From positions 1 through 47,102 of the forward strand of contig JAUNKF010000028.1 of the NCBI GenBank assembly GCA_030532895.1: a stretch of 47,102 bases of DNA, given 5' to 3'. Position 1 is the stretch's first letter, and every line of letters begins with the position of its first letter. Position numbers and translations under genes: made by a program. The notes beneath the pieces are model-generated. The model was given only the letters and a program-made list of their open reading frames with translations. It was not told where the DNA came from and did not search any database. This stretch comes from Lautropia sp. (GTDB taxonomy: Bacteria > Pseudomonadota > Gammaproteobacteria > Burkholderiales > Burkholderiaceae_E). Positions 1-47,102 of this stretch are shown here, piece by piece.

Positions 1-37
1 TCTTGACGGTGAATGCCAACAGCTCAGTAATGTCCAT
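1..37 (-). CDS. pilT: PilT twitching motility ATPase, first 12 codons only (runs off the window)
   Basis: The minus strand reads from an ATG at 37 as MDITELLAFTVK and then leaves the window. This is the hallmark amino terminus of PilT, the hexameric AAA+ ATPase that retracts type IV pili at the inner-membrane base. A GGAGA Shine-Dalgarno-like stretch precedes the ATG. The divergent neighbour yggS supports the call, because pilT and yggS are divergent neighbours in many beta- and gammaproteobacteria. Only 37 bases are visible, so nothing can be said about the ATPase motifs or whether the gene is intact. Confidence 0.85.
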   Translation of the reverse strand, partial: MDITELLAFTVK

Positions 38-203
38 TCGGTCTCATCTCCGGGCGCCCACGGCCCGCCCATTCATCGGGATCAGCGGCAACACGAACGC
101 CACCGCGCCATCGCCAGCATGTTCTATACAATCTCAGGCATCCATCCTAGAAGGCATGGGCGGGACTTGCCTGCCCGGTCTGGCGAACTTGCAGCAACAG
201 GCG
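38..203. promoter_or_regulatory. pilT/yggS divergent intergenic region
   Basis: This 166-bp stretch separates the divergent pilT and yggS starts and must hold both promoters. A TATACA hexamer at 125-130 is a possible -10 for yggS, but no convincing -35 is seen. The yggS reading frame stays open through here without conserved protein sequence, so it is treated as non-coding. Confidence 0.4.
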
Positions 204-1160
204 ATGAACGGCACACAGACGTTGGCGGCGGCTTATGAACAGGTTCTTGCCCGCATGGAAGCGGCATCCACCCGAAGCGGGCGCGATCCGGCTTCGGTGG
301 CCTTGCTGGCCGTGAGCAAGACACGCACGGCCGACGAGGTAGCGGCACTGGCCGCCCTCGGCCAGCACGCCATGGGCGAAAACTATTTGCAGGAAGCGCT
401 GGACAAGCAGGCGGCGCTGGCACAGCAGGCCCCCCCCATCCAGTGGCACTTCATCGGCCCGATCCAGTCGAACAAGACGCGCAGAATCGCCGAGCATTTC
501 GACTGGGTGCATTCGGTGGAGAGTCTGCGCATCGCCCGGCGCCTGTCGGATCAGCGCCCAAGTGAACGGGGGTTGCTCGATCTCTGCCTACAGGTGAACG
601 TGTCGGGCGAGGCAAGCAAATCGGGCTGTGATCCCACCCAAGCCATGGCACTGGCCGTCGAGATCGCGCAGCTCCCCAACCTGAGGCTGCGGGGCTTGAT
701 GGCCATTCCCGAACCGACGGATGACGAAGCGATCCAGCGCAAGCGCTTCGAGAGCCTGCGCGCCCTCTTCGAGCAGATTCGTGCCGCGCTGTCGTCGACA
801 TCTGCACCAGCGCCTTCCCAGCCCACCACCGAAGATGCCACCGCATCAGCAGACATGGCATCATCCGCCACGCAGCAGGCCAGCCACTCTGAGCAGGCCA
901 GTCAGCATCAGCCCGACAAGCCGGCCACTACCGGCCACATGGACGCGTCCGTGAACCAGCACACCAGCCCGGCCACCCACTTCGACACGCTGTCGATGGG
1001 CATGTCGGACGATCTGGAGGCGGCCATTGCGGCCGGCAGCACGATGGTGCGAGTCGGCACTGCACTCTTCGGGCCTCGGCCACGGAAGCAGACAGGGCCA
1101 ACAGCCGAAAACAGCCAGAGCGTGTTGCTCACGCCGCAAGGCACTGATGTCACGGCATGA
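204..1160 (+). CDS. yggS: YggS/PLPBP family pyridoxal 5'-phosphate homeostasis protein with low-complexity insertion
   Basis: This is a cytosolic PLP-binding protein of the alanine-racemase-fold family that buffers vitamin B6 and affects amino-acid metabolism. Visible landmarks are LLAVSKT (the PLP lysine region), GENYLQEA, WHFIGPIQSNK, the VHSVESL segment, LQVNVSGEASKSG, GLMAIPEP and the carboxy-terminal LSMGMSDDLEAAI with VRVGTALFGPR. The ATG at 204 gives 318 residues; family members have about 230. The excess is mainly a roughly 60-residue Ser/Thr/Ala/Gln/His-rich insert (about 793-980) placed exactly between the RALFEQI helix and the conserved LSMGMSDDL motif, plus a short tail. The frame stays open on both sides, so this is an in-frame insertion and not a frameshift. 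An ATG at 156 is an alternative start with poor ribosome-site spacing. Confidence 0.9.
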   Translation: MNGTQTLAAAYEQVLARMEAASTRSGRDPASVALLAVSKTRTADEVAALAALGQHAMGENYLQEALDKQAALAQQAPPIQWHFIGPIQSNKTRRIAEHFDWVHSVESLRIARRLSDQRPSERGLLDLCLQVNVSGEASKSGCDPTQAMALAVEIAQLPNLRLRGLMAIPEPTDDEAIQRKRFESLRALFEQIRAALSSTSAPAPSQPTTEDATASADMASSATQQASHSEQASQHQPDKPATTGHMDASVNQHTSPATHFDTLSMGMSDDLEAAIAAGSTMVRVGTALFGPRPRKQTGPTAENSQSVLLTPQGTDVTA

Positions 1161-1195
1161 CTCATGCCGCCATCATGATCGGCCACGGAATGACG

Positions 1196-1213
1196 GGTAT
1201 TTCAAACAGCCTG
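1196..1213 (-). repeat. Short inverted repeat, left copy (partner at 7164-7180)
   Basis: The plus strand reads GGTATTTCAAACAGCCTG. The reverse complement recurs at 7164-7180 with a single-base gap. It lies just after yggS and resembles the TCAACAGCCTG motif common at IS ends and in dispersed intergenic repeats. The two copies face each other around the manganese module. Confidence 0.55.
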
Positions 1214-1313
1214 CTAAACGGCCATGACCGGCCAAGTCCCAGCCTCTCCCGCAGGCAGGTAGCCTGCCACGCCGGTTGACGTTGGCGGTGCGCTCACCGC
1301 TGCACGGGCTAAT

Positions 1314-1345
1314 ACCGTCTTCCTGCCAGACCGTCTTCCTGCCAG
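1314..1345. repeat. Two perfect tandem copies of a 16-bp unit
   Basis: ACCGTCTTCCTGCCAG occurs twice back to back between the convergent ends of yggS and mntR. No function is evident; a local duplication is the simplest reading. Confidence 0.8.
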
Positions 1346-1352
1346 CGCTATC

Positions 1353-1892
1353 TCAGTCCTCTTTCCACCCTTGCCCCGCCAGATAACGCCGAAACGCATC
1401 GAGCGTGGCTTGGCTGGCATGGTGCTCCAGCCCTTCGGCATCGCGGCGGGCATTGACCTCGTCCACACCCAGGGCAAGCAGGAATGCTTCGATCAGCTGG
1501 TGCCGGCGACGGCTGGCTTCGGCCAGCGCCCGGCCCTTGTCCGTGAGCGCCACGCCCTGGTAGGGGCGCCATACCAGATACCCCTCCCGATCGAGGCGCT
1601 TCAGCATCTTGGCCACGGTGGGCTGCGCCACCCCCAGCCGCTCAGCTATCTGCACCTGTCTGGCCCGACCGTGACGCTGCAACAGCTCGGCAATCAGCTC
1701 CAGGTAATCTTCGATCAGCTCATATCGATGCGCGGCGCGCACCTGCTGAAAACCCTCAGTCTGCACCACATCGCCCGCCAGATCAGTATCCTTTAGGGTA
1801 TTGTGGTTATCGGCGTCGGTGATGTTGTTGGATGAAAGCACGATGAAACGTCGAGCGGTTGATGACGAACCCTCACGGGGCGGCTTGGTCAT
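1353..1892 (-). CDS. mntR: MntR manganese-responsive transcriptional regulator (DtxR family)
   Basis: This is a Mn(II)-sensing repressor of manganese uptake. The 179-residue protein has an amino-terminal extension of about 40 residues, as in enterobacterial MntR. It then has a winged helix-turn-helix (QIAERLGVAQPTVAKMLKRL followed by a GYLVWRPYQGVALT wing) and the dimerisation/metal-binding part (HQLIEAFLLALGV, RRDAEGLEHHAS), where Asp, Glu and His residues expected to bind metal are visible. The start at 1892 (MTKPPRE) is preferred over an upstream ATG at 1985 that would add unconserved sequence. The gene is divergent from a Sit/Mnt-type transporter operon whose promoter carries an MntR box, which fixes the functional call. 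DtxR-type iron regulation is less likely given the exact operator sequence. Confidence 0.93.
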   Translation of the reverse strand: MTKPPREGSSSTARRFIVLSSNNITDADNHNTLKDTDLAGDVVQTEGFQQVRAAHRYELIEDYLELIAELLQRHGRARQVQIAERLGVAQPTVAKMLKRLDREGYLVWRPYQGVALTDKGRALAEASRRRHQLIEAFLLALGVDEVNARRDAEGLEHHASQATLDAFRRYLAGQGWKED

Positions 1893-2089
1893 GCTTCGGA
1901 TGTTTGCACGGCTAGCGCGTGTATGCACTGATTCGTTCCCGCGCTGGCTCCAAGCCGCCGGCTGAACAGCACAAACGGTCAACACACGCGCCCCAAACCG
2001 GGCAGAGATCCCATCCAGGATCCGTGCCGGTACCGTGTTGGCATCAACAGGAGACAGGGAGACATGCCATGGATGACATGCACTAAAAG

Positions 2090-2107
2090 TATAGCAAAGG
2101 CTATAAT
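2090..2107 (+). promoter_or_regulatory. MntR box overlapping the -10 of the Mn transporter promoter
   Basis: TATAGCAAAGGCTATA (2090-2105) matches the core of the enterobacterial MntR operator (AACATAGCAAAGGCTATGTT) at nearly every position. A perfect TATAAT -10 hexamer at 2102-2107 overlaps its right arm, so MntR-Mn binding should exclude RNA polymerase. The -35 is weak. The leader to the first transporter codon is about 140 nt. On the minus strand a TATACT at 2088-2093 could be the mntR -10, making the box shared. Confidence 0.9.
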
Positions 2108-2255
2108 ATTGAACATTTCCTGATGCTGATCGTCTGATCCTGGTGACTGCCCAGGCTTCTGCCTCGCTGCCCCGTCACCCATCTGCGCCGGTCAGCCTCA
2201 CCCTGCCCCGTTGCCTGCATCGCCTCCACACCGCCCATTTGCCAGGAAGCCCCCG

Positions 2256-3251
2256 ATGAAACGTCATGCCAGCCCCGTCAGCACCGCCCCACCAGCGCCC
2301 ACGCATCACGCGAGCACCAGCAACCGCCTCAAAGCCGCCTGGCGCCGTCGTTGCCTGGGCGCCCTGATGCTCGGTAGCCTCTCGCTCATGGCCCTGCCCG
2401 CCGCCGGGCAAGACGCGCAGGCCGACAAGAAGCCCTTCAAGGTCATCACCAGCTTCACCATCATCGCCGACATGGCACGTCAGGTGGCCGGCGAGGCGGC
2501 AGTGGTCGAATCGATCACGAAGCCAGGCGCTGAAATCCACGACTATCAACCCACCCCTGGCGATCTGGTTCGTGCCCAGGGCGCCCAGCTGATCCTCTGG
2601 AATGGCATGAATCTGGAGCGCTGGTTCGAAAAGTTCTTCAAGCGATTGAAGCGCGTGCCCAGCGCCATCGTCACCGAGGGCATCACCCCGATTCCCATTA
2701 CCGATGGCCCCTATGCCGGCAAGCCCAACCCGCATGCCTGGATGTCGCCGACATTGGCCGCCACCTACGTGGACAATATCGAACGGGCGCTGAGCGAGCA
2801 TGACCCGGCCAACGCCAGCACCTACAAGGCCAATGCCCAAGCCTACAAACAGCAAATTGCCGAGACCATCGAGCCGATCAAGGCGCGGCTGGCCCAGGTG
2901 CCCGACGAAAAGCGCTGGCTCGTGTCGAGCGAAGGCGCCTTCAGCTATCTGGCGAAGGATGTCGGCCTGAAGGAGCTGTACCTGTGGCCCATCAACGCCG
3001 ACCAGCAAGGCACGCCACAGCAGGTAAGGCAGGTGATCGACACCATGCGTGCCCGGAAAATCCCGGTCATCTTCAGTGAAAGCACCGTATCGGCCGCCCC
3101 GGCGCAGCAGATTGCCCGCGAAACCGGCGCCCGTTATGGTGGCGTGCTGTATGTGGATTCGCTCAGCACCGCCGAGGGCAAGGTGCCCACCTACCTGGAT
3201 TTGCTGCGCGTCACCACCGAAACCGTGGCCCAGGCACTGACCAGTCCCTGA
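2256..3251 (+). CDS. sitA: Mn/Fe ABC transporter substrate-binding protein (SitA/YfeA type, cluster 9)
   Basis: This is the periplasmic metal-binding protein of the adjoining ABC importer. It has 331 residues: a long basic amino terminus, a hydrophobic signal segment (about 33-50, LGALMLGSLSLMALPAAGQ), then the cluster-9 fold. The four expected metal ligands are visible: His95 in EIHDYQPTP, His160 in NPHAWMSP, Glu226 in SSEGAF and Asp301 in VDSLS. This His/His/Glu/Asp set is typical of Mn/Fe-binding members. There is no Zn-type His-rich loop. The ATG at 2256 is preceded by a weak GGAAG. It is the first gene of the MntR-controlled operon; the 74-bp gap to the ATPase is the only intergenic space in the unit. 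The name follows SitABCD gene order. Confidence 0.93.
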   Translation: MKRHASPVSTAPPAPTHHASTSNRLKAAWRRRCLGALMLGSLSLMALPAAGQDAQADKKPFKVITSFTIIADMARQVAGEAAVVESITKPGAEIHDYQPTPGDLVRAQGAQLILWNGMNLERWFEKFFKRLKRVPSAIVTEGITPIPITDGPYAGKPNPHAWMSPTLAATYVDNIERALSEHDPANASTYKANAQAYKQQIAETIEPIKARLAQVPDEKRWLVSSEGAFSYLAKDVGLKELYLWPINADQQGTPQQVRQVIDTMRARKIPVIFSESTVSAAPAQQIARETGARYGGVLYVDSLSTAEGKVPTYLDLLRVTTETVAQALTSP

Positions 3252-3325
3252 GCGATGCCCTGCCCCAAGCACCCGGCCTGGCAACATCGACGGGCGTGGT
3301 ACTCGGGGCAGCCTGATCCGAGTCG

Positions 3326-4483
3326 ATGCCCATGCTTGCCCCCACCGCCCCATCCACACTGACTGCCAGCGTCCCGCCCGGCGAACCACCGCTGGCTTGC
3401 GGGCTGGATGTTCGTGACCTTACCATCACCTATCGCAACGGCCACACGGCGCTCGCTGATGCCACCTTCTTTACCCCGTCCGGCAGCATCACGGCACTGG
3501 TCGGCATCAACGGCAGCGGCAAGTCCACGCTCTTCAAAGCGATCATGGGGCTGGAGCGGCCAGCCAAGGGCAGCGTGCATGTATTGCGCCAGTCGGTGAA
3601 AAGCGCCATCCGCCAGAACCTGGTCGCCTATGTGCCGCAAAACGAAGAGGTGGACTGGGATTTTCCGGTGCTGGTGCAGGATGTGGTGATGATGGGGCGC
3701 TATGGCCACATGGGTTTTTTGCGCATCCCGAAACAGGCCGACCACGAAGCGGTGGAACTGGCACTGCGCCGCGTCAACCTCTGGGATTTGCGTCACCGTC
3801 AGATCGGCGAATTGTCAGGCGGGCAGAAAAAGCGGGCCTTTCTGGCTCGTGCCCTCGCACAAGAAGCGCAGGTGATCCTGCTCGATGAACCCTTCACCGG
3901 CGTGGATGTGAAAACCGAGGACGCGATCATCGAGCTGCTGAAGGCACTGCGCGACGAGGGCTGCGTGATCCTCGTCTCCACCCACAACCTCGGCAGCGTG
4001 CCCGAGTTTTGCGACCGCACCGTGCTCGTGAAGAACACCGTGCTGGATTTCGGCCCCACCAGCCTGATCTTCACCCCGGCCAATCTGGAGAAGACCTTCA
4101 GCGGCGTGCTGCGACACTTCGACCTGCCGCCCTCGGTGGCCTCACCCGCCAACGGCGTGGTCGGCATCATGACGGATGACGAACGGCCGCTGATCTTCGT
4201 CGATGGGCGCTCCTCGATCCGGGGCGTGCCCAGCCCCGTGCCGCCCGCGAACACGCCAACGCCCGGCAACATCCCCGCCCCTGCTGCCGCACCTGCGCCC
4301 CGCCCGGACATGTCCGCTGATGCCGCCTCCGTTGACAGGGGCACGGCTTTCCTGCCACCGCGCGCCTCAAGCGCAGCCTCCCGTTCAACATCCACGACAC
4401 CGACAGGCACGCCTGACATAACGCTCGGCAAAACGACCAGCCCGCCAACCGGCGGGGCGCACACCTCAGGGGCCGCCCGATGA
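3326..4483 (+). CDS. sitB: Mn/Fe ABC transporter ATP-binding protein with long C-terminal tail
   Basis: This is the cytoplasmic ATPase that drives metal import through the two downstream permeases. It has Walker A GINGSGKST (60-68), VPQNEEVDWDFP in the Q-loop, signature LSGGQKKR (163-170), Walker B VILLDEPF (183-190) and the switch histidine in STHNLGS. The core ends near residue 285, in line with the roughly 290-residue SitB/YfeB. About 100 further residues rich in Pro, Ala, Thr and Ser follow, with no recognisable domain. The stop overlaps the next start in ATGA (4480-4483), implying translational coupling. The tail has the local GC content and an open frame, so it is a genuine extension and not a readthrough error. 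Confidence 0.93.
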   Translation: MPMLAPTAPSTLTASVPPGEPPLACGLDVRDLTITYRNGHTALADATFFTPSGSITALVGINGSGKSTLFKAIMGLERPAKGSVHVLRQSVKSAIRQNLVAYVPQNEEVDWDFPVLVQDVVMMGRYGHMGFLRIPKQADHEAVELALRRVNLWDLRHRQIGELSGGQKKRAFLARALAQEAQVILLDEPFTGVDVKTEDAIIELLKALRDEGCVILVSTHNLGSVPEFCDRTVLVKNTVLDFGPTSLIFTPANLEKTFSGVLRHFDLPPSVASPANGVVGIMTDDERPLIFVDGRSSIRGVPSPVPPANTPTPGNIPAPAAAPAPRPDMSADAASVDRGTAFLPPRASSAASRSTSTTPTGTPDITLGKTTSPPTGGAHTSGAAR

Positions 4484-5466
4484 GCCTGCTGCTGCAACCC
4501 TTCGACTATGCCTACATGGTCAACGCCATGTGGGTGGCTTCACTGATTGGTGGCGTCTGCGCTTTTCTGTCCTGCTTTCTCATGCTGAAAGGCTGGTCCT
4601 TGATGGGTGATGCGCTCTCGCACTCGATCGTGCCGGGCGTGGCAGGTGCTTACATGCTGGGACTACCGTTTTCGGCGGGCGCCTTCTTCGCGGGGCTGCT
4701 CGCTGCCGGCAGCATCATGTTCCTCAATCGCCAGACGCGGCTCAAGCCCGATGTGACGATCGGGCTGATCTTTTCGGCCTTCTTCGGGCTGGGGCTTTTC
4801 ATGATCTCGCTGTCGCCCAGCAGCGTGAAACTTCAGACCATCGTGCAAGGGAACATCCTGGCCGTCACCCCCGAAGACACTCTGCAACTGCTGCTGATCA
4901 GTGCCGTGACACTGATCGTGCTCAGCACCCGGTGGAAAGATCTGCTGGCTGTCTTCTTCGACGAAAACCATGCGCGCAGCATCGGGCTACGCCCGGCATG
5001 GCTGAAGCTGATCTTCTTTGCGATCCTGTCGGCCTGCGCCGTGGCCGCCATGCAAACGGTCGGCGCCTTTCTCGTCATCGCGCTGATCGTCATCCCCGGC
5101 GCCACCGCCTACCTGCTCTCCGACCGCTTCAGCCGCATCATCCTGATCGCCGTCGGCATCGGCATGGTCACGAGCTTTCTTGGCGTCTACCTCAGCTATT
5201 TTCTCAATGGCGTGACGGGCGCCATCATCGTGCTGCTGCAAGCGGCCCTCTTTGCCGGCGCCTTCATCCTCGCCCCCACCCACGGCCTGCTGGCCGCTCG
5301 GCGCCGCGCCCGGCAGGCGCTGGCCGCGCGAAACAGCACGATCACAGCCCGGAAAAAGCCCGCCCAAAAAGACGCAATGGCTACCGAGGCAATGGCCGCC
5401 TCCCAGCGAAGGGCGATGGCGGCAGAGCCTGTGCCACTCACGACGGCTCGGAGGCAAGGCCAATGA
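4480..5466 (+). CDS. sitC: Mn/Fe ABC transporter permease, first subunit (SitC/YfeC type)
   Basis: This is an inner-membrane permease of the ABC-3 family. It has 328 residues with about eight hydrophobic segments and the family landmarks LMGDALSHSIVPGVAGAYML near the start, and DLLAVFFDENHARSIGL, QTVGAFLVIALIVIPGATAY and YLSYFLNG later. It overlaps both neighbours by four bases (ATGA), so it is coupled to the ATPase and to the second permease. The last 50 residues or so (from RRRARQALAARN) form a hydrophilic Ala/Arg-rich tail beyond the usual family end. Confidence 0.92.
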   Translation: MSLLLQPFDYAYMVNAMWVASLIGGVCAFLSCFLMLKGWSLMGDALSHSIVPGVAGAYMLGLPFSAGAFFAGLLAAGSIMFLNRQTRLKPDVTIGLIFSAFFGLGLFMISLSPSSVKLQTIVQGNILAVTPEDTLQLLLISAVTLIVLSTRWKDLLAVFFDENHARSIGLRPAWLKLIFFAILSACAVAAMQTVGAFLVIALIVIPGATAYLLSDRFSRIILIAVGIGMVTSFLGVYLSYFLNGVTGAIIVLLQAALFAGAFILAPTHGLLAARRRARQALAARNSTITARKKPAQKDAMATEAMAASQRRAMAAEPVPLTTARRQGQ

Positions 5467-6497
5467 GTCCGGAACTGCTCGCCCCGCTTGAATTCTATTT
5501 CATGCAGCATGCGCTGCTGATTGCCGTGCTGGTGGCCATCCCCACCGCGCTGCTCTCCTGCTTTCTGGTGATGAAGGGTTGGGCACTGCTGGGCGATGCG
5601 ATCTCGCATGCCGTCTTCCCTGGCGTGGTGCTGGCCCACATGGTGGGGTTGCCACTGCCCGTGGGTGCCTTCGTGGCGGGCATGAGCTGCGCGCTCCTGA
5701 GCGGCTACGTGCACGACAACAGCCGGATCAAGCAGGACACGGTCATGGGTATCGTCTTCTCCAGCATGTTCGCGCTGGGGCTGCTGCTGCATGCCGTCTC
5801 GTCGGCCGACATGCATCTGGATCAGATCCTCTTTGGCGACGTGCTCGGCGTTCAGCCCGAAGACCTGATCGAAACCGGCAGCATCGCACTTCTGATCTCG
5901 CTAGGCATGCTGCTCAAGTGGCGGGATCTGCTCTTGAACATCTTCGACCCCATTCAGGCCCGCACCTCGGGGTTGCCCGTGCAGTGGCTGCACTACGGCT
6001 TGCTGGCCGCCGTCTCACTTGCCGTGGTGGGCGCACTGAAATCCGTCGGCATCGTGCTGACGATCGCATTGCTGATCGCCCCCGGCGCCATCGCACTGCT
6101 CCTGACCCGCACCTTTGGGCAAATGCTGTGGGTGGCGGTGCTGGCCACCGTGCTGGCCTCGGTGGGCGGCATCTATCTGAGCTTCTTTCTCGACAGCGCC
6201 CCGGCCCCCACCATCGTGGTGCTGCTGACGCTGTTTTTCCTGCTGGCGCTGCTGGTCGACGGCTGGAAGACCCGACGCCTGCGCCGGGCACAAGCATTTG
6301 CCCCTTCGTCTTCCTTTGGTCAAGCCTATGCCGCTTCGGCCCATCCAGGCAGTTCGGCCCCTTCCGCGAGTTCGACCGGTTCTACCGGATCGAACCGCTC
6401 GACCGCGGCGATCACGTCAGCCACCTCAGCCCCCAAGCTTGACCCCAAGGTTCTGCCAGACATGGTGCCCCATACCACTCCAGGAGAGCCGCGATGA
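5463..6497 (+). CDS. sitD: Mn/Fe ABC transporter permease, second subunit (SitD/YfeD type)
   Basis: This is the second ABC-3 permease, expected to pair with SitC to form the membrane channel. It starts at an ATG overlapping the previous stop and has 344 residues. Landmarks are LLGDAISHAVFPGVVLAHMV, SRIKQDTVMGIVFSSMFALG, DLLLNIFDPIQARTSGL, SVGIVLTIALLIAPGAIALL and YLSFFLDSAPAPTIVVL. After the last membrane segment (near residue 268) come about 75 residues rich in Ser, Ala, Thr and Gly with no known domain. The frame is open upstream of 5463, but that sequence is out-of-frame sitC. It overlaps the HAD gene by ATGA. Confidence 0.92.
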   Translation: MSPELLAPLEFYFMQHALLIAVLVAIPTALLSCFLVMKGWALLGDAISHAVFPGVVLAHMVGLPLPVGAFVAGMSCALLSGYVHDNSRIKQDTVMGIVFSSMFALGLLLHAVSSADMHLDQILFGDVLGVQPEDLIETGSIALLISLGMLLKWRDLLLNIFDPIQARTSGLPVQWLHYGLLAAVSLAVVGALKSVGIVLTIALLIAPGAIALLLTRTFGQMLWVAVLATVLASVGGIYLSFFLDSAPAPTIVVLLTLFFLLALLVDGWKTRRLRRAQAFAPSSSFGQAYAASAHPGSSAPSASSTGSTGSNRSTAAITSATSAPKLDPKVLPDMVPHTTPGEPR

Positions 6498-7156
6498 ACC
6501 ACCCTGCCACCCAAGCCCCTCCCACCCCCGTCCCCCACCACGCCATCGACGCCATCATCTTCGATCTGGGCGGTGTGCTGGTGGACTGGAATCCCCGCTA
6601 CCTGTACCGCCAGATCTTCACCTCGGCCGATGAGATGGCGTATTTCCTCACGGAAATCTGTAGCCCCGCATGGAACGAAGAGCAGGATCGGGGCCGAAGC
6701 TGGGACGAAGCCGTGCGCAAGCTGCAAGCCCAGTATCCGCAATACTGGAACGAGATCGCCGCCTACCACCTGCGTTGGGCCGAAACCCTGCGCGGCGAGC
6801 TGCCCGAGACGGTGAAGCTGCTTGAGCAATTGCGCCAGACCCCGCTGCGCCTGCTGGCGCTCACCAACTGGTCTCAACAGACCTTTCCCATCGCCCGTGA
6901 GCGCTTTGGCTTCTTGCAATGGTTCGAGGGCATTCTGGTCTCGGGGGAAGAAGGCATGGCCAAACCGGATCAGGCCATCTTCGAGCTGATGGCCAGCCGC
7001 TACCACCTCACCCCCGCCCTCACGATCTTCATCGATGATTCGGAAAAGAACGTGCGCGCAGCGCAAGAAGCCGGCTACCAGGCCATCCACTTCACCGGCG
7101 CCGAAGCACTGCGCGCCGAGCTGGCGCGGTTTGGGGTGGTGCTTGCCGACGGCTAA
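6494..7156 (+). CDS. HAD-superfamily phosphatase (YihX-like), last gene of the Mn operon
   Basis: This is a haloacid-dehalogenase-fold hydrolase, probably a small-molecule phosphatase in the cytoplasm. Motif I is IIFDLGGVLVDWN (nucleophile Asp24; the second aspartate is Gly, as in the YihX group). Motif II is LLALTNWS, motif III is the lysine in MAKPDQAIFE and motif IV is FIDDSEKNV. The cap is alpha-helical (C1 type). At 220 residues it has family-typical length. It overlaps sitD by four bases, so it is translationally coupled to the transporter and should respond to MntR. Substrate is unknown; HAD enzymes need a divalent metal, usually Mg(II), so a role under Mn shortage is only an inference. 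Confidence 0.88.
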   Translation: MNHPATQAPPTPVPHHAIDAIIFDLGGVLVDWNPRYLYRQIFTSADEMAYFLTEICSPAWNEEQDRGRSWDEAVRKLQAQYPQYWNEIAAYHLRWAETLRGELPETVKLLEQLRQTPLRLLALTNWSQQTFPIARERFGFLQWFEGILVSGEEGMAKPDQAIFELMASRYHLTPALTIFIDDSEKNVRAAQEAGYQAIHFTGAEALRAELARFGVVLADG

Positions 7157-7163
7157 TCCCTAA

Positions 7164-7180
7164 CAGGCTGTTGAAATACC
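7164..7180 (+). repeat. Short inverted repeat, right copy (partner at 1196-1213)
   Basis: CAGGCTGTTGAAATACC lies directly after the HAD stop codon. It is the reverse complement of the sequence at 1196-1213 apart from one missing base. Together the pair brackets mntR, the transporter and the HAD gene. Confidence 0.55.
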
Positions 7181-7235
7181 TCGCCACGCATCACCTGATC
7201 ATGGCACGCGCGCTGCAAGTCATTGATGTCATGAC

Positions 7236-8096
7236 ATGACTTGCCGAGCAACACTTCATCGTCTGCCCTCGCTGCAACCTTGTCAGCAACACGATATATT
7301 AGCCAACAATAATAAAGGAGTTGTTGGCAAGCCCTGGATTTATGGCGAAGACCTGTCGCGCGAACGCGGCACCCTCTGCGAATATCAAGGTAAATCCACC
7401 CAACCCTCGCCCACGGATGAAGAAGCCGCCAAGGCCGAAGCCCGGCGCTTCAAATGGGTGACGGCCCCCGACAAGGGCGTGCCGCTGCGCGACATCGAAG
7501 CCATCGTGCACCACGCCGAGCACAAGAACGATTCACTCGGCATCCGGCTCGAAGAGCAGCATGTGCTGCTGCTGGAAGACGGCTGGGCCTATACCGGCCT
7601 ACGCGTGACGCCGGCCGATCTGGATGTGAAAGCCTCACACCAGCATGAGCCGGACAAATGGGCGCGCTGGCGCAAGAAAGGTAGCGGCTACCAGATCGAA
7701 CGCGCGGGCCAATGGAAGACCATCCCAGGCATCGCGGCCCGGCCGGCCAAATCCGGTGAAAAGCTCAACGGCGCTTACAGCCACTCGGCCATGTACGGCA
7801 ACATCTACACCACCGCCCACACCTTCAAGAGCACGCTCTACTTCAAGCGTGATGGCACGCTGAGCCGAGGCAACACGATGCGCGGCGGCACCACCGCCAT
7901 GAACACCGGCACCTTCAGTGCCAATGTGGCAAGCGACGCCGAGGACAACCGTCCGATGACCTACCGCCTTGAAGGCTACACGCTGATCCGCAAACGCGCG
8001 GACGGCAAGACCACCCGCAGCCTCGCCTTCTTCTGGGGCGACGGGCAGGAGCACTTGGCCATCGATGGCACCACCACCTACAGCCTGAGTCGGTGA
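7236..8096 (+). CDS. Unrecognised protein, start uncertain, possibly 5'-truncated
   Basis: I do not recognise this protein. The frame from about 7340 to 8096 has clear coding character (GC-rich third positions, ordinary composition) and ends with a beta-rich stretch containing MTYRLEGYTLIRKRADGKTT and HLAIDGTTTYSLSR, suggestive of a small beta-barrel or lipocalin-like fold. The amino terminus is problematic. A TATATT at 7290-7295 looks like a -10 and AAAGGAG at 7314-7320 like a ribosome site, but the only nearby start codons (TTG 7321 and 7324) are in another frame that stops at 7458. The in-frame ATG at 7236 lies upstream of both signals. There are no signal peptide or membrane segments. Either the gene has lost or frameshifted its 5' end, or it uses an unusual start. 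Confidence 0.6.
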   Translation: MTCRATLHRLPSLQPCQQHDILANNNKGVVGKPWIYGEDLSRERGTLCEYQGKSTQPSPTDEEAAKAEARRFKWVTAPDKGVPLRDIEAIVHHAEHKNDSLGIRLEEQHVLLLEDGWAYTGLRVTPADLDVKASHQHEPDKWARWRKKGSGYQIERAGQWKTIPGIAARPAKSGEKLNGAYSHSAMYGNIYTTAHTFKSTLYFKRDGTLSRGNTMRGGTTAMNTGTFSANVASDAEDNRPMTYRLEGYTLIRKRADGKTTRSLAFFWGDGQEHLAIDGTTTYSLSR

Positions 8097-8150
8097 GACG
8101 AGTCGTTGAGAAGCGCAGACGCCCTGTCGGGCCATGCCATGGACGACAAA

Positions 8151-8181
8151 AGCCAGGCACTGCAAACTGCAGTGCCTGGCT
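8151..8181 (-). terminator. Perfect 14-bp hairpin, probable rpsT terminator
   Basis: The arms AGCCAGGCACTGCA and TGCAGTGCCTGGCT form a perfect 14-bp stem with a three-base loop. Read on the minus strand the stem is followed by TTTTG, as for a factor-independent terminator of rpsT, about 110 nt after its stop. On the plus strand no T run follows, so it would only block the gene ending at 8096 weakly. Confidence 0.65.
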
Positions 8182-8291
8182 GGATGCTGCATCCATCTGC
8201 TTCAGCCCCCCATGCCGATGATGGCATGTACGCGGTGAAGCTGATGTGAAACTGATGCCAAAGACCCGTCAGAAAGCGGGCCATCAGACCA

Positions 8292-8555
8292 TCAGGCCAT
8301 GGCCTTGATGGCGGCCGACAGGCGGCTCTTGTGGCGGGCAGCGGCGTTCTTGTGGATGATCTTCTTGTCAGCGATGGAATCGATGACGCTCATCGAAGCC
8401 TGAAACTGGGCCGTGGCAGCAGCCTTGTCGCCAGCAGCGACGGCCTTGCGCACTTTCTTGATGGCGGTGCGCAGACGCGAACGCAGGGCGCTGTTGTGTG
8501 CATTCAGTTGAACTGCCTGGCGAGCACGCTTGCGCGCCGACGCGATATTTGCCAT
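8292..8555 (-). CDS. rpsT: 30S ribosomal protein S20
   Basis: This is a primary-binding 16S rRNA protein of the small subunit. Its 87 residues are lysine/arginine/alanine-rich and helical: [18 protein letters not shown] at the start, then [12 protein letters not shown] and [18 protein letters not shown]. Length and start match the family exactly. It is divergent from murJ, a common beta- and gammaproteobacterial arrangement. E. coli rpsT is autoregulated; nothing in this leader proves that here. Confidence 0.97.
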
Positions 8556-8920
8556 GAGAATTCCTCAGAAAGAGCCTGTGCTCTGTATGACTGACGACAA
8601 GACGGCTGCGCGGCCATCCTGAACGATATGTTCGGTATGGATGTTACGGTAAGCCCTAAAGCCTTTGCTTCTTGCACCCTTCACCCTTGTCTGCCGAGTT
8701 TACCCCGACCACCAAGGATGGCCCGGCCAACGCCAGACAACCATGCCCGAAAAGCAAGGAAGTGCCACCCGTAAACTAAGCCTACTATTATAGCCATTGA
8801 ACCGGGCTCAGAACAAGCGGCTGAACCGGCGGGCACAGTCTGACATGCGCCATACCTTCCCCCTCCTGGCAGGGGCGCTCTATCATGTCGGCCTGACTCA
8901 TTCCCCGCCCCCTGCCCCTC
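8556..8920. promoter_or_regulatory. rpsT/murJ divergent intergenic region
   Basis: This 365-bp region has no supported gene. On the minus strand a perfect TATAAT (8787-8792) lies 18 bp from TTGTTC (8811-8816), a candidate rpsT promoter with a leader of about 220 nt. On the plus strand the same AT-rich spot offers TATTAT at 8786-8791 as a weak murJ -10. No terminator or repeat is seen. Confidence 0.4.
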
Positions 8921-10504
8921 GTGAACCTGCTCCGTGCCGCCGCCACCATCAGTGGCATCACTCTGCTCTCCCGCATCACCGGCCTGATTCGAGAAACCCT
9001 GGTGGCAGCCACCTACGGCGCCGGTCCACTCACCGATGCCTTTTTCGTGGCCTTCCGGCTACCGAACATGCTGCGCCGGATGTTTGCCGAAGGCGCCTTC
9101 ACCCAAGCCTTCGTGCCGATCCTGGCCGACACGAAGGAGAACGACCCCACTCACACCCGCGACGTGCTCGGCGCCGTGGCGACCGTGCTGTTCTGGGTGC
9201 TGACGCTGGTGGTGATCGTGGGCGTGGTGGCCGCGCCCGGTCTGGTGTGGATGGTGGCCAGCGGCCTGCGGCAAGACCCGGAAGCCTATTCGATCGCTGT
9301 CCTGATGACGCGCTGGATCTTTCCCTACATCCTGCTGATCTCGATGGTGGCACTGGCCGCGGCCGTGCTGAACCTGTGGAAGCAGTTTGCCGTGCCCGCT
9401 TTTGCGCCGGTGCTGCTGAACCTCTCGATGATCGGTGCAGCACTGTGGCTCACCCCCTATTTCGACCCGCCCATCCTCGCGCTGGCCGCCGGCGTGATGA
9501 TCGGTGGCCTCATCCAGGTGGCCTGGCAGGTGCCGGCGCTCATCAAGATCGGCATGCTGCCGCGCATCCGCTTCTCCTTCTTCAAGGCGCTGAAAGACCT
9601 GACCGTGCGCCGTGTGATGAAGAACATGGCGCCCGTGCTGCTGGCCGTGTCGGTGGCGCAATTCAGCCTCATCATCAACACGCAGATTGCTTCGTGGCTG
9701 GCTCCCGGCAGCGTCTCATGGGTGACGTATGGCGATCGGCTGATGGAGTTTCCAACGGCGCTGCTCGGCATCGCGATGGGTACCGTGCTGCTGCCCAGCC
9801 TCTCGCAGGCCAACGCGAGCGGCAACCAGCAACGCTACAGTGACCTGCTCGACTGGGGGCTACGACTTGCGCTGCTGCTGGCCACCCCTGCCATGATCGG
9901 TCTGGCGCTGCTGGCCCGGCCGCTCACGGCCCTGCTTTATCACTATGGCGCCTTCAGTGAGCAGGATCTGGTGATGACGGCGCGGACCGTCACCGCCTAT
10001 GGCGCGGGCCTCTTTGCGCTTACCGCCGTGCGCATCCTGGCCCCCGGTTTCTTTGCCCGGCAGGATGTGCGCACGCCGGTGAAGATCGGTATTGGTGTCT
10101 TGATCTGCACCCAGCTGATGAACCTGGCGCTGGTGCCATGGCTCGCCCATGCGGGGCTGGCACTGTCGATTTCACTCGGCGCCTGGCTCAATGCCGGCTG
10201 GCTGTTGCATGGCCTGAAAAAACGCGGTGCTTATCGGCCGCAGGCCGGCTGGCCGCGCTTCATCCTGCAGGTGCTGGTCGCGCTCACCGGCCTGGGCCTG
10301 CTGCTCGCCTGGGGCACACAGCATTTCGACTGGGTGGCGCTACAGGCCGACCCGTGGCTGCGTGCCGCCATCGTCCTGGGCATGGTCGTGGGGGGTGCTG
10401 CCGTCTACTTCGGCATTCTGCTGGCACTCGGCATGAAGCCCAAGCAGATGATCAAGCCACCCAAGGATGAGGATGAGGCGACTGTGGCAAAGCCTGCAGA
10501 ATGA
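8921..10504 (+). CDS. murJ: MurJ lipid II flippase
   Basis: This is an inner-membrane MOP-superfamily transporter that flips lipid II to the periplasm for peptidoglycan synthesis. It has 527 residues from a GTG start at 8921 (MNLLRAAATISGITLLSRITG). The conserved LRETLVA-type segment appears here as LIRETLVAATYGAG, and the DAFFVAFRLPNMLRRMFAEG block and FVPILAD follow. About 14 hydrophobic segments are visible along the chain. The last residues (PPKDEDEATVAKPAE) are a short acidic cytoplasmic tail. It is divergent from rpsT. A longer frame overlapping its 5' part in another phase is a shadow. Confidence 0.96.
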   Translation: MNLLRAAATISGITLLSRITGLIRETLVAATYGAGPLTDAFFVAFRLPNMLRRMFAEGAFTQAFVPILADTKENDPTHTRDVLGAVATVLFWVLTLVVIVGVVAAPGLVWMVASGLRQDPEAYSIAVLMTRWIFPYILLISMVALAAAVLNLWKQFAVPAFAPVLLNLSMIGAALWLTPYFDPPILALAAGVMIGGLIQVAWQVPALIKIGMLPRIRFSFFKALKDLTVRRVMKNMAPVLLAVSVAQFSLIINTQIASWLAPGSVSWVTYGDRLMEFPTALLGIAMGTVLLPSLSQANASGNQQRYSDLLDWGLRLALLLATPAMIGLALLARPLTALLYHYGAFSEQDLVMTARTVTAYGAGLFALTAVRILAPGFFARQDVRTPVKIGIGVLICTQLMNLALVPWLAHAGLALSISLGAWLNAGWLLHGLKKRGAYRPQAGWPRFILQVLVALTGLGLLLAWGTQHFDWVALQADPWLRAAIVLGMVVGGAAVYFGILLALGMKPKQMIKPPKDEDEATVAKPAE

Positions 10505-10640
10505 AACGGCATGCAAACGATAAAATCCGGCATGTGGTTCTGGCAGCGCGCATGCAGCGAGCACTTCCCCTGCCCGTCCCACGCTCGACATCCTCTCACC
10601 TGACCACACACTGCCTGATGGCCCCCTGGAGACCCATCCG

Positions 10641-11633
10641 ATGAAACCGCTGGTATCCGCCCTGAATCTCGTCCCGATCCGTGAAGGACAGACCCACGCG
10701 CAGGCTTTCGAGTCGATGGTGTCACTGGCCAAGACGGTGGAGGGTCTGGGCTACCACCGTTACTGGATCGCCGAGCACCACAACATGCCGAGCCTGCTCA
10801 GCTCGGCCACGCAGATCCTGGTGAGCCATGTGCTGGGCCACACGCACAGCATCCGTGTCGGTGCGGGTGGCGTCATGCTGCCCAACCACAGCCCGCTGAT
10901 GGTGGCCGAACAATACGGCACGCTGGCCACACTCTATCCGGGCCGTGTCGAGATCGGCCTGGGGCGCGCGCCCGGCACCGACTACATGACGGCCGCGGCC
11001 CTGCGCCGCCGCAAGAGCGACGTGGCCGAGCGCTTTCCGGAAGACGTGCAGCAGTTGCAGCGTTTTTTTGGCCCGGCCGACAAGCAGGGTCAGGTACGCG
11101 CCCTGCCCGGCATGGGGCTGGAGGTGCCACTCTACGTGCTGGGTTCCAGCACCGATAGCGCCCATCTGGCCGCCGAGCTGGGCCTGCCCTACGCCTTCGC
11201 CTCGCATTTTGCGCCCCGCATGCTCGACGCCGCCCTGGATGTCTACCGCAGCGAGTTCCAGCCGTCTGCCGTGCTCAGCGAACCCAAAACCATCGTGGCA
11301 CTCAACGTGATTGCGGCCGACACGCATGATGAGGCACGCTTTCTCGCCACCTCGCAGGAACAGTTTTTCCTCAACATCGTGCGCAACACGCGCCGGCCCT
11401 TGCAGCCACCCGTCGAGAGCATGGAAGGCTTGTGGACGGAATCCGAGGAATCGATGGCCTCGCAGATGCTCGCCTGCTCGCTGATCGGCAGCCCCGACGA
11501 CATCGCCCACCAGTTTGCCGACCTGCACGGCCGGGTGCGTGCTGATGAATATCTGGTGGTCAGCTACATCTACGATGAAGACAAACAGCATCGCGCCTAT
11601 CAGATCTTCAAGGATGTCGTGAACGCCATCTGA
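10641..11633 (+). CDS. Luciferase-like flavin-dependent monooxygenase (YhbW-like LLM family)
   Basis: This is a cytosolic (beta/alpha)8-barrel flavoenzyme of the bacterial-luciferase superfamily. Its 330 residues match the single-component YhbW/MsnO8-like group. Family landmarks are ALNLVPIREGQ at the start, GYHRYWIAEHHNMPS, VGAGGVMLPNHSPLMVAEQY, LYPGRVEIGLGRAPGTD and LYVLGSSTDSAHLAAELGLP. The start at 10641 is preceded by a GGAG site. No oxygenase substrate can be inferred. It lies 136 bp after murJ and 41 bp before an alpha/beta hydrolase on the same strand, so the two may be co-transcribed. Confidence 0.92.
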   Translation: MKPLVSALNLVPIREGQTHAQAFESMVSLAKTVEGLGYHRYWIAEHHNMPSLLSSATQILVSHVLGHTHSIRVGAGGVMLPNHSPLMVAEQYGTLATLYPGRVEIGLGRAPGTDYMTAAALRRRKSDVAERFPEDVQQLQRFFGPADKQGQVRALPGMGLEVPLYVLGSSTDSAHLAAELGLPYAFASHFAPRMLDAALDVYRSEFQPSAVLSEPKTIVALNVIAADTHDEARFLATSQEQFFLNIVRNTRRPLQPPVESMEGLWTESEESMASQMLACSLIGSPDDIAHQFADLHGRVRADEYLVVSYIYDEDKQHRAYQIFKDVVNAI

Positions 11634-11674
11634 TCAAGCGCCTGACTCCTCATGATGCATTTTTAGGTCTACGC

Positions 11675-12475
11675 ATGACACGGACACAGTTTTCCCATCA
11701 AGACGGCCGCACGCTCGCCATCGACGGAGCCGAGCTGTATGTGGAAGAAATCGGCAACCCCGATGGCCCTGCGGTACTGATGCTGCACGGTGGCTTTGGC
11801 AGTTGCGAAACCTTCAACGCCATCACCCCGGCTCTGGCACCCCGTTACCGCCTGATCGGCATCGACAGCCGTGGACAAGGCCAATCGACGTTGGGCGATG
11901 CGCCCCTCAGCTATGCCCGACTGCAAAAAGACGTGGAAGCCATCACCCGACAGCTGGGCCTGTCACGCTACAGCGTGATCGGCTTCAGCGATGGCGGCAT
12001 TCTCGCACTGCGACTGGCGGCCAACCCCAACAACCCGATCGACCGGATCATCAGCATCGGCGGACACTGGCAGCTGGCCGCCGATGACCCCACGCGCGCC
12101 ACCTTCGCCAAGATCAGCACGGCCTTCTGGAAAAAATACTTCCCCGAGGAGTACGCGCGTTATCACGAAGTGAACCCGGCGCCGGATTTCGACACGCTGG
12201 TCGACCGCATCCGCGTGCTGTGGCTGGATGACACCGAAGACGGCTACCCTGGCGAGCTGGTACGCCACATCCGCGTGCCACTGCTGGCCATCCACGGCGA
12301 GGATGACCCCGTTGTACTGCGCAGCAACCCGCTCGAACTCGTGGAACGGGTGAACGGCGCCCGCCTGCTGTGGCTGCCCTTCACCGGCCACGCCTCACAT
12401 GAGGAGCGGCCGGGCTGGATCACGCCGGCCATCGAGGTGTTTTTGGGGATGGATGATCGAAATCCTGTTGTTTGA
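11675..12475 (+). CDS. Alpha/beta-fold hydrolase
   Basis: This is a cytosolic serine hydrolase of 266 residues. It has the oxyanion segment MLHGGFGS, the nucleophile elbow GFSDGG (Ser in the GxSxG pattern), an acid candidate in IHGEDDP and the catalytic histidine in FTGHASHEE, in the right order. The substrate is not predictable; esterase, lactonase or peroxidase-type activity is possible. It follows the flavin monooxygenase by 41 bp. It is convergent with the COG0523 GTPase gene (30-bp gap), and no strong terminator is seen between them. Confidence 0.9.
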   Translation: MTRTQFSHQDGRTLAIDGAELYVEEIGNPDGPAVLMLHGGFGSCETFNAITPALAPRYRLIGIDSRGQGQSTLGDAPLSYARLQKDVEAITRQLGLSRYSVIGFSDGGILALRLAANPNNPIDRIISIGGHWQLAADDPTRATFAKISTAFWKKYFPEEYARYHEVNPAPDFDTLVDRIRVLWLDDTEDGYPGELVRHIRVPLLAIHGEDDPVVLRSNPLELVERVNGARLLWLPFTGHASHEERPGWITPAIEVFLGMDDRNPVV

Positions 12476-12505
12476 GACAGGAGAAAAAGCGGAGTATCGC
12501 CTGAG

Positions 12506-13714
12506 TCAATTGCAGGATGACCCCGAGGCCCGCTGATCCAACACCCAGCGCCGAAACGAGGCTTCAATACGGGCGGTGTCCAGCCCTTGGCTGATGACGA
12601 CGAGTTGGGTGCGGGGTTGCTGACCGCCCCAGCTTGGCAGGTGTTCGGGCGGGTGGATCATGTGCTGCACGCCATTGATCAGCACGGGCAGCTTTTCGCC
12701 GATGTTGAGGATGCCTTTGACACGCAGCACGGCCCTGCCGTGTACATGCAGCAAGGCCGACAGCCAGACGCCAAAGGCTGTCCAATCGACCGGGGCGTCC
12801 ACCTCGATGGCAATGGACTGAATGTCACCAGACAAGGGGGCACCTGATTTGTCAGCTAATGACCCTCCACCTTCTGCCCCCCCGTTTCCATCCGCCCCCT
12901 CACCACCCGCTGATGGCAAAAACGGCTGATGGGCAGATGCCAAGCTCGATCTGCCGCTGATGCTCCCAGCACTCTGTGGACTCTCTCTGCTCTCTCTGCT
13001 CTCACGAGCATCATGCAGCGTGGGCCGTATCGCCCGCAACGCTGCAGGCGCTTTGACCAGACGCCCCAAATCCGCCTCGGTCAAAGCCACTTGGTGGTTC
13101 AATGCCGGCAAATCATCCATCAGCCCCAACGGCATCAACGGCACGCCCGGCACCCAGGCGGCCAGACTCAGCAGCAAGGCATCGATCTGCGCGGCGTCGA
13201 GCAGATCGGTTTTGGTGATCAGCACCTGATCGGCAGCCGTGAGCTGTTGCACCCAGATCGGCTGCTGCCGGGCGGCCATGCCATCGGCATGCAGCGCATC
13301 CACCACCGTCCACACGCCGGCCACCCGAAATTGATGGCTCAGCACCGGGTCGGTCATCAGTGTGGCGAGAATCGGCGTTGGTTCGGCCAGGCCCGTGGTT
13401 TCCATCACCACCCGCTTGAAGGGTGGCAACTCGCCCCGCGCACGGCGGTCGAGCAAATCGAGCAGACAATCTTTCAGCTCGCCCCGAATCTGGCAACAGA
13501 TGCAGCCTGAATCGAGCAGCACCACATCGGGCGACAGTGCCGTCACCAATTGCTGATCGATGCCGACCTCACCAAATTCGTTGATCAGCACCGCCACCTC
13601 GCCTGCCTGCTCGTGGGCCAGCAATTTTTTCAGGACGGTGGTCTTGCCGGCGCCCAGAAAGCCGGTCAGCACAGTCAGCGGCGTTCTCGCATCATTCATC
13701 ATGAAGGGGATCAA
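12506..13714 (-). CDS. COG0523 (CobW/G3E) GTPase, putative metallochaperone
   Basis: This is a P-loop GTPase of the family that includes metal chaperones and cofactor-insertion GTPases. Walker A is GFLGAGKTT (18-26). The family metal-binding motif is GCICC (70-74). Switch II is ETTGLAEP, the guanine motif is TKTD, and a CobW C-terminal domain includes VLRVKGILNIGEKLPVLING. Between the two domains (roughly residues 235-300) is a low-complexity Ser/Glu/Gly insert that includes a nine-base microrepeat. At 402 residues it is longer than typical members. Several ATGs (13714, 13702, 13699) are possible starts. Its 5' end overlaps the small CGLCG gene, and that gene and the deacetylase lie directly upstream in the same direction. 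Confidence 0.92.
   Translation of the reverse strand: MIPFMMNDARTPLTVLTGFLGAGKTTVLKKLLAHEQAGEVAVLINEFGEVGIDQQLVTALSPDVVLLDSGCICCQIRGELKDCLLDLLDRRARGELPPFKRVVMETTGLAEPTPILATLMTDPVLSHQFRVAGVWTVVDALHADGMAARQQPIWVQQLTAADQVLITKTDLLDAAQIDALLLSLAAWVPGVPLMPLGLMDDLPALNHQVALTEADLGRLVKAPAALRAIRPTLHDARESRESRESPQSAGSISGRSSLASAHQPFLPSAGGEGADGNGGAEGGGSLADKSGAPLSGDIQSIAIEVDAPVDWTAFGVWLSALLHVHGRAVLRVKGILNIGEKLPVLINGVQHMIHPPEHLPSWGGQQPRTQLVVISQGLDTARIEASFRRWVLDQRASGSSCN
12979..13010. repeat. Nine-base microrepeat inside the GTPase linker
   Basis: On the plus strand a CTCTCTGCT unit is repeated about three times, encoding the RESRESRES-like run on the minus strand. The unit is a multiple of three, so length changes would vary the linker and not the frame. 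Confidence 0.6.
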
Positions 13715-14009
13715 AAGACCGGCCCGTCACGCGCTCGACGGCCAGCCAGATCTGGCTGATGTTGGCGGCCAACTCGGTCTTGCCGGTGGGGCCGCTCACC
13801 CGGTAATGAGTGCCCCGCCAATCGGTCACGCGAATGCGGCGTGGCGCCAGCATCCGGTTGACGAAAGCGATGCGCCGACCGCGTGCGAGCCGGCGCAGTA
13901 CCGGGTTGGCGCTCTGCCCCATGCCCGCCGAGAGACTGCCCACCGAATGCCCATCGAGACGGCTCGCCCAATGGGCATCTTCGGACAACAGGCCACACAA
14001 GCCGCACAT
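13692..14009 (-). CDS. Small CGLCG-motif protein, function unknown
   Basis: This is a 105-residue protein beginning MCGLCGLLSEDAHW, with a CxxC pair at its amino terminus that could bind a metal. It is followed by RLARGRRIAFVNRML, a short strand region RIRVTDWRGTHYRV and a helical end. There is no signal peptide. Its stop lies inside the start of the COG0523 GTPase gene, so the two are co-translated and likely act together. From memory, similar small proteins lie beside COG0523 GTPases and polysaccharide deacetylases in other proteobacteria, but I cannot name a function. The coding frame overlaps nothing else real, and composition is normal for the window. Confidence 0.75.
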   Translation of the reverse strand: MCGLCGLLSEDAHWASRLDGHSVGSLSAGMGQSANPVLRRLARGRRIAFVNRMLAPRRIRVTDWRGTHYRVSGPTGKTELAANISQIWLAVERVTGRSFDPLHDE

Positions 14010-14020
14010 GGATCACTCAC

Positions 14021-14056
14021 TCCCCAAATACCCCAAATAACCCGAATAACCCGGGC
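14021..14056. repeat. Imperfect 9-10 bp tandem repeat upstream of the CGLCG gene
   Basis: About three and a half imperfect copies of a CCCCAAATAA-like unit lie 12 bp from the CGLCG start, in the space between that gene and the deacetylase. The position fits a spacer that could alter expression, though this is speculative. Confidence 0.6.
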
Positions 14057-14152
14057 ATGGCACAAACCGGCTCCCAGCCAAGGAAAAAACAGGCAACGCA
14101 GCGAAAGCACGGAAGCAGGGAACGACATGTCCCCTGCTCATCCATGCCAGCC

Positions 14153-15040
14153 TCAATCCCAGGTGCGCGGATTGCGGGCGATGAAATCATCGGCCATCTG
14201 ATCAAGCGTGCACCATTCCACGCCGTCATGGCTGCTGATGTATTCGATCAGCCGCTCATGCATCAGCAGCACCTGCGGGCGGCCCGACACATCGGGGTGA
14301 ATCGTCATCGTGAAAATCGCATAATCGAATTCACGATACACCCAATCGAACTGGTCACGCCACAACTGCTCGATGTCACGCGGGTTCATGAAACCGTGGC
14401 TGTTGGGCGCCGTCTTGATGAACATCATCGGCGGCAGATCGTCCAGATACCAGCTGCCGGGAATTTCGACGAGTTTCGTCTCCGTGCCCCGCTGCAGCGG
14501 CTTCATCCAGTGGCTGGGGTGCTTGGAATAATCGATTTTCGTCCAGCTGTCGCCCACCCGAATGTAGTACGGGTGAAAATCATTGTGCATCAGCGAGTGG
14601 TCGTACTTGATGCCGCGCTCCAGCAACAGCTCGTTGGTGGAAGGGCTGAACTCCCACCACGGCGCCACATGGCCCGTGGGCGCCCGGCCCGACAGCTCCG
14701 TCACCAGCTCGATGGCACGATCGAGCACATAGCTTTCCTGCTCACGGGTCATCGCGATCGGGTTCTCGTGGCTGTAGCCGTGGATACCGATTTCATGACC
14801 CCGACGCGCCACTTCCTTCATCTGCTCCGGGAACGTCTCGATCGAGTGCCCCGGAATGAACCAGCTGGTTTTCAGCCTGTATTTGTCGAACAGATCCAGC
14901 AGGCGGATCGAGCCGATTTCACCGGCGAACATGCCGCGCGAGATGTCGTCCGGGCTGTCCTCACCCCCATAGGAACCGAGCCAGCCTGCCACGGCATCCA
15001 CATCCACACCATAACCCACGAGAATCTTCTTCTTTGCCAT
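14153..15040 (-). CDS. Polysaccharide deacetylase family protein (HpPgdA-like)
   Basis: This is a metal-dependent carbohydrate-esterase-4-type hydrolase of 295 residues from the ATG at 15040, which has an AGGGAGA ribosome site. Motifs in order: [16 protein letters not shown] (catalytic Asp region), [28 protein letters not shown] (the HxxxH metal pair), HVAPWWEFS, and [10 protein letters not shown] near the end. There is no signal peptide, as in the cytoplasmic HpPgdA group, so the substrate may be a small N-acyl or ureido compound rather than peptidoglycan. It lies upstream of the CGLCG and GTPase genes on the same strand, separated by 143 bp with a small tandem repeat. A longer frame upstream (to 15124) lacks a ribosome site. 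Confidence 0.9.
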
Positions 15041-15406
15041 GTGCTTGTCTCCCTTGCTTGGCATGGGCGCCCGACGCCGTTGAAACGCCTGACCATCAGC
15101 ACGTGGGTTGCCCACCAGACGCAACGGCTCACGAGAATCCCGCGAGCCGCCATTGCGCGATGACCGCCACCCAAACGGCCTGCGGATCAGGCTTTTGATC
15201 CATGCCGCAGAACGCCCGTCATTGACCTTCTCTCATTCTGGGCGTTTATGACAAGCTGGGCCAAAAAGCCCCTGCACAGCGGTGCAGAACCTCAGGATTC
15301 AAAATCATTGTCAATAACGGTATCATTCGTCGTCTTTGTAAGAATCCACAAAGATACACAGTATCAATTAATGTTTGTTCGTCCTTCCCCTTCCAGACAA
15401 ATCCAC
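15041..15406. promoter_or_regulatory. Divergent region between deacetylase and TonB receptor, with Fur-like site
   Basis: No gene is supported in these 366 bp. CAAAATCATTGTCA at 15300-15313 resembles half to two-thirds of a Fur box (compare GATAATCATTATCA), and TATCATT follows at 15321-15327. Position and partner gene fit iron repression, but the match is imperfect. Confidence 0.5.
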
Positions 15407-17614
15407 ATGTCGACACCTCCCAAGCCGCTCCATGCCCCTGGCGTGACCTCTGTCCTGCAAACGTCCTTGCATGCTGCGGGCTGCCTGAGCCAGGCTCCCC
15501 GTGCCCTGCTGGCCAGCTGCCTCTTCACGGTGCTGGCCATGCCCCAACTGGCGCTGGCCCAAGCCAGCGACAACGCCGCCGAACTGTCGGCCATCAAGGT
15601 GACGGCCGATTTCGACCCGGATGATGTGCGCCCCGAAGGCGTCACCACCGCCACCAAAACCTACCTGCCCCCGCGCGACATTCCGCAAGCCATCGACACG
15701 GTGGAAGTGAGCAAGTCGAAGAGCTACGGCATCAATGACCTCAGCATCATGCTCGATGGCGTGCCGGGCGTCACCACCGCCTACGACATGCGGGGCGAAG
15801 GGCTGACCATTCGCGGCTTCGAGGCCGATGCCAACGACATCTATCGGGATGGCGTGCGCGAAAGCGGCCAGGTTCGCCGCAGCACGGCCAACATCGAGCG
15901 GATCGAGGTGCTGAAAGGCCCGGCCTCGGTGCTGTATGGGCGCGGCTCGGGCGGCGGCGTGATCAACATGATCAGCAAGCAGGCCCGCTTCGATGCGGGC
16001 AGCAGCGTCTCGCTGCGTGGCGGCTCGTGGCAGAACGTGGGTGGCACGCTGGACGTGAACAAGGTGCTGAACCGCCACGTGGCCGTGCGGCTGACAGCCG
16101 ACCGCGAGCAGGCACACAGCTTCCGCAGCGGCATCCGCAACCGCAACGAGATGTTCTCGCCCAGCATTCTGGTCGATACCCGTACCGGCCTGCGCTGGGT
16201 GGGGCAATACACCTGGGACACGGTCTGGCGCGTGCCGGATCGCGGCCCTAACCGCTCGGAGCTGCCTGACGGTGTGTCGATCCGCACCGGCTTTGCCATG
16301 CCGGGGGATTTCGTCGAAGACCGGCTGCGCGTGCTGCGCTCCGACCTGAGCTATGACATCGACAAGGACTGGAAGGTTCGCTGGGTGGCCACGAAGCGCA
16401 AGGCCGATCAGGATTTCGATCATGTGTTCCTGGGCACCTGGTGCTCGGCCGAGGGACAGACCAACCAGGGCCGCCCCTGCACCTGGAACAACCGCATCCA
16501 GCAACGCTATGCCTGGCAGCACACGCACAACCAGACCACCACGCAAACGGTCGATCTGACGGGCAACTTCAGCCACCACGGCATCCAGCATGATCTGCTG
16601 TTCGGCTTCGAGCACAGCACCGAGGCACGTGAACCGGAAGTGTTCGCGCGTGGCGGCACGGCCGGTGCCTACCCCTACCCGATCGACCCCTACAACCCGT
16701 CGTGGCCCAATGGCCGTCCAGCGCGGGAAGCGGCCAACATCCGCAACGATCATGAGGGCAAGGCCAACGCCTTCTATGCACAGGATCTGATCAGCTTCAC
16801 CGAACAGTGGAAGGCGTTGATCGGTCTGCGGCAGGACAACTACACCTTCAAGAGCACCAATCTGGTCAACGGCCTCTCGCGCACCTACAAGGACAACGCC
16901 ACCAGCTATCGTGTCGGCGCAATCTATCAGCCTTCGGAAACGCAGAGCCTCTATGCCTCGTGGAGCCGCAGCTTTGCACCCTATGGTGGCCGTGGCAACC
17001 TGAGCGTGGACACCGCGGCGGGCGCGAGCATCGACGACGAACCGCAATACAACCGCCAGCTGGAAGTGGGCCTGAAGAGCGACTGGTTCGACAACCGCTT
17101 CTCGACGCAACTGGCGGTGTATCAGCTGGAGCACTACAACATCCGCTACAACCCGGATGAAAACCAGCCCCATCTGTGGGCACTGCGCGGCAAGGAACGC
17201 TCACGCGGCATCGAGTTCAGCATCACGGGTCAGCTGGTCGAAGACTGGTATGTACGCGGCGGCGTGGGCTTGATGAAGCCCGAAATCGTCCAAGATTACT
17301 TTCAGCCTGAAAACGAGGGCAAGATCCTGCGCAACACCGCCGAACGCAACGGCAACCTCTTCGTGCGCTACGCACCGGCTGGCCAGTGGTATGCCGAATT
17401 GGGCGTGACGCACAGCGGCAGCCGCTGGGCAGACGCCGCCAACACCGACAAGCTCCCCGGCTACACTCGCTGGGATGCCCTGGTCGGCTGGCGTCAGGAT
17501 GCCTGGACGGTGACGCTCGCACTCACGAACCTGACGGATCGCAAATACTGGCGGGCGAGCAACATGCCGGGCACACCACGCAGTGCGCTGCTCACGGCGA
17601 ATTATCAGTTCTGA
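15407..17614 (+). CDS. TonB-dependent siderophore receptor
   Basis: This is an outer-membrane beta-barrel that imports ferric siderophores using TonB energy. From the ATG at 15407 it has 735 residues, with a signal segment ending LALAQA. The plug domain includes LSIMLDGVPGVTTAYDMRGE, IRGFEAD, RIEVLKGPASVLYGRGS and GGVINMISK. A 22-stranded barrel ends in SALLTANYQF with terminal Phe. The carboxy-terminal signature LTNLTDRKYWRAS is typical of the FhuE/FoxA-like TonB-siderophore group. ATGs at 15248 and 15371 are also possible starts; none has a strong ribosome site. A Fur-like site sits about 95 bp upstream. The siderophore class cannot be told. Confidence 0.93.
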   Translation: MSTPPKPLHAPGVTSVLQTSLHAAGCLSQAPRALLASCLFTVLAMPQLALAQASDNAAELSAIKVTADFDPDDVRPEGVTTATKTYLPPRDIPQAIDTVEVSKSKSYGINDLSIMLDGVPGVTTAYDMRGEGLTIRGFEADANDIYRDGVRESGQVRRSTANIERIEVLKGPASVLYGRGSGGGVINMISKQARFDAGSSVSLRGGSWQNVGGTLDVNKVLNRHVAVRLTADREQAHSFRSGIRNRNEMFSPSILVDTRTGLRWVGQYTWDTVWRVPDRGPNRSELPDGVSIRTGFAMPGDFVEDRLRVLRSDLSYDIDKDWKVRWVATKRKADQDFDHVFLGTWCSAEGQTNQGRPCTWNNRIQQRYAWQHTHNQTTTQTVDLTGNFSHHGIQHDLLFGFEHSTEAREPEVFARGGTAGAYPYPIDPYNPSWPNGRPAREAANIRNDHEGKANAFYAQDLISFTEQWKALIGLRQDNYTFKSTNLVNGLSRTYKDNATSYRVGAIYQPSETQSLYASWSRSFAPYGGRGNLSVDTAAGASIDDEPQYNRQLEVGLKSDWFDNRFSTQLAVYQLEHYNIRYNPDENQPHLWALRGKERSRGIEFSITGQLVEDWYVRGGVGLMKPEIVQDYFQPENEGKILRNTAERNGNLFVRYAPAGQWYAELGVTHSGSRWADAANTDKLPGYTRWDALVGWRQDAWTVTLALTNLTDRKYWRASNMPGTPRSALLTANYQF

Positions 17615-17625
17615 TGCCGGTTCTG

Positions 17626-17703
17626 ACTCAGTTCAGACATCCGCCTGAACCGTGCTGATGTGTTACTCAGTTCTGACATCCATCTGAACCATGCTGATGC
17701 GTT
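17626..17703. repeat. Two tandem copies of a 39-bp unit
   Basis: The units at 17626-17664 and 17665-17703 both run ACTCAGTTC-GACATCC-CTGAACC-TGCTGATG-GTT and differ at four positions. They begin just after the receptor stop and before its terminator. Function unknown. Confidence 0.85.
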
Positions 17704-17729
17704 GAACCACATCACACTCCAGGCGTTTG

Positions 17730-17767
17730 GCGGCTCCGTCTTTTTGAAGGCAGAGCCGCTTTGTTTT
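17730..17767 (+). terminator. Rho-independent terminator after the TonB receptor
   Basis: GCGGCTC (17730-17736) pairs with GAGCCGC (17753-17759), and TTTGTTTT follows. The loop is 16 bases. It is correctly placed to end the receptor transcript. Confidence 0.75.
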
Positions 17768-17981
17768 ATCTCGTCGTGTCTGCACGATTGTTTTTCTTGA
17801 TCGACCAGAGCGCCCTGTCTGTATTCCGCTACTTGCCCGAATCGACAAGCCTACCCGAATAGATGCTCAATCGGGACACGACTTTTCAGGGGTGGAAGCA
17901 GCCTTGGCTGTTTGAAGGCAGCACCTTTTTCTAAAATACAAAAAGCAGCATTAAGAGCCAAAATATAACAAAACGTAAATT

Positions 17982-18002
17982 TTTACTTTACCGTAAAGTA
18001 AA
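17982..18002. promoter_or_regulatory. 21-bp palindromic operator-like site upstream of the secreted protein
   Basis: TTTACTTTAC and GTAAAGTAAA flank a single central C, a perfect 10-1-10 inverted repeat. A further CTTTAC half-site follows directly, and a GTAAA lies just upstream. It stands in the most AT-rich part of the window, about 110 bp before the start of the secreted-protein gene. No regulator gene is adjacent. This looks like the binding site of a dimeric repressor or activator encoded elsewhere. Confidence 0.7.
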
Positions 18003-18111
18003 CTTTACACCTGATCTTGCGGCGCCTATTCTGGTCTTGAAACGGGCTTGGAAGAAAAAGCGCTAGCTTGATTTGATAGCCGAGCCTGCTTCCATTTCAA
18101 GGAGACTCATC

Positions 18112-18642
18112 ATGAAGAATTTTAAGAAACTTGGTGTGGGCGCAGCTGCTCTGGTTGCCGCCTTGGGATTGGCAAGCGTCGCTCCTACAGAGGCACAGGC
18201 GCAGAGTTGTAGTGGGAACTTGATCAAGTCATTCCCAATCAACAGCCCCAAAAACGGTGAGCAAATTGGCGCGCTTGATGTCTATTACTCGAAAAGAAAT
18301 GGCGGCACCAATACGGCTTGCATGCGCCATCACAACAAGACGTGGGGCGAAGGTTTGGAAACTCGGGTTGCTATCCAGAGATGCGATGGCTACTACGACT
18401 GCGATACTGCAGGCCCATGGAAAAATGATGGGGGGCATTACAAATATTACGCCGGCCCTGTATTTGTCAGCGGTACTCGCAAAAATTGCGTGGCCGTTCG
18501 TGGTGTCTTTGAAGATCGATACTCTGATGAGCGTGTCTACATTCACGCCTGGAACCTTGGTTGCGGCGCCACCCCACAGGTCACTTACCCCTCCCCGCGA
18601 AGCGACACACGTTGCCGCCCCCATATGCGTTGCCCACAGTGA
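18112..18642 (+). CDS. Secreted protein of unknown function, SapA-like
   Basis: This is a 176-residue protein with a textbook ribosome site (AAGGAG at 18099-18104) and a signal peptide (KNFKKLGVGAAALVAALG, cleavage after AQA near residue 31). The mature part has about seven cysteines and the strings IGALDVYYSKRNG, TACMRHHNKTWG and YYAGPVFVSG. From memory this layout resembles the spore-associated protein A type of small secreted protein known mainly from Actinobacteria; no function is established. Base composition is clearly more AT-rich than its neighbours, and it sits alone between an operator-like palindrome and two hairpins, which suggests horizontal acquisition. The last 20 residues are Pro/Arg/Cys-rich. 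Confidence 0.82.
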   Translation: MKNFKKLGVGAAALVAALGLASVAPTEAQAQSCSGNLIKSFPINSPKNGEQIGALDVYYSKRNGGTNTACMRHHNKTWGEGLETRVAIQRCDGYYDCDTAGPWKNDGGHYKYYAGPVFVSGTRKNCVAVRGVFEDRYSDERVYIHAWNLGCGATPQVTYPSPRSDTRCRPHMRCPQ

Positions 18643-18649
18643 GCGCTTC

Positions 18650-18734
18650 TGTAGACCTTTGAAAGGTAAAAATATAAGGGTCTACAAATGCTGAAACCAG
18701 AGCTATCCTTCGATTATCTATCGCAGGATAGCTC
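18650..18734. repeat. Two consecutive hairpins after the secreted-protein gene
   Basis: First, TGTAGACC (18650-18657) pairs with GGTCTACA (18679-18686). Second, GAGCTATCCT (18700-18709) pairs perfectly with AGGATAGCTC (18725-18734). Neither is followed by a T run, so they are not standard terminators. They mark the right edge of the AT-richer segment. Confidence 0.65.
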
Positions 18735-18820
18735 AGACGGAACACCCACTACAATCCACTCTCCGTGGCGGAAAAGACAAAAAAGCTCATTGATAGGCTT
18801 CATTGGCGGCCGTGGCCATT

Positions 18821-19945
18821 TCACTCTTTATTTTTCTGCCGCGCCTCCCACAACACCGGCCCCAGACGCTTCAGATCATCTTGCAGCGCCTGCTGCTTCT
18901 CGGGTGTGGCCGCCCCTGGGCTGTGCTTGCACAAGACGGCTGCCACGCCGGCGGGATCATGGCCGTGGATGGCAATGCTCTCGACCATGCTGCGCCGCTC
19001 GATGTCCGGCCAATTGAGCGCCTCGGGCGCCTGCCCGGCCTCGATGGCCTGGTTGGCCAATTGCCAGAAAATGTGGGCTGGCCCCTGGTGGCTGGCCAAA
19101 CTCGGAAAGCGCTGCAAGCGTCGTGCGATTTCTGCCGCCTCAAACTCACTGCCGGCAGGCGGTGAAACCCCCACCAAGGCCGAGACTACCTGCTCATAGT
19201 TGGTGAGGAAAAAATCGACATAAGCGCCGTACTCCCCGGTTTCGTAGTAATGCAGAATGGCCCGTTGATAAGTGTCGATCAGCGTATCCTTGAAAAACAG
19301 CGGCAGGCAATCACCCTGCACTAGAGCGGCCGTCTGCATCAGTCGAGCCGTTCGCTTATTGCCATCCCGAAAATACTGCAAATAAGCCAGGTTGCAATGC
19401 AGATAGATGGCCCGCTCAAAAGGGTCGGTGTATCGTGACGCCGTATCAAGGATGAAACGGACTTCGGTGCGAAGCCGCGCCGGGTCTGCCGGCGGGCTGT
19501 AGCTCGATGCACCTATCTGCACGTCTGAGGTACGAACCAACCCCTGCTCATGCACCGGCAACAGATCACGCATCAGCCGTTTGTGCAGATCAGACAGATA
19601 ATCCAGATCCAGTACGGTGGACGACTCTGTCTCCATGGCACGGGCAAAACCTTCCCGCAGGTTCAACAGCATCACGGCATCGGAGTAGCGCTTGCCCCCC
19701 GCCGTGACGCCAAGGCGCAGCAGGTTGTCGGTGTCGATCCGGTCATAGGTATTGCCTTCGATCTTGGCCGAGGTGTAGACGAAATCGACCGCCATCTCCT
19801 CGTAATGACGCACATCCTGGCGGAAACGTTGCAGCGGATACTGGCGCGACAGTTGATGCAGTCTGGCCTGAGCAGGCTCCGTCAGGATGGGGCGATCGCA
19901 GACAAAAGCGGGGTTGTATTGCATAGCGTGGCGTGGCGTGCTCAT
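18821..19945 (-). CDS. Fic-fold protein lacking the catalytic histidine
   Basis: Fic proteins usually transfer AMP to target proteins. This 374-residue member has the inhibitory helix SAKIEG ((S/T)xxxE(G/N)) near residue 58, placed before the core as in class II Fic proteins. The core motif is LQYFRDGNKRTARL: the canonical HPFxxGNGR histidine is Gln and the proline Tyr, while the FRDGN phosphate-binding part and the arginine are kept. Without the histidine, ordinary AMP transfer is not expected; phosphorylcholine, phosphate or no transfer are alternatives. The carboxy-terminal third (from about 250) is unrecognised. It stands alone, with a poor ribosome site and an alternative ATG at 19924. 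Confidence 0.85.
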   Translation of the reverse strand: MSTPRHAMQYNPAFVCDRPILTEPAQARLHQLSRQYPLQRFRQDVRHYEEMAVDFVYTSAKIEGNTYDRIDTDNLLRLGVTAGGKRYSDAVMLLNLREGFARAMETESSTVLDLDYLSDLHKRLMRDLLPVHEQGLVRTSDVQIGASSYSPPADPARLRTEVRFILDTASRYTDPFERAIYLHCNLAYLQYFRDGNKRTARLMQTAALVQGDCLPLFFKDTLIDTYQRAILHYYETGEYGAYVDFFLTNYEQVVSALVGVSPPAGSEFEAAEIARRLQRFPSLASHQGPAHIFWQLANQAIEAGQAPEALNWPDIERRSMVESIAIHGHDPAGVAAVLCKHSPGAATPEKQQALQDDLKRLGPVLWEARQKNKE

Positions 19946-20216
19946 GGAAAGGGCCGATCATGCTCTGGATTCTATCGGCTACGCGATGCAGCCCCGCCTG
20001 TCGTGCGCCCCATGAGGTGCGATGCGCATCGTCCGAGCCTTGCCCGCCTGATGAACGGACGCAAGCGTAGCCATCAGTGACGGCCCCCCCTCTCGATGGA
20101 AGCCGGCTCATTTGCGACAATGACAAGCTCAACAGCACCCATCCTGCACGCCTTGGCGGGGTCTCAGGGGAAGCATCCGTGCATGGTGCGACCCAACCGG
20201 TGCCCTGTCGATAGCC

Positions 20217-20963
20217 ATGAAAAAGCTGCCCACCCTCCTGCTCCTCTCTTGCCTGATGCCCTTCGCTGTTTCCGCGAAAACCATCCCGTGCAAGGTGGTG
20301 GGCGTGGCAGATGGGGACACCCTCACCTGCCTGACGGCCGACAAGCAGTCGCTGAAGGTTCGGCTCAATCAGATCGACGCCCCGGAACGGGGGCAGGCTT
20401 TTGGGCAGGCTGCCAGACGGAAACTGGCCGAGCTGGTGCATGGCAAAAGCGTTCGGCTTGAAACCGATGGTACCGACCAATACGGCCGCCTGATCGCGCA
20501 GGTGTTTGTGGATAAGCGCAACATCAATCAGGCCATGGTGCAAAGCGGCCATGCCTGGGCCTATCGCAAATACCTGAAAGACCCCGCTTATCTGAAACTG
20601 GAGGCTGATGCCCGGGCGGCCAGCCGGGGGTTATGGTCTCAGCCGAACGCCGTCTATCCCAGCGAATACCGCCGCGGCAAAGCCCCCGGCGAGGTTTCCC
20701 GTCAGGTGCTTGCCCCCACCAAGATCAAGGCAGGCAAGCATCAGAACCACCAGGGCCACGCTCATGCTGGCGGCGGCAGCAAGCACCAGGCCGCGCAAGG
20801 CCACGCCCAACCGGTGGCACTTGAAAGCTTCCGCTGCGAAGGCAAGCGTTTCTGCCGCGAGATGAACAGCTGCGCCGAAGCCCGCTTCTATCTGACGCAA
20901 TGTGGCGTCAGCCGGCTGGATGGGGATCGGGACGGCAAGCCGTGTGAGCGTCTGTGTTTTTGA
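20217..20963 (+). CDS. Secreted thermonuclease (SNase) with Excalibur domain
   Basis: This is a Ca-dependent staphylococcal-nuclease-type enzyme exported to the periplasm or medium. Its 248 residues begin with a signal peptide (LPTLLLLSCLMPFAVSA). The nuclease domain has GDTLTC, VRLNQIDAPERGQ (Arg and Glu of the active site), DQYGRLIAQV (second Arg) and GHAWAYRKY. A His/Gly/Gln-rich linker (about 170-195) leads to an Excalibur domain with four cysteines and the calcium-type loop DGDRDGKPCE. DNA or RNA degradation outside the cytoplasm is the likely role, for nutrition or competition. It is on the strand opposite to the Fic gene, 270 bp away. Confidence 0.93.
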   Translation: MKKLPTLLLLSCLMPFAVSAKTIPCKVVGVADGDTLTCLTADKQSLKVRLNQIDAPERGQAFGQAARRKLAELVHGKSVRLETDGTDQYGRLIAQVFVDKRNINQAMVQSGHAWAYRKYLKDPAYLKLEADARAASRGLWSQPNAVYPSEYRRGKAPGEVSRQVLAPTKIKAGKHQNHQGHAHAGGGSKHQAAQGHAQPVALESFRCEGKRFCREMNSCAEARFYLTQCGVSRLDGDRDGKPCERLCF

Positions 20964-21011
20964 CGGCCTTTTTGCGTCCAGACGCCGGCCATGTGTTTGC
21001 CCAAAGTCGTC

Positions 21012-21047
21012 ATGTCCCCTTTGAGCAAACTGGAGATGTCCCCTTGA
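21012..21047. mobile_element. Possible insertion-sequence end remnant
   Basis: ATGTCCCCTTTGA (21012-21024) is repeated with one base missing at 21036-21047, separated by a GCAAACTGGAG-type spacer. Such repeated TGTCCCC modules are familiar from the ends of IS21-like elements. No transposase gene is present, so at most a relic remains. Confidence 0.4.
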
Positions 21048-21087
21048 TGCGGTAGGCTGGCAGGCCAGAGCAAGGGGGAGGCATCAA

Positions 21088-21150
21088 GTGGAAGCTGTGG
21101 AAGCTGGGGAAGCTGGGGCCGCGGGGGCCGCGGGGGAAGCTGTGGAAGCA
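21088..21150. repeat. Seven-copy 9-bp tandem repeat
   Basis: About seven units of GTGGAAGCT and its variants GGGGAAGCT and GGGGCCGCG run without interruption. The array is non-coding, lying between the possible IS relic and the Fur-like site. Confidence 0.85.
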
Positions 21151-21215
21151 AAGGCATTCAAACTGAAACCCCTGCCAAGATCAAGGTCAGCCGCACCATG
21201 GCATTTAAATTAAAC

Positions 21216-21234
21216 GATAATGAGAATACATATT
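21216..21234. promoter_or_regulatory. Fur box upstream of the methyltransferase gene
   Basis: GATAATGAGAATACATATT matches the 19-bp Fur consensus at 14 of 19 positions, with the first eight exact. It lies about 90 bp before the methyltransferase ATG in an AT-rich patch. The -35 and -10 are not clear. Confidence 0.75.
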
Positions 21235-21324
21235 AAATCATGATGAAGATGTGACGAAGATGCCAGGGGGACGAATCCGCGCATGACCTGCGCCCGTCCC
21301 ACCAACACATGAGAGGGGGGCTTC

Positions 21325-22176
21325 ATGAACACCGACACCCAAACAACCCCTGCCACCACCCCGGTGAACCTGACAGGCGTGCCGGAGACCACGCTGTGGA
21401 CGTTGCACAACCGGGCCAGCGAAGCCGAACGGCCCGATGGCTGCATCCGTGACCCCCAATGCCTGGCCATTTATCACGCCCTGTCTTACGACTACGAGCG
21501 CAGTTTCGGCAAGGCCGAGCCGTCACACGGGGTGCGCTCGCAGCTCTTCGACGAAAAAATCCGTGCCTTTCTGGATGAGCACCCCAATGGCGTCATCATC
21601 AACCTGGGCGAAGGGTTGGAAACCCAACGCTTCCGCCTGGATGAACCGGCCTACCAAAAAGCGTCATGGGTATCGGTGGATCTGCCCGAAGCCATCGCGA
21701 TGCGTGAGCGTTTCATCCAGCCGGACGCACGCCACCGGCATGTGCCGGTGAGCGCGCTCGATACGACATGGTTCGATGCCATACCACCTGGACGGCCGGT
21801 TTTCATCACGGCGCAGGGTCTGTTCATGTATTTTGAGGAAGCCGAGGTGAAGGCACTGGTTCAGGCGATGGCCGAGCGCTTTCCGGGTGCGATCCTGATG
21901 TTCGATTATTTGAGCGTGAAGCTTTCCCGGCGCACGCTCAGCCCGCAGGGCTGGATGAAGACGAAACATTATCGAACGCCACCCATGCCCTGGGGACTTG
22001 ACCGGGATGAGCTGCAACCCACCTTTTCAGCCTGGTTGGGGCAGCCGGTGGCCGTTCATAACGTGACCTTCCTGTTTCCACGGGGTTTCTTGCGCTGGTT
22101 CGTGCCCTTTGCCGAGCGCCGGCTCCCCTGGCTGATGAACAAGATACCCGGCGTCTGCTGGCTGACACTGCCATAA
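21325..22176 (+). CDS. SAM-dependent methyltransferase, leucine carboxyl methyltransferase (LCM/TcmP) family
   Basis: This is a cytosolic class I methyltransferase of 283 residues. The SAM site is INLGEGLETQRFRLD with the following acidic strand VSVDLPEAIAMRERF. FITAQGLFMYFEEAEV and GAILMFDYLSVKL are family-typical. LCM/TcmP members O-methylate carboxylates of small molecules or proteins. The ATG at 21325 follows a strong GAGAGGGGGG site. A Fur box lies upstream, and its stop is only 4 bp from the convergent stop of a siderophore receptor gene, so a role in siderophore or iron-linked metabolite modification is inferred. There are no other biosynthesis genes nearby. Confidence 0.85.
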   Translation: MNTDTQTTPATTPVNLTGVPETTLWTLHNRASEAERPDGCIRDPQCLAIYHALSYDYERSFGKAEPSHGVRSQLFDEKIRAFLDEHPNGVIINLGEGLETQRFRLDEPAYQKASWVSVDLPEAIAMRERFIQPDARHRHVPVSALDTTWFDAIPPGRPVFITAQGLFMYFEEAEVKALVQAMAERFPGAILMFDYLSVKLSRRTLSPQGWMKTKHYRTPPMPWGLDRDELQPTFSAWLGQPVAVHNVTFLFPRGFLRWFVPFAERRLPWLMNKIPGVCWLTLP

Positions 22177-22180
22177 CTCA

Positions 22181-24313
22181 TCAGAACAGATACTTCACCG
22201 TCAACGTATAGGTGCGTGGCATGGCCGGCGAGACCACGTTCTGGTTGATGGCGCCGTCGTAATACTGGCGATCAAAGAGATTGCGCACGCCGGCCGTCAC
22301 TTTCAGCTGATCGAAAGTGTAGCTGGCCGACAGGTCTGCCACCGTATAGGACGGCAGGTCGAAGGGATAGTTAGCCGCCTTCTGTGTACTGACATAACGG
22401 CCACCAACACCCAAGGTGAGCGCCGGCAACTGCGGCACGCGCCAGTCGGCCCAAAGCACCAGACCATGCTTCGGCGTCATGTTGATCGGCTTGCCGATCA
22501 GTGCAGCGTTGGTGTCGCGCGTGACTTCCGCATCGGTGAAGGCGTAGGCACCGGAGACTTTCCAGCCATTTTTCAGATCCAGCCCCGCTTCCAGCTCCAA
22601 CCCGCGAGCGCGCTGCTCACCGGTTTGCACCCTGAAGCCGTCGTTGACCGGGTCGGTGGTGGCGATGTTCTGGCGGCGCAAGTCATACAAGGCCGCGCTG
22701 GCCGAGACACCGCCTGCCACATATTTGAGGCCGGTTTCCCACTGCTGGCCGGTTTCCGGCTTGAAGAGATTGCCTGCGGCATCTTGCCCAGCCGTGGGCA
22801 GGAAGGAGCGGCTATAGCTGGCATAGGCCGACCAGCCCTCGGCAAATTCGTAGACAAGGCCGGCCGAGCCGGTGGTGGCGTTATCTTTTTGTGTGGTGAC
22901 AAGGTTCTTGACCCGATCATCCACCGTCATCGTGGAGCGCTCGTGGCGCAGCCCGAGCAGCGCCGTCCAGCCCTGGTCAAACTTCAGCTGATCCTGCACA
23001 TACAGGCCCACGGCAGTCAGTTTGGTGGGATCATCCCGATCGAAAGTGTCCGGGCAGGTGGCGGGCACGCCATAGGCCGGCGCGAACAAATCCAGCGCCG
23101 CGATGCGGCAACGGCGTAGCGCCAGACGTGCGTTGCTGCGTCGGGCATCGAGGCCCGCCACCAGCTGATGCTTGATGGCCCCGGTCGTGCCGTGAAACAG
23201 CACCGAGGTGTCGGTGGAGAGAATGTCATATTCGAGTTGCTGCCGGGTGCCACGGCGGTTCTGACGGCGCTGGTCGCGCTGCAGGGCTTGTAGCGCGATG
23301 AAATTGCCGCTACCCGACTCATCCTCGTAACGGACGCTCTGACGCAACCTGAGTCCGTTGTCAAAGCGGTGCTGCAGGCTATAGCCAAGCGTGTACTGAT
23401 CCACATCATAGGGGCCAAAGCTCGGATCACCGGTGAAAAGCCGGGTGGAAACCTCGCCATTGACGTTCGGCAGCACGGTGCCATAAGGCGTGGTGCCCTG
23501 CTGCCGAATCCAGTTGCCATTGGCATAAGTGGCAAAGACGACGAGATCCGTGTTCGGCCCAAAATCGAGCGACAACGACGGTGCCACCCAGCGATCGCGC
23601 CGATAAACGTGCTCCGTGGGGTCTTTGGTATTGGCCGCCAGCATGTTCAACCGAAAAGCTGCCTTGCCCGATTCGGACATCACCCGATTCAGGTCGGCCG
23701 CCAGCAGACGGTGGCCAAAACTGCCCACTTCGGCCTGCACCTCGCCCATGTCTTCAGCCCTCGGCCGCTTGCTGATGGCGTTGACCAGCCCCCCCGGCTG
23801 CATCTGCCCGTACAGCACCGAGTTGGCGCCCTTCAACACCTCGAATCGTTCGTAGCCATAGCTTTGCAACCGAGTCCACATGCCCGGACTTTGCACGAGG
23901 CCATCGATCAGGATCGATTCGGTCGAGCGAAAGCCACGCATGAACAGATCATCGAAACCGCGCCGACCGTAGTTGACCGGGCTGACACCTGCCACCGTCT
24001 GCAGCGCCTGTTGCAGCGTGTAGGTCTGGCGGGACTCCATTTCTTCACGGGTGACGACGCTGATCGATTGCGGCGTGTCGAGGATCCGCATTGGCGCCTT
24101 GCCGGCGGTTTCGGCCTCTTTCGGCGCAAAGCCCACATCCTTTTCAGCCGTGCCATAAATGCGCACGGCGGGCAGTGTGTTGGCTTGAACCACGGTGGTG
24201 GCGCCCACCGCCTTTTGCCCCTGAGCATGGGCCAAGGGCAAGCAGCAAGCCGCCCCACAGGCAGCCGTGGTGACGGAAAGGCGAGCAAGCCGCTGAACAT
24301 CAAAAGCCGACAT
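22181..24313 (-). CDS. TonB-dependent siderophore receptor (second)
   Basis: This is an outer-membrane ferric-siderophore importer of 710 residues from the ATG at 24313, which has a GAGGAG site. A signal peptide ends LPLAHAQ. The plug includes MRILDTPQSISVVTREEME, LQQALQTVAGVSPVNYGRRG, FMRGFRSTESILIDGLVQSP, RFEVLKGANSVLYGQMQPGG and LVNAISKRP. The barrel carries ETGLKYVAGGVSASAALYDL and GVRNLFDRQYYDG, ending with TLTVKYLF (terminal Phe). This set is characteristic of the FhuA/FpvA-like TonB-siderophore group. It converges on the Fur-boxed methyltransferase gene with a 4-bp gap. A weak Fur-like site lies upstream. Confidence 0.93.
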   Translation of the reverse strand: MSAFDVQRLARLSVTTAACGAACCLPLAHAQGQKAVGATTVVQANTLPAVRIYGTAEKDVGFAPKEAETAGKAPMRILDTPQSISVVTREEMESRQTYTLQQALQTVAGVSPVNYGRRGFDDLFMRGFRSTESILIDGLVQSPGMWTRLQSYGYERFEVLKGANSVLYGQMQPGGLVNAISKRPRAEDMGEVQAEVGSFGHRLLAADLNRVMSESGKAAFRLNMLAANTKDPTEHVYRRDRWVAPSLSLDFGPNTDLVVFATYANGNWIRQQGTTPYGTVLPNVNGEVSTRLFTGDPSFGPYDVDQYTLGYSLQHRFDNGLRLRQSVRYEDESGSGNFIALQALQRDQRRQNRRGTRQQLEYDILSTDTSVLFHGTTGAIKHQLVAGLDARRSNARLALRRCRIAALDLFAPAYGVPATCPDTFDRDDPTKLTAVGLYVQDQLKFDQGWTALLGLRHERSTMTVDDRVKNLVTTQKDNATTGSAGLVYEFAEGWSAYASYSRSFLPTAGQDAAGNLFKPETGQQWETGLKYVAGGVSASAALYDLRRQNIATTDPVNDGFRVQTGEQRARGLELEAGLDLKNGWKVSGAYAFTDAEVTRDTNAALIGKPINMTPKHGLVLWADWRVPQLPALTLGVGGRYVSTQKAANYPFDLPSYTVADLSASYTFDQLKVTAGVRNLFDRQYYDGAINQNVVSPAMPRTYTLTVKYLF

Positions 24314-24716
24314 GGCAGAACGCTCCTCTGGCAGAAAGACCAATTTCAAAAAATGCTAACACTAACCATTGTCATTCATAAAATCGGATGTATCCCTAGA
24401 TCACTTTATGCACGCCCAGAGGGGCTTTCGCAGGGACGAATCAGGGCATGACACGCCCTCACGACAAGGGACTGACAGGCTGGCAAGACGGTTGCACCCT
24501 TCTCCAGGCCCCCGCTCGTTGGCCTGTTGCAACCGGCCAGACGCCAGCACGCTCAGCCGATCGGGGCTTTGCACAACAATGGCGCAGATCCGCTCCAGCA
24601 GAAGCGCCTACCGGTTGCTGATGACGGGCAGCCTGCATGCGGGCGGCCAGGACATCTGGCCCCTACCGCGAGGGCAAGCTTCACCTTTCAGGTAATGCCA
24701 CCTACAAGAGGCAAAC
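24314..24716. promoter_or_regulatory. Divergent region between the second receptor and the zinc-ribbon protein
   Basis: This 403-bp stretch has no supported gene. CATTGTCATTCAT at 24367-24379, about 55 bp before the receptor start, resembles part of a Fur box on either strand, but the match is only partial. The rest shows no repeat or terminator I can support. Confidence 0.4.
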
Positions 24717-25787
24717 ATGGGCAACACGGCATGGGAAGGGCCGAGAACACGGCCGGCATCAAGCGCATGGGGCAGCAACGCAACCCAGACCCTGCCCTGC
24801 CCCTCCTGCCGCCACCCCATGCAGCGGCTCGCACTCGAATCACATGCCGGTGACCCGGTGGACATCGATCTGTGCTTCGATTGCCACGGTATCTGGTTCG
24901 ACCGTCAGGAAAACCTTCAGCTCTCGCCCAATGGGGTATTGACCCTGTTCGAGCGGCTGCACGCGCATCGGGATGAGCCGCATGCGGCACTCAAGACGGG
25001 CAAACTCTGCCCCCGCTGCCGGCGTGGCCTGTTGCGAGGCATGGATCGGACGATCAGCGGCAGCTATGTGGTGCATCGCTGTCCGCAGCAGCACGGGCGC
25101 TTCAGCACCTTTGCCTCCTTCATGGTGGAAAAGGGCTTCGTGCGTCATCTGACGCCTGCCGAAATCCGGTCGCTGGCCGACAAGGTGCGCACGATCCATT
25201 GCGGCAACTGCGGCGCGTCGGTCGATCTGCGCAAGGATCATGCCTGCCCTTATTGTCGTTCGGCCTTCTCGCTGCTCGACCCGAAAGCCGTCGAGGCAGC
25301 ACTCAAACGCTATCAGCGAGGCAGCCTGCTGCAAGGGCGGGGCAACGGCGTGGACATGGCCGTAAGCAGCGCAGGGGTGGGAGGCACCGGTGTAGGCCAG
25401 GGCATGCACGATCGCCACTCGGATGAACGTCCCCACGCCCCGGACGGCCCGGACACCGGCCTCAACAGCGCCGGTAGCAGTAACCGCATGGCTCAATCCG
25501 ACGCATGGACGCTCACACCAATGGACGTGGACGAGTCCGGCAAACCGACAGGCCGCCGTTCACGCCATGCAGAAACGGCCGAGATGCGCGAAGCGGTACT
25601 GCAAGCCAAGGCCGACCAGATCCTGGCGCTGGCCGAGATCGAGCGTCTACGCGAGCGACATGCGCGTGAACGACAGGTCGAGCAATGGCGCTATGGTTAT
25701 GGTAGCCACTCGCTCTTTGGCGATGAGCTGTGGTCTGCCGGGCTGTCGTTGCTGTGGGGGCTGATCAGGAATCTGTGGCAACGCTGA
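24717..25787 (+). CDS. Zinc-ribbon (TFIIB-type) protein of unknown function
   Basis: This 356-residue protein has three cysteine-rich motifs: CPSCRHPM with CFDCHGIWFDR (zf-TFIIB pattern, about 26-62), CPRCRRGLL (about 92-100), and CGNCGASVDL with CPYCRSAF (about 160-182). Each pair can bind zinc. A Gly/Ser/Pro-rich linker (about 205-265) leads to a charged helix (AEMREAVLQAKADQILALAE) and a hydrophobic end (LWSAGLSLLWGLIRNLW) that could be an amphipathic or membrane anchor. An AAGAGG ribosome site supports the start. A regulatory or scaffold role is possible; no known pathway is visible. It is convergent with ubiA with a 16-bp gap. Confidence 0.8.
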   Translation: MGNTAWEGPRTRPASSAWGSNATQTLPCPSCRHPMQRLALESHAGDPVDIDLCFDCHGIWFDRQENLQLSPNGVLTLFERLHAHRDEPHAALKTGKLCPRCRRGLLRGMDRTISGSYVVHRCPQQHGRFSTFASFMVEKGFVRHLTPAEIRSLADKVRTIHCGNCGASVDLRKDHACPYCRSAFSLLDPKAVEAALKRYQRGSLLQGRGNGVDMAVSSAGVGGTGVGQGMHDRHSDERPHAPDGPDTGLNSAGSSNRMAQSDAWTLTPMDVDESGKPTGRRSRHAETAEMREAVLQAKADQILALAEIERLRERHARERQVEQWRYGYGSHSLFGDELWSAGLSLLWGLIRNLWQR

Positions 25788-25803
25788 AAAAGCGCCTCAC
25801 CCA

Positions 25804-26748
25804 CTACCAGAAAACGCCCAGCAAGACACCCAGGAACAATGCGGCGCCAAACCAGTTGTTGTGATTGAACGCCTTGAAGCAACCGGCCCTTTGCCGATCC
25901 CGGATCAGCGTCCAGTGATAGAGCGCAATACCGGCCGCCGCCACGAGACCCAGCCACAGACCCGGAAACAGGTGCTCGCGCACCCCGACCCAGGCCATCA
26001 GGGCCAGGCACAGCGCATAGCAGAGCATCACGGCCAATACGTCGAAGCGGCCGAAGGTGATCGCGGAGGTGCGGATGCCCAGATGCAGATCGTCATCCCG
26101 ATCGACCATCGCATATTCGGTGTCGTAAGCGATCGTCCAGCAGATGTTGGCCAACAGCATGATCCAGGCCGAGAGCGGTATGCTGCCCGTGATGGCCGCA
26201 AAAGCCATCGGGATGCCAAAGCCGAAGGCAATGCCCAGATAGGCTTGGGGGATGGCAAAAAAGCGCTTGAAGTACGGATAGCTACCCGCCAGCACGGCCG
26301 CCACCACGGCCAGCCCCCACACGAGCGGGCCGAAAGGAAACACGAGCGGCAAGGCGATGAGGCTCAGCACGACGAAGACAGCCACCGCCTCCCACGGGGC
26401 GATCTGCCCTTGGGCGAGCGGCCTGTCTACCGTGCGCTTCACGCTGCCATCGATGTCACGATCGGCAAAGTCGTTGATGGCGCAACCGGCCGAGCGCATC
26501 AGCACCGTGCCAAGGCAGAAGGCAAACAGTGCGTAGAGCGGCGGCCAGCCATCAGCTGCCACGAACAAGGCCCACAGCGTGGGCCAGATCAACAGCAGGA
26601 TGCCGATCGGCTTGTGCAGGCGGGTGAGCCGCCAGTAAATGCCCAGCCGCGCCTTCAAGCCGAGCGGCGGACGTGAGGGGGTGGGATCGGGGCCAGGATG
26701 GGACGCTACCCTGCCCCCGGCCGACGGATGGCTGGTGTGGGTGGACAT
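25804..26748 (-). CDS. ubiA: 4-hydroxybenzoate polyprenyltransferase UbiA
   Basis: This is an inner-membrane prenyltransferase that attaches the polyprenyl chain to 4-hydroxybenzoate in ubiquinone synthesis. It has 314 residues from the ATG at 26748, with about nine hydrophobic segments. The two Mg-diphosphate motifs are visible: [16 protein letters not shown] (NDxxDxxxD) and [31 protein letters not shown] at the start is typical of proteobacterial UbiA. A longer upstream frame (to 26889) lacks conservation. The neighbours do not include ubiC, so its partner lies elsewhere. Confidence 0.95.
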
Positions 26749-26994
26749 GATGTCGGGTCGCCGCATTGCGGGTGAAGCCTGTGCGGCCCGATTGTACCCA
26801 GAGCGGGGCGTGGCAGGATGTTGCGGCCCTCGCCCCCTGCGCGTGTCAGACACGGATGGCTGCCCGCTGGCTCCAACCGTGCATGACAAGGCGTCGCCTC
26901 GCGCGTCTAAAGTTGGGACATAACAGGCCAGCGCGACAACGCCATCCTCGCTCGTTTTAGTACCAACCCGGAGGCACCGAAGCGACAGACTTTG

Positions 26995-28293
26995 TCAGGC
27001 CGCCTTGGCCGCCAGCACCGGCCCGTCACCGTGGGTCATGCCGCCGGCATCCGTCCCGATCAAGCCCATGACGCGGCTGGCATGGCGGGCCGCCACCCAT
27101 TCCTCGTTCGTGGGTTCGACGGCCAGCAGCACGGCGCTGTCAGGCGTGGAGATGACCGACGCATTAGCCTCGTTAGCTTGGTCGTCCAGACGGGCACCCA
27201 GAAAGCCCAGACCCGCCACGATCCGGCGACGCACTTCGGCACTGTTCTCGCCAACGCCCGCCGTGAAGACGATCATGTCGACCCCGTTCTGGGCCGCCAC
27301 CATCGAGCCGATCTCACGAACGATGCGGCGGATGTAGAGCGCCAACGCATCACGGGCACGCTCGCCCACTGCGCTTTCATCCTTCTCATGGGCCAAGAGC
27401 ACTCGCGGCTCAGGCGACAGGCCCGAGACTCCCATCAGGCCGGACTCGTGATACAGCACGCGGGCCATGTCCTTGACGCTGAGCTTTTCCATCTCCATCA
27501 GATAGAGCACGGCGCCGGGATCAAGCGCCCCCGGCCGCGTGCCCATCATCAGCCCATCCAGCGCCGAAAAGCCCATCGACGTGGCCTGACTCTTCAGACC
27601 ACGCATGGCGCAAAGGCTGGCCCCACTGCCCAGGTGAGCCGCAATCAGCTTGCCCTCGGCCTGTTTGCCGAAACGCTCGGGCAGCGCCAGCGACAGATAC
27701 TCATAAGACAGCCCATGAAAACCGTAGCGACGCAGACCGCGCTCCCACACGGTGTAGGGCAGCGGCAACTGCTTCTCGACCTTCGGCATCGTGTGGTGGA
27801 AGGCCGTGTCGAAGCAGGCCACCTGTGGCAGATCGGGGTTGATCTTCAAGAGGGCTGCGATAGCCTCCAATGCATAGGGCTGATGCAGGGGGGCAAGCGG
27901 AATATAGCTTTCCAGATCAGCCAGCACCTGCTCATCGATGCGCACCGGGCGCGAGTATTTGTCGCCCCCATGCACCACGCGATGCACCACCACTTCGAGC
28001 TTGCGTCCCCCCAGACGCGCCTCCACACGCTCGCGGATGTGCTCCAGGGCCGACAGGTATGGACGTCGCTCATCGGCCATCAGTGCCTGCGTTTCCGTCT
28101 CGGTATCGCCGTAGGTGGCATTGGGGCCGCCAATGCCCTGCACCTTGCCGCTCCAGACCGGATGACGCGGCAGCGGCTGCTGCGATGCATCATAAAGCGC
28201 AAACTTGATACTCGACGAACCGCAGTTCAACACCAGTATCAGGCCGTCAGCGCGCTTGGACTGCACAGCGCTTGCTTCAAAAGTAGTGCTCAT
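26995..28293 (-). CDS. ackA: Acetate kinase
   Basis: This ASKHA-fold kinase interconverts acetyl phosphate and acetate with ADP/ATP in the cytosol. It has 432 residues from the ATG at 28293 and family motifs VLNCGSSSIKFALYD (phosphate-1), VVHRVVHGGDKY, CFDTAFHHTMP, YGFHGLSYEYL, AHLGSGASLCA, SMGFSALDGLMMGTRPGALDP and FTAGVGENS. These match known acetate kinases. The amino terminus is about 20 residues longer than usual. There is no Shine-Dalgarno in the short leader; instead it contains a pyrimidine run (CCTCCTCCTT). No pta gene is next to it in the window. An operator-like palindrome lies 23 bp upstream. Confidence 0.95.
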   Translation of the reverse strand: MSTTFEASAVQSKRADGLILVLNCGSSSIKFALYDASQQPLPRHPVWSGKVQGIGGPNATYGDTETETQALMADERRPYLSALEHIRERVEARLGGRKLEVVVHRVVHGGDKYSRPVRIDEQVLADLESYIPLAPLHQPYALEAIAALLKINPDLPQVACFDTAFHHTMPKVEKQLPLPYTVWERGLRRYGFHGLSYEYLSLALPERFGKQAEGKLIAAHLGSGASLCAMRGLKSQATSMGFSALDGLMMGTRPGALDPGAVLYLMEMEKLSVKDMARVLYHESGLMGVSGLSPEPRVLLAHEKDESAVGERARDALALYIRRIVREIGSMVAAQNGVDMIVFTAGVGENSAEVRRRIVAGLGFLGARLDDQANEANASVISTPDSAVLLAVEPTNEEWVAARHASRVMGLIGTDAGGMTHGDGPVLAAKAA

Positions 28294-28315
28294 GGTGCTC
28301 AAGGAGGAGGTTTGA

Positions 28316-28331
28316 TTAGCGTTTACCCTAA
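28316..28331. promoter_or_regulatory. Palindromic operator-like site upstream of ackA
   Basis: An inverted repeat of 7-bp arms (one mismatch) around a TT centre shares GTTTACCCTA with the site at 28606-28617. The distance to the ackA ATG is 23 bp, so a bound protein would affect transcription or early elongation. Confidence 0.5.
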
Positions 28332-28605
28332 CGATACCGCACTGCAGCATCCTGTGGGTAGGCCGTTGACGAAAACTGACGATCGAACCGTCGGCCGGTC
28401 AGAAACAGCCGTCAAAGCACCTGCCCTGCCCCTGGCCCTGTTCACGCCACACAACCTCATCACAAAACGCCCCGAAAGCCGCGTGCAGAGCCGATGGCGT
28501 CCGAAGGGCACCGCCATGACGCCCAAGCCTCTGGATGCAAAGAGCCAAGCTGATCGCCCGCTTTGCACCGGCTTGGCCAAGATAACGGCCTCGTGGGTTT
28601 TGATC

Positions 28606-28617
28606 AGGGTTTACCCT
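28606..28617. promoter_or_regulatory. Second palindromic operator-like site inside a plus-strand promoter
   Basis: AGGGT and ACCCT around TT, placed in the spacer between TTGATC and TATAAG. Transcription from here would read antisense into the comEA 3' end. Confidence 0.45.
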
Positions 28618-28737
28618 ATGTACTATAAGGTCATTCGCGCATGAAAGCCACTGCCTGCTGCCCACGCGAGAAGTACCGGCCCATGCGATGTGCCCCCTGG
28701 CGGGCCAGCGCGGGAACGAACCCGTGCATGACACCCG

Positions 28738-29295
28738 CTAAGGTGTTCGGCGCCGTTGCCCGCCCTGAATGATCTCGACACGCGTGCCCTGGCCATCTTT
28801 CGGTCGAGGCCACGAGGCGATCAAACCCGCATCGTCCGGCTCCGCCAGCCGGGCTTTTGCCCGCCTTGGGCCATCCGAACGCGTGACGGAAGCAGCCGGG
28901 GGCGCTGCATCAGGCGGTGTCGATCGGGCACCTGCAGACCCGGATGCGGGCGCCTGTCCAGATCCGGACAAAGGGGTGGGCTTCGTCATCAACAGTGGCC
29001 GAGCGGGTGGTGAAACCACGACGCCCTCGGCACGCCATTGGCGGATACGCGCAGGGCCCACGCCCTTCACCCGCGCCGACAAGTCATCGAAATCCTGAAA
29101 CGGGCCTTTGGCCCGCTCCTTCAGCACCCGCTCAGCCAGCTTCGGCCCAATGCCGTTGAGGCTTTGCAACTGTCGGGCATCAGCCTGATTGATATCGAAG
29201 GCCCAGATCGCAGCCTCTGGGTGCAGCAGGCCAAAGACGAGCAGGTAAAGCAGTGCGACACGCTTTGACCACAAGCGGCAAACAGCAGAACACAT
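28738..29295 (-). CDS. comEA: ComEA-type helix-hairpin-helix DNA-binding protein
   Basis: This is a periplasmic DNA-binding protein, associated in other bacteria with uptake of transforming DNA. Its 185 residues start with a signal or anchor segment (VALLYLLVFGLLHPEAAIWA). The helix-hairpin-helix domain follows: DINQADARQLQSLNGIGPKL, AERVLKERAKGPFQDFDDL and VKGVGPARIRQW. The remaining 90 residues are Pro/Ala/Ser-rich with a basic stretch, longer than the usual short ComEA. It lies beyond lapB in the position seen in related Burkholderiales. The start at 29295 has no strong ribosome site. Confidence 0.88.
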   Translation of the reverse strand: MCSAVCRLWSKRVALLYLLVFGLLHPEAAIWAFDINQADARQLQSLNGIGPKLAERVLKERAKGPFQDFDDLSARVKGVGPARIRQWRAEGVVVSPPARPLLMTKPTPLSGSGQAPASGSAGARSTPPDAAPPAASVTRSDGPRRAKARLAEPDDAGLIASWPRPKDGQGTRVEIIQGGQRRRTP

Positions 29296-29459
29296 GAACG
29301 GGACGCCATCACGGGCTTCTTTCTTGTCAGGGACAGATACAGTAAACCGGTATCTGCCCCGCTGCGATGGCCCGTCGCCTCTTCAGCCTAAGCCAGAACG
29401 CCTAGCGCGTGTCTGCAGCTGTTCATGCCTGCAAGAGCAGCGCCAAGCGCAGACATGTT

Positions 29460-30641
29460 TCAGCCCGCGTCATCCGTCTGCAGCGAAACATAACTGTCCC
29501 AACGGCTGCAACCCGGACATTGCCAGTAATAGTGCTGGCCCTTGAAGCCGCAGACGCGGCAACCATAGTGGCTCATCCGGTCGGTGAGCCGACGCAGTGT
29601 ATTGGCCAATGCGTCTTCATCCAGATCCTCCACCGAGGTGGCGCCCGTCTTGGTGACCGTGCGGGAGAGCGACAGCAGGATCTGCAAACCACTGAGCGTG
29701 GGGTGTTCCGTCACAAGCTGACGAACCCACTGGGCTGCGGCCGGCTTGCCATCGAGCTTGGCGATGGCCTCTGCCATCGCGCGCAGCATGTCGGGCGATT
29801 GCGACACATCCAGCCGCTGCATGCGCGCAATGGCCAGACGCAAACCATCGCTGCCCCCCACTTCCTCGGCCGCGCTGAGCCAGACACCAACGATCCGCTC
29901 GACATGGCCTGGATGACGATCTGCCAGTTTCGACCAGATCTCGATGGCCTGTTCCGGCAGCCCTTGCGCCAGCGCGATCTCACCCTCGATGATGAGCGGC
30001 CGCGGATGGTCTGCCTTGGCCTCACGCGCTGCCCGGCAATGGTTCTGGGCCTGCTCGAACTGCTTGGCTTTCAGGCTCTGCACGGCCAGCTCACACCAGG
30101 CATGCGCCATGATCTGTGCTGGATCGAAGCCCGGCTCTGGCTGCGAGGTACGGGCCAGATCGATGACTCGCTCCCAATCGTGGGTGCGTTGGGCAATTTC
30201 CAGGCGCTGACGCGAAGCGGCCACCGCATAATCGGTGCCCTGCAATCGGTTGAAGCTGTCTTCGGCCCGATCGACGAGGCCCGCCTTCAGAAAATCCAGC
30301 CCCAACTCATAGAGCGCATGCGCACGGGTCTGCACATCCAGATCGGCCCGATCGACCAAGTTCTGATGAACCCGGATGGCCCGGTCGGTTTCACCCCGCC
30401 GACGAAAGAGCGAGCCAAGCGCAAAGTGCAACTCACTGGCTTCCGGCTCGATCTTGACGACATCGACAAAAGCGTCGATGGCCTTGTCGGACTGCTCGTT
30501 GAGCAGCAGGTTCACGCCGCGGAAATAAGCACTGGCCAGCGGCGGGTTGGCGTCATCAAGTCGACGCTCACGGCGCGAAGCGATCCAGCCCAGCCCGAAA
30601 GCAAGCGGGATGGCCAGGAGCCACCAATATTCAAACTCCAT
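29460..30641 (-). CDS. lapB: Lipopolysaccharide assembly protein LapB (YciM)
   Basis: This is an inner-membrane-anchored TPR protein that, with FtsH, sets LpxC turnover and so LPS levels. Its 393 residues match the family. There is one membrane helix at the amino terminus (WWLLAIPLAFGLGWIA), then tetratricopeptide repeats (for example ASELHFALGSLFRRRGETDR and AHALYELGLDFLKAGLVDRA), and a C-terminal rubredoxin-type metal site with CRVCGF and CPGC. It is 11 bp downstream of lapA in the same operon, the usual lapAB arrangement. Confidence 0.96.
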   Translation of the reverse strand: MEFEYWWLLAIPLAFGLGWIASRRERRLDDANPPLASAYFRGVNLLLNEQSDKAIDAFVDVVKIEPEASELHFALGSLFRRRGETDRAIRVHQNLVDRADLDVQTRAHALYELGLDFLKAGLVDRAEDSFNRLQGTDYAVAASRQRLEIAQRTHDWERVIDLARTSQPEPGFDPAQIMAHAWCELAVQSLKAKQFEQAQNHCRAAREAKADHPRPLIIEGEIALAQGLPEQAIEIWSKLADRHPGHVERIVGVWLSAAEEVGGSDGLRLAIARMQRLDVSQSPDMLRAMAEAIAKLDGKPAAAQWVRQLVTEHPTLSGLQILLSLSRTVTKTGATSVEDLDEDALANTLRRLTDRMSHYGCRVCGFKGQHYYWQCPGCSRWDSYVSLQTDDAG

Positions 30642-30652
30642 GCCAGAACGGC

Positions 30653-30982
30653 TCAGGGCGCCGGCAGGCGGGTGGCGGCGCCATCGATGACACCCAGCGC
30701 ATCCTGCGGCTGGTGCTGATCGACGATGTCCTGCAGCCGATCCAGCTCACGCCGTTGGCGGCTGATTTCGCGCTTCTGCGCCCAGAGACGCGGCACCATC
30801 GCGAGCAGGCCAATCAAGAGGCCCACGAAACAGAACCCCAGCAGGAAGACGACCAAGGGCGCCGTCATGCCCAGATCCTGGTTACCGAAAACGCCGACAC
30901 GCACCGGTTCGGTATTGCCCAACGCAAAGCCGAGCAAGCCGATGAAGATGAGAATTTTGAGCAGCCAGGCAATCAGTCGCAT
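30653..30982 (-). CDS. lapA: Lipopolysaccharide assembly protein LapA (DUF1049)
   Basis: This small inner-membrane protein works with LapB. It has 109 residues with two hydrophobic segments (LLKILIFIGLLGFALGN and LVVFLLGFCFVGLLIGLLAM), followed by a basic coiled-coil-like cytoplasmic part (REISRQRRELDRLQ) and a short variable tail. Length and layout fit DUF1049. It is between ihfB and lapB. Confidence 0.93.
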   Translation of the reverse strand: MRLIAWLLKILIFIGLLGFALGNTEPVRVGVFGNQDLGMTAPLVVFLLGFCFVGLLIGLLAMVPRLWAQKREISRQRRELDRLQDIVDQHQPQDALGVIDGAATRLPAP

Positions 30983-31000
30983 ACACGGAAGGCCAATAGG

Positions 31001-31300
31001 TCAGGAAACGGTGGCACGCAGCGCCTGATCGACGCTTTCACGCAGTTGCTTGCCAGGTTTGAAATGGGGCACCAGCTTTTCTGGTACGGGCACGGGTTCA
31101 CCCGATTTGGGGTTGCGACCCATGCGGGAATGGCGATGCGACAAGGCAAAACTGCCAAAGCCGCGAATCTCGATGCGTTGCCGGTCGGCCAGTGCGCGAG
31201 CCATGGCATCGAGAATGGTGCGCACGGCATATTCGGCGTCCTTCGCCACCAATTGGGAATAGCGGTCGGCCAGCCGGGCGATCAGCTCCGACTTGGTCAT
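31001..31300 (-). CDS. ihfB: Integration host factor subunit beta
   Basis: This is the DNA-bending beta subunit of the IHF heterodimer, a nucleoid protein. It has 99 residues from the ATG at 31300 ([17 protein letters not shown]), the conventional IHF-beta start; an ATG at 31351 would add 17 unconserved residues. The DNA-intercalating beta-arm [16 protein letters not shown] and the signature [13 protein letters not shown] are clear. Its place directly after rpsA is standard in proteobacteria. Confidence 0.95.
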
Positions 31301-31463
31301 CGTGCCTGGTGCCGACTGATCGTCCAGGTCTACGGAATCCGTTACTGCCATCGTTCACTCGCCATCCAATCGAAAACAGGAAAAACGGCTTGGTCTCAAA
31401 GGGTTGCCTGTGCCGACGGACAGGACACAAGCCCCGGTGCCGAAGGATTCAGGAAAACCCGCC

Positions 31464-31542
31464 GGGATCGGTCATGAGCCGGATCAACTGACGACGGACA
31501 GCGACTCACCGACGTCGGTGAATCCGGTTCATGACCGATCCC
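31464..31542. repeat. 21-bp inverted repeat enclosing a perfect 14-bp palindrome
   Basis: Arms at 31464-31484 and 31522-31542 match at 20 of 21 positions (GGGATCGGTCATGA and its partner TCATGACCGATCCC, plus flanks). The loop of 37 nt contains the perfect palindrome CACCGACGTCGGTG at 31507-31520. As RNA this would form a long stem with an inner hairpin. Confidence 0.85.
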
Positions 31543-31628
31543 AACTGGTCTGCCATGTCGCCACCGCCGCGCGGAGGAACGAACCGCGGACGAACGGACA
31601 ACTGACAGACCTTCTTCTAAGCATACAC

Positions 31629-31654
31629 CTTGAGGGGCAAGCTTGCCCCTCAAG
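31629..31654. repeat. Perfect 26-bp palindrome downstream of rpsA
   Basis: CTTGAGGGGCAAG is followed directly by its exact reverse complement. It lies 75-100 nt after the rpsA stop on the minus strand. No T run follows on either strand, so it is not a standard terminator; an RNA-processing or 3'-end-protecting hairpin is possible. Confidence 0.85.
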
Positions 31655-31728
31655 GCCGCGCAGCCCACCGTCAAGACGGCCTGCATGCAAGCAGACCGTC
31701 AGACAATGGCCACACGATGGCCGGACGA

Positions 31729-33441
31729 TCAGGAACGATCCTGGTTGTCCAGCTTGGCGCGCAGCAGTGCACCCAGGTTGGTGGTGCCGCTCACGGCCGA
31801 GGTTTCAGCCATCCGCTGCATCACGTCGGCGGTGTCGGCCGTTTCGCGTGCCTTGATCGACAGTGCGATCGAACGGTTCTTGCGATCGATGTTGATGATC
31901 ATCGACTCGACCGTCTGGCCTTCGCTCAGCTGGGTGCGGGCATCCTCGACGCGATCGCGCGAGATCTCGGAAGCACGCAGATAGCCTTCGACCTCCGGCT
32001 CGATCTGGATCGTGGCACCACGGGCATCCACGCTCGTGACGGTACCGGTCACCACGGCACCCTTGTCATGCGTGGAGGCGAAGTTGGTGAACGGATCGCC
32101 TTCGAGCTGCTTGATGCCCAGCGAGATGCGCTCACGCTCGACATCGATGGCCAGCACGACGGCCTCGACCTCGTCACCCTTCTTGAAGTCGCGCACGGCT
32201 TCCTCACCCGACTTGTTCCACGACAGGTCGGAGAGGTGAACCAGACCATCGATGCCGCCCGGCAGACCGATGAACACGCCGAAGTCGGTGATCGACTTGA
32301 TCGAGCCTTTCACCTTGTCGTTGCGACGGTGGTTTTCGGAGAACTCCTGCCACGGGTTGGCGTGGGTCTGCTTCATGCCGAGCGAGATGCGGCGACGGTC
32401 TTCGTCGATCTCCAGCACCATGACTTCGACCTCGTCGCCCAGGCTCACGACCTTGCCAGGGTTGACGTTCTTGTTCGTCCAATCCATTTCGGAGACGTGC
32501 ACCAGACCCTCGATGCCCGGCTCGATCTCGACGAAGGCGCCGTAGTCGGTGATGTTGGTGACCTTACCGAACATGCGGGTGTTCTGCGGGTAACGACGAC
32601 CGATGCCAACCCACGGATCTTCGCCCAGCTGCTTGATGCCCAGCGAGACGCGGTTCTTCTCCTGGTCGAACTTGAGCACCTTGGCGGTGATTTCCTGACC
32701 AACCTGCAGCACTTCCGTCGGATGACGGACACGGCGCCAGGCCATGTCGGTGATGTGCAGCAGACCATCGATGCCGCCCAGGTCGACGAACGCACCGTAG
32801 TCGGTGATGTTCTTGACCACGCCCTGCACCACGGCGCCTTCGCTCAGCGTTTCGAGCAGCTTGGCGCGCTCTTCACCCTGCGACAGCTCGATGACGGCAC
32901 GACGCGACAGCACGACGTTGTTGCGGCGACGGTCCAGCTTGATGACCTTGAACTCCAGGGTCTTGCCTTCATACGGCGTGGTGTCCTTGACCGGACGGGT
33001 GTCGATCAGGGAGCCCGGCAGGAAGGCACGGATGCCATTGGTCATCACGGTGAGACCACCCTTGACCTTGCCGGTGACGGTGCCGCTGACCAGATCGCCC
33101 GATTCCAGGGCCAGCTCAAGCTGCACCCAGGCAGCCAGACGCTTGGCACGATCGCGCGACAGTCGGGTTTCACCGAAGCCGTCTTCGAGCGAGTCGATGG
33201 CGACCGAGACGAAATCACCTTCCTGAACCTCCAGCTCGCCACGGTCGTTGTAGAACTCTTCGACCGGCACGTAGCTTTCGGACTTCAGACCGGCATTGAC
33301 CACCACGTAGTTGTGGTCGACGCGGATGACTTCGGCGGTGATCACTTCACCCTGCCGCATTTCCTGCCGCTTGAGGGACTCTTCAAAGAGGGCGGCAAAA
33401 CTTTCTTCCGCTGCCGGATTCTGGGTAACTGCTGTGCTCAT
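31729..33441 (-). CDS. rpsA: 30S ribosomal protein S1
   Basis: This RNA-binding ribosomal protein delivers mRNA to the 30S subunit. It has 570 residues from the ATG at 33441. Six S1/OB repeats can be followed, for example [40 protein letters not shown] and [20 protein letters not shown], ending in [10 protein letters not shown]. Length is normal for proteobacterial S1. It lies between cmk and ihfB, the conserved order. A long antisense frame across this gene is a shadow. Confidence 0.98.
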
Positions 33442-33589
33442 TGATATCCAAAAAAAATCTCGCCAGTCGGGCGGCACCAAATGGGCTGCCAAAAAACCAG
33501 CGGTGTTGCTGACGAACCCTGCCCCATCGGAGCTTGACGACAAGGCAGGCGGGAAAAACCAAAACCGCCGCAAACTGCGGCGGTGGATG

Positions 33590-34300
33590 CTATGCTGACT
33601 CGCGCGCCCGCCAGGCTTCCAGCACCCGATCGACGGTCTCGTCGATCGTCAGCCCTGCCGAATTGAGCCAAAGGGCATCTTCAGCTGGTTTGAGCGGTGC
33701 GGCTGCCCGGCCGGCATCGCGCCGGTCACGCTCCATCAAATCATGCAAAATCTTGTCTAGTGTAGCAGAAAAGCCTTTCTCGATCAGCTGTTTATGGCGC
33801 CGCTGAGCGCGCTCCTCCACACTGGCCGTCAGGTAGATCTTCAGCACCGCATCGGGGAACACGACAGTGCCCATGTCGCGCCCGTCGGCCACCAGCCCCG
33901 GCGCCTGACGAAAACGGTGCTGAAGCGCCGTGAGCGCAAGTCGCACCGCCGGATGCACGGCGAGCCGCGAAGCTTGCAAGCCGATGCCATCCTCCCGAAT
34001 GTCGTTCGACACCTCCTGCTCACCCAGCCAGATCTCGCCCGCCTTCCCAAAGCGCGGATCGAGCGCCTCGGCGGCGCGCACAGCCGCCGCCTCGTTGGCC
34101 CCATCCTCCCCGGCACGCACCAGCTGCAAGGCCACGAGCCGATACAACGCCCCGCTATCGAGATAATGAAACCCCAGCTGTTCGGCCACACGAACCGCGA
34201 TGGTGCCCTTGCCGGAGGCCGTGGGGCCATCGATGGCAATGACCGGCGCGCCATGAGAAACGGGGTGATCCGATGCCGAACGATGCGGGCTTGACGACAT
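33590..34300 (-). CDS. cmk: Cytidylate kinase
   Basis: This kinase phosphorylates CMP and dCMP to the diphosphates using ATP. It has 236 residues from the ATG at 34300, which has a GGAAGGAG site. The P-loop is [14 protein letters not shown], followed by [10 protein letters not shown], the NMP-binding [23 protein letters not shown] and [16 protein letters not shown] longer frame to 34474 has no conservation. It lies between aroA and rpsA as in most Burkholderiales. Confidence 0.97.
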
Positions 34301-34531
34301 GATGCAGCACTCCTTCCATGAGGGATTGACGGGACTTGCCGAACGCGCGATGCCGCCCGAACCAGTTCCCGGCACGAGCCGGCGCCTGGCACAGGCTTGA
34401 AACCTCACATACCCTTGTACGGACGGGTCGGCACACGCCAAGTTTACGCCTTGGCAGCCACTCCCGCACGCCAAGCTCAGCCCATCTGCCTGCCCGTCTG
34501 CCCGTCCGCCCAGACCAAGCCTGCACGTACC

Positions 34532-35863
34532 TCAGGCCCCCTCCTGCACCTCGATCTGCATGCCCACCGAATTGGCCAACGGCACGAAGCCCGGAAAGGA
34601 CGTGGCGACATTGGCCGTGTCTTCGATGAGGATCGGCCCCTGGCTACGCAATGCGGCCACGGCAAAGGACATGGCGATGCGGTGATCGCTGTGAGCATGC
34701 ACCTTGCCACCGGCAAAAGGCGTTGCCTCGCCGCCCCGGCCCACGATCCGCATGCCATCGGCCAGCACCTCCACCGGGCAGCCCACCGCCGCCAGCCCGT
34801 CCGCCATCACCTGGATGCGATCGGACTCCTTCACTCGCAGCTCTTCGGCCCCGGTCAGCGTCGTCACCCCCTCGGCACAGGCAGCCGCGATGAACAGCAC
34901 CGGAAACTCGTCGATGGCCAGCGGCACCCAGGCCGGATCGATCCGGATGCCCTTGAGCGGTGCCGAGCGTACTCGCAGGTCGGCCACCGGCTCGCCGCCC
35001 ACCACCTGATGGTTCGATTCGGTGATGTCAGCCCCCATCGCCCGCAACACATGCAGCACGCCGATGCGCGTCGGGTTCATGCCCACATGCCGCAGCGTGA
35101 GATCAGCCCCCGGACAGATGCTCGCCGCCACGAGGAAGAAAGCCGCCGAGGAGATATCGGCCGGCACATCCACCTGCGTGGCCTTGAGCGTCTGTCCCCC
35201 CTGAATGGACACCGTCGATCCCTCACGTTGCACCGCCACGCCAAAAGCGCTCAACATCCGCTCGGTATGGTCACGCGTGGGCGCAGGCTCCGTCACGCGG
35301 GTGATGCCCTCGGCATACAGCCCGGCCAGCAGCAGTGCCGACTTCACCTGCGCACTCGCCACCTTCATCGTGATGTCGGCCCCTTTCAGGCCCGTGACGG
35401 CCTGCACCAGCAAGGGTGGCAAACCGTCCTGACTGTCGATGATCGCGCCCATCTCGGTGAGCGGATCGATCACCCGGCGCATCGGCCGGCGTGACAAGCT
35501 ATGGTCGCCCACCAGCATGCAGGCAAAGGTCTGGCCAGCCAGCAGCCCCGTGAGCAGCCGCATCGAAGTGCCCGAATTACCGCAATCGAGCGGCACGCCC
35601 GGTGCCTTCAACCCATGCAGCCCCACCCCGCGCACCAGCACTCGGCCAGCCGCCGGGCCTTCGATTTCCACCCCCATCGTCCGGAAGATGTTGGCCGTGG
35701 CGATGGCATCGGCCCCTTCCAGAAAGCCCGACACCTGCGTCTCGCCCTCGGCCAGCGCACCCAGCATGATCGAGCGATGCGAGATCGACTTGTCGCCGGG
35801 CACACGAACATCACCCTTCACTGCCCCACCGGGCGCCACCTTGTATGCCTGAAACATGAACAA
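34532..35863 (-). CDS. aroA: 5-enolpyruvylshikimate-3-phosphate synthase (EPSP synthase)
   Basis: This enzyme joins shikimate-3-phosphate and phosphoenolpyruvate in the aromatic amino-acid pathway. It has 443 residues. Motifs are VPGDKSISHRSIMLGALAEG near the start, LDCGNSGTSMRLLTGLLA, PTRDHTERMLSAFG, and RVKESDRIQVMADGL near the end. The start could be MFMFQAY (35863) or MFQAY (35857). It is the first visible gene of the aroA-cmk-rpsA-ihfB-lapAB unit and is divergent from an unknown gene at 35998; the tyrA/hisC genes that often precede it are absent. Confidence 0.97.
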   Translation of the reverse strand: MFMFQAYKVAPGGAVKGDVRVPGDKSISHRSIMLGALAEGETQVSGFLEGADAIATANIFRTMGVEIEGPAAGRVLVRGVGLHGLKAPGVPLDCGNSGTSMRLLTGLLAGQTFACMLVGDHSLSRRPMRRVIDPLTEMGAIIDSQDGLPPLLVQAVTGLKGADITMKVASAQVKSALLLAGLYAEGITRVTEPAPTRDHTERMLSAFGVAVQREGSTVSIQGGQTLKATQVDVPADISSAAFFLVAASICPGADLTLRHVGMNPTRIGVLHVLRAMGADITESNHQVVGGEPVADLRVRSAPLKGIRIDPAWVPLAIDEFPVLFIAAACAEGVTTLTGAEELRVKESDRIQVMADGLAAVGCPVEVLADGMRIVGRGGEATPFAGGKVHAHSDHRIAMSFAVAALRSQGPILIEDTANVATSFPGFVPLANSVGMQIEVQEGA

Positions 35864-35997
35864 ATTCCTCCCGAAACGCTCGCTCGTTTTTTAGACTGAC
35901 GGTCGGTTCTGCAAGAAGAGCGGCAGACGCCCCCCAAACGGATGGCATCAACGTCATGCAGCCACCGACAACCGGCAACCCAACTGGTCAATTCCGA

Positions 35998-36414
35998 ATG
36001 TTCAACTGGTTTCGTCAAACGAGCAAATCCACGCCCCGTCGCGCCCCGGTCAGCACCCCGCACCTGAAGCAACATGTGGAATATCGTCCCCTCAGCCACA
36101 CCGAGGCCGAATCCATGTTGCCCGGCGCCTCGCAGCTCAACGCCTATGCCCAGCAGGTGGTGGGCAAACTGCCGGCCCAGATTCGCCCGGCCATGTGCTG
36201 CCTGCAACACCCGTGGATGCTGGAGCGGCTGCTGGAGCACTGGGCCAACCCGGCCCACTTCCGCCGCCAGCTCAACGAGCTGCTGCTCGACACCCGTGGC
36301 AACCGCCGCGGCTTCAGCTTCGAGGCACTGGCCGAGCTGACGGTACTGGGCGATTACTACAACACCTACGTGCACCCGCAGCCGGAAGGCTGGGCCAGCA
36401 TCAACCCCCGCTGA
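35998..36414 (+). CDS. Conserved-looking hypothetical protein
   Basis: I do not recognise this protein. It has 138 residues from the ATG at 35998 (MFNWFRQTSK), or 152 from 35956. It has no signal peptide or membrane helix. The middle (LNAYAQQVVGKLPAQIRPAM) and end (FEALAELTVLGDYYNTYVHP) look helical, and the codon pattern is that of a real gene. It is divergent from aroA. No motif suggests a function. Confidence 0.65.
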   Translation: MFNWFRQTSKSTPRRAPVSTPHLKQHVEYRPLSHTEAESMLPGASQLNAYAQQVVGKLPAQIRPAMCCLQHPWMLERLLEHWANPAHFRRQLNELLLDTRGNRRGFSFEALAELTVLGDYYNTYVHPQPEGWASINPR

Positions 36415-36724
36415 GCGAAGCAACAAGGCGCTACTCACCAGGTCGGCGCCTGTATTTCCCCTCTCTCACTGGCGCGTCACTTGACGGCCCAAACGGCCAA
36501 GGCGCCAGATATCAGCGCCGCCGGTGCCCCGCTCAACCGCCAGGCACCGGCAAATGCCGCATCCTCCCGACAAGGCCGCCCTCGCCCAGGCGGCCATTGT
36601 CGTCTGCACCCGTCGCCAGGACGTGTCATGCACTCATGCCTCCCCGCACTGACCCCCATCCGCTGCGCGAGCATGCTATCTTCTGAAGCCTTGACTAGAC
36701 ACACCGATGTGAGAGGTTTTCAGC
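36415..36724. other. Intergenic region upstream of the FKBP gene
   Basis: These 310 bp hold no gene I can support. A TTGACT hexamer near 36690 may be the -35 of the FKBP/glnS promoter. GAGAGG at 36712-36717 is the FKBP ribosome site. No repeat or terminator is seen. Confidence 0.4.
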
Positions 36725-37099
36725 ATGGCTTTCGAGACGAACGCAAACGGCCTGGGTATCGAAGAGGTTCAAGTGGGTGATGGCGACACGGCCCAAGCCG
36801 GTCAGCGCGTCACCGTTCACTACACCGGCTGGTTGTGGGAAGCCGACCCTGCCAGCCCCGAGGGCGGCCGCGCCGGTCGCAAGTTCGATTCGAGCCGTGA
36901 CCGCAACATGCCCTTCAGCTTTCAGCTGGGCCGTGGCGAAGTGATCCGCGGCTGGGACGAGGGCGTGGCCGGCATGAAGGTGGGCGGCAAGCGCCGACTG
37001 CTGATTCCGGCCGAGCTCGGCTATGGCGCGCGCGGCGCCGGCGGCGTCATTCCGCCCAATGCCACGCTGCTGTTCGATGTCGAGCTGCTGGGCGTCTGA
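36725..37099 (+). CDS. FKBP-type peptidyl-prolyl cis-trans isomerase
   Basis: This is a cytosolic proline isomerase that assists protein folding. It has 124 residues, a single FKBP domain with VTVHYTGWLW, GRKFDSSRDRN, FQLGRGEVIRGWDEGVAGMK, RRLLIPAELGYGARGAGG and VIPPNATLLFDVELL. All key binding-pocket residues (Tyr, Phe, Asp, Trp, Phe) are present. The GAGAGG ribosome site fixes the start. It is 27 bp upstream of glnS and likely co-transcribed. Confidence 0.95.
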   Translation: MAFETNANGLGIEEVQVGDGDTAQAGQRVTVHYTGWLWEADPASPEGGRAGRKFDSSRDRNMPFSFQLGRGEVIRGWDEGVAGMKVGGKRRLLIPAELGYGARGAGGVIPPNATLLFDVELLGV

Positions 37100-37126
37100 G
37101 CCAGGGACGGAAGCACTGCAACAAGC

Positions 37127-38905
37127 ATGAGCACACCCGATTCTGCTGCCCCCACCAGCAACTTCATTCGTCAGGCCATCGACCATGATCTGGCCAGCCG
37201 TCAGGACGCCAGCCGGGGCTGGGCCGGCAAACCGGGCGTGGCCGAGGCCCACCGTCAGGCACCGCCCGACCCGGCCCGCATCCGCACGCGCTTTCCGCCC
37301 GAGCCGAACGGTTTCCTGCACATCGGCCATGCCAAGTCGATCTGCCTGAACTTCGAGCTGGCAGCCGACTATGACGGCCGCTGCCACCTGCGCTTCGACG
37401 ACACGAACCCCGAGAAGGAAAACCAGGCCTACGTCGATGCCATCATCGACGCCGTTCGCTGGCTCGGCTTCGACTGGCGCACGCCCGAAGGTGGCAACGA
37501 CCTCTATTACGCGAGCGATTATTTCGAGACCTTCTACCAGATCGCGCTGAAGCTGATCGAGAACGGCCATGCCTATGTCGACAGCCAGACCGGCGACGAG
37601 ATTCGCGAGAACCGCGGCACGCTGACCGAGCCGGGCAAGAATTCGCCCTATCGGAACCGGCCGGTGGAAGAGAGTCTGCGCCTCTTTCAGGAGATGCGCG
37701 CCGGCGAGCACCCGGAAGGCTCGATGGTGTTGCGTGCGAAGATCGACATGGCCTCGCCCAACATCAACCTGCGCGACCCGATCCTGTACCGGATCCGCTT
37801 CGCCCACCACCACCGCAGCGGTGATGCGTGGCCGATCTACCCGATGTACGACTTCGCACACCCGCTCGAAGACGCGCTGGAACGGATCACGCATTCGCTG
37901 TGCACACTGGAGTTCGAGGATCACCGGCCACTGTACGACTGGTTGCTGGCCCGCGTGGCCGAAACCGGCCTGCTCGACGCCCCGCTGCCGCGGCAGATCG
38001 AATTTGCCCGGCTTAACCTCACCTATTCGATCACCAGCAAGCGCAAGCTGAAGGCGTTGGTGGATGCGGGTCTGGTCGATGGTTGGGATGACCCTCGGCT
38101 GACGACGCTGGCAGGTTTGCGTCGGCGCGGCTACTCGCCCTCGTCGATCCGGCTGTTTTGCGAGCGTGCCGGCGTCTCCAAGGCGCACCAGGTGATCGAA
38201 ATGGCGGTGCTGGAGCAGACCGTGCGCGAAGACCTGGAGCCGGTGGCCAACCGGCTCAACGTCATCACCGACCCGATTAAGCTGGTCGTCGACAATCTCG
38301 ATCCGGATGCTCGAATCATGTGCGAGGCGCCCCGCCACCCGCACCACCCCGAGCGTGGGCAGCGCAGCTTCGAGTTCAGCCGTGAGCTGTGGATCGAACG
38401 CGAAGACTTCGCCGAGAACCCGCCCAAGGGGTATTTCCGGCTGGCCCCCGGCCAGATGGTGCGCCTGCGCTATGCCTACGTGGTGAAGTGCACCGGCTTC
38501 GAGAAGGATGAAAACGGCAACATCACACTGGTGCGCTGCGAGTATCTGCCTGATACCCGCTCCGGCACGCCGGGCGCCGACAGTGTGAAGGTGAAGGGCA
38601 ACATCCATTGGGTGTCGGCCAGCGATGCCGTGCCGGTCGAGCTGCGGCTCTTCAAGCCACTCTTTCTCGACCCGCACCCGGATGCGGGCGGGCAAGATCC
38701 GCTGGACAACGTCGACCCCACCTCGAAAGAGGTGCGCCAGGGCTATGCCGAACCATCGGTACGCGATGCTCGCCCGGAAGAACCCTTCCAGTTCGAGCGC
38801 CAAGGCTATTTCGTGACCGACCGCCACGACTTCACGCCCGACAAACCGGTGTTCAACCGGATCACGACGCTGAAGGATTCCTTCGGCAAGAAGAAAAAGG
38901 GCTGA
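37127..38905 (+). CDS. glnS: Glutaminyl-tRNA synthetase
   Basis: This class I synthetase attaches glutamine to tRNA-Gln. Its 592 residues include the HIGH-type motif in FPPEPNGFLHIGHAKSI, FDDTNPEKENQAYVDAI, the KMSKS-type loop in YSITSKRKLK, and GSMVLRAKIDMASPNINLRD. The C-terminal anticodon-binding beta-barrels carry SFEFSRELWIERED and FVTDRHDF. Length is slightly above the E. coli enzyme (about 555), with the excess at the amino end. A terminator follows 100 bp later. Confidence 0.97.
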   Translation: MSTPDSAAPTSNFIRQAIDHDLASRQDASRGWAGKPGVAEAHRQAPPDPARIRTRFPPEPNGFLHIGHAKSICLNFELAADYDGRCHLRFDDTNPEKENQAYVDAIIDAVRWLGFDWRTPEGGNDLYYASDYFETFYQIALKLIENGHAYVDSQTGDEIRENRGTLTEPGKNSPYRNRPVEESLRLFQEMRAGEHPEGSMVLRAKIDMASPNINLRDPILYRIRFAHHHRSGDAWPIYPMYDFAHPLEDALERITHSLCTLEFEDHRPLYDWLLARVAETGLLDAPLPRQIEFARLNLTYSITSKRKLKALVDAGLVDGWDDPRLTTLAGLRRRGYSPSSIRLFCERAGVSKAHQVIEMAVLEQTVREDLEPVANRLNVITDPIKLVVDNLDPDARIMCEAPRHPHHPERGQRSFEFSRELWIEREDFAENPPKGYFRLAPGQMVRLRYAYVVKCTGFEKDENGNITLVRCEYLPDTRSGTPGADSVKVKGNIHWVSASDAVPVELRLFKPLFLDPHPDAGGQDPLDNVDPTSKEVRQGYAEPSVRDARPEEPFQFERQGYFVTDRHDFTPDKPVFNRITTLKDSFGKKKKG

Positions 38906-39002
38906 CACGGCGTAACCACGCAACGGGGGTTGGCCGCTGAAGGGGCACTATGGTTCCCCCTTCATGGCGCCCCCTTCCCTTGGGACACATCCTCCCCTGA
39001 AG

Positions 39003-39028
39003 ACCGGGCCATGTGCCCGGTTTTTTTT
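39003..39028 (+). terminator. Rho-independent terminator after glnS
   Basis: ACCGGGC (39003-39009) pairs with GCCCGGT (39015-39021) around a five-base loop and is followed by eight T residues. This is a textbook terminator for the FKBP-glnS transcript. Confidence 0.9.
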
Positions 39029-39104
39029 CAACAATGCAGATGCCAGCGGCACACTTGCTGCAAAGCCGCATCGAATAACACTGAACAACATAGGGCAATT
39101 AAAT

Positions 39105-39133
39105 TTGCCAATGATAATGATTAGTAATATGAT
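39105..39133 (+). promoter_or_regulatory. Sigma-70 promoter with Fur box between -35 and -10
   Basis: TTGCCA (39105-39110) and TATGAT (39128-39133) are spaced by 17 bp. A Fur-box match, GATAATGATTAGTAATATG (39113-39131; 14 of 19 with nine consecutive matches), fills the spacer. Fe-Fur binding would occlude the promoter. This is the best-defined promoter in the window and must drive the DUF2325 gene, with a leader of about 260 nt. Confidence 0.88.
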
Positions 39134-39201
39134 GGGACTCTGCCTGTTACGACCGATTGCAGGCAGCGTATCAGACTGAGCGCTGAAAGTCTCAACAAGC
39201 C

Positions 39202-39243
39202 CAAGCCTGAGGGTGTTTCATCTCCTCACCCTTCAGGCTTGGC
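39202..39243 (+). promoter_or_regulatory. Stable hairpin in the DUF2325 leader
   Basis: CCAAGCCTGAGGGTG (39202-39216) pairs with CACCCTTCAGGCTTGG (39228-39243), 15 base pairs with one bulge and an 11-nt loop. No T run follows, so it is not a standard terminator. It lies in the mRNA between the Fur-type promoter and the gene start. Confidence 0.75.
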
Positions 39244-39398
39244 ACCCATCGCCAGCGCATGGGCACAAGCGGCGCAAGCCTACTTGTTCCTGCCGCATAT
39301 CCCAGCAGTCCGATACCCGTTTCATGGCAAATGCCACCGGTGTTTGCCGGCCCGCCATTCACGATCAGTCGTTCATCGACACCAACCAGGGGACACCC

Positions 39399-40814
39399 AT
39401 GCAAGACCGCGAGCTGTATCTGAACGAGCGGCCCACGCTGGCCATCCTGAGAAACCCGCCTGCCATCGATCTGGGCAACTTCGAGCCGACCATGCGCGAG
39501 CCGGTGAAACTGCCCACCCCCAGCAGCTCGCGCCGCCGCAAGCTGTGGGATTTGGCTGCGCACTGCCACTGTCCGATCATCGGGCTGTGCCTGTCGATGG
39601 GCACACTGCGCAAACTGGCCACCCGTGCGCTGAACGAAACACTGCCTGAAGACGACTACGAGCTGCACGTCAACGCCGTCAATGAATCGCGCCGGCGCGG
39701 CCCCCTGGCCGAAGTGCTGCAAAAGGAGCTGGATCAGCGTTTTGCCATGCCGATCCGCAAGCTCGGCAGCATCAAGAACCGGGACGACCTCTATCAAGCC
39801 TGGCGAGGCTTCATCGACCGGGGCGAGATGCCGGCGGGCCTCTGGGCCTGCATGACGCACCCCCGCTGTGACCCCGGCATGCTGGAGCAGATTTATCGTG
39901 AAGTGCACATGCTGCAGCACCAGGCCAGCGCCGCCTCGCGTGACAAGGATGGACGCTATCAGGCATTGGCCGAAGAACATGCCCGCTGCCAGCAGGATCT
40001 GGACAAATCCCGCCAGCGTTACCAGCAGCTGCAAACCGAGAAGGCCACCGAAGTCGAGAGCCTCAACGCCGACATCCTGCGCCTGCGCAACGACAACGCT
40101 GCCAAAGACAACACGATCAAGCAGTTGCAGGAAGAGCTGGTCAGCCTGCGCCAACAGGCCGAAGACCTCGACAGCCGCATCGAACTGGCCGAACAGGTAC
40201 GCTGGCTGAGCGAGCGCAACCAGGAGCTGATGCAGCGCATCGTGGACATGCGCCACAAGGTCAATGCCCCCACGCTGGAGGGCAAAGGCGCGTCGGACAA
40301 CGGCACATCCAGCGCGAAGAGTGCCCCCAGCTCGGGCACGGGTGAAACGCCCGCCCCCGCGGAGGCCCAACCCTCGGCATCACCCACCGCCAGGAACAAC
40401 AGCTGCACCCACGCTGAAGCCGGCGGCTGCACGGCCGACGGTACCAGCAAGCCCTGCCCTGCCGACAACCTCGATTCCCGCGCCGTGCTCTGCGTGGGCG
40501 GACGCCACCATGCCATCTCGGTGTATCGGCGCATCGTCGAAAAACGCGGCGGCCGCTTCATCCACCACGATGGCGGGCGCGAAGACAGCGTGCATCGGCT
40601 CGACACCAATCTGGCCGCTGCCGATCTCGTCATCTGCCAGGCCGGCTGCATCAGCCACAGCGCCTACTGGCTGGTGAAGGATCACTGCAAGCGCACCGGC
40701 AAGCGCTGCGTTTACGTCGACAAGCCCAGCGCCAGCGCCTTCGAGCGCGGCCTCGTCCAAGGCGTGCAGGACAACGTGCGCTTTGAACCCATCCCCGACA
40801 CCACGGAGGCTTGA
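39399..40814 (+). CDS. DUF2325 coiled-coil protein under Fur-type control
   Basis: This is a 471-residue cytoplasmic protein of unknown function. The amino-terminal domain has LWDLAAHCHCPIIGLCLSMG with His and Cys residues that could bind metal. A central coiled coil runs from about 165 to 290 (for example KATEVESLNADILRLRND). A low-complexity linker (about 295-345) is followed by the C-terminal DUF2325 domain, with AVLCVGGRHHAISVYRRIVE, FIHHDGGREDS and ADLVICQAGCISHSAYWLVK. The start at 39399 follows an AGGGG site. The strong Fur promoter suggests induction under iron limitation. The stop is 3 bp from a microprotein start. Metal- or redox-linked regulation is inference; the family has no assigned function known to me. 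Confidence 0.85.
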   Translation: MQDRELYLNERPTLAILRNPPAIDLGNFEPTMREPVKLPTPSSSRRRKLWDLAAHCHCPIIGLCLSMGTLRKLATRALNETLPEDDYELHVNAVNESRRRGPLAEVLQKELDQRFAMPIRKLGSIKNRDDLYQAWRGFIDRGEMPAGLWACMTHPRCDPGMLEQIYREVHMLQHQASAASRDKDGRYQALAEEHARCQQDLDKSRQRYQQLQTEKATEVESLNADILRLRNDNAAKDNTIKQLQEELVSLRQQAEDLDSRIELAEQVRWLSERNQELMQRIVDMRHKVNAPTLEGKGASDNGTSSAKSAPSSGTGETPAPAEAQPSASPTARNNSCTHAEAGGCTADGTSKPCPADNLDSRAVLCVGGRHHAISVYRRIVEKRGGRFIHHDGGREDSVHRLDTNLAAADLVICQAGCISHSAYWLVKDHCKRTGKRCVYVDKPSASAFERGLVQGVQDNVRFEPIPDTTEA

Positions 40815-40817
40815 GCC

Positions 40818-40913
40818 ATGCGCCGCACCAACCCCACCCGCAACCGCCTGGAACTGATCGCCTTCGGCCTCTTGGTACTGGCCATTTGGGTGTTGGTGCC
40901 GGTGCATTCGTGA
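40818..40913 (+). CDS. 31-residue single-pass membrane microprotein
   Basis: This frame encodes MRRTNPTRNRLELIAFGLLV followed by LAIWVLVPVHS. A basic amino terminus is followed by one hydrophobic helix of about 19 residues, giving a predicted cytoplasm-in orientation. It begins 3 bp after the DUF2325 stop codon, with GGAGG (40805-40809) as its ribosome site inside the end of that gene, so translation is likely coupled. It is too short for most gene finders. Its function is unknown; small proteins of this kind often bind a membrane partner. Confidence 0.65.
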   Translation: MRRTNPTRNRLELIAFGLLVLAIWVLVPVHS

Positions 40914-40992
40914 GCACACGGGCGGCTGGTTTGCCGCCCTGAGCAGCTGCCTGTATCGGAATCCTTGCTGGGGCCGGCTTGACAACGTGCTT

Positions 40993-41016
40993 ATGTCTGG
41001 TCATATTTCCAGACAT
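40993..41016 (+). promoter_or_regulatory. Palindromic operator of the VapBC-type locus
   Basis: ATGTCTGG and CCAGACAT form a perfect 8-bp inverted repeat around 8 bp (TCATATTT). It ends 23 bp before the antitoxin ATG, where autoregulation by a toxin-antitoxin complex is expected. AAGGAGG (41028-41034) is the ribosome site. Confidence 0.8.
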
Positions 41017-41039
41017 CCCGTCAGAGCAAGGAGGTACGC

Positions 41040-41339
41040 ATGTCCATCGCTCAGAAACAGGCTGTTCACCATTATCGGCAACGCCTTGTCCAACAAGGCT
41101 TGAAACGGTTTGAGGTGATCGGCCGAGACGGGGATCAGACCCTGATTCGCCTACTGGCACGGAAACTGGCCGAAGACGGCCCCGAATCCCACCAGATACG
41201 CCACATCATCAAGCAGAATCTTGGGCAGCCTCCCAGCACCAAAGGCAATATCCTCGCCGCACTGCGGGCCTCACCAATGGTCGGCGCAGAGCTGGATCTT
41301 GACCGGCCCATCGTGGAAGCCCGAAAAGTCGAGCTATGA
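41040..41339 (+). CDS. VapB-like antitoxin
   Basis: This is a 99-residue protein, presumed DNA-binding antitoxin of the downstream PIN toxin. QAVHHYRQRLVQQGLKRFEV suggests a ribbon-helix-helix-like amino end. The C-terminal part (ILAALRASPMVGAELDLDRP) is the likely toxin-binding tail. Its stop overlaps the toxin start (ATGA at 41336-41339). Strong ribosome site and palindromic operator upstream. The family is not certain from sequence alone; gene position is the main evidence. Confidence 0.8.
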   Translation: MSIAQKQAVHHYRQRLVQQGLKRFEVIGRDGDQTLIRLLARKLAEDGPESHQIRHIIKQNLGQPPSTKGNILAALRASPMVGAELDLDRPIVEARKVEL

Positions 41340-41800
41340 TGCGTTATCTGCTCGACACAAACATCGTCAGCGAAGTCACCAAACCTCGCCCCTCTTCCCT
41401 ATTACTCCATTGGCTTGGGCAACAAGAAGACGATTCACTCTTCATTAGCACACTGACACTAGGAGAAATCCACAAAGGCATTCTGGAAATGCCAGTAGGC
41501 CGCCGACAGAAAGAGCTGCATGAGTGGTTCAACAGTAAACAAGGCCCACCCGCCCTGTTTTCCGGCCGTATTCTGAGCCTTGATGAACCCGCTGCACTAT
41601 GTTGGGCGCGCCTGATGGCGGAGGGGCGCCTCCAAGGCCGCCCCCGAAGCCCGTTGGACATGATGATCGCCGCCATCGCCATACATCACAACTGTCAGAT
41701 AGTCACAGCCAACGAGAAGGATTTTGCAGGACTGTCCATCCTGAATCCGCTACGTACTGATAGGCCAACAGCCTCTGACAACAGAGGAACCTCCGGTTGA
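41336..41800 (+). CDS. VapC-type PIN-domain toxin
   Basis: This is a Mg/Mn-dependent ribonuclease that cleaves tRNA or rRNA when free of antitoxin. It has 154 residues. The acidic residues of the PIN site are visible: YLLDTNIVSEV (first Asp), TLGEIHKGI (Glu), RSPLDMMIAAIA (Asp) and IVTANEKDF (final Asp). It starts within the antitoxin stop (ATGA). It is lower in GC than the core genes, as is usual for accessory loci. The last 20 residues exceed the usual family end. Confidence 0.92.
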   Translation: MMRYLLDTNIVSEVTKPRPSSLLLHWLGQQEDDSLFISTLTLGEIHKGILEMPVGRRQKELHEWFNSKQGPPALFSGRILSLDEPAALCWARLMAEGRLQGRPRSPLDMMIAAIAIHHNCQIVTANEKDFAGLSILNPLRTDRPTASDNRGTSG

Positions 41801-41842
41801 CATCTTGTGATGCTTTGTCATCAACGCGAGGAAACTCAAGCC

Positions 41843-42178
41843 ATGAAGATCGACACTGAAATCCGTCATGTGACCAAAGCAGGCGCCAATCTCTTCCTGG
41901 AGCTAGGGTTTCCGCCGGAAGAAGCTGAGCGACTCCACCGGGCATCACAACAGCAGATCAATGACACCAAGCAGCTCAAAGAACAGCTTATGGCCGAGCT
42001 GGCGGCGTGGATCGAACAGCACCACTTGAAGCAAGCCGAAGCTGCGGAAATTCTGATGGTATCCCGCCCGCGCGTCTCGGACGTGGTCAACAAGAAAGCC
42101 GCCAAGTTCACGATTGATACGCTGGTTGAAATGTTAAGTCGCATCGGCAAGCCGGTTCGCTTGGCGGTTGGCCAATAA
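41843..42178 (+). CDS. Orphan HigA/XRE-type regulator
   Basis: This 111-residue protein has a helix-turn-helix LKQAEAAEILMVSRPRVSDV and the neighbouring LVEMLSRIGKPVRLAV typical of HigA-type antitoxins. The start at 41843 has a GAGG site. Its usual partner, a RelE/HigB-type toxin, is missing; upstream is only the PIN toxin 43 bp away. It could be a lone antitoxin, a third component of the VapBC unit, or a regulator of the convergent restriction genes 4 bp away. Confidence 0.88.
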   Translation: MKIDTEIRHVTKAGANLFLELGFPPEEAERLHRASQQQINDTKQLKEQLMAELAAWIEQHHLKQAEAAEILMVSRPRVSDVVNKKAAKFTIDTLVEMLSRIGKPVRLAVGQ

Positions 42179-42182
42179 AAAC

Positions 42183-45173
42183 TCAGCCAGAAACTGGATC
42201 TACCAACTCGCTCAGTTTGGACACATCCTTGAATTGAACGCCGCGGGCCAGCGCAAAATGCCGGCGACCGCATTCGATCTTCAGGTTTTCGTCAGGGCGC
42301 CGCATGGCCGCTACCGTGCTGCCTTTGGTTTCTGCCACGAAGTACACGCGGGGGATTTCATCGCCCTGCCCGAAGACAACCGCCCAATCCGGGTTGTAGG
42401 TGCCCAGCGGCGTGTTGATCTTGAAGCGGGACGGCAGTTTGAAAAAGAAACGAACCCGCTCATCAAGCGCGCAGTCTCGGGCAAACTGGCTTTCGACCTC
42501 ACTGTCGCTCAGCACGCAGGCGAAGGCGGCGCTGGAAACAGGGTGGATCGGTTCAGCTTCAAGTAGCGTTTTATCCAGTTTGACCACCTGCTGCTGATCC
42601 GCGCGCGGGTAGACGCTGCTCAGGTAGGCTTCCTGTGTCTCGTCGAAGAGCGTCATCTCGTAGCGTGAGCCGTTGATCTCGTGGTATTCGATGCCCTCCA
42701 CCATCAGGGTTTGCAGGCAGCGCTTCATCACGGCAACGGCCATATCCAGAAAAGCTTGGGGGTTGATCAGCAATTCGTCCAAGCGGTTGGACTTGTCCAA
42801 AATGGCAAAGATCGTGCTGCGGGTCAGGTGCACCCGGTTCTGGATATAGGCATAGACATCTGGCACCATGCCGCCCTGATGCCGGGCCACGGTTGAAGCA
42901 ATGGCGTTGGCCTGCCCGTGAATGCCGTCGGCCTGCATGTACAAGCGGGCCTTGGCCGAGCGGATTTTGGCGGGCTGCACCTTCGGATACTGGTTCGTGT
43001 CCTTCAGCGCCTTCACGCAGGTCTCGATCAGCGTCGGGGTATCAAGCCGCACGCTGTAGCGGGTTCGGTAATTGATTTTCTGCCAAATCTCCCTGAACAG
43101 CGCTTCATCCTTTTCGCTGAGTTGTCGCCGACGGATGCGGGCCTTGGCACGGGCATCTTTCACCCGGTTGTTGAAGCTCACGCCGGTTTCTTCTTCGATC
43201 TCCTCCTGCAAGCTGCGCGCAAAGCGCTCATAGCTTTCATTGGGTACCACCGTCAGCACGTTGATGCGCTTGTTGGCGTCTTGCACCCGCTCGCCTTGCT
43301 GATTCACGCATAGCCGCAGACCCCGGCCGATTTCCTGCCGTTTTTTCACGTCGCTTCGGGTTTCATTCAGCGTGCAAATCTGGAAAACATTGGGATTGTC
43401 CCAGCCCTCACGCAACGCGCTGTGGCTGAAGATGAACTGCAACGGCTCGGCAAAGCTCAGCAGCCGCTCCTTGTCCTTCATGATCAGCGCATAGGTGTCT
43501 TCATCCTTGGCGACCGTGCCCTTGGTGTCCACCCATTCCACCCGTGCCTCGCTGCCTTTGCCCTTCTTGTCTCCCGAGAAGTAGCCGCCATGCACAGCAG
43601 ACGCCTCGTGCGGGATCAGCCCCCGGTAGTCTTGTCTGGCGGCATATTTGTTGAAGGCTTCTTCAAACCATCGGGCAAACTTGCCGGGCACCGGTTTGCC
43701 ATCCTCATCATAGCCCCGATAGTTGGCAACCCGGTCGATGAAAAACAGGCTCAGCACCTTGATGCCCAGCGGCTGAAGCCGCTTGAGCTTTTCAAAATGG
43801 CTTGCCACCGTGCGCTCGATCTGGAATCGCATCACATCATCGGCCAAGGCATCCTGCTGCTCGTTGAGCCGCACGATGCGGCCGCCTGAAAACTCGATGT
43901 AATCCTCGCCAATCGAGTTCAGCGTGTAGTTGTTGGCGTAGACATCCCGTTTGCCGGATTTGGCCCAGACATCATCACCCAGCTTCAGGCGAACCTCTTT
44001 ACGATCCGGTTTCCTGCTCGTCTTGTCCAACGCATCGATCGCCACCTTGGCCGTGATGCCTCGCGGCTTGGCCTCGATCGCCAGCAGCTCGATAAACGCC
44101 TGGTTGTGGTCTTCATCCCCCACCACCCCATCGACTTCGATCTGCTTGACCAACCCCAGGTCGTAAGCCCGCACGGGATCGAGCTTGTACAGCAGGTTGT
44201 AGGCGTGCTTGTGCGTGGCGGAATAACGCAGCGTGCAGAGCGGGTTCAGCTTGGCGATGGCCTCACGCCGTACTGGCGTCTCCATGTTCTGCGGCTCATC
44301 GAGAATCACGATCGGGTGGGTGGCCTGGATGTACTCGATCGGCTTCGTGCCGCGTTCGCCCTTCTGCCTGATCCGGTTGCTGTCCTTCGTGAAACTGTCG
44401 ATATTGATCACCAGCACACTCAGCGCATCACTCCGGGCAAAGTTCTGCAACTCGTTCAGGCGACTGCTGTCGTAGAGCACCGGCACGAACGGTACCCGGT
44501 CGTAATCCGCGGCAAAATGCGCCTGGGTGATGGCGATATTCTTCATCGTGCCTTCACGAATCGCCACGCTCGGCACCACCACCACAAACTTCTTGAAGCC
44601 GTACTGCTTGTGCAGCTCGTACATCGTCTTGATGAAAGTATAGGTCTTGCCCGTGCCGGTTTCCATCTCGATGCTGAGATTGAGTGTGCAGGCGGGCACC
44701 TCTTCCACCGACTCGGCACGCGCCGAACGTTTGGCGCGCCCCCTTCGTCCCTTGGCTCCCTGCGCCACACGGCGACCATCGCTGGCATCGTGGCCCGACA
44801 ACTGGGCCTGATATCCTTGATCAGCCTCACCCGCGGCCATCTCCGCATCGTCTTCGGCCCTTGGCGCCATCATCGGCACGAGTGTTTCCGAAGGCGTAAG
44901 TGTGTTGACCGCTTGAACCTTCCGAACATTCTCCAGCAACTGCTCGTCCGAAATCACCAGCCGGTTGCCGATGCTGCCCTCTGCCGCATACGCCACGCCA
45001 GCAGATTCAGATGTCAGCACAAAGCTGGCACTCGCCATCGGCTGCCCATCGAACACATCCACCACCGCCTTCACCGCCTGTGCTTGATAGGCTTGGTGGC
45101 TGAACTTCAACTGCATTGCCGGTTGCTGCTTTGAAGCGGTTTGAGTCGTCGTCGCTACCTCCTGATTCACCAT
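42183..45173 (-). CDS. Type III restriction enzyme, Res subunit
   Basis: This ATP-dependent DNA translocase and nuclease acts with Mod. It has 996 residues. An SF2 helicase carries Walker A EMETGTGKTYTF (about 169-180), DEAD-type ILDEPQNME, TLRYSATHKHAYN, SHSALREGWDNPNVFQICTL and RQEIGRGLRLCVN. A C-terminal PD-(D/E)xK nuclease carries NPDWAVVFGQGD and YFVAETKGS. A charged, low-complexity insert of about 60 residues (about 98-160) lies just before Walker A. It starts 7 bp after mod on the same strand and ends 4 bp from the convergent HigA-like gene. It appears intact. Confidence 0.95.
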   Translation of the reverse strand: MVNQEVATTTQTASKQQPAMQLKFSHQAYQAQAVKAVVDVFDGQPMASASFVLTSESAGVAYAAEGSIGNRLVISDEQLLENVRKVQAVNTLTPSETLVPMMAPRAEDDAEMAAGEADQGYQAQLSGHDASDGRRVAQGAKGRRGRAKRSARAESVEEVPACTLNLSIEMETGTGKTYTFIKTMYELHKQYGFKKFVVVVPSVAIREGTMKNIAITQAHFAADYDRVPFVPVLYDSSRLNELQNFARSDALSVLVINIDSFTKDSNRIRQKGERGTKPIEYIQATHPIVILDEPQNMETPVRREAIAKLNPLCTLRYSATHKHAYNLLYKLDPVRAYDLGLVKQIEVDGVVGDEDHNQAFIELLAIEAKPRGITAKVAIDALDKTSRKPDRKEVRLKLGDDVWAKSGKRDVYANNYTLNSIGEDYIEFSGGRIVRLNEQQDALADDVMRFQIERTVASHFEKLKRLQPLGIKVLSLFFIDRVANYRGYDEDGKPVPGKFARWFEEAFNKYAARQDYRGLIPHEASAVHGGYFSGDKKGKGSEARVEWVDTKGTVAKDEDTYALIMKDKERLLSFAEPLQFIFSHSALREGWDNPNVFQICTLNETRSDVKKRQEIGRGLRLCVNQQGERVQDANKRINVLTVVPNESYERFARSLQEEIEEETGVSFNNRVKDARAKARIRRRQLSEKDEALFREIWQKINYRTRYSVRLDTPTLIETCVKALKDTNQYPKVQPAKIRSAKARLYMQADGIHGQANAIASTVARHQGGMVPDVYAYIQNRVHLTRSTIFAILDKSNRLDELLINPQAFLDMAVAVMKRCLQTLMVEGIEYHEINGSRYEMTLFDETQEAYLSSVYPRADQQQVVKLDKTLLEAEPIHPVSSAAFACVLSDSEVESQFARDCALDERVRFFFKLPSRFKINTPLGTYNPDWAVVFGQGDEIPRVYFVAETKGSTVAAMRRPDENLKIECGRRHFALARGVQFKDVSKLSELVDPVSG

Positions 45174-45180
45174 TGCCCCC

Positions 45181-47102
45181 TCAAACCACCGTCAGGTTGA
45201 TGTCCAGAGCGGCCAGCTCCAATTGCAGATTGGCCAACGCCTCATCGGCCTTTTCCCCCTGAAAGGCCGAACTCAGCAGAATCACCTGCGCCGGTTTTTG
45301 CTTGACGATGGCCTCTTTCAGCTCAGGCTTGTATGGCTCAAAGCACAGCCACAAATCCCGATCATCCGGCAGCAGCACCCGATGCACCTTCACCCCGCCC
45401 TGCGTTATCGGCTTGCTGATCGCATCCACGCCCAACGCGCCCAGGCCCAGCTTCAGCAGCAGCTCGGTCAGCATCGCTTGCTCCGTCTCGGCATCCGCCA
45501 GCGTCACCCCCGGTTTCTCGGCCTTCAGGCTCAATTCCATTTGTGCCTTCACCGCCTCTACCGTTTTCACATCACTGCGCCACGCCTGAAAATTCGAGGA
45601 AGCCAACGTGAAGTGCGCGCACGCCAAGTCTTTAGTCTTGTCAGGGTGCTCGGCCTTCAGCTTCTCGATCACCTTGTCGATCCGCGCCCGTGTGATGTCG
45701 GCAATGGTGCGGTAGCCTGCCTTGTAGGCTTCTGACTTCTCCTCCAGCACTTCGGGCATCTGCACGCAGATGCACTGGCGGTTTCCGCCGTCTTCCAAAT
45801 TCAGCTCCATGACGGCTTGGGCTGTGGTGCCGGAGCCGGCGAAGAAGTCAAGAACCAACGAACTTTCGCCTAAATTTGAAAGTCGAGTTAAGCGTCTCAA
45901 TAACCGAACAGGTTTAGGGCCGTCAAAAACCCCTGCATCAAGAAGAGCTGTTAACTCCTTTGATCCTTCCTGACTATGACCAACATCTTTGTAGAACATT
46001 AAAGACTGAGGAGCCATACCCTCATATTTAAGCTCAGACAAAAATCTCTTGATGCTAGGAACACTATTTCCGTCCGAACCAAACCAAATCCTGTTATCAT
46101 TGAGTCTCTCAAAAAATGCTTTTTTTGAGAGACTCCAACAGCGCCCTGTTGGAGGCTCTACAAGCCGCCCTGAAGGGGTAGTTATCTCATAATCATTTTC
46201 CGGCGTATATGTCTTTACAGACATATCACTCGATTTCCAAACCCCCCTTGGATCATTATCTGGATTTGAATAACGATCATTTGCCTCCTTTGACCGATCA
46301 AGCCGACCTATAGAAAATCTACTTATATTTTTCGCATAAAAAACAACATAATCATGACTACTTGAAACATACTTGGCATCATTTTTTGGAGAGTAAGCTC
46401 TTTCCCATACAAGAATAGATATAAAATTTTCCCCACCAAACACCTCATCACAAAGCAGCTTCAAGTTCGCCGCTTCGTTGTCATCAATACTGATAAAAAT
46501 CACCCCATCCTCCCGCAACAGATTTCGGGCCAGGTACAGGCGCGGGTACATCATCGACAGCCAGTTGCTGTGGTAGTGCCCGCTTTCTTTGCTGTTCTTC
46601 TTCCACAGGCTCTGCTTGTTCAATAGGCCGGCTTCATTCTTTTCACCGGTGCGCTTCAGGTATTCGTCGAGCGACTCGGCGTAGTCGTCGGGGTAGACGA
46701 AACTGTCGTTACCGGTGTTGTACGGCGGGTCGATGTAGATCATCTTGACCTTGCCGTAGTAGCTTTTTTGCAGCACGCGCAGCACTTCGAGGTTTTCACC
46801 TTCGATCAGCATGTGCGGGGCACGTTCGGGGTTGTTGGCAGCGGGGCGCAGGATGTTGCTGCTGCTTTTCTGGATTTCTCGACGGGCGTCGCTTTTGCCG
46901 GCCCAGCTTAGCTCGTAGTGTTCGGGGCCGGTGAGATTTTCTTGGCCCAGCAACGCTTTGAGAGCGTCGATGTCGAGCTGGTTGTCCTTGATGAGGGCGG
47001 GTTCGATCTGGCCGAGGGTGGCCAGCAAGTCCTTCTGGCGTTGCGCCAGCGGATCGGGGCTGTAGCCTAATTCAGCACGAGATTCCGGCTGTTGGCTGTT
47101 GG
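45181..47102 (-). CDS. Type III DNA methyltransferase, Mod subunit (5' end beyond the window)
   Basis: This is a beta-class adenine-N6 methyltransferase that also gives the target specificity of the Type III system. Motif IV DPPYNTGNDSFVYPDDYAES lies at about 46670-46731, and motif I FFAGSGTTAQAVMEL at about 45800-45846. The 350-odd residues between them form the target-recognition domain. The frame is open to the window edge (reading SRAELGYSPDPLAQRQKDLL before the first internal TTG at 47028), so the true start lies beyond 47102. Base composition falls sharply in about 45850-46480, the recognition region, compared with both flanks. It is upstream of res. Confidence 0.95.
   Translation of the reverse strand, partial: NSQQPESRAELGYSPDPLAQRQKDLLATLGQIEPALIKDNQLDIDALKALLGQENLTGPEHYELSWAGKSDARREIQKSSSNILRPAANNPERAPHMLIEGENLEVLRVLQKSYYGKVKMIYIDPPYNTGNDSFVYPDDYAESLDEYLKRTGEKNEAGLLNKQSLWKKNSKESGHYHSNWLSMMYPRLYLARNLLREDGVIFISIDDNEAANLKLLCDEVFGGENFISILVWERAYSPKNDAKYVSSSHDYVVFYAKNISRFSIGRLDRSKEANDRYSNPDNDPRGVWKSSDMSVKTYTPENDYEITTPSGRLVEPPTGRCWSLSKKAFFERLNDNRIWFGSDGNSVPSIKRFLSELKYEGMAPQSLMFYKDVGHSQEGSKELTALLDAGVFDGPKPVRLLRRLTRLSNLGESSLVLDFFAGSGTTAQAVMELNLEDGGNRQCICVQMPEVLEEKSEAYKAGYRTIADITRARIDKVIEKLKAEHPDKTKDLACAHFTLASSNFQAWRSDVKTVEAVKAQMELSLKAEKPGVTLADAETEQAMLTELLLKLGLGALGVDAISKPITQGGVKVHRVLLPDDRDLWLCFEPYKPELKEAIVKQKPAQVILLSSAFQGEKADEALANLQLELAALDINLTVV
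45850..46480. other. AT-rich target-recognition segment of mod
   Basis: This stretch lies inside mod and is visibly much richer in A and T than the rest of the gene, with AT-rich codons such as AAA, TTT and ATA common. The frame stays open. It matches the recognition domain, a region known in Type III systems to be exchanged by recombination. Confidence 0.75.

Follow-up and report, generated by a model that had tools for sequence, protein, structure and literature searches.

Among described DUF2325 proteins, Cj1384 of Campylobacter jejuni consists of 104 amino acids with seven cysteines, and the available parts of three papers describe its gene, cj1384c, as iron- and Fur-repressed and also as being under PerR and RacRS (PMC9426514, PMC4491227, PMC3815106). 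In the accessible part of a light-stress study, no other gene rose as much as cj1384c, which went up 352-fold under violet-blue light (PMC9426514). The protein analyzed here, encoded by an oral Lautropia species, resembles Cj1384 in having a DUF2325 domain and probable control by Fur. It differs in architecture, as Cj1384 is too short to hold the N-terminal helical domain and the coiled coil of the Lautropia protein, and the available parts of the same papers mention no microprotein (PMC9426514, PMC4491227, PMC3815106). No function is given for DUF2325 in the accessible parts of PMC9426514, PMC6934571, and PMC6637203, which agrees with a preceding sequence-only reading of this DNA.

The whole architecture of the Lautropia protein recurs in long forms of the Rhodoferax, Rhizobacter, and Hylemonella type, which show 35 to 43% identity to it in long segments. 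Part of them have Fur boxes and part have iron-uptake neighbors; unlike in Lautropia, their N-terminal tail is not conserved and no similar microprotein is found. Other long forms, from Caballeronia, Burkholderia, Methylorubrum, Rhizobium, Aureimonas, and others, share the same invariant Cys/His residues, the coiled coil, and DUF2325, but a ModE-like palindrome replaces the Fur box and aromatic residues occupy positions 365, 413, and 437. Taken together, the Fur-like boxes of the iron side and the ModE-like sites of distant relatives suggest an unstudied family of metal-starvation proteins, within which the Lautropia form looks like the iron form extended by a conserved N-terminal tail and a membrane microprotein.

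Promoter and Fur-like box

The unit lies between glnS and a toxin-antitoxin-like gene pair in the window, by which we mean the whole analyzed stretch of 47,102 nucleotides. Read 5′ to 3′, it comprises a promoter with a Fur-like box, a leader of about 260 nt, the DUF2325 gene, and a 31-amino-acid frame. The promoter (39105 to 39133, forward strand) is of the sigma-70 type, with TTGCCA at 39105 to 39110, a 17-bp spacer, and TATGAT at 39128 to 39133. It matches 10 of the 12 consensus positions, and two sites of such quality were found in 3 kb versus a shuffle mean of 0.5; aligned Lautropia orthologues show a similar layout.

A Fur-like box extends over the spacer and the −10 element (39108 to 39131, forward strand). 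Scored against the Fur consensus, GATAATGATTAGTAATATG at 39113 to 39131 reaches 14 of 19, a value attained by 1 of 300 Markov sequences built from the same 700 bp. The sequence-only reading had placed this box exactly in the spacer of the same promoter; both elements were borne out, and the box, which fills the spacer, also overlaps the −10. It is kept in 8/8 Lautropia orthologues, seven of which score at least 13/19 and one (L031) 12/19. In the 3.64-Mb genome of the species itself, the box at the DUF2325 gene is the sole exact match to the pattern CNAATGANAATNATTNG. There were 20 matches in total versus 5 in the reversed control, the remaining 19 carrying two mismatches and one of them being the same site on the opposite strand.

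With a looser Fur consensus, the signal in this genome was weak (8 matches versus 3 in the reversed control), and nine Lautropia genomes gave 61 matches versus 5. Of the latter type of match, we used as evidence the 13 Lautropia loci in which the neighbors were read, with gene names assigned by sequence reading. A Fur-like box fronted efeU-efeO at six of these loci, in six genomes (L176, L179, L180, L181, L182, and L186), and a TonB receptor gene lay beside the box at four others (L178, L183, L185, and L184); at L184 the box at locus position 5924 is not in front of the receptor gene and a second match, at about 2276, is. The remaining three loci (L175, L177, and L187) showed no nameable iron gene at the related box. 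Since the motif accompanies iron genes in Lautropia, the DUF2325 gene of the window very probably belongs to the Fur regulon.

Structured leader

The −10 element and the ATG of the DUF2325 gene are about 265 nt apart, and the leader between them (39140 to 39398, forward strand) is structured, with a folding energy of −98.9 kcal/mol for its 259 nt (z −4.67) that none of 200 shuffled sequences reached. Its structure is lineage-local, with leader length ranging from about 34 to 432 nt across eight Lautropia leaders. The leader includes a hairpin with a CUCCU loop (39201 to 39242, forward strand), a single copy in its own genome, which occurs elsewhere only in L031, the nearest species. Between the two species 16/16 pairs are kept, with one two-sided and two one-sided changes, and the hairpin is absent from the other six of the eight leaders compared, which differ in length and sequence. 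Judged by this distribution, the hairpin is a local feature and not a general part of the unit. The hairpin noted earlier in a leader of about 260 nt is real here; a second, sRNA-type control through it is not supported as a general feature, and we dropped the idea that the leader generally serves as a riboswitch or as the target of an sRNA.

An Rfam scan of the window's leader gave no match, and none was found near the genes of six relatives except a SorX-like match about 0.6 kb upstream in L031. Sub-threshold matches to the SorX sRNA family lie at 38975 to 39028 (forward strand) in the window and at 4307 to 4377 in L031, with 30.5 and 28.6 bits against a gathering threshold of 46.6. The former includes a CCUCC stretch and coincides with the terminator of glnS; the element is possibly a 3′ UTR small RNA.

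Architecture of the DUF2325 protein

The gene at 39399 to 40814 (forward strand) encodes a protein of 471 amino acids made up of an N-terminal helical domain, a coiled coil, a linker, and DUF2325. The identity of the last, proposed earlier from the letters alone, was confirmed by a PF10087 match at residues 363 to 452 (E value, 4e-24; 85.1 bits versus a curated cutoff of 33.6). The protein begins with an extension of residues 1 to 40 (39399 to 39518, forward strand; MQDRELYL..RPTLAIL.NP...NFEPT.R.P), present in 8/8 Lautropia orthologues with a mean identity of 71% within the genus despite low model confidence, and not conserved in the long forms outside Lautropia.

The helical domain that follows (39528 to 39920, forward strand) contains C58, H90, H154, H170, and H174, as well as W135, W149, and G62. 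The one cysteine and four histidines are invariant in 55/55 nonredundant relatives, that is, what remained of 64 sequences after an 85% identity filter, in a set where a family-built profile favors conserved sites. A Pfam scan of this domain in 26 members found no family matching more than two of them (best E value, 0.0055), and a fold search against the PDB returned no useful match. By sequence, PDB relatives matched in the coiled-coil region only (best E value, 0.014), and among NCBIfam models the DUF2325 proteins had only weak matches below the cutoff and the microprotein had none. The N-terminal helical domain with its invariant Cys/His set, hitherto unnamed, is new here.

Residues 159 to 289 (39873 to 40265, forward strand) are predicted to form a long helix or coiled coil, and the DUF2325 domain (40470 to 40754, forward strand) carries the iron-branch cysteines C365, C413, and C437, plus C417 and C430. 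Compared with receiver and PTS IIB domains, identity was 7 to 18% among the matches listed. In CheY-like receivers the third strand ends in the Asp that accepts the phosphoryl group; both the model and the alignment give LVICQ for the corresponding strand of DUF2325 (410 to 414), with no Asp at that point.

Gene neighbors of the iron branch

Of 53 loci, 36 passed the strict core motif for the long form, 16 had none, and 1 was a duplicate. A Fur box of at least 13/19 occurred within 700 bp in 18 of the 36, versus an expected 0.065 per 700 bp as taken from the remaining sequence of the loci, and the other 18 fall below this score. For L092, L098, and L103, random sequences reach the Fur score in 3 to 4 of 100. 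Also new here, the gene neighbors of the iron branch include Fur, TonB/ExbBD, FbpABC, HemP, and Bfr. Counting genes at most two places from 26 long-form genes (26 of the 36 loci, the other 10 lacking the strict core motif), we obtained 102 neighbors, with 10 TonB receptors, 4 ExbB, 3 ExbD, 3 binding proteins, and 2 TonB, along with 2 Fur, 2 ferritin-like, and 2 AhpC-type genes; these are raw counts for this set of genes alone.

Of 67 loci examined, 65 of which contain a DUF2325 core, 10 have a fur gene in the same stretch as a long or short DUF2325 form. Five of these are Lautropia loci (L002 and L027 to L030), and in 5/5 a short DUF2325-like paralogue immediately precedes fur, both genes being on one strand, as in L002, where the short gene spans 970 to 1845 and fur spans 1970 to 2407. 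Outside Lautropia, a short form precedes fur by about 100 bp or less in L112, and in the other four fur-containing loci the two genes are about 0.7 to 4 kb apart.

A sister clade with ModE-like palindromes

According to annotated records and probes, distant long forms adjoin modE, modA, Mop, and the molybdotransferase gene Glp. In a tree of 60 long forms, built by a quick method with SH-aLRT support and no bootstrap, a branch with 98% support splits 43 rows, the window included, from 17 rows. On the 43-row side, 23 rows have iron neighbors, 1 has molybdenum neighbors, and 19 have neither; on the 17-row side, the figures are 11 molybdenum, 1 both, and 5 neither. Labels as clustered as these occurred in 0/200 shuffles. 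A gene contributes to a label wherever it lies in the retrieved sequence, and L100, L102, and L105 are iron by a ferritin-like gene alone. L204 was relabeled molybdenum, its FbpB match being taken as a molybdate permease; the duplicate L091 was excluded, and three Lautropia rows were entered as none. When boxes are considered as well, the 43 iron-side rows comprise the 23 with iron neighbors, 15 more with a Fur box of at least 13, four with neither, and L101.

A palindrome resembling the ModE consensus was found upstream in 13/17 rows versus 1/40 iron-side rows, and a Fur box of at least 13/19 in 3/17 versus 15/40, Lautropia being outside the 40 in both comparisons. The 13 palindrome rows form exactly one clade (96% support), in which 0/13 have a Fur box of at least 13/19 and 11/13 have modE, Mop, ModA, or Glp neighbors. 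L206, L212, L214, and L217 fall outside this ModE clade, and three of these four have Fur-like boxes. Beyond the upstream windows, 585 kb of sequence contained 24 matches to the palindrome, and 23 lie within the same molybdenum loci. On the Shinella plasmid locus L203, a long DUF2325 gene with a ModE-type upstream palindrome lies a few kilobases from nrdH, nrdE, and nrdF.

The two groups also differ in residues. C365, which lies in the first strand (362 to 366) and can be compared with the phospho-cysteine of PTS IIB domains, is Cys in 48/48 iron-branch rows and Tyr in 13/13 of the ModE clade. Position 413 is Cys in 47/48 iron-branch rows and in three deep Fur-box rows, and Phe in 13/13 of the ModE clade, and position 437 is Cys in 46/48 iron-branch rows and aromatic in 13/13. 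Since positions 365 and 437 are aromatic in the three deep Fur-box rows too, these residues track the branch and not the box. P59, which with C58 makes a Cys-Pro dipeptide as in heme motifs, is present in 44/48 iron-branch rows versus 0/13. None of the 65 rows departs from C58, H90, H154, H170, and H174; because the identical set persists in the ModE clade, the N-terminal site is not iron-specific and may be structural, holding zinc. This sister clade of 13, with its ModE-like palindrome and aromatics replacing three cysteines, is by these sequence comparisons new here, and a literature search, whose term also matched the ordinary word “mode,” found no link between DUF2325 and ModE.

L101 is the sole iron-side gene with a ModE-like box, a strong palindrome, and it adjoins modE and a gene that by sequence reading encodes a molybdopterin oxidoreductase. 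It retains the iron-branch residues examined, except for His at 417 and Ile at 157. Its sequence thus points to a possible natural change of regulator, and given the mostly iron-branch residues, the switch may be recent.

The simplest account of these patterns would be a metal-starvation protein that Fur controls in the iron branch and ModE in the sister clade. Long DUF2325 proteins would thereby turn from orphans into a testable metal-starvation family, which now offers candidate ligands, residue differences between iron and molybdenum forms, and in L101 one natural switch. The finding of one architecture beside regulators of two chemically different metals, together with the long coiled coil and the receiver/IIB-like fold, could also be read to mean that the protein carries no metal and instead serves as an effector of starvation, cutting the use or promoting the turnover of metal-using proteins as an adaptor or regulator. 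Its metal site would then be a sensor, and Fur or ModE would set only the timing of production; we regard this reading as rather unlikely.

A role mainly in peroxide or redox defense of starved cells, with the cysteines as redox groups, appears improbable. It would be in keeping with the position of cj1384c in the katA cluster, with its reported regulation by PerR, and with its response to violet-blue light in the available part of that study (PMC9426514), as well as with the AhpC-type and ferritin-like genes among the 102 neighbors. However, the commonest named neighbors are uptake genes, and the ModE clade keeps the N-terminal Cys/His set yet has aromatics at three DUF2325 cysteine positions.

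A conserved microprotein in Lautropia

The 31-amino-acid frame behind the DUF2325 gene (40818 to 40913, forward strand) has a basic N-terminal end followed by one hydrophobic stretch ending in IWVLVP. Its ATG lies 3 bp past the DUF2325 stop, and the likely ribosome site, GGAGG, lies within the end of the DUF2325 gene (40805 to 40809, forward strand), both as originally read. The frame is kept, at 31 to 35 amino acids, in 7/7 Lautropia species with sequence at this position, the eighth orthologue (L033) ending before it, and GGAGG is likewise present near the gene end in 7/7. Across the seven species, the peptide has the form R-x-R-x-E-x3-F-x2-L-x3-IW-x-LVP, and its start is located between a 1-nt overlap with the stop and 3 nt after it; an alternative ATG overlapping the stop by 4 nt (counted as ATGA) occurs in 4/7.

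The in-frame BLOSUM score was 3.08 versus a column-shuffled mean of 1.62 (standard deviation, 0.26), with 0/500 shuffles as high. Among codon positions the third varies most and the second least, and dN is lower than dS in 21/21 pairs. These data indicated that the microprotein is real and under selection at the protein level. A chance frame or a toxic peptide as in type I toxin-antitoxin systems, many of whose toxins are likewise short and basic and then hydrophobic, is very improbable in view of this selection, the constant place behind one gene in 7/7 species, and the one match in its own genome. A Coa3_cc Pfam match of the microprotein was set aside (E value, 0.08; 13 bits versus 27).

A profile search of 200 genomes of the order gave three matches, all in Lautropia, and no similar frame follows the DUF2325 gene of long forms outside the genus. 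The near-identical Rhodoferax loci L048 and L050 have an unlike 25-amino-acid TTG frame directly past the stop, and L049 has an unlike hydrophobic 26-amino-acid frame 200 nt downstream. The expected conservation of the frame in relatives therefore holds within Lautropia and stops there: as far as searched, the microprotein is a genus-level addition and not a general DUF2325 partner, and since long forms outside Lautropia do without it, the core function cannot need it. It appears to be a membrane peptide specific to the genus, and its position in a probable iron operon would suit coupled translation.

Proposed mechanism

The account we favor, which may well be right but which we would not yet call probable, is an iron-starvation operon whose metal-handling DUF2325 protein is anchored by a membrane microprotein. 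Iron-loaded Fur would occupy the promoter, and a drop in iron would free one message for two proteins made by coupled translation. The DUF2325 protein would act as a cytoplasmic metal handler in which C58, H90, H154, H170, and H174 hold iron or heme. Two chains would pair through the coiled coil, and C365, C413, and C437 would let the DUF2325 domain accept or hand over the metal or signal its state. By the positive-inside rule, the microprotein would cross the membrane once and keep its basic end in the cytoplasm, where it could grip the tail of residues 1 to 40, which is conserved only in Lautropia and probably disordered, and so anchor its partner at the inner membrane near incoming iron. 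Of the iron-starvation unit proposed at the outset, two parts stand: the Fur-like box, which is conserved, and the microprotein, which is real and suitably positioned for translational coupling. Tethering or signaling through the microprotein may be a further part of it.

Tail and microprotein co-occur in Lautropia (8/8 and 7/7, respectively), but within one genus shared descent explains this pattern without contact. The microprotein could also work independently of its operon partner, with only the operon in common, for instance by regulating an importer such as EfeU. Small transporter regulators of similar size are known, and the peptide is confined to Lautropia whereas the DUF2325 core is widespread; against this, a start overlapping the stop or at most 3 nt after it in 7/7 species points to matched amounts, and the Lautropia tail offers a partner site. 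We consider separate action rather unlikely.

On a broader scale, it is possible, if on the doubtful side, that one metal-starvation family has been passed between regulators, Fur going with a cysteine-rich DUF2325 and ModE with aromatics at the positions of C365, C413, and C437, around a shared N-terminal metal site. The Lautropia iron form would then have gained a membrane microprotein, translationally coupled and docking on the tail, at the point of iron entry.

Genes following the unit

The unit is followed in the window by a 99-amino-acid frame and a PIN-domain gene, together toxin-antitoxin-like, and then an HTH gene (41040 to 42178). The genes after the unit look different in other Lautropia loci. 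Farther on, two frames of 996 and 639 amino acids on the reverse strand (42183 to 47100) were read from their sequence as a type III restriction-modification pair.
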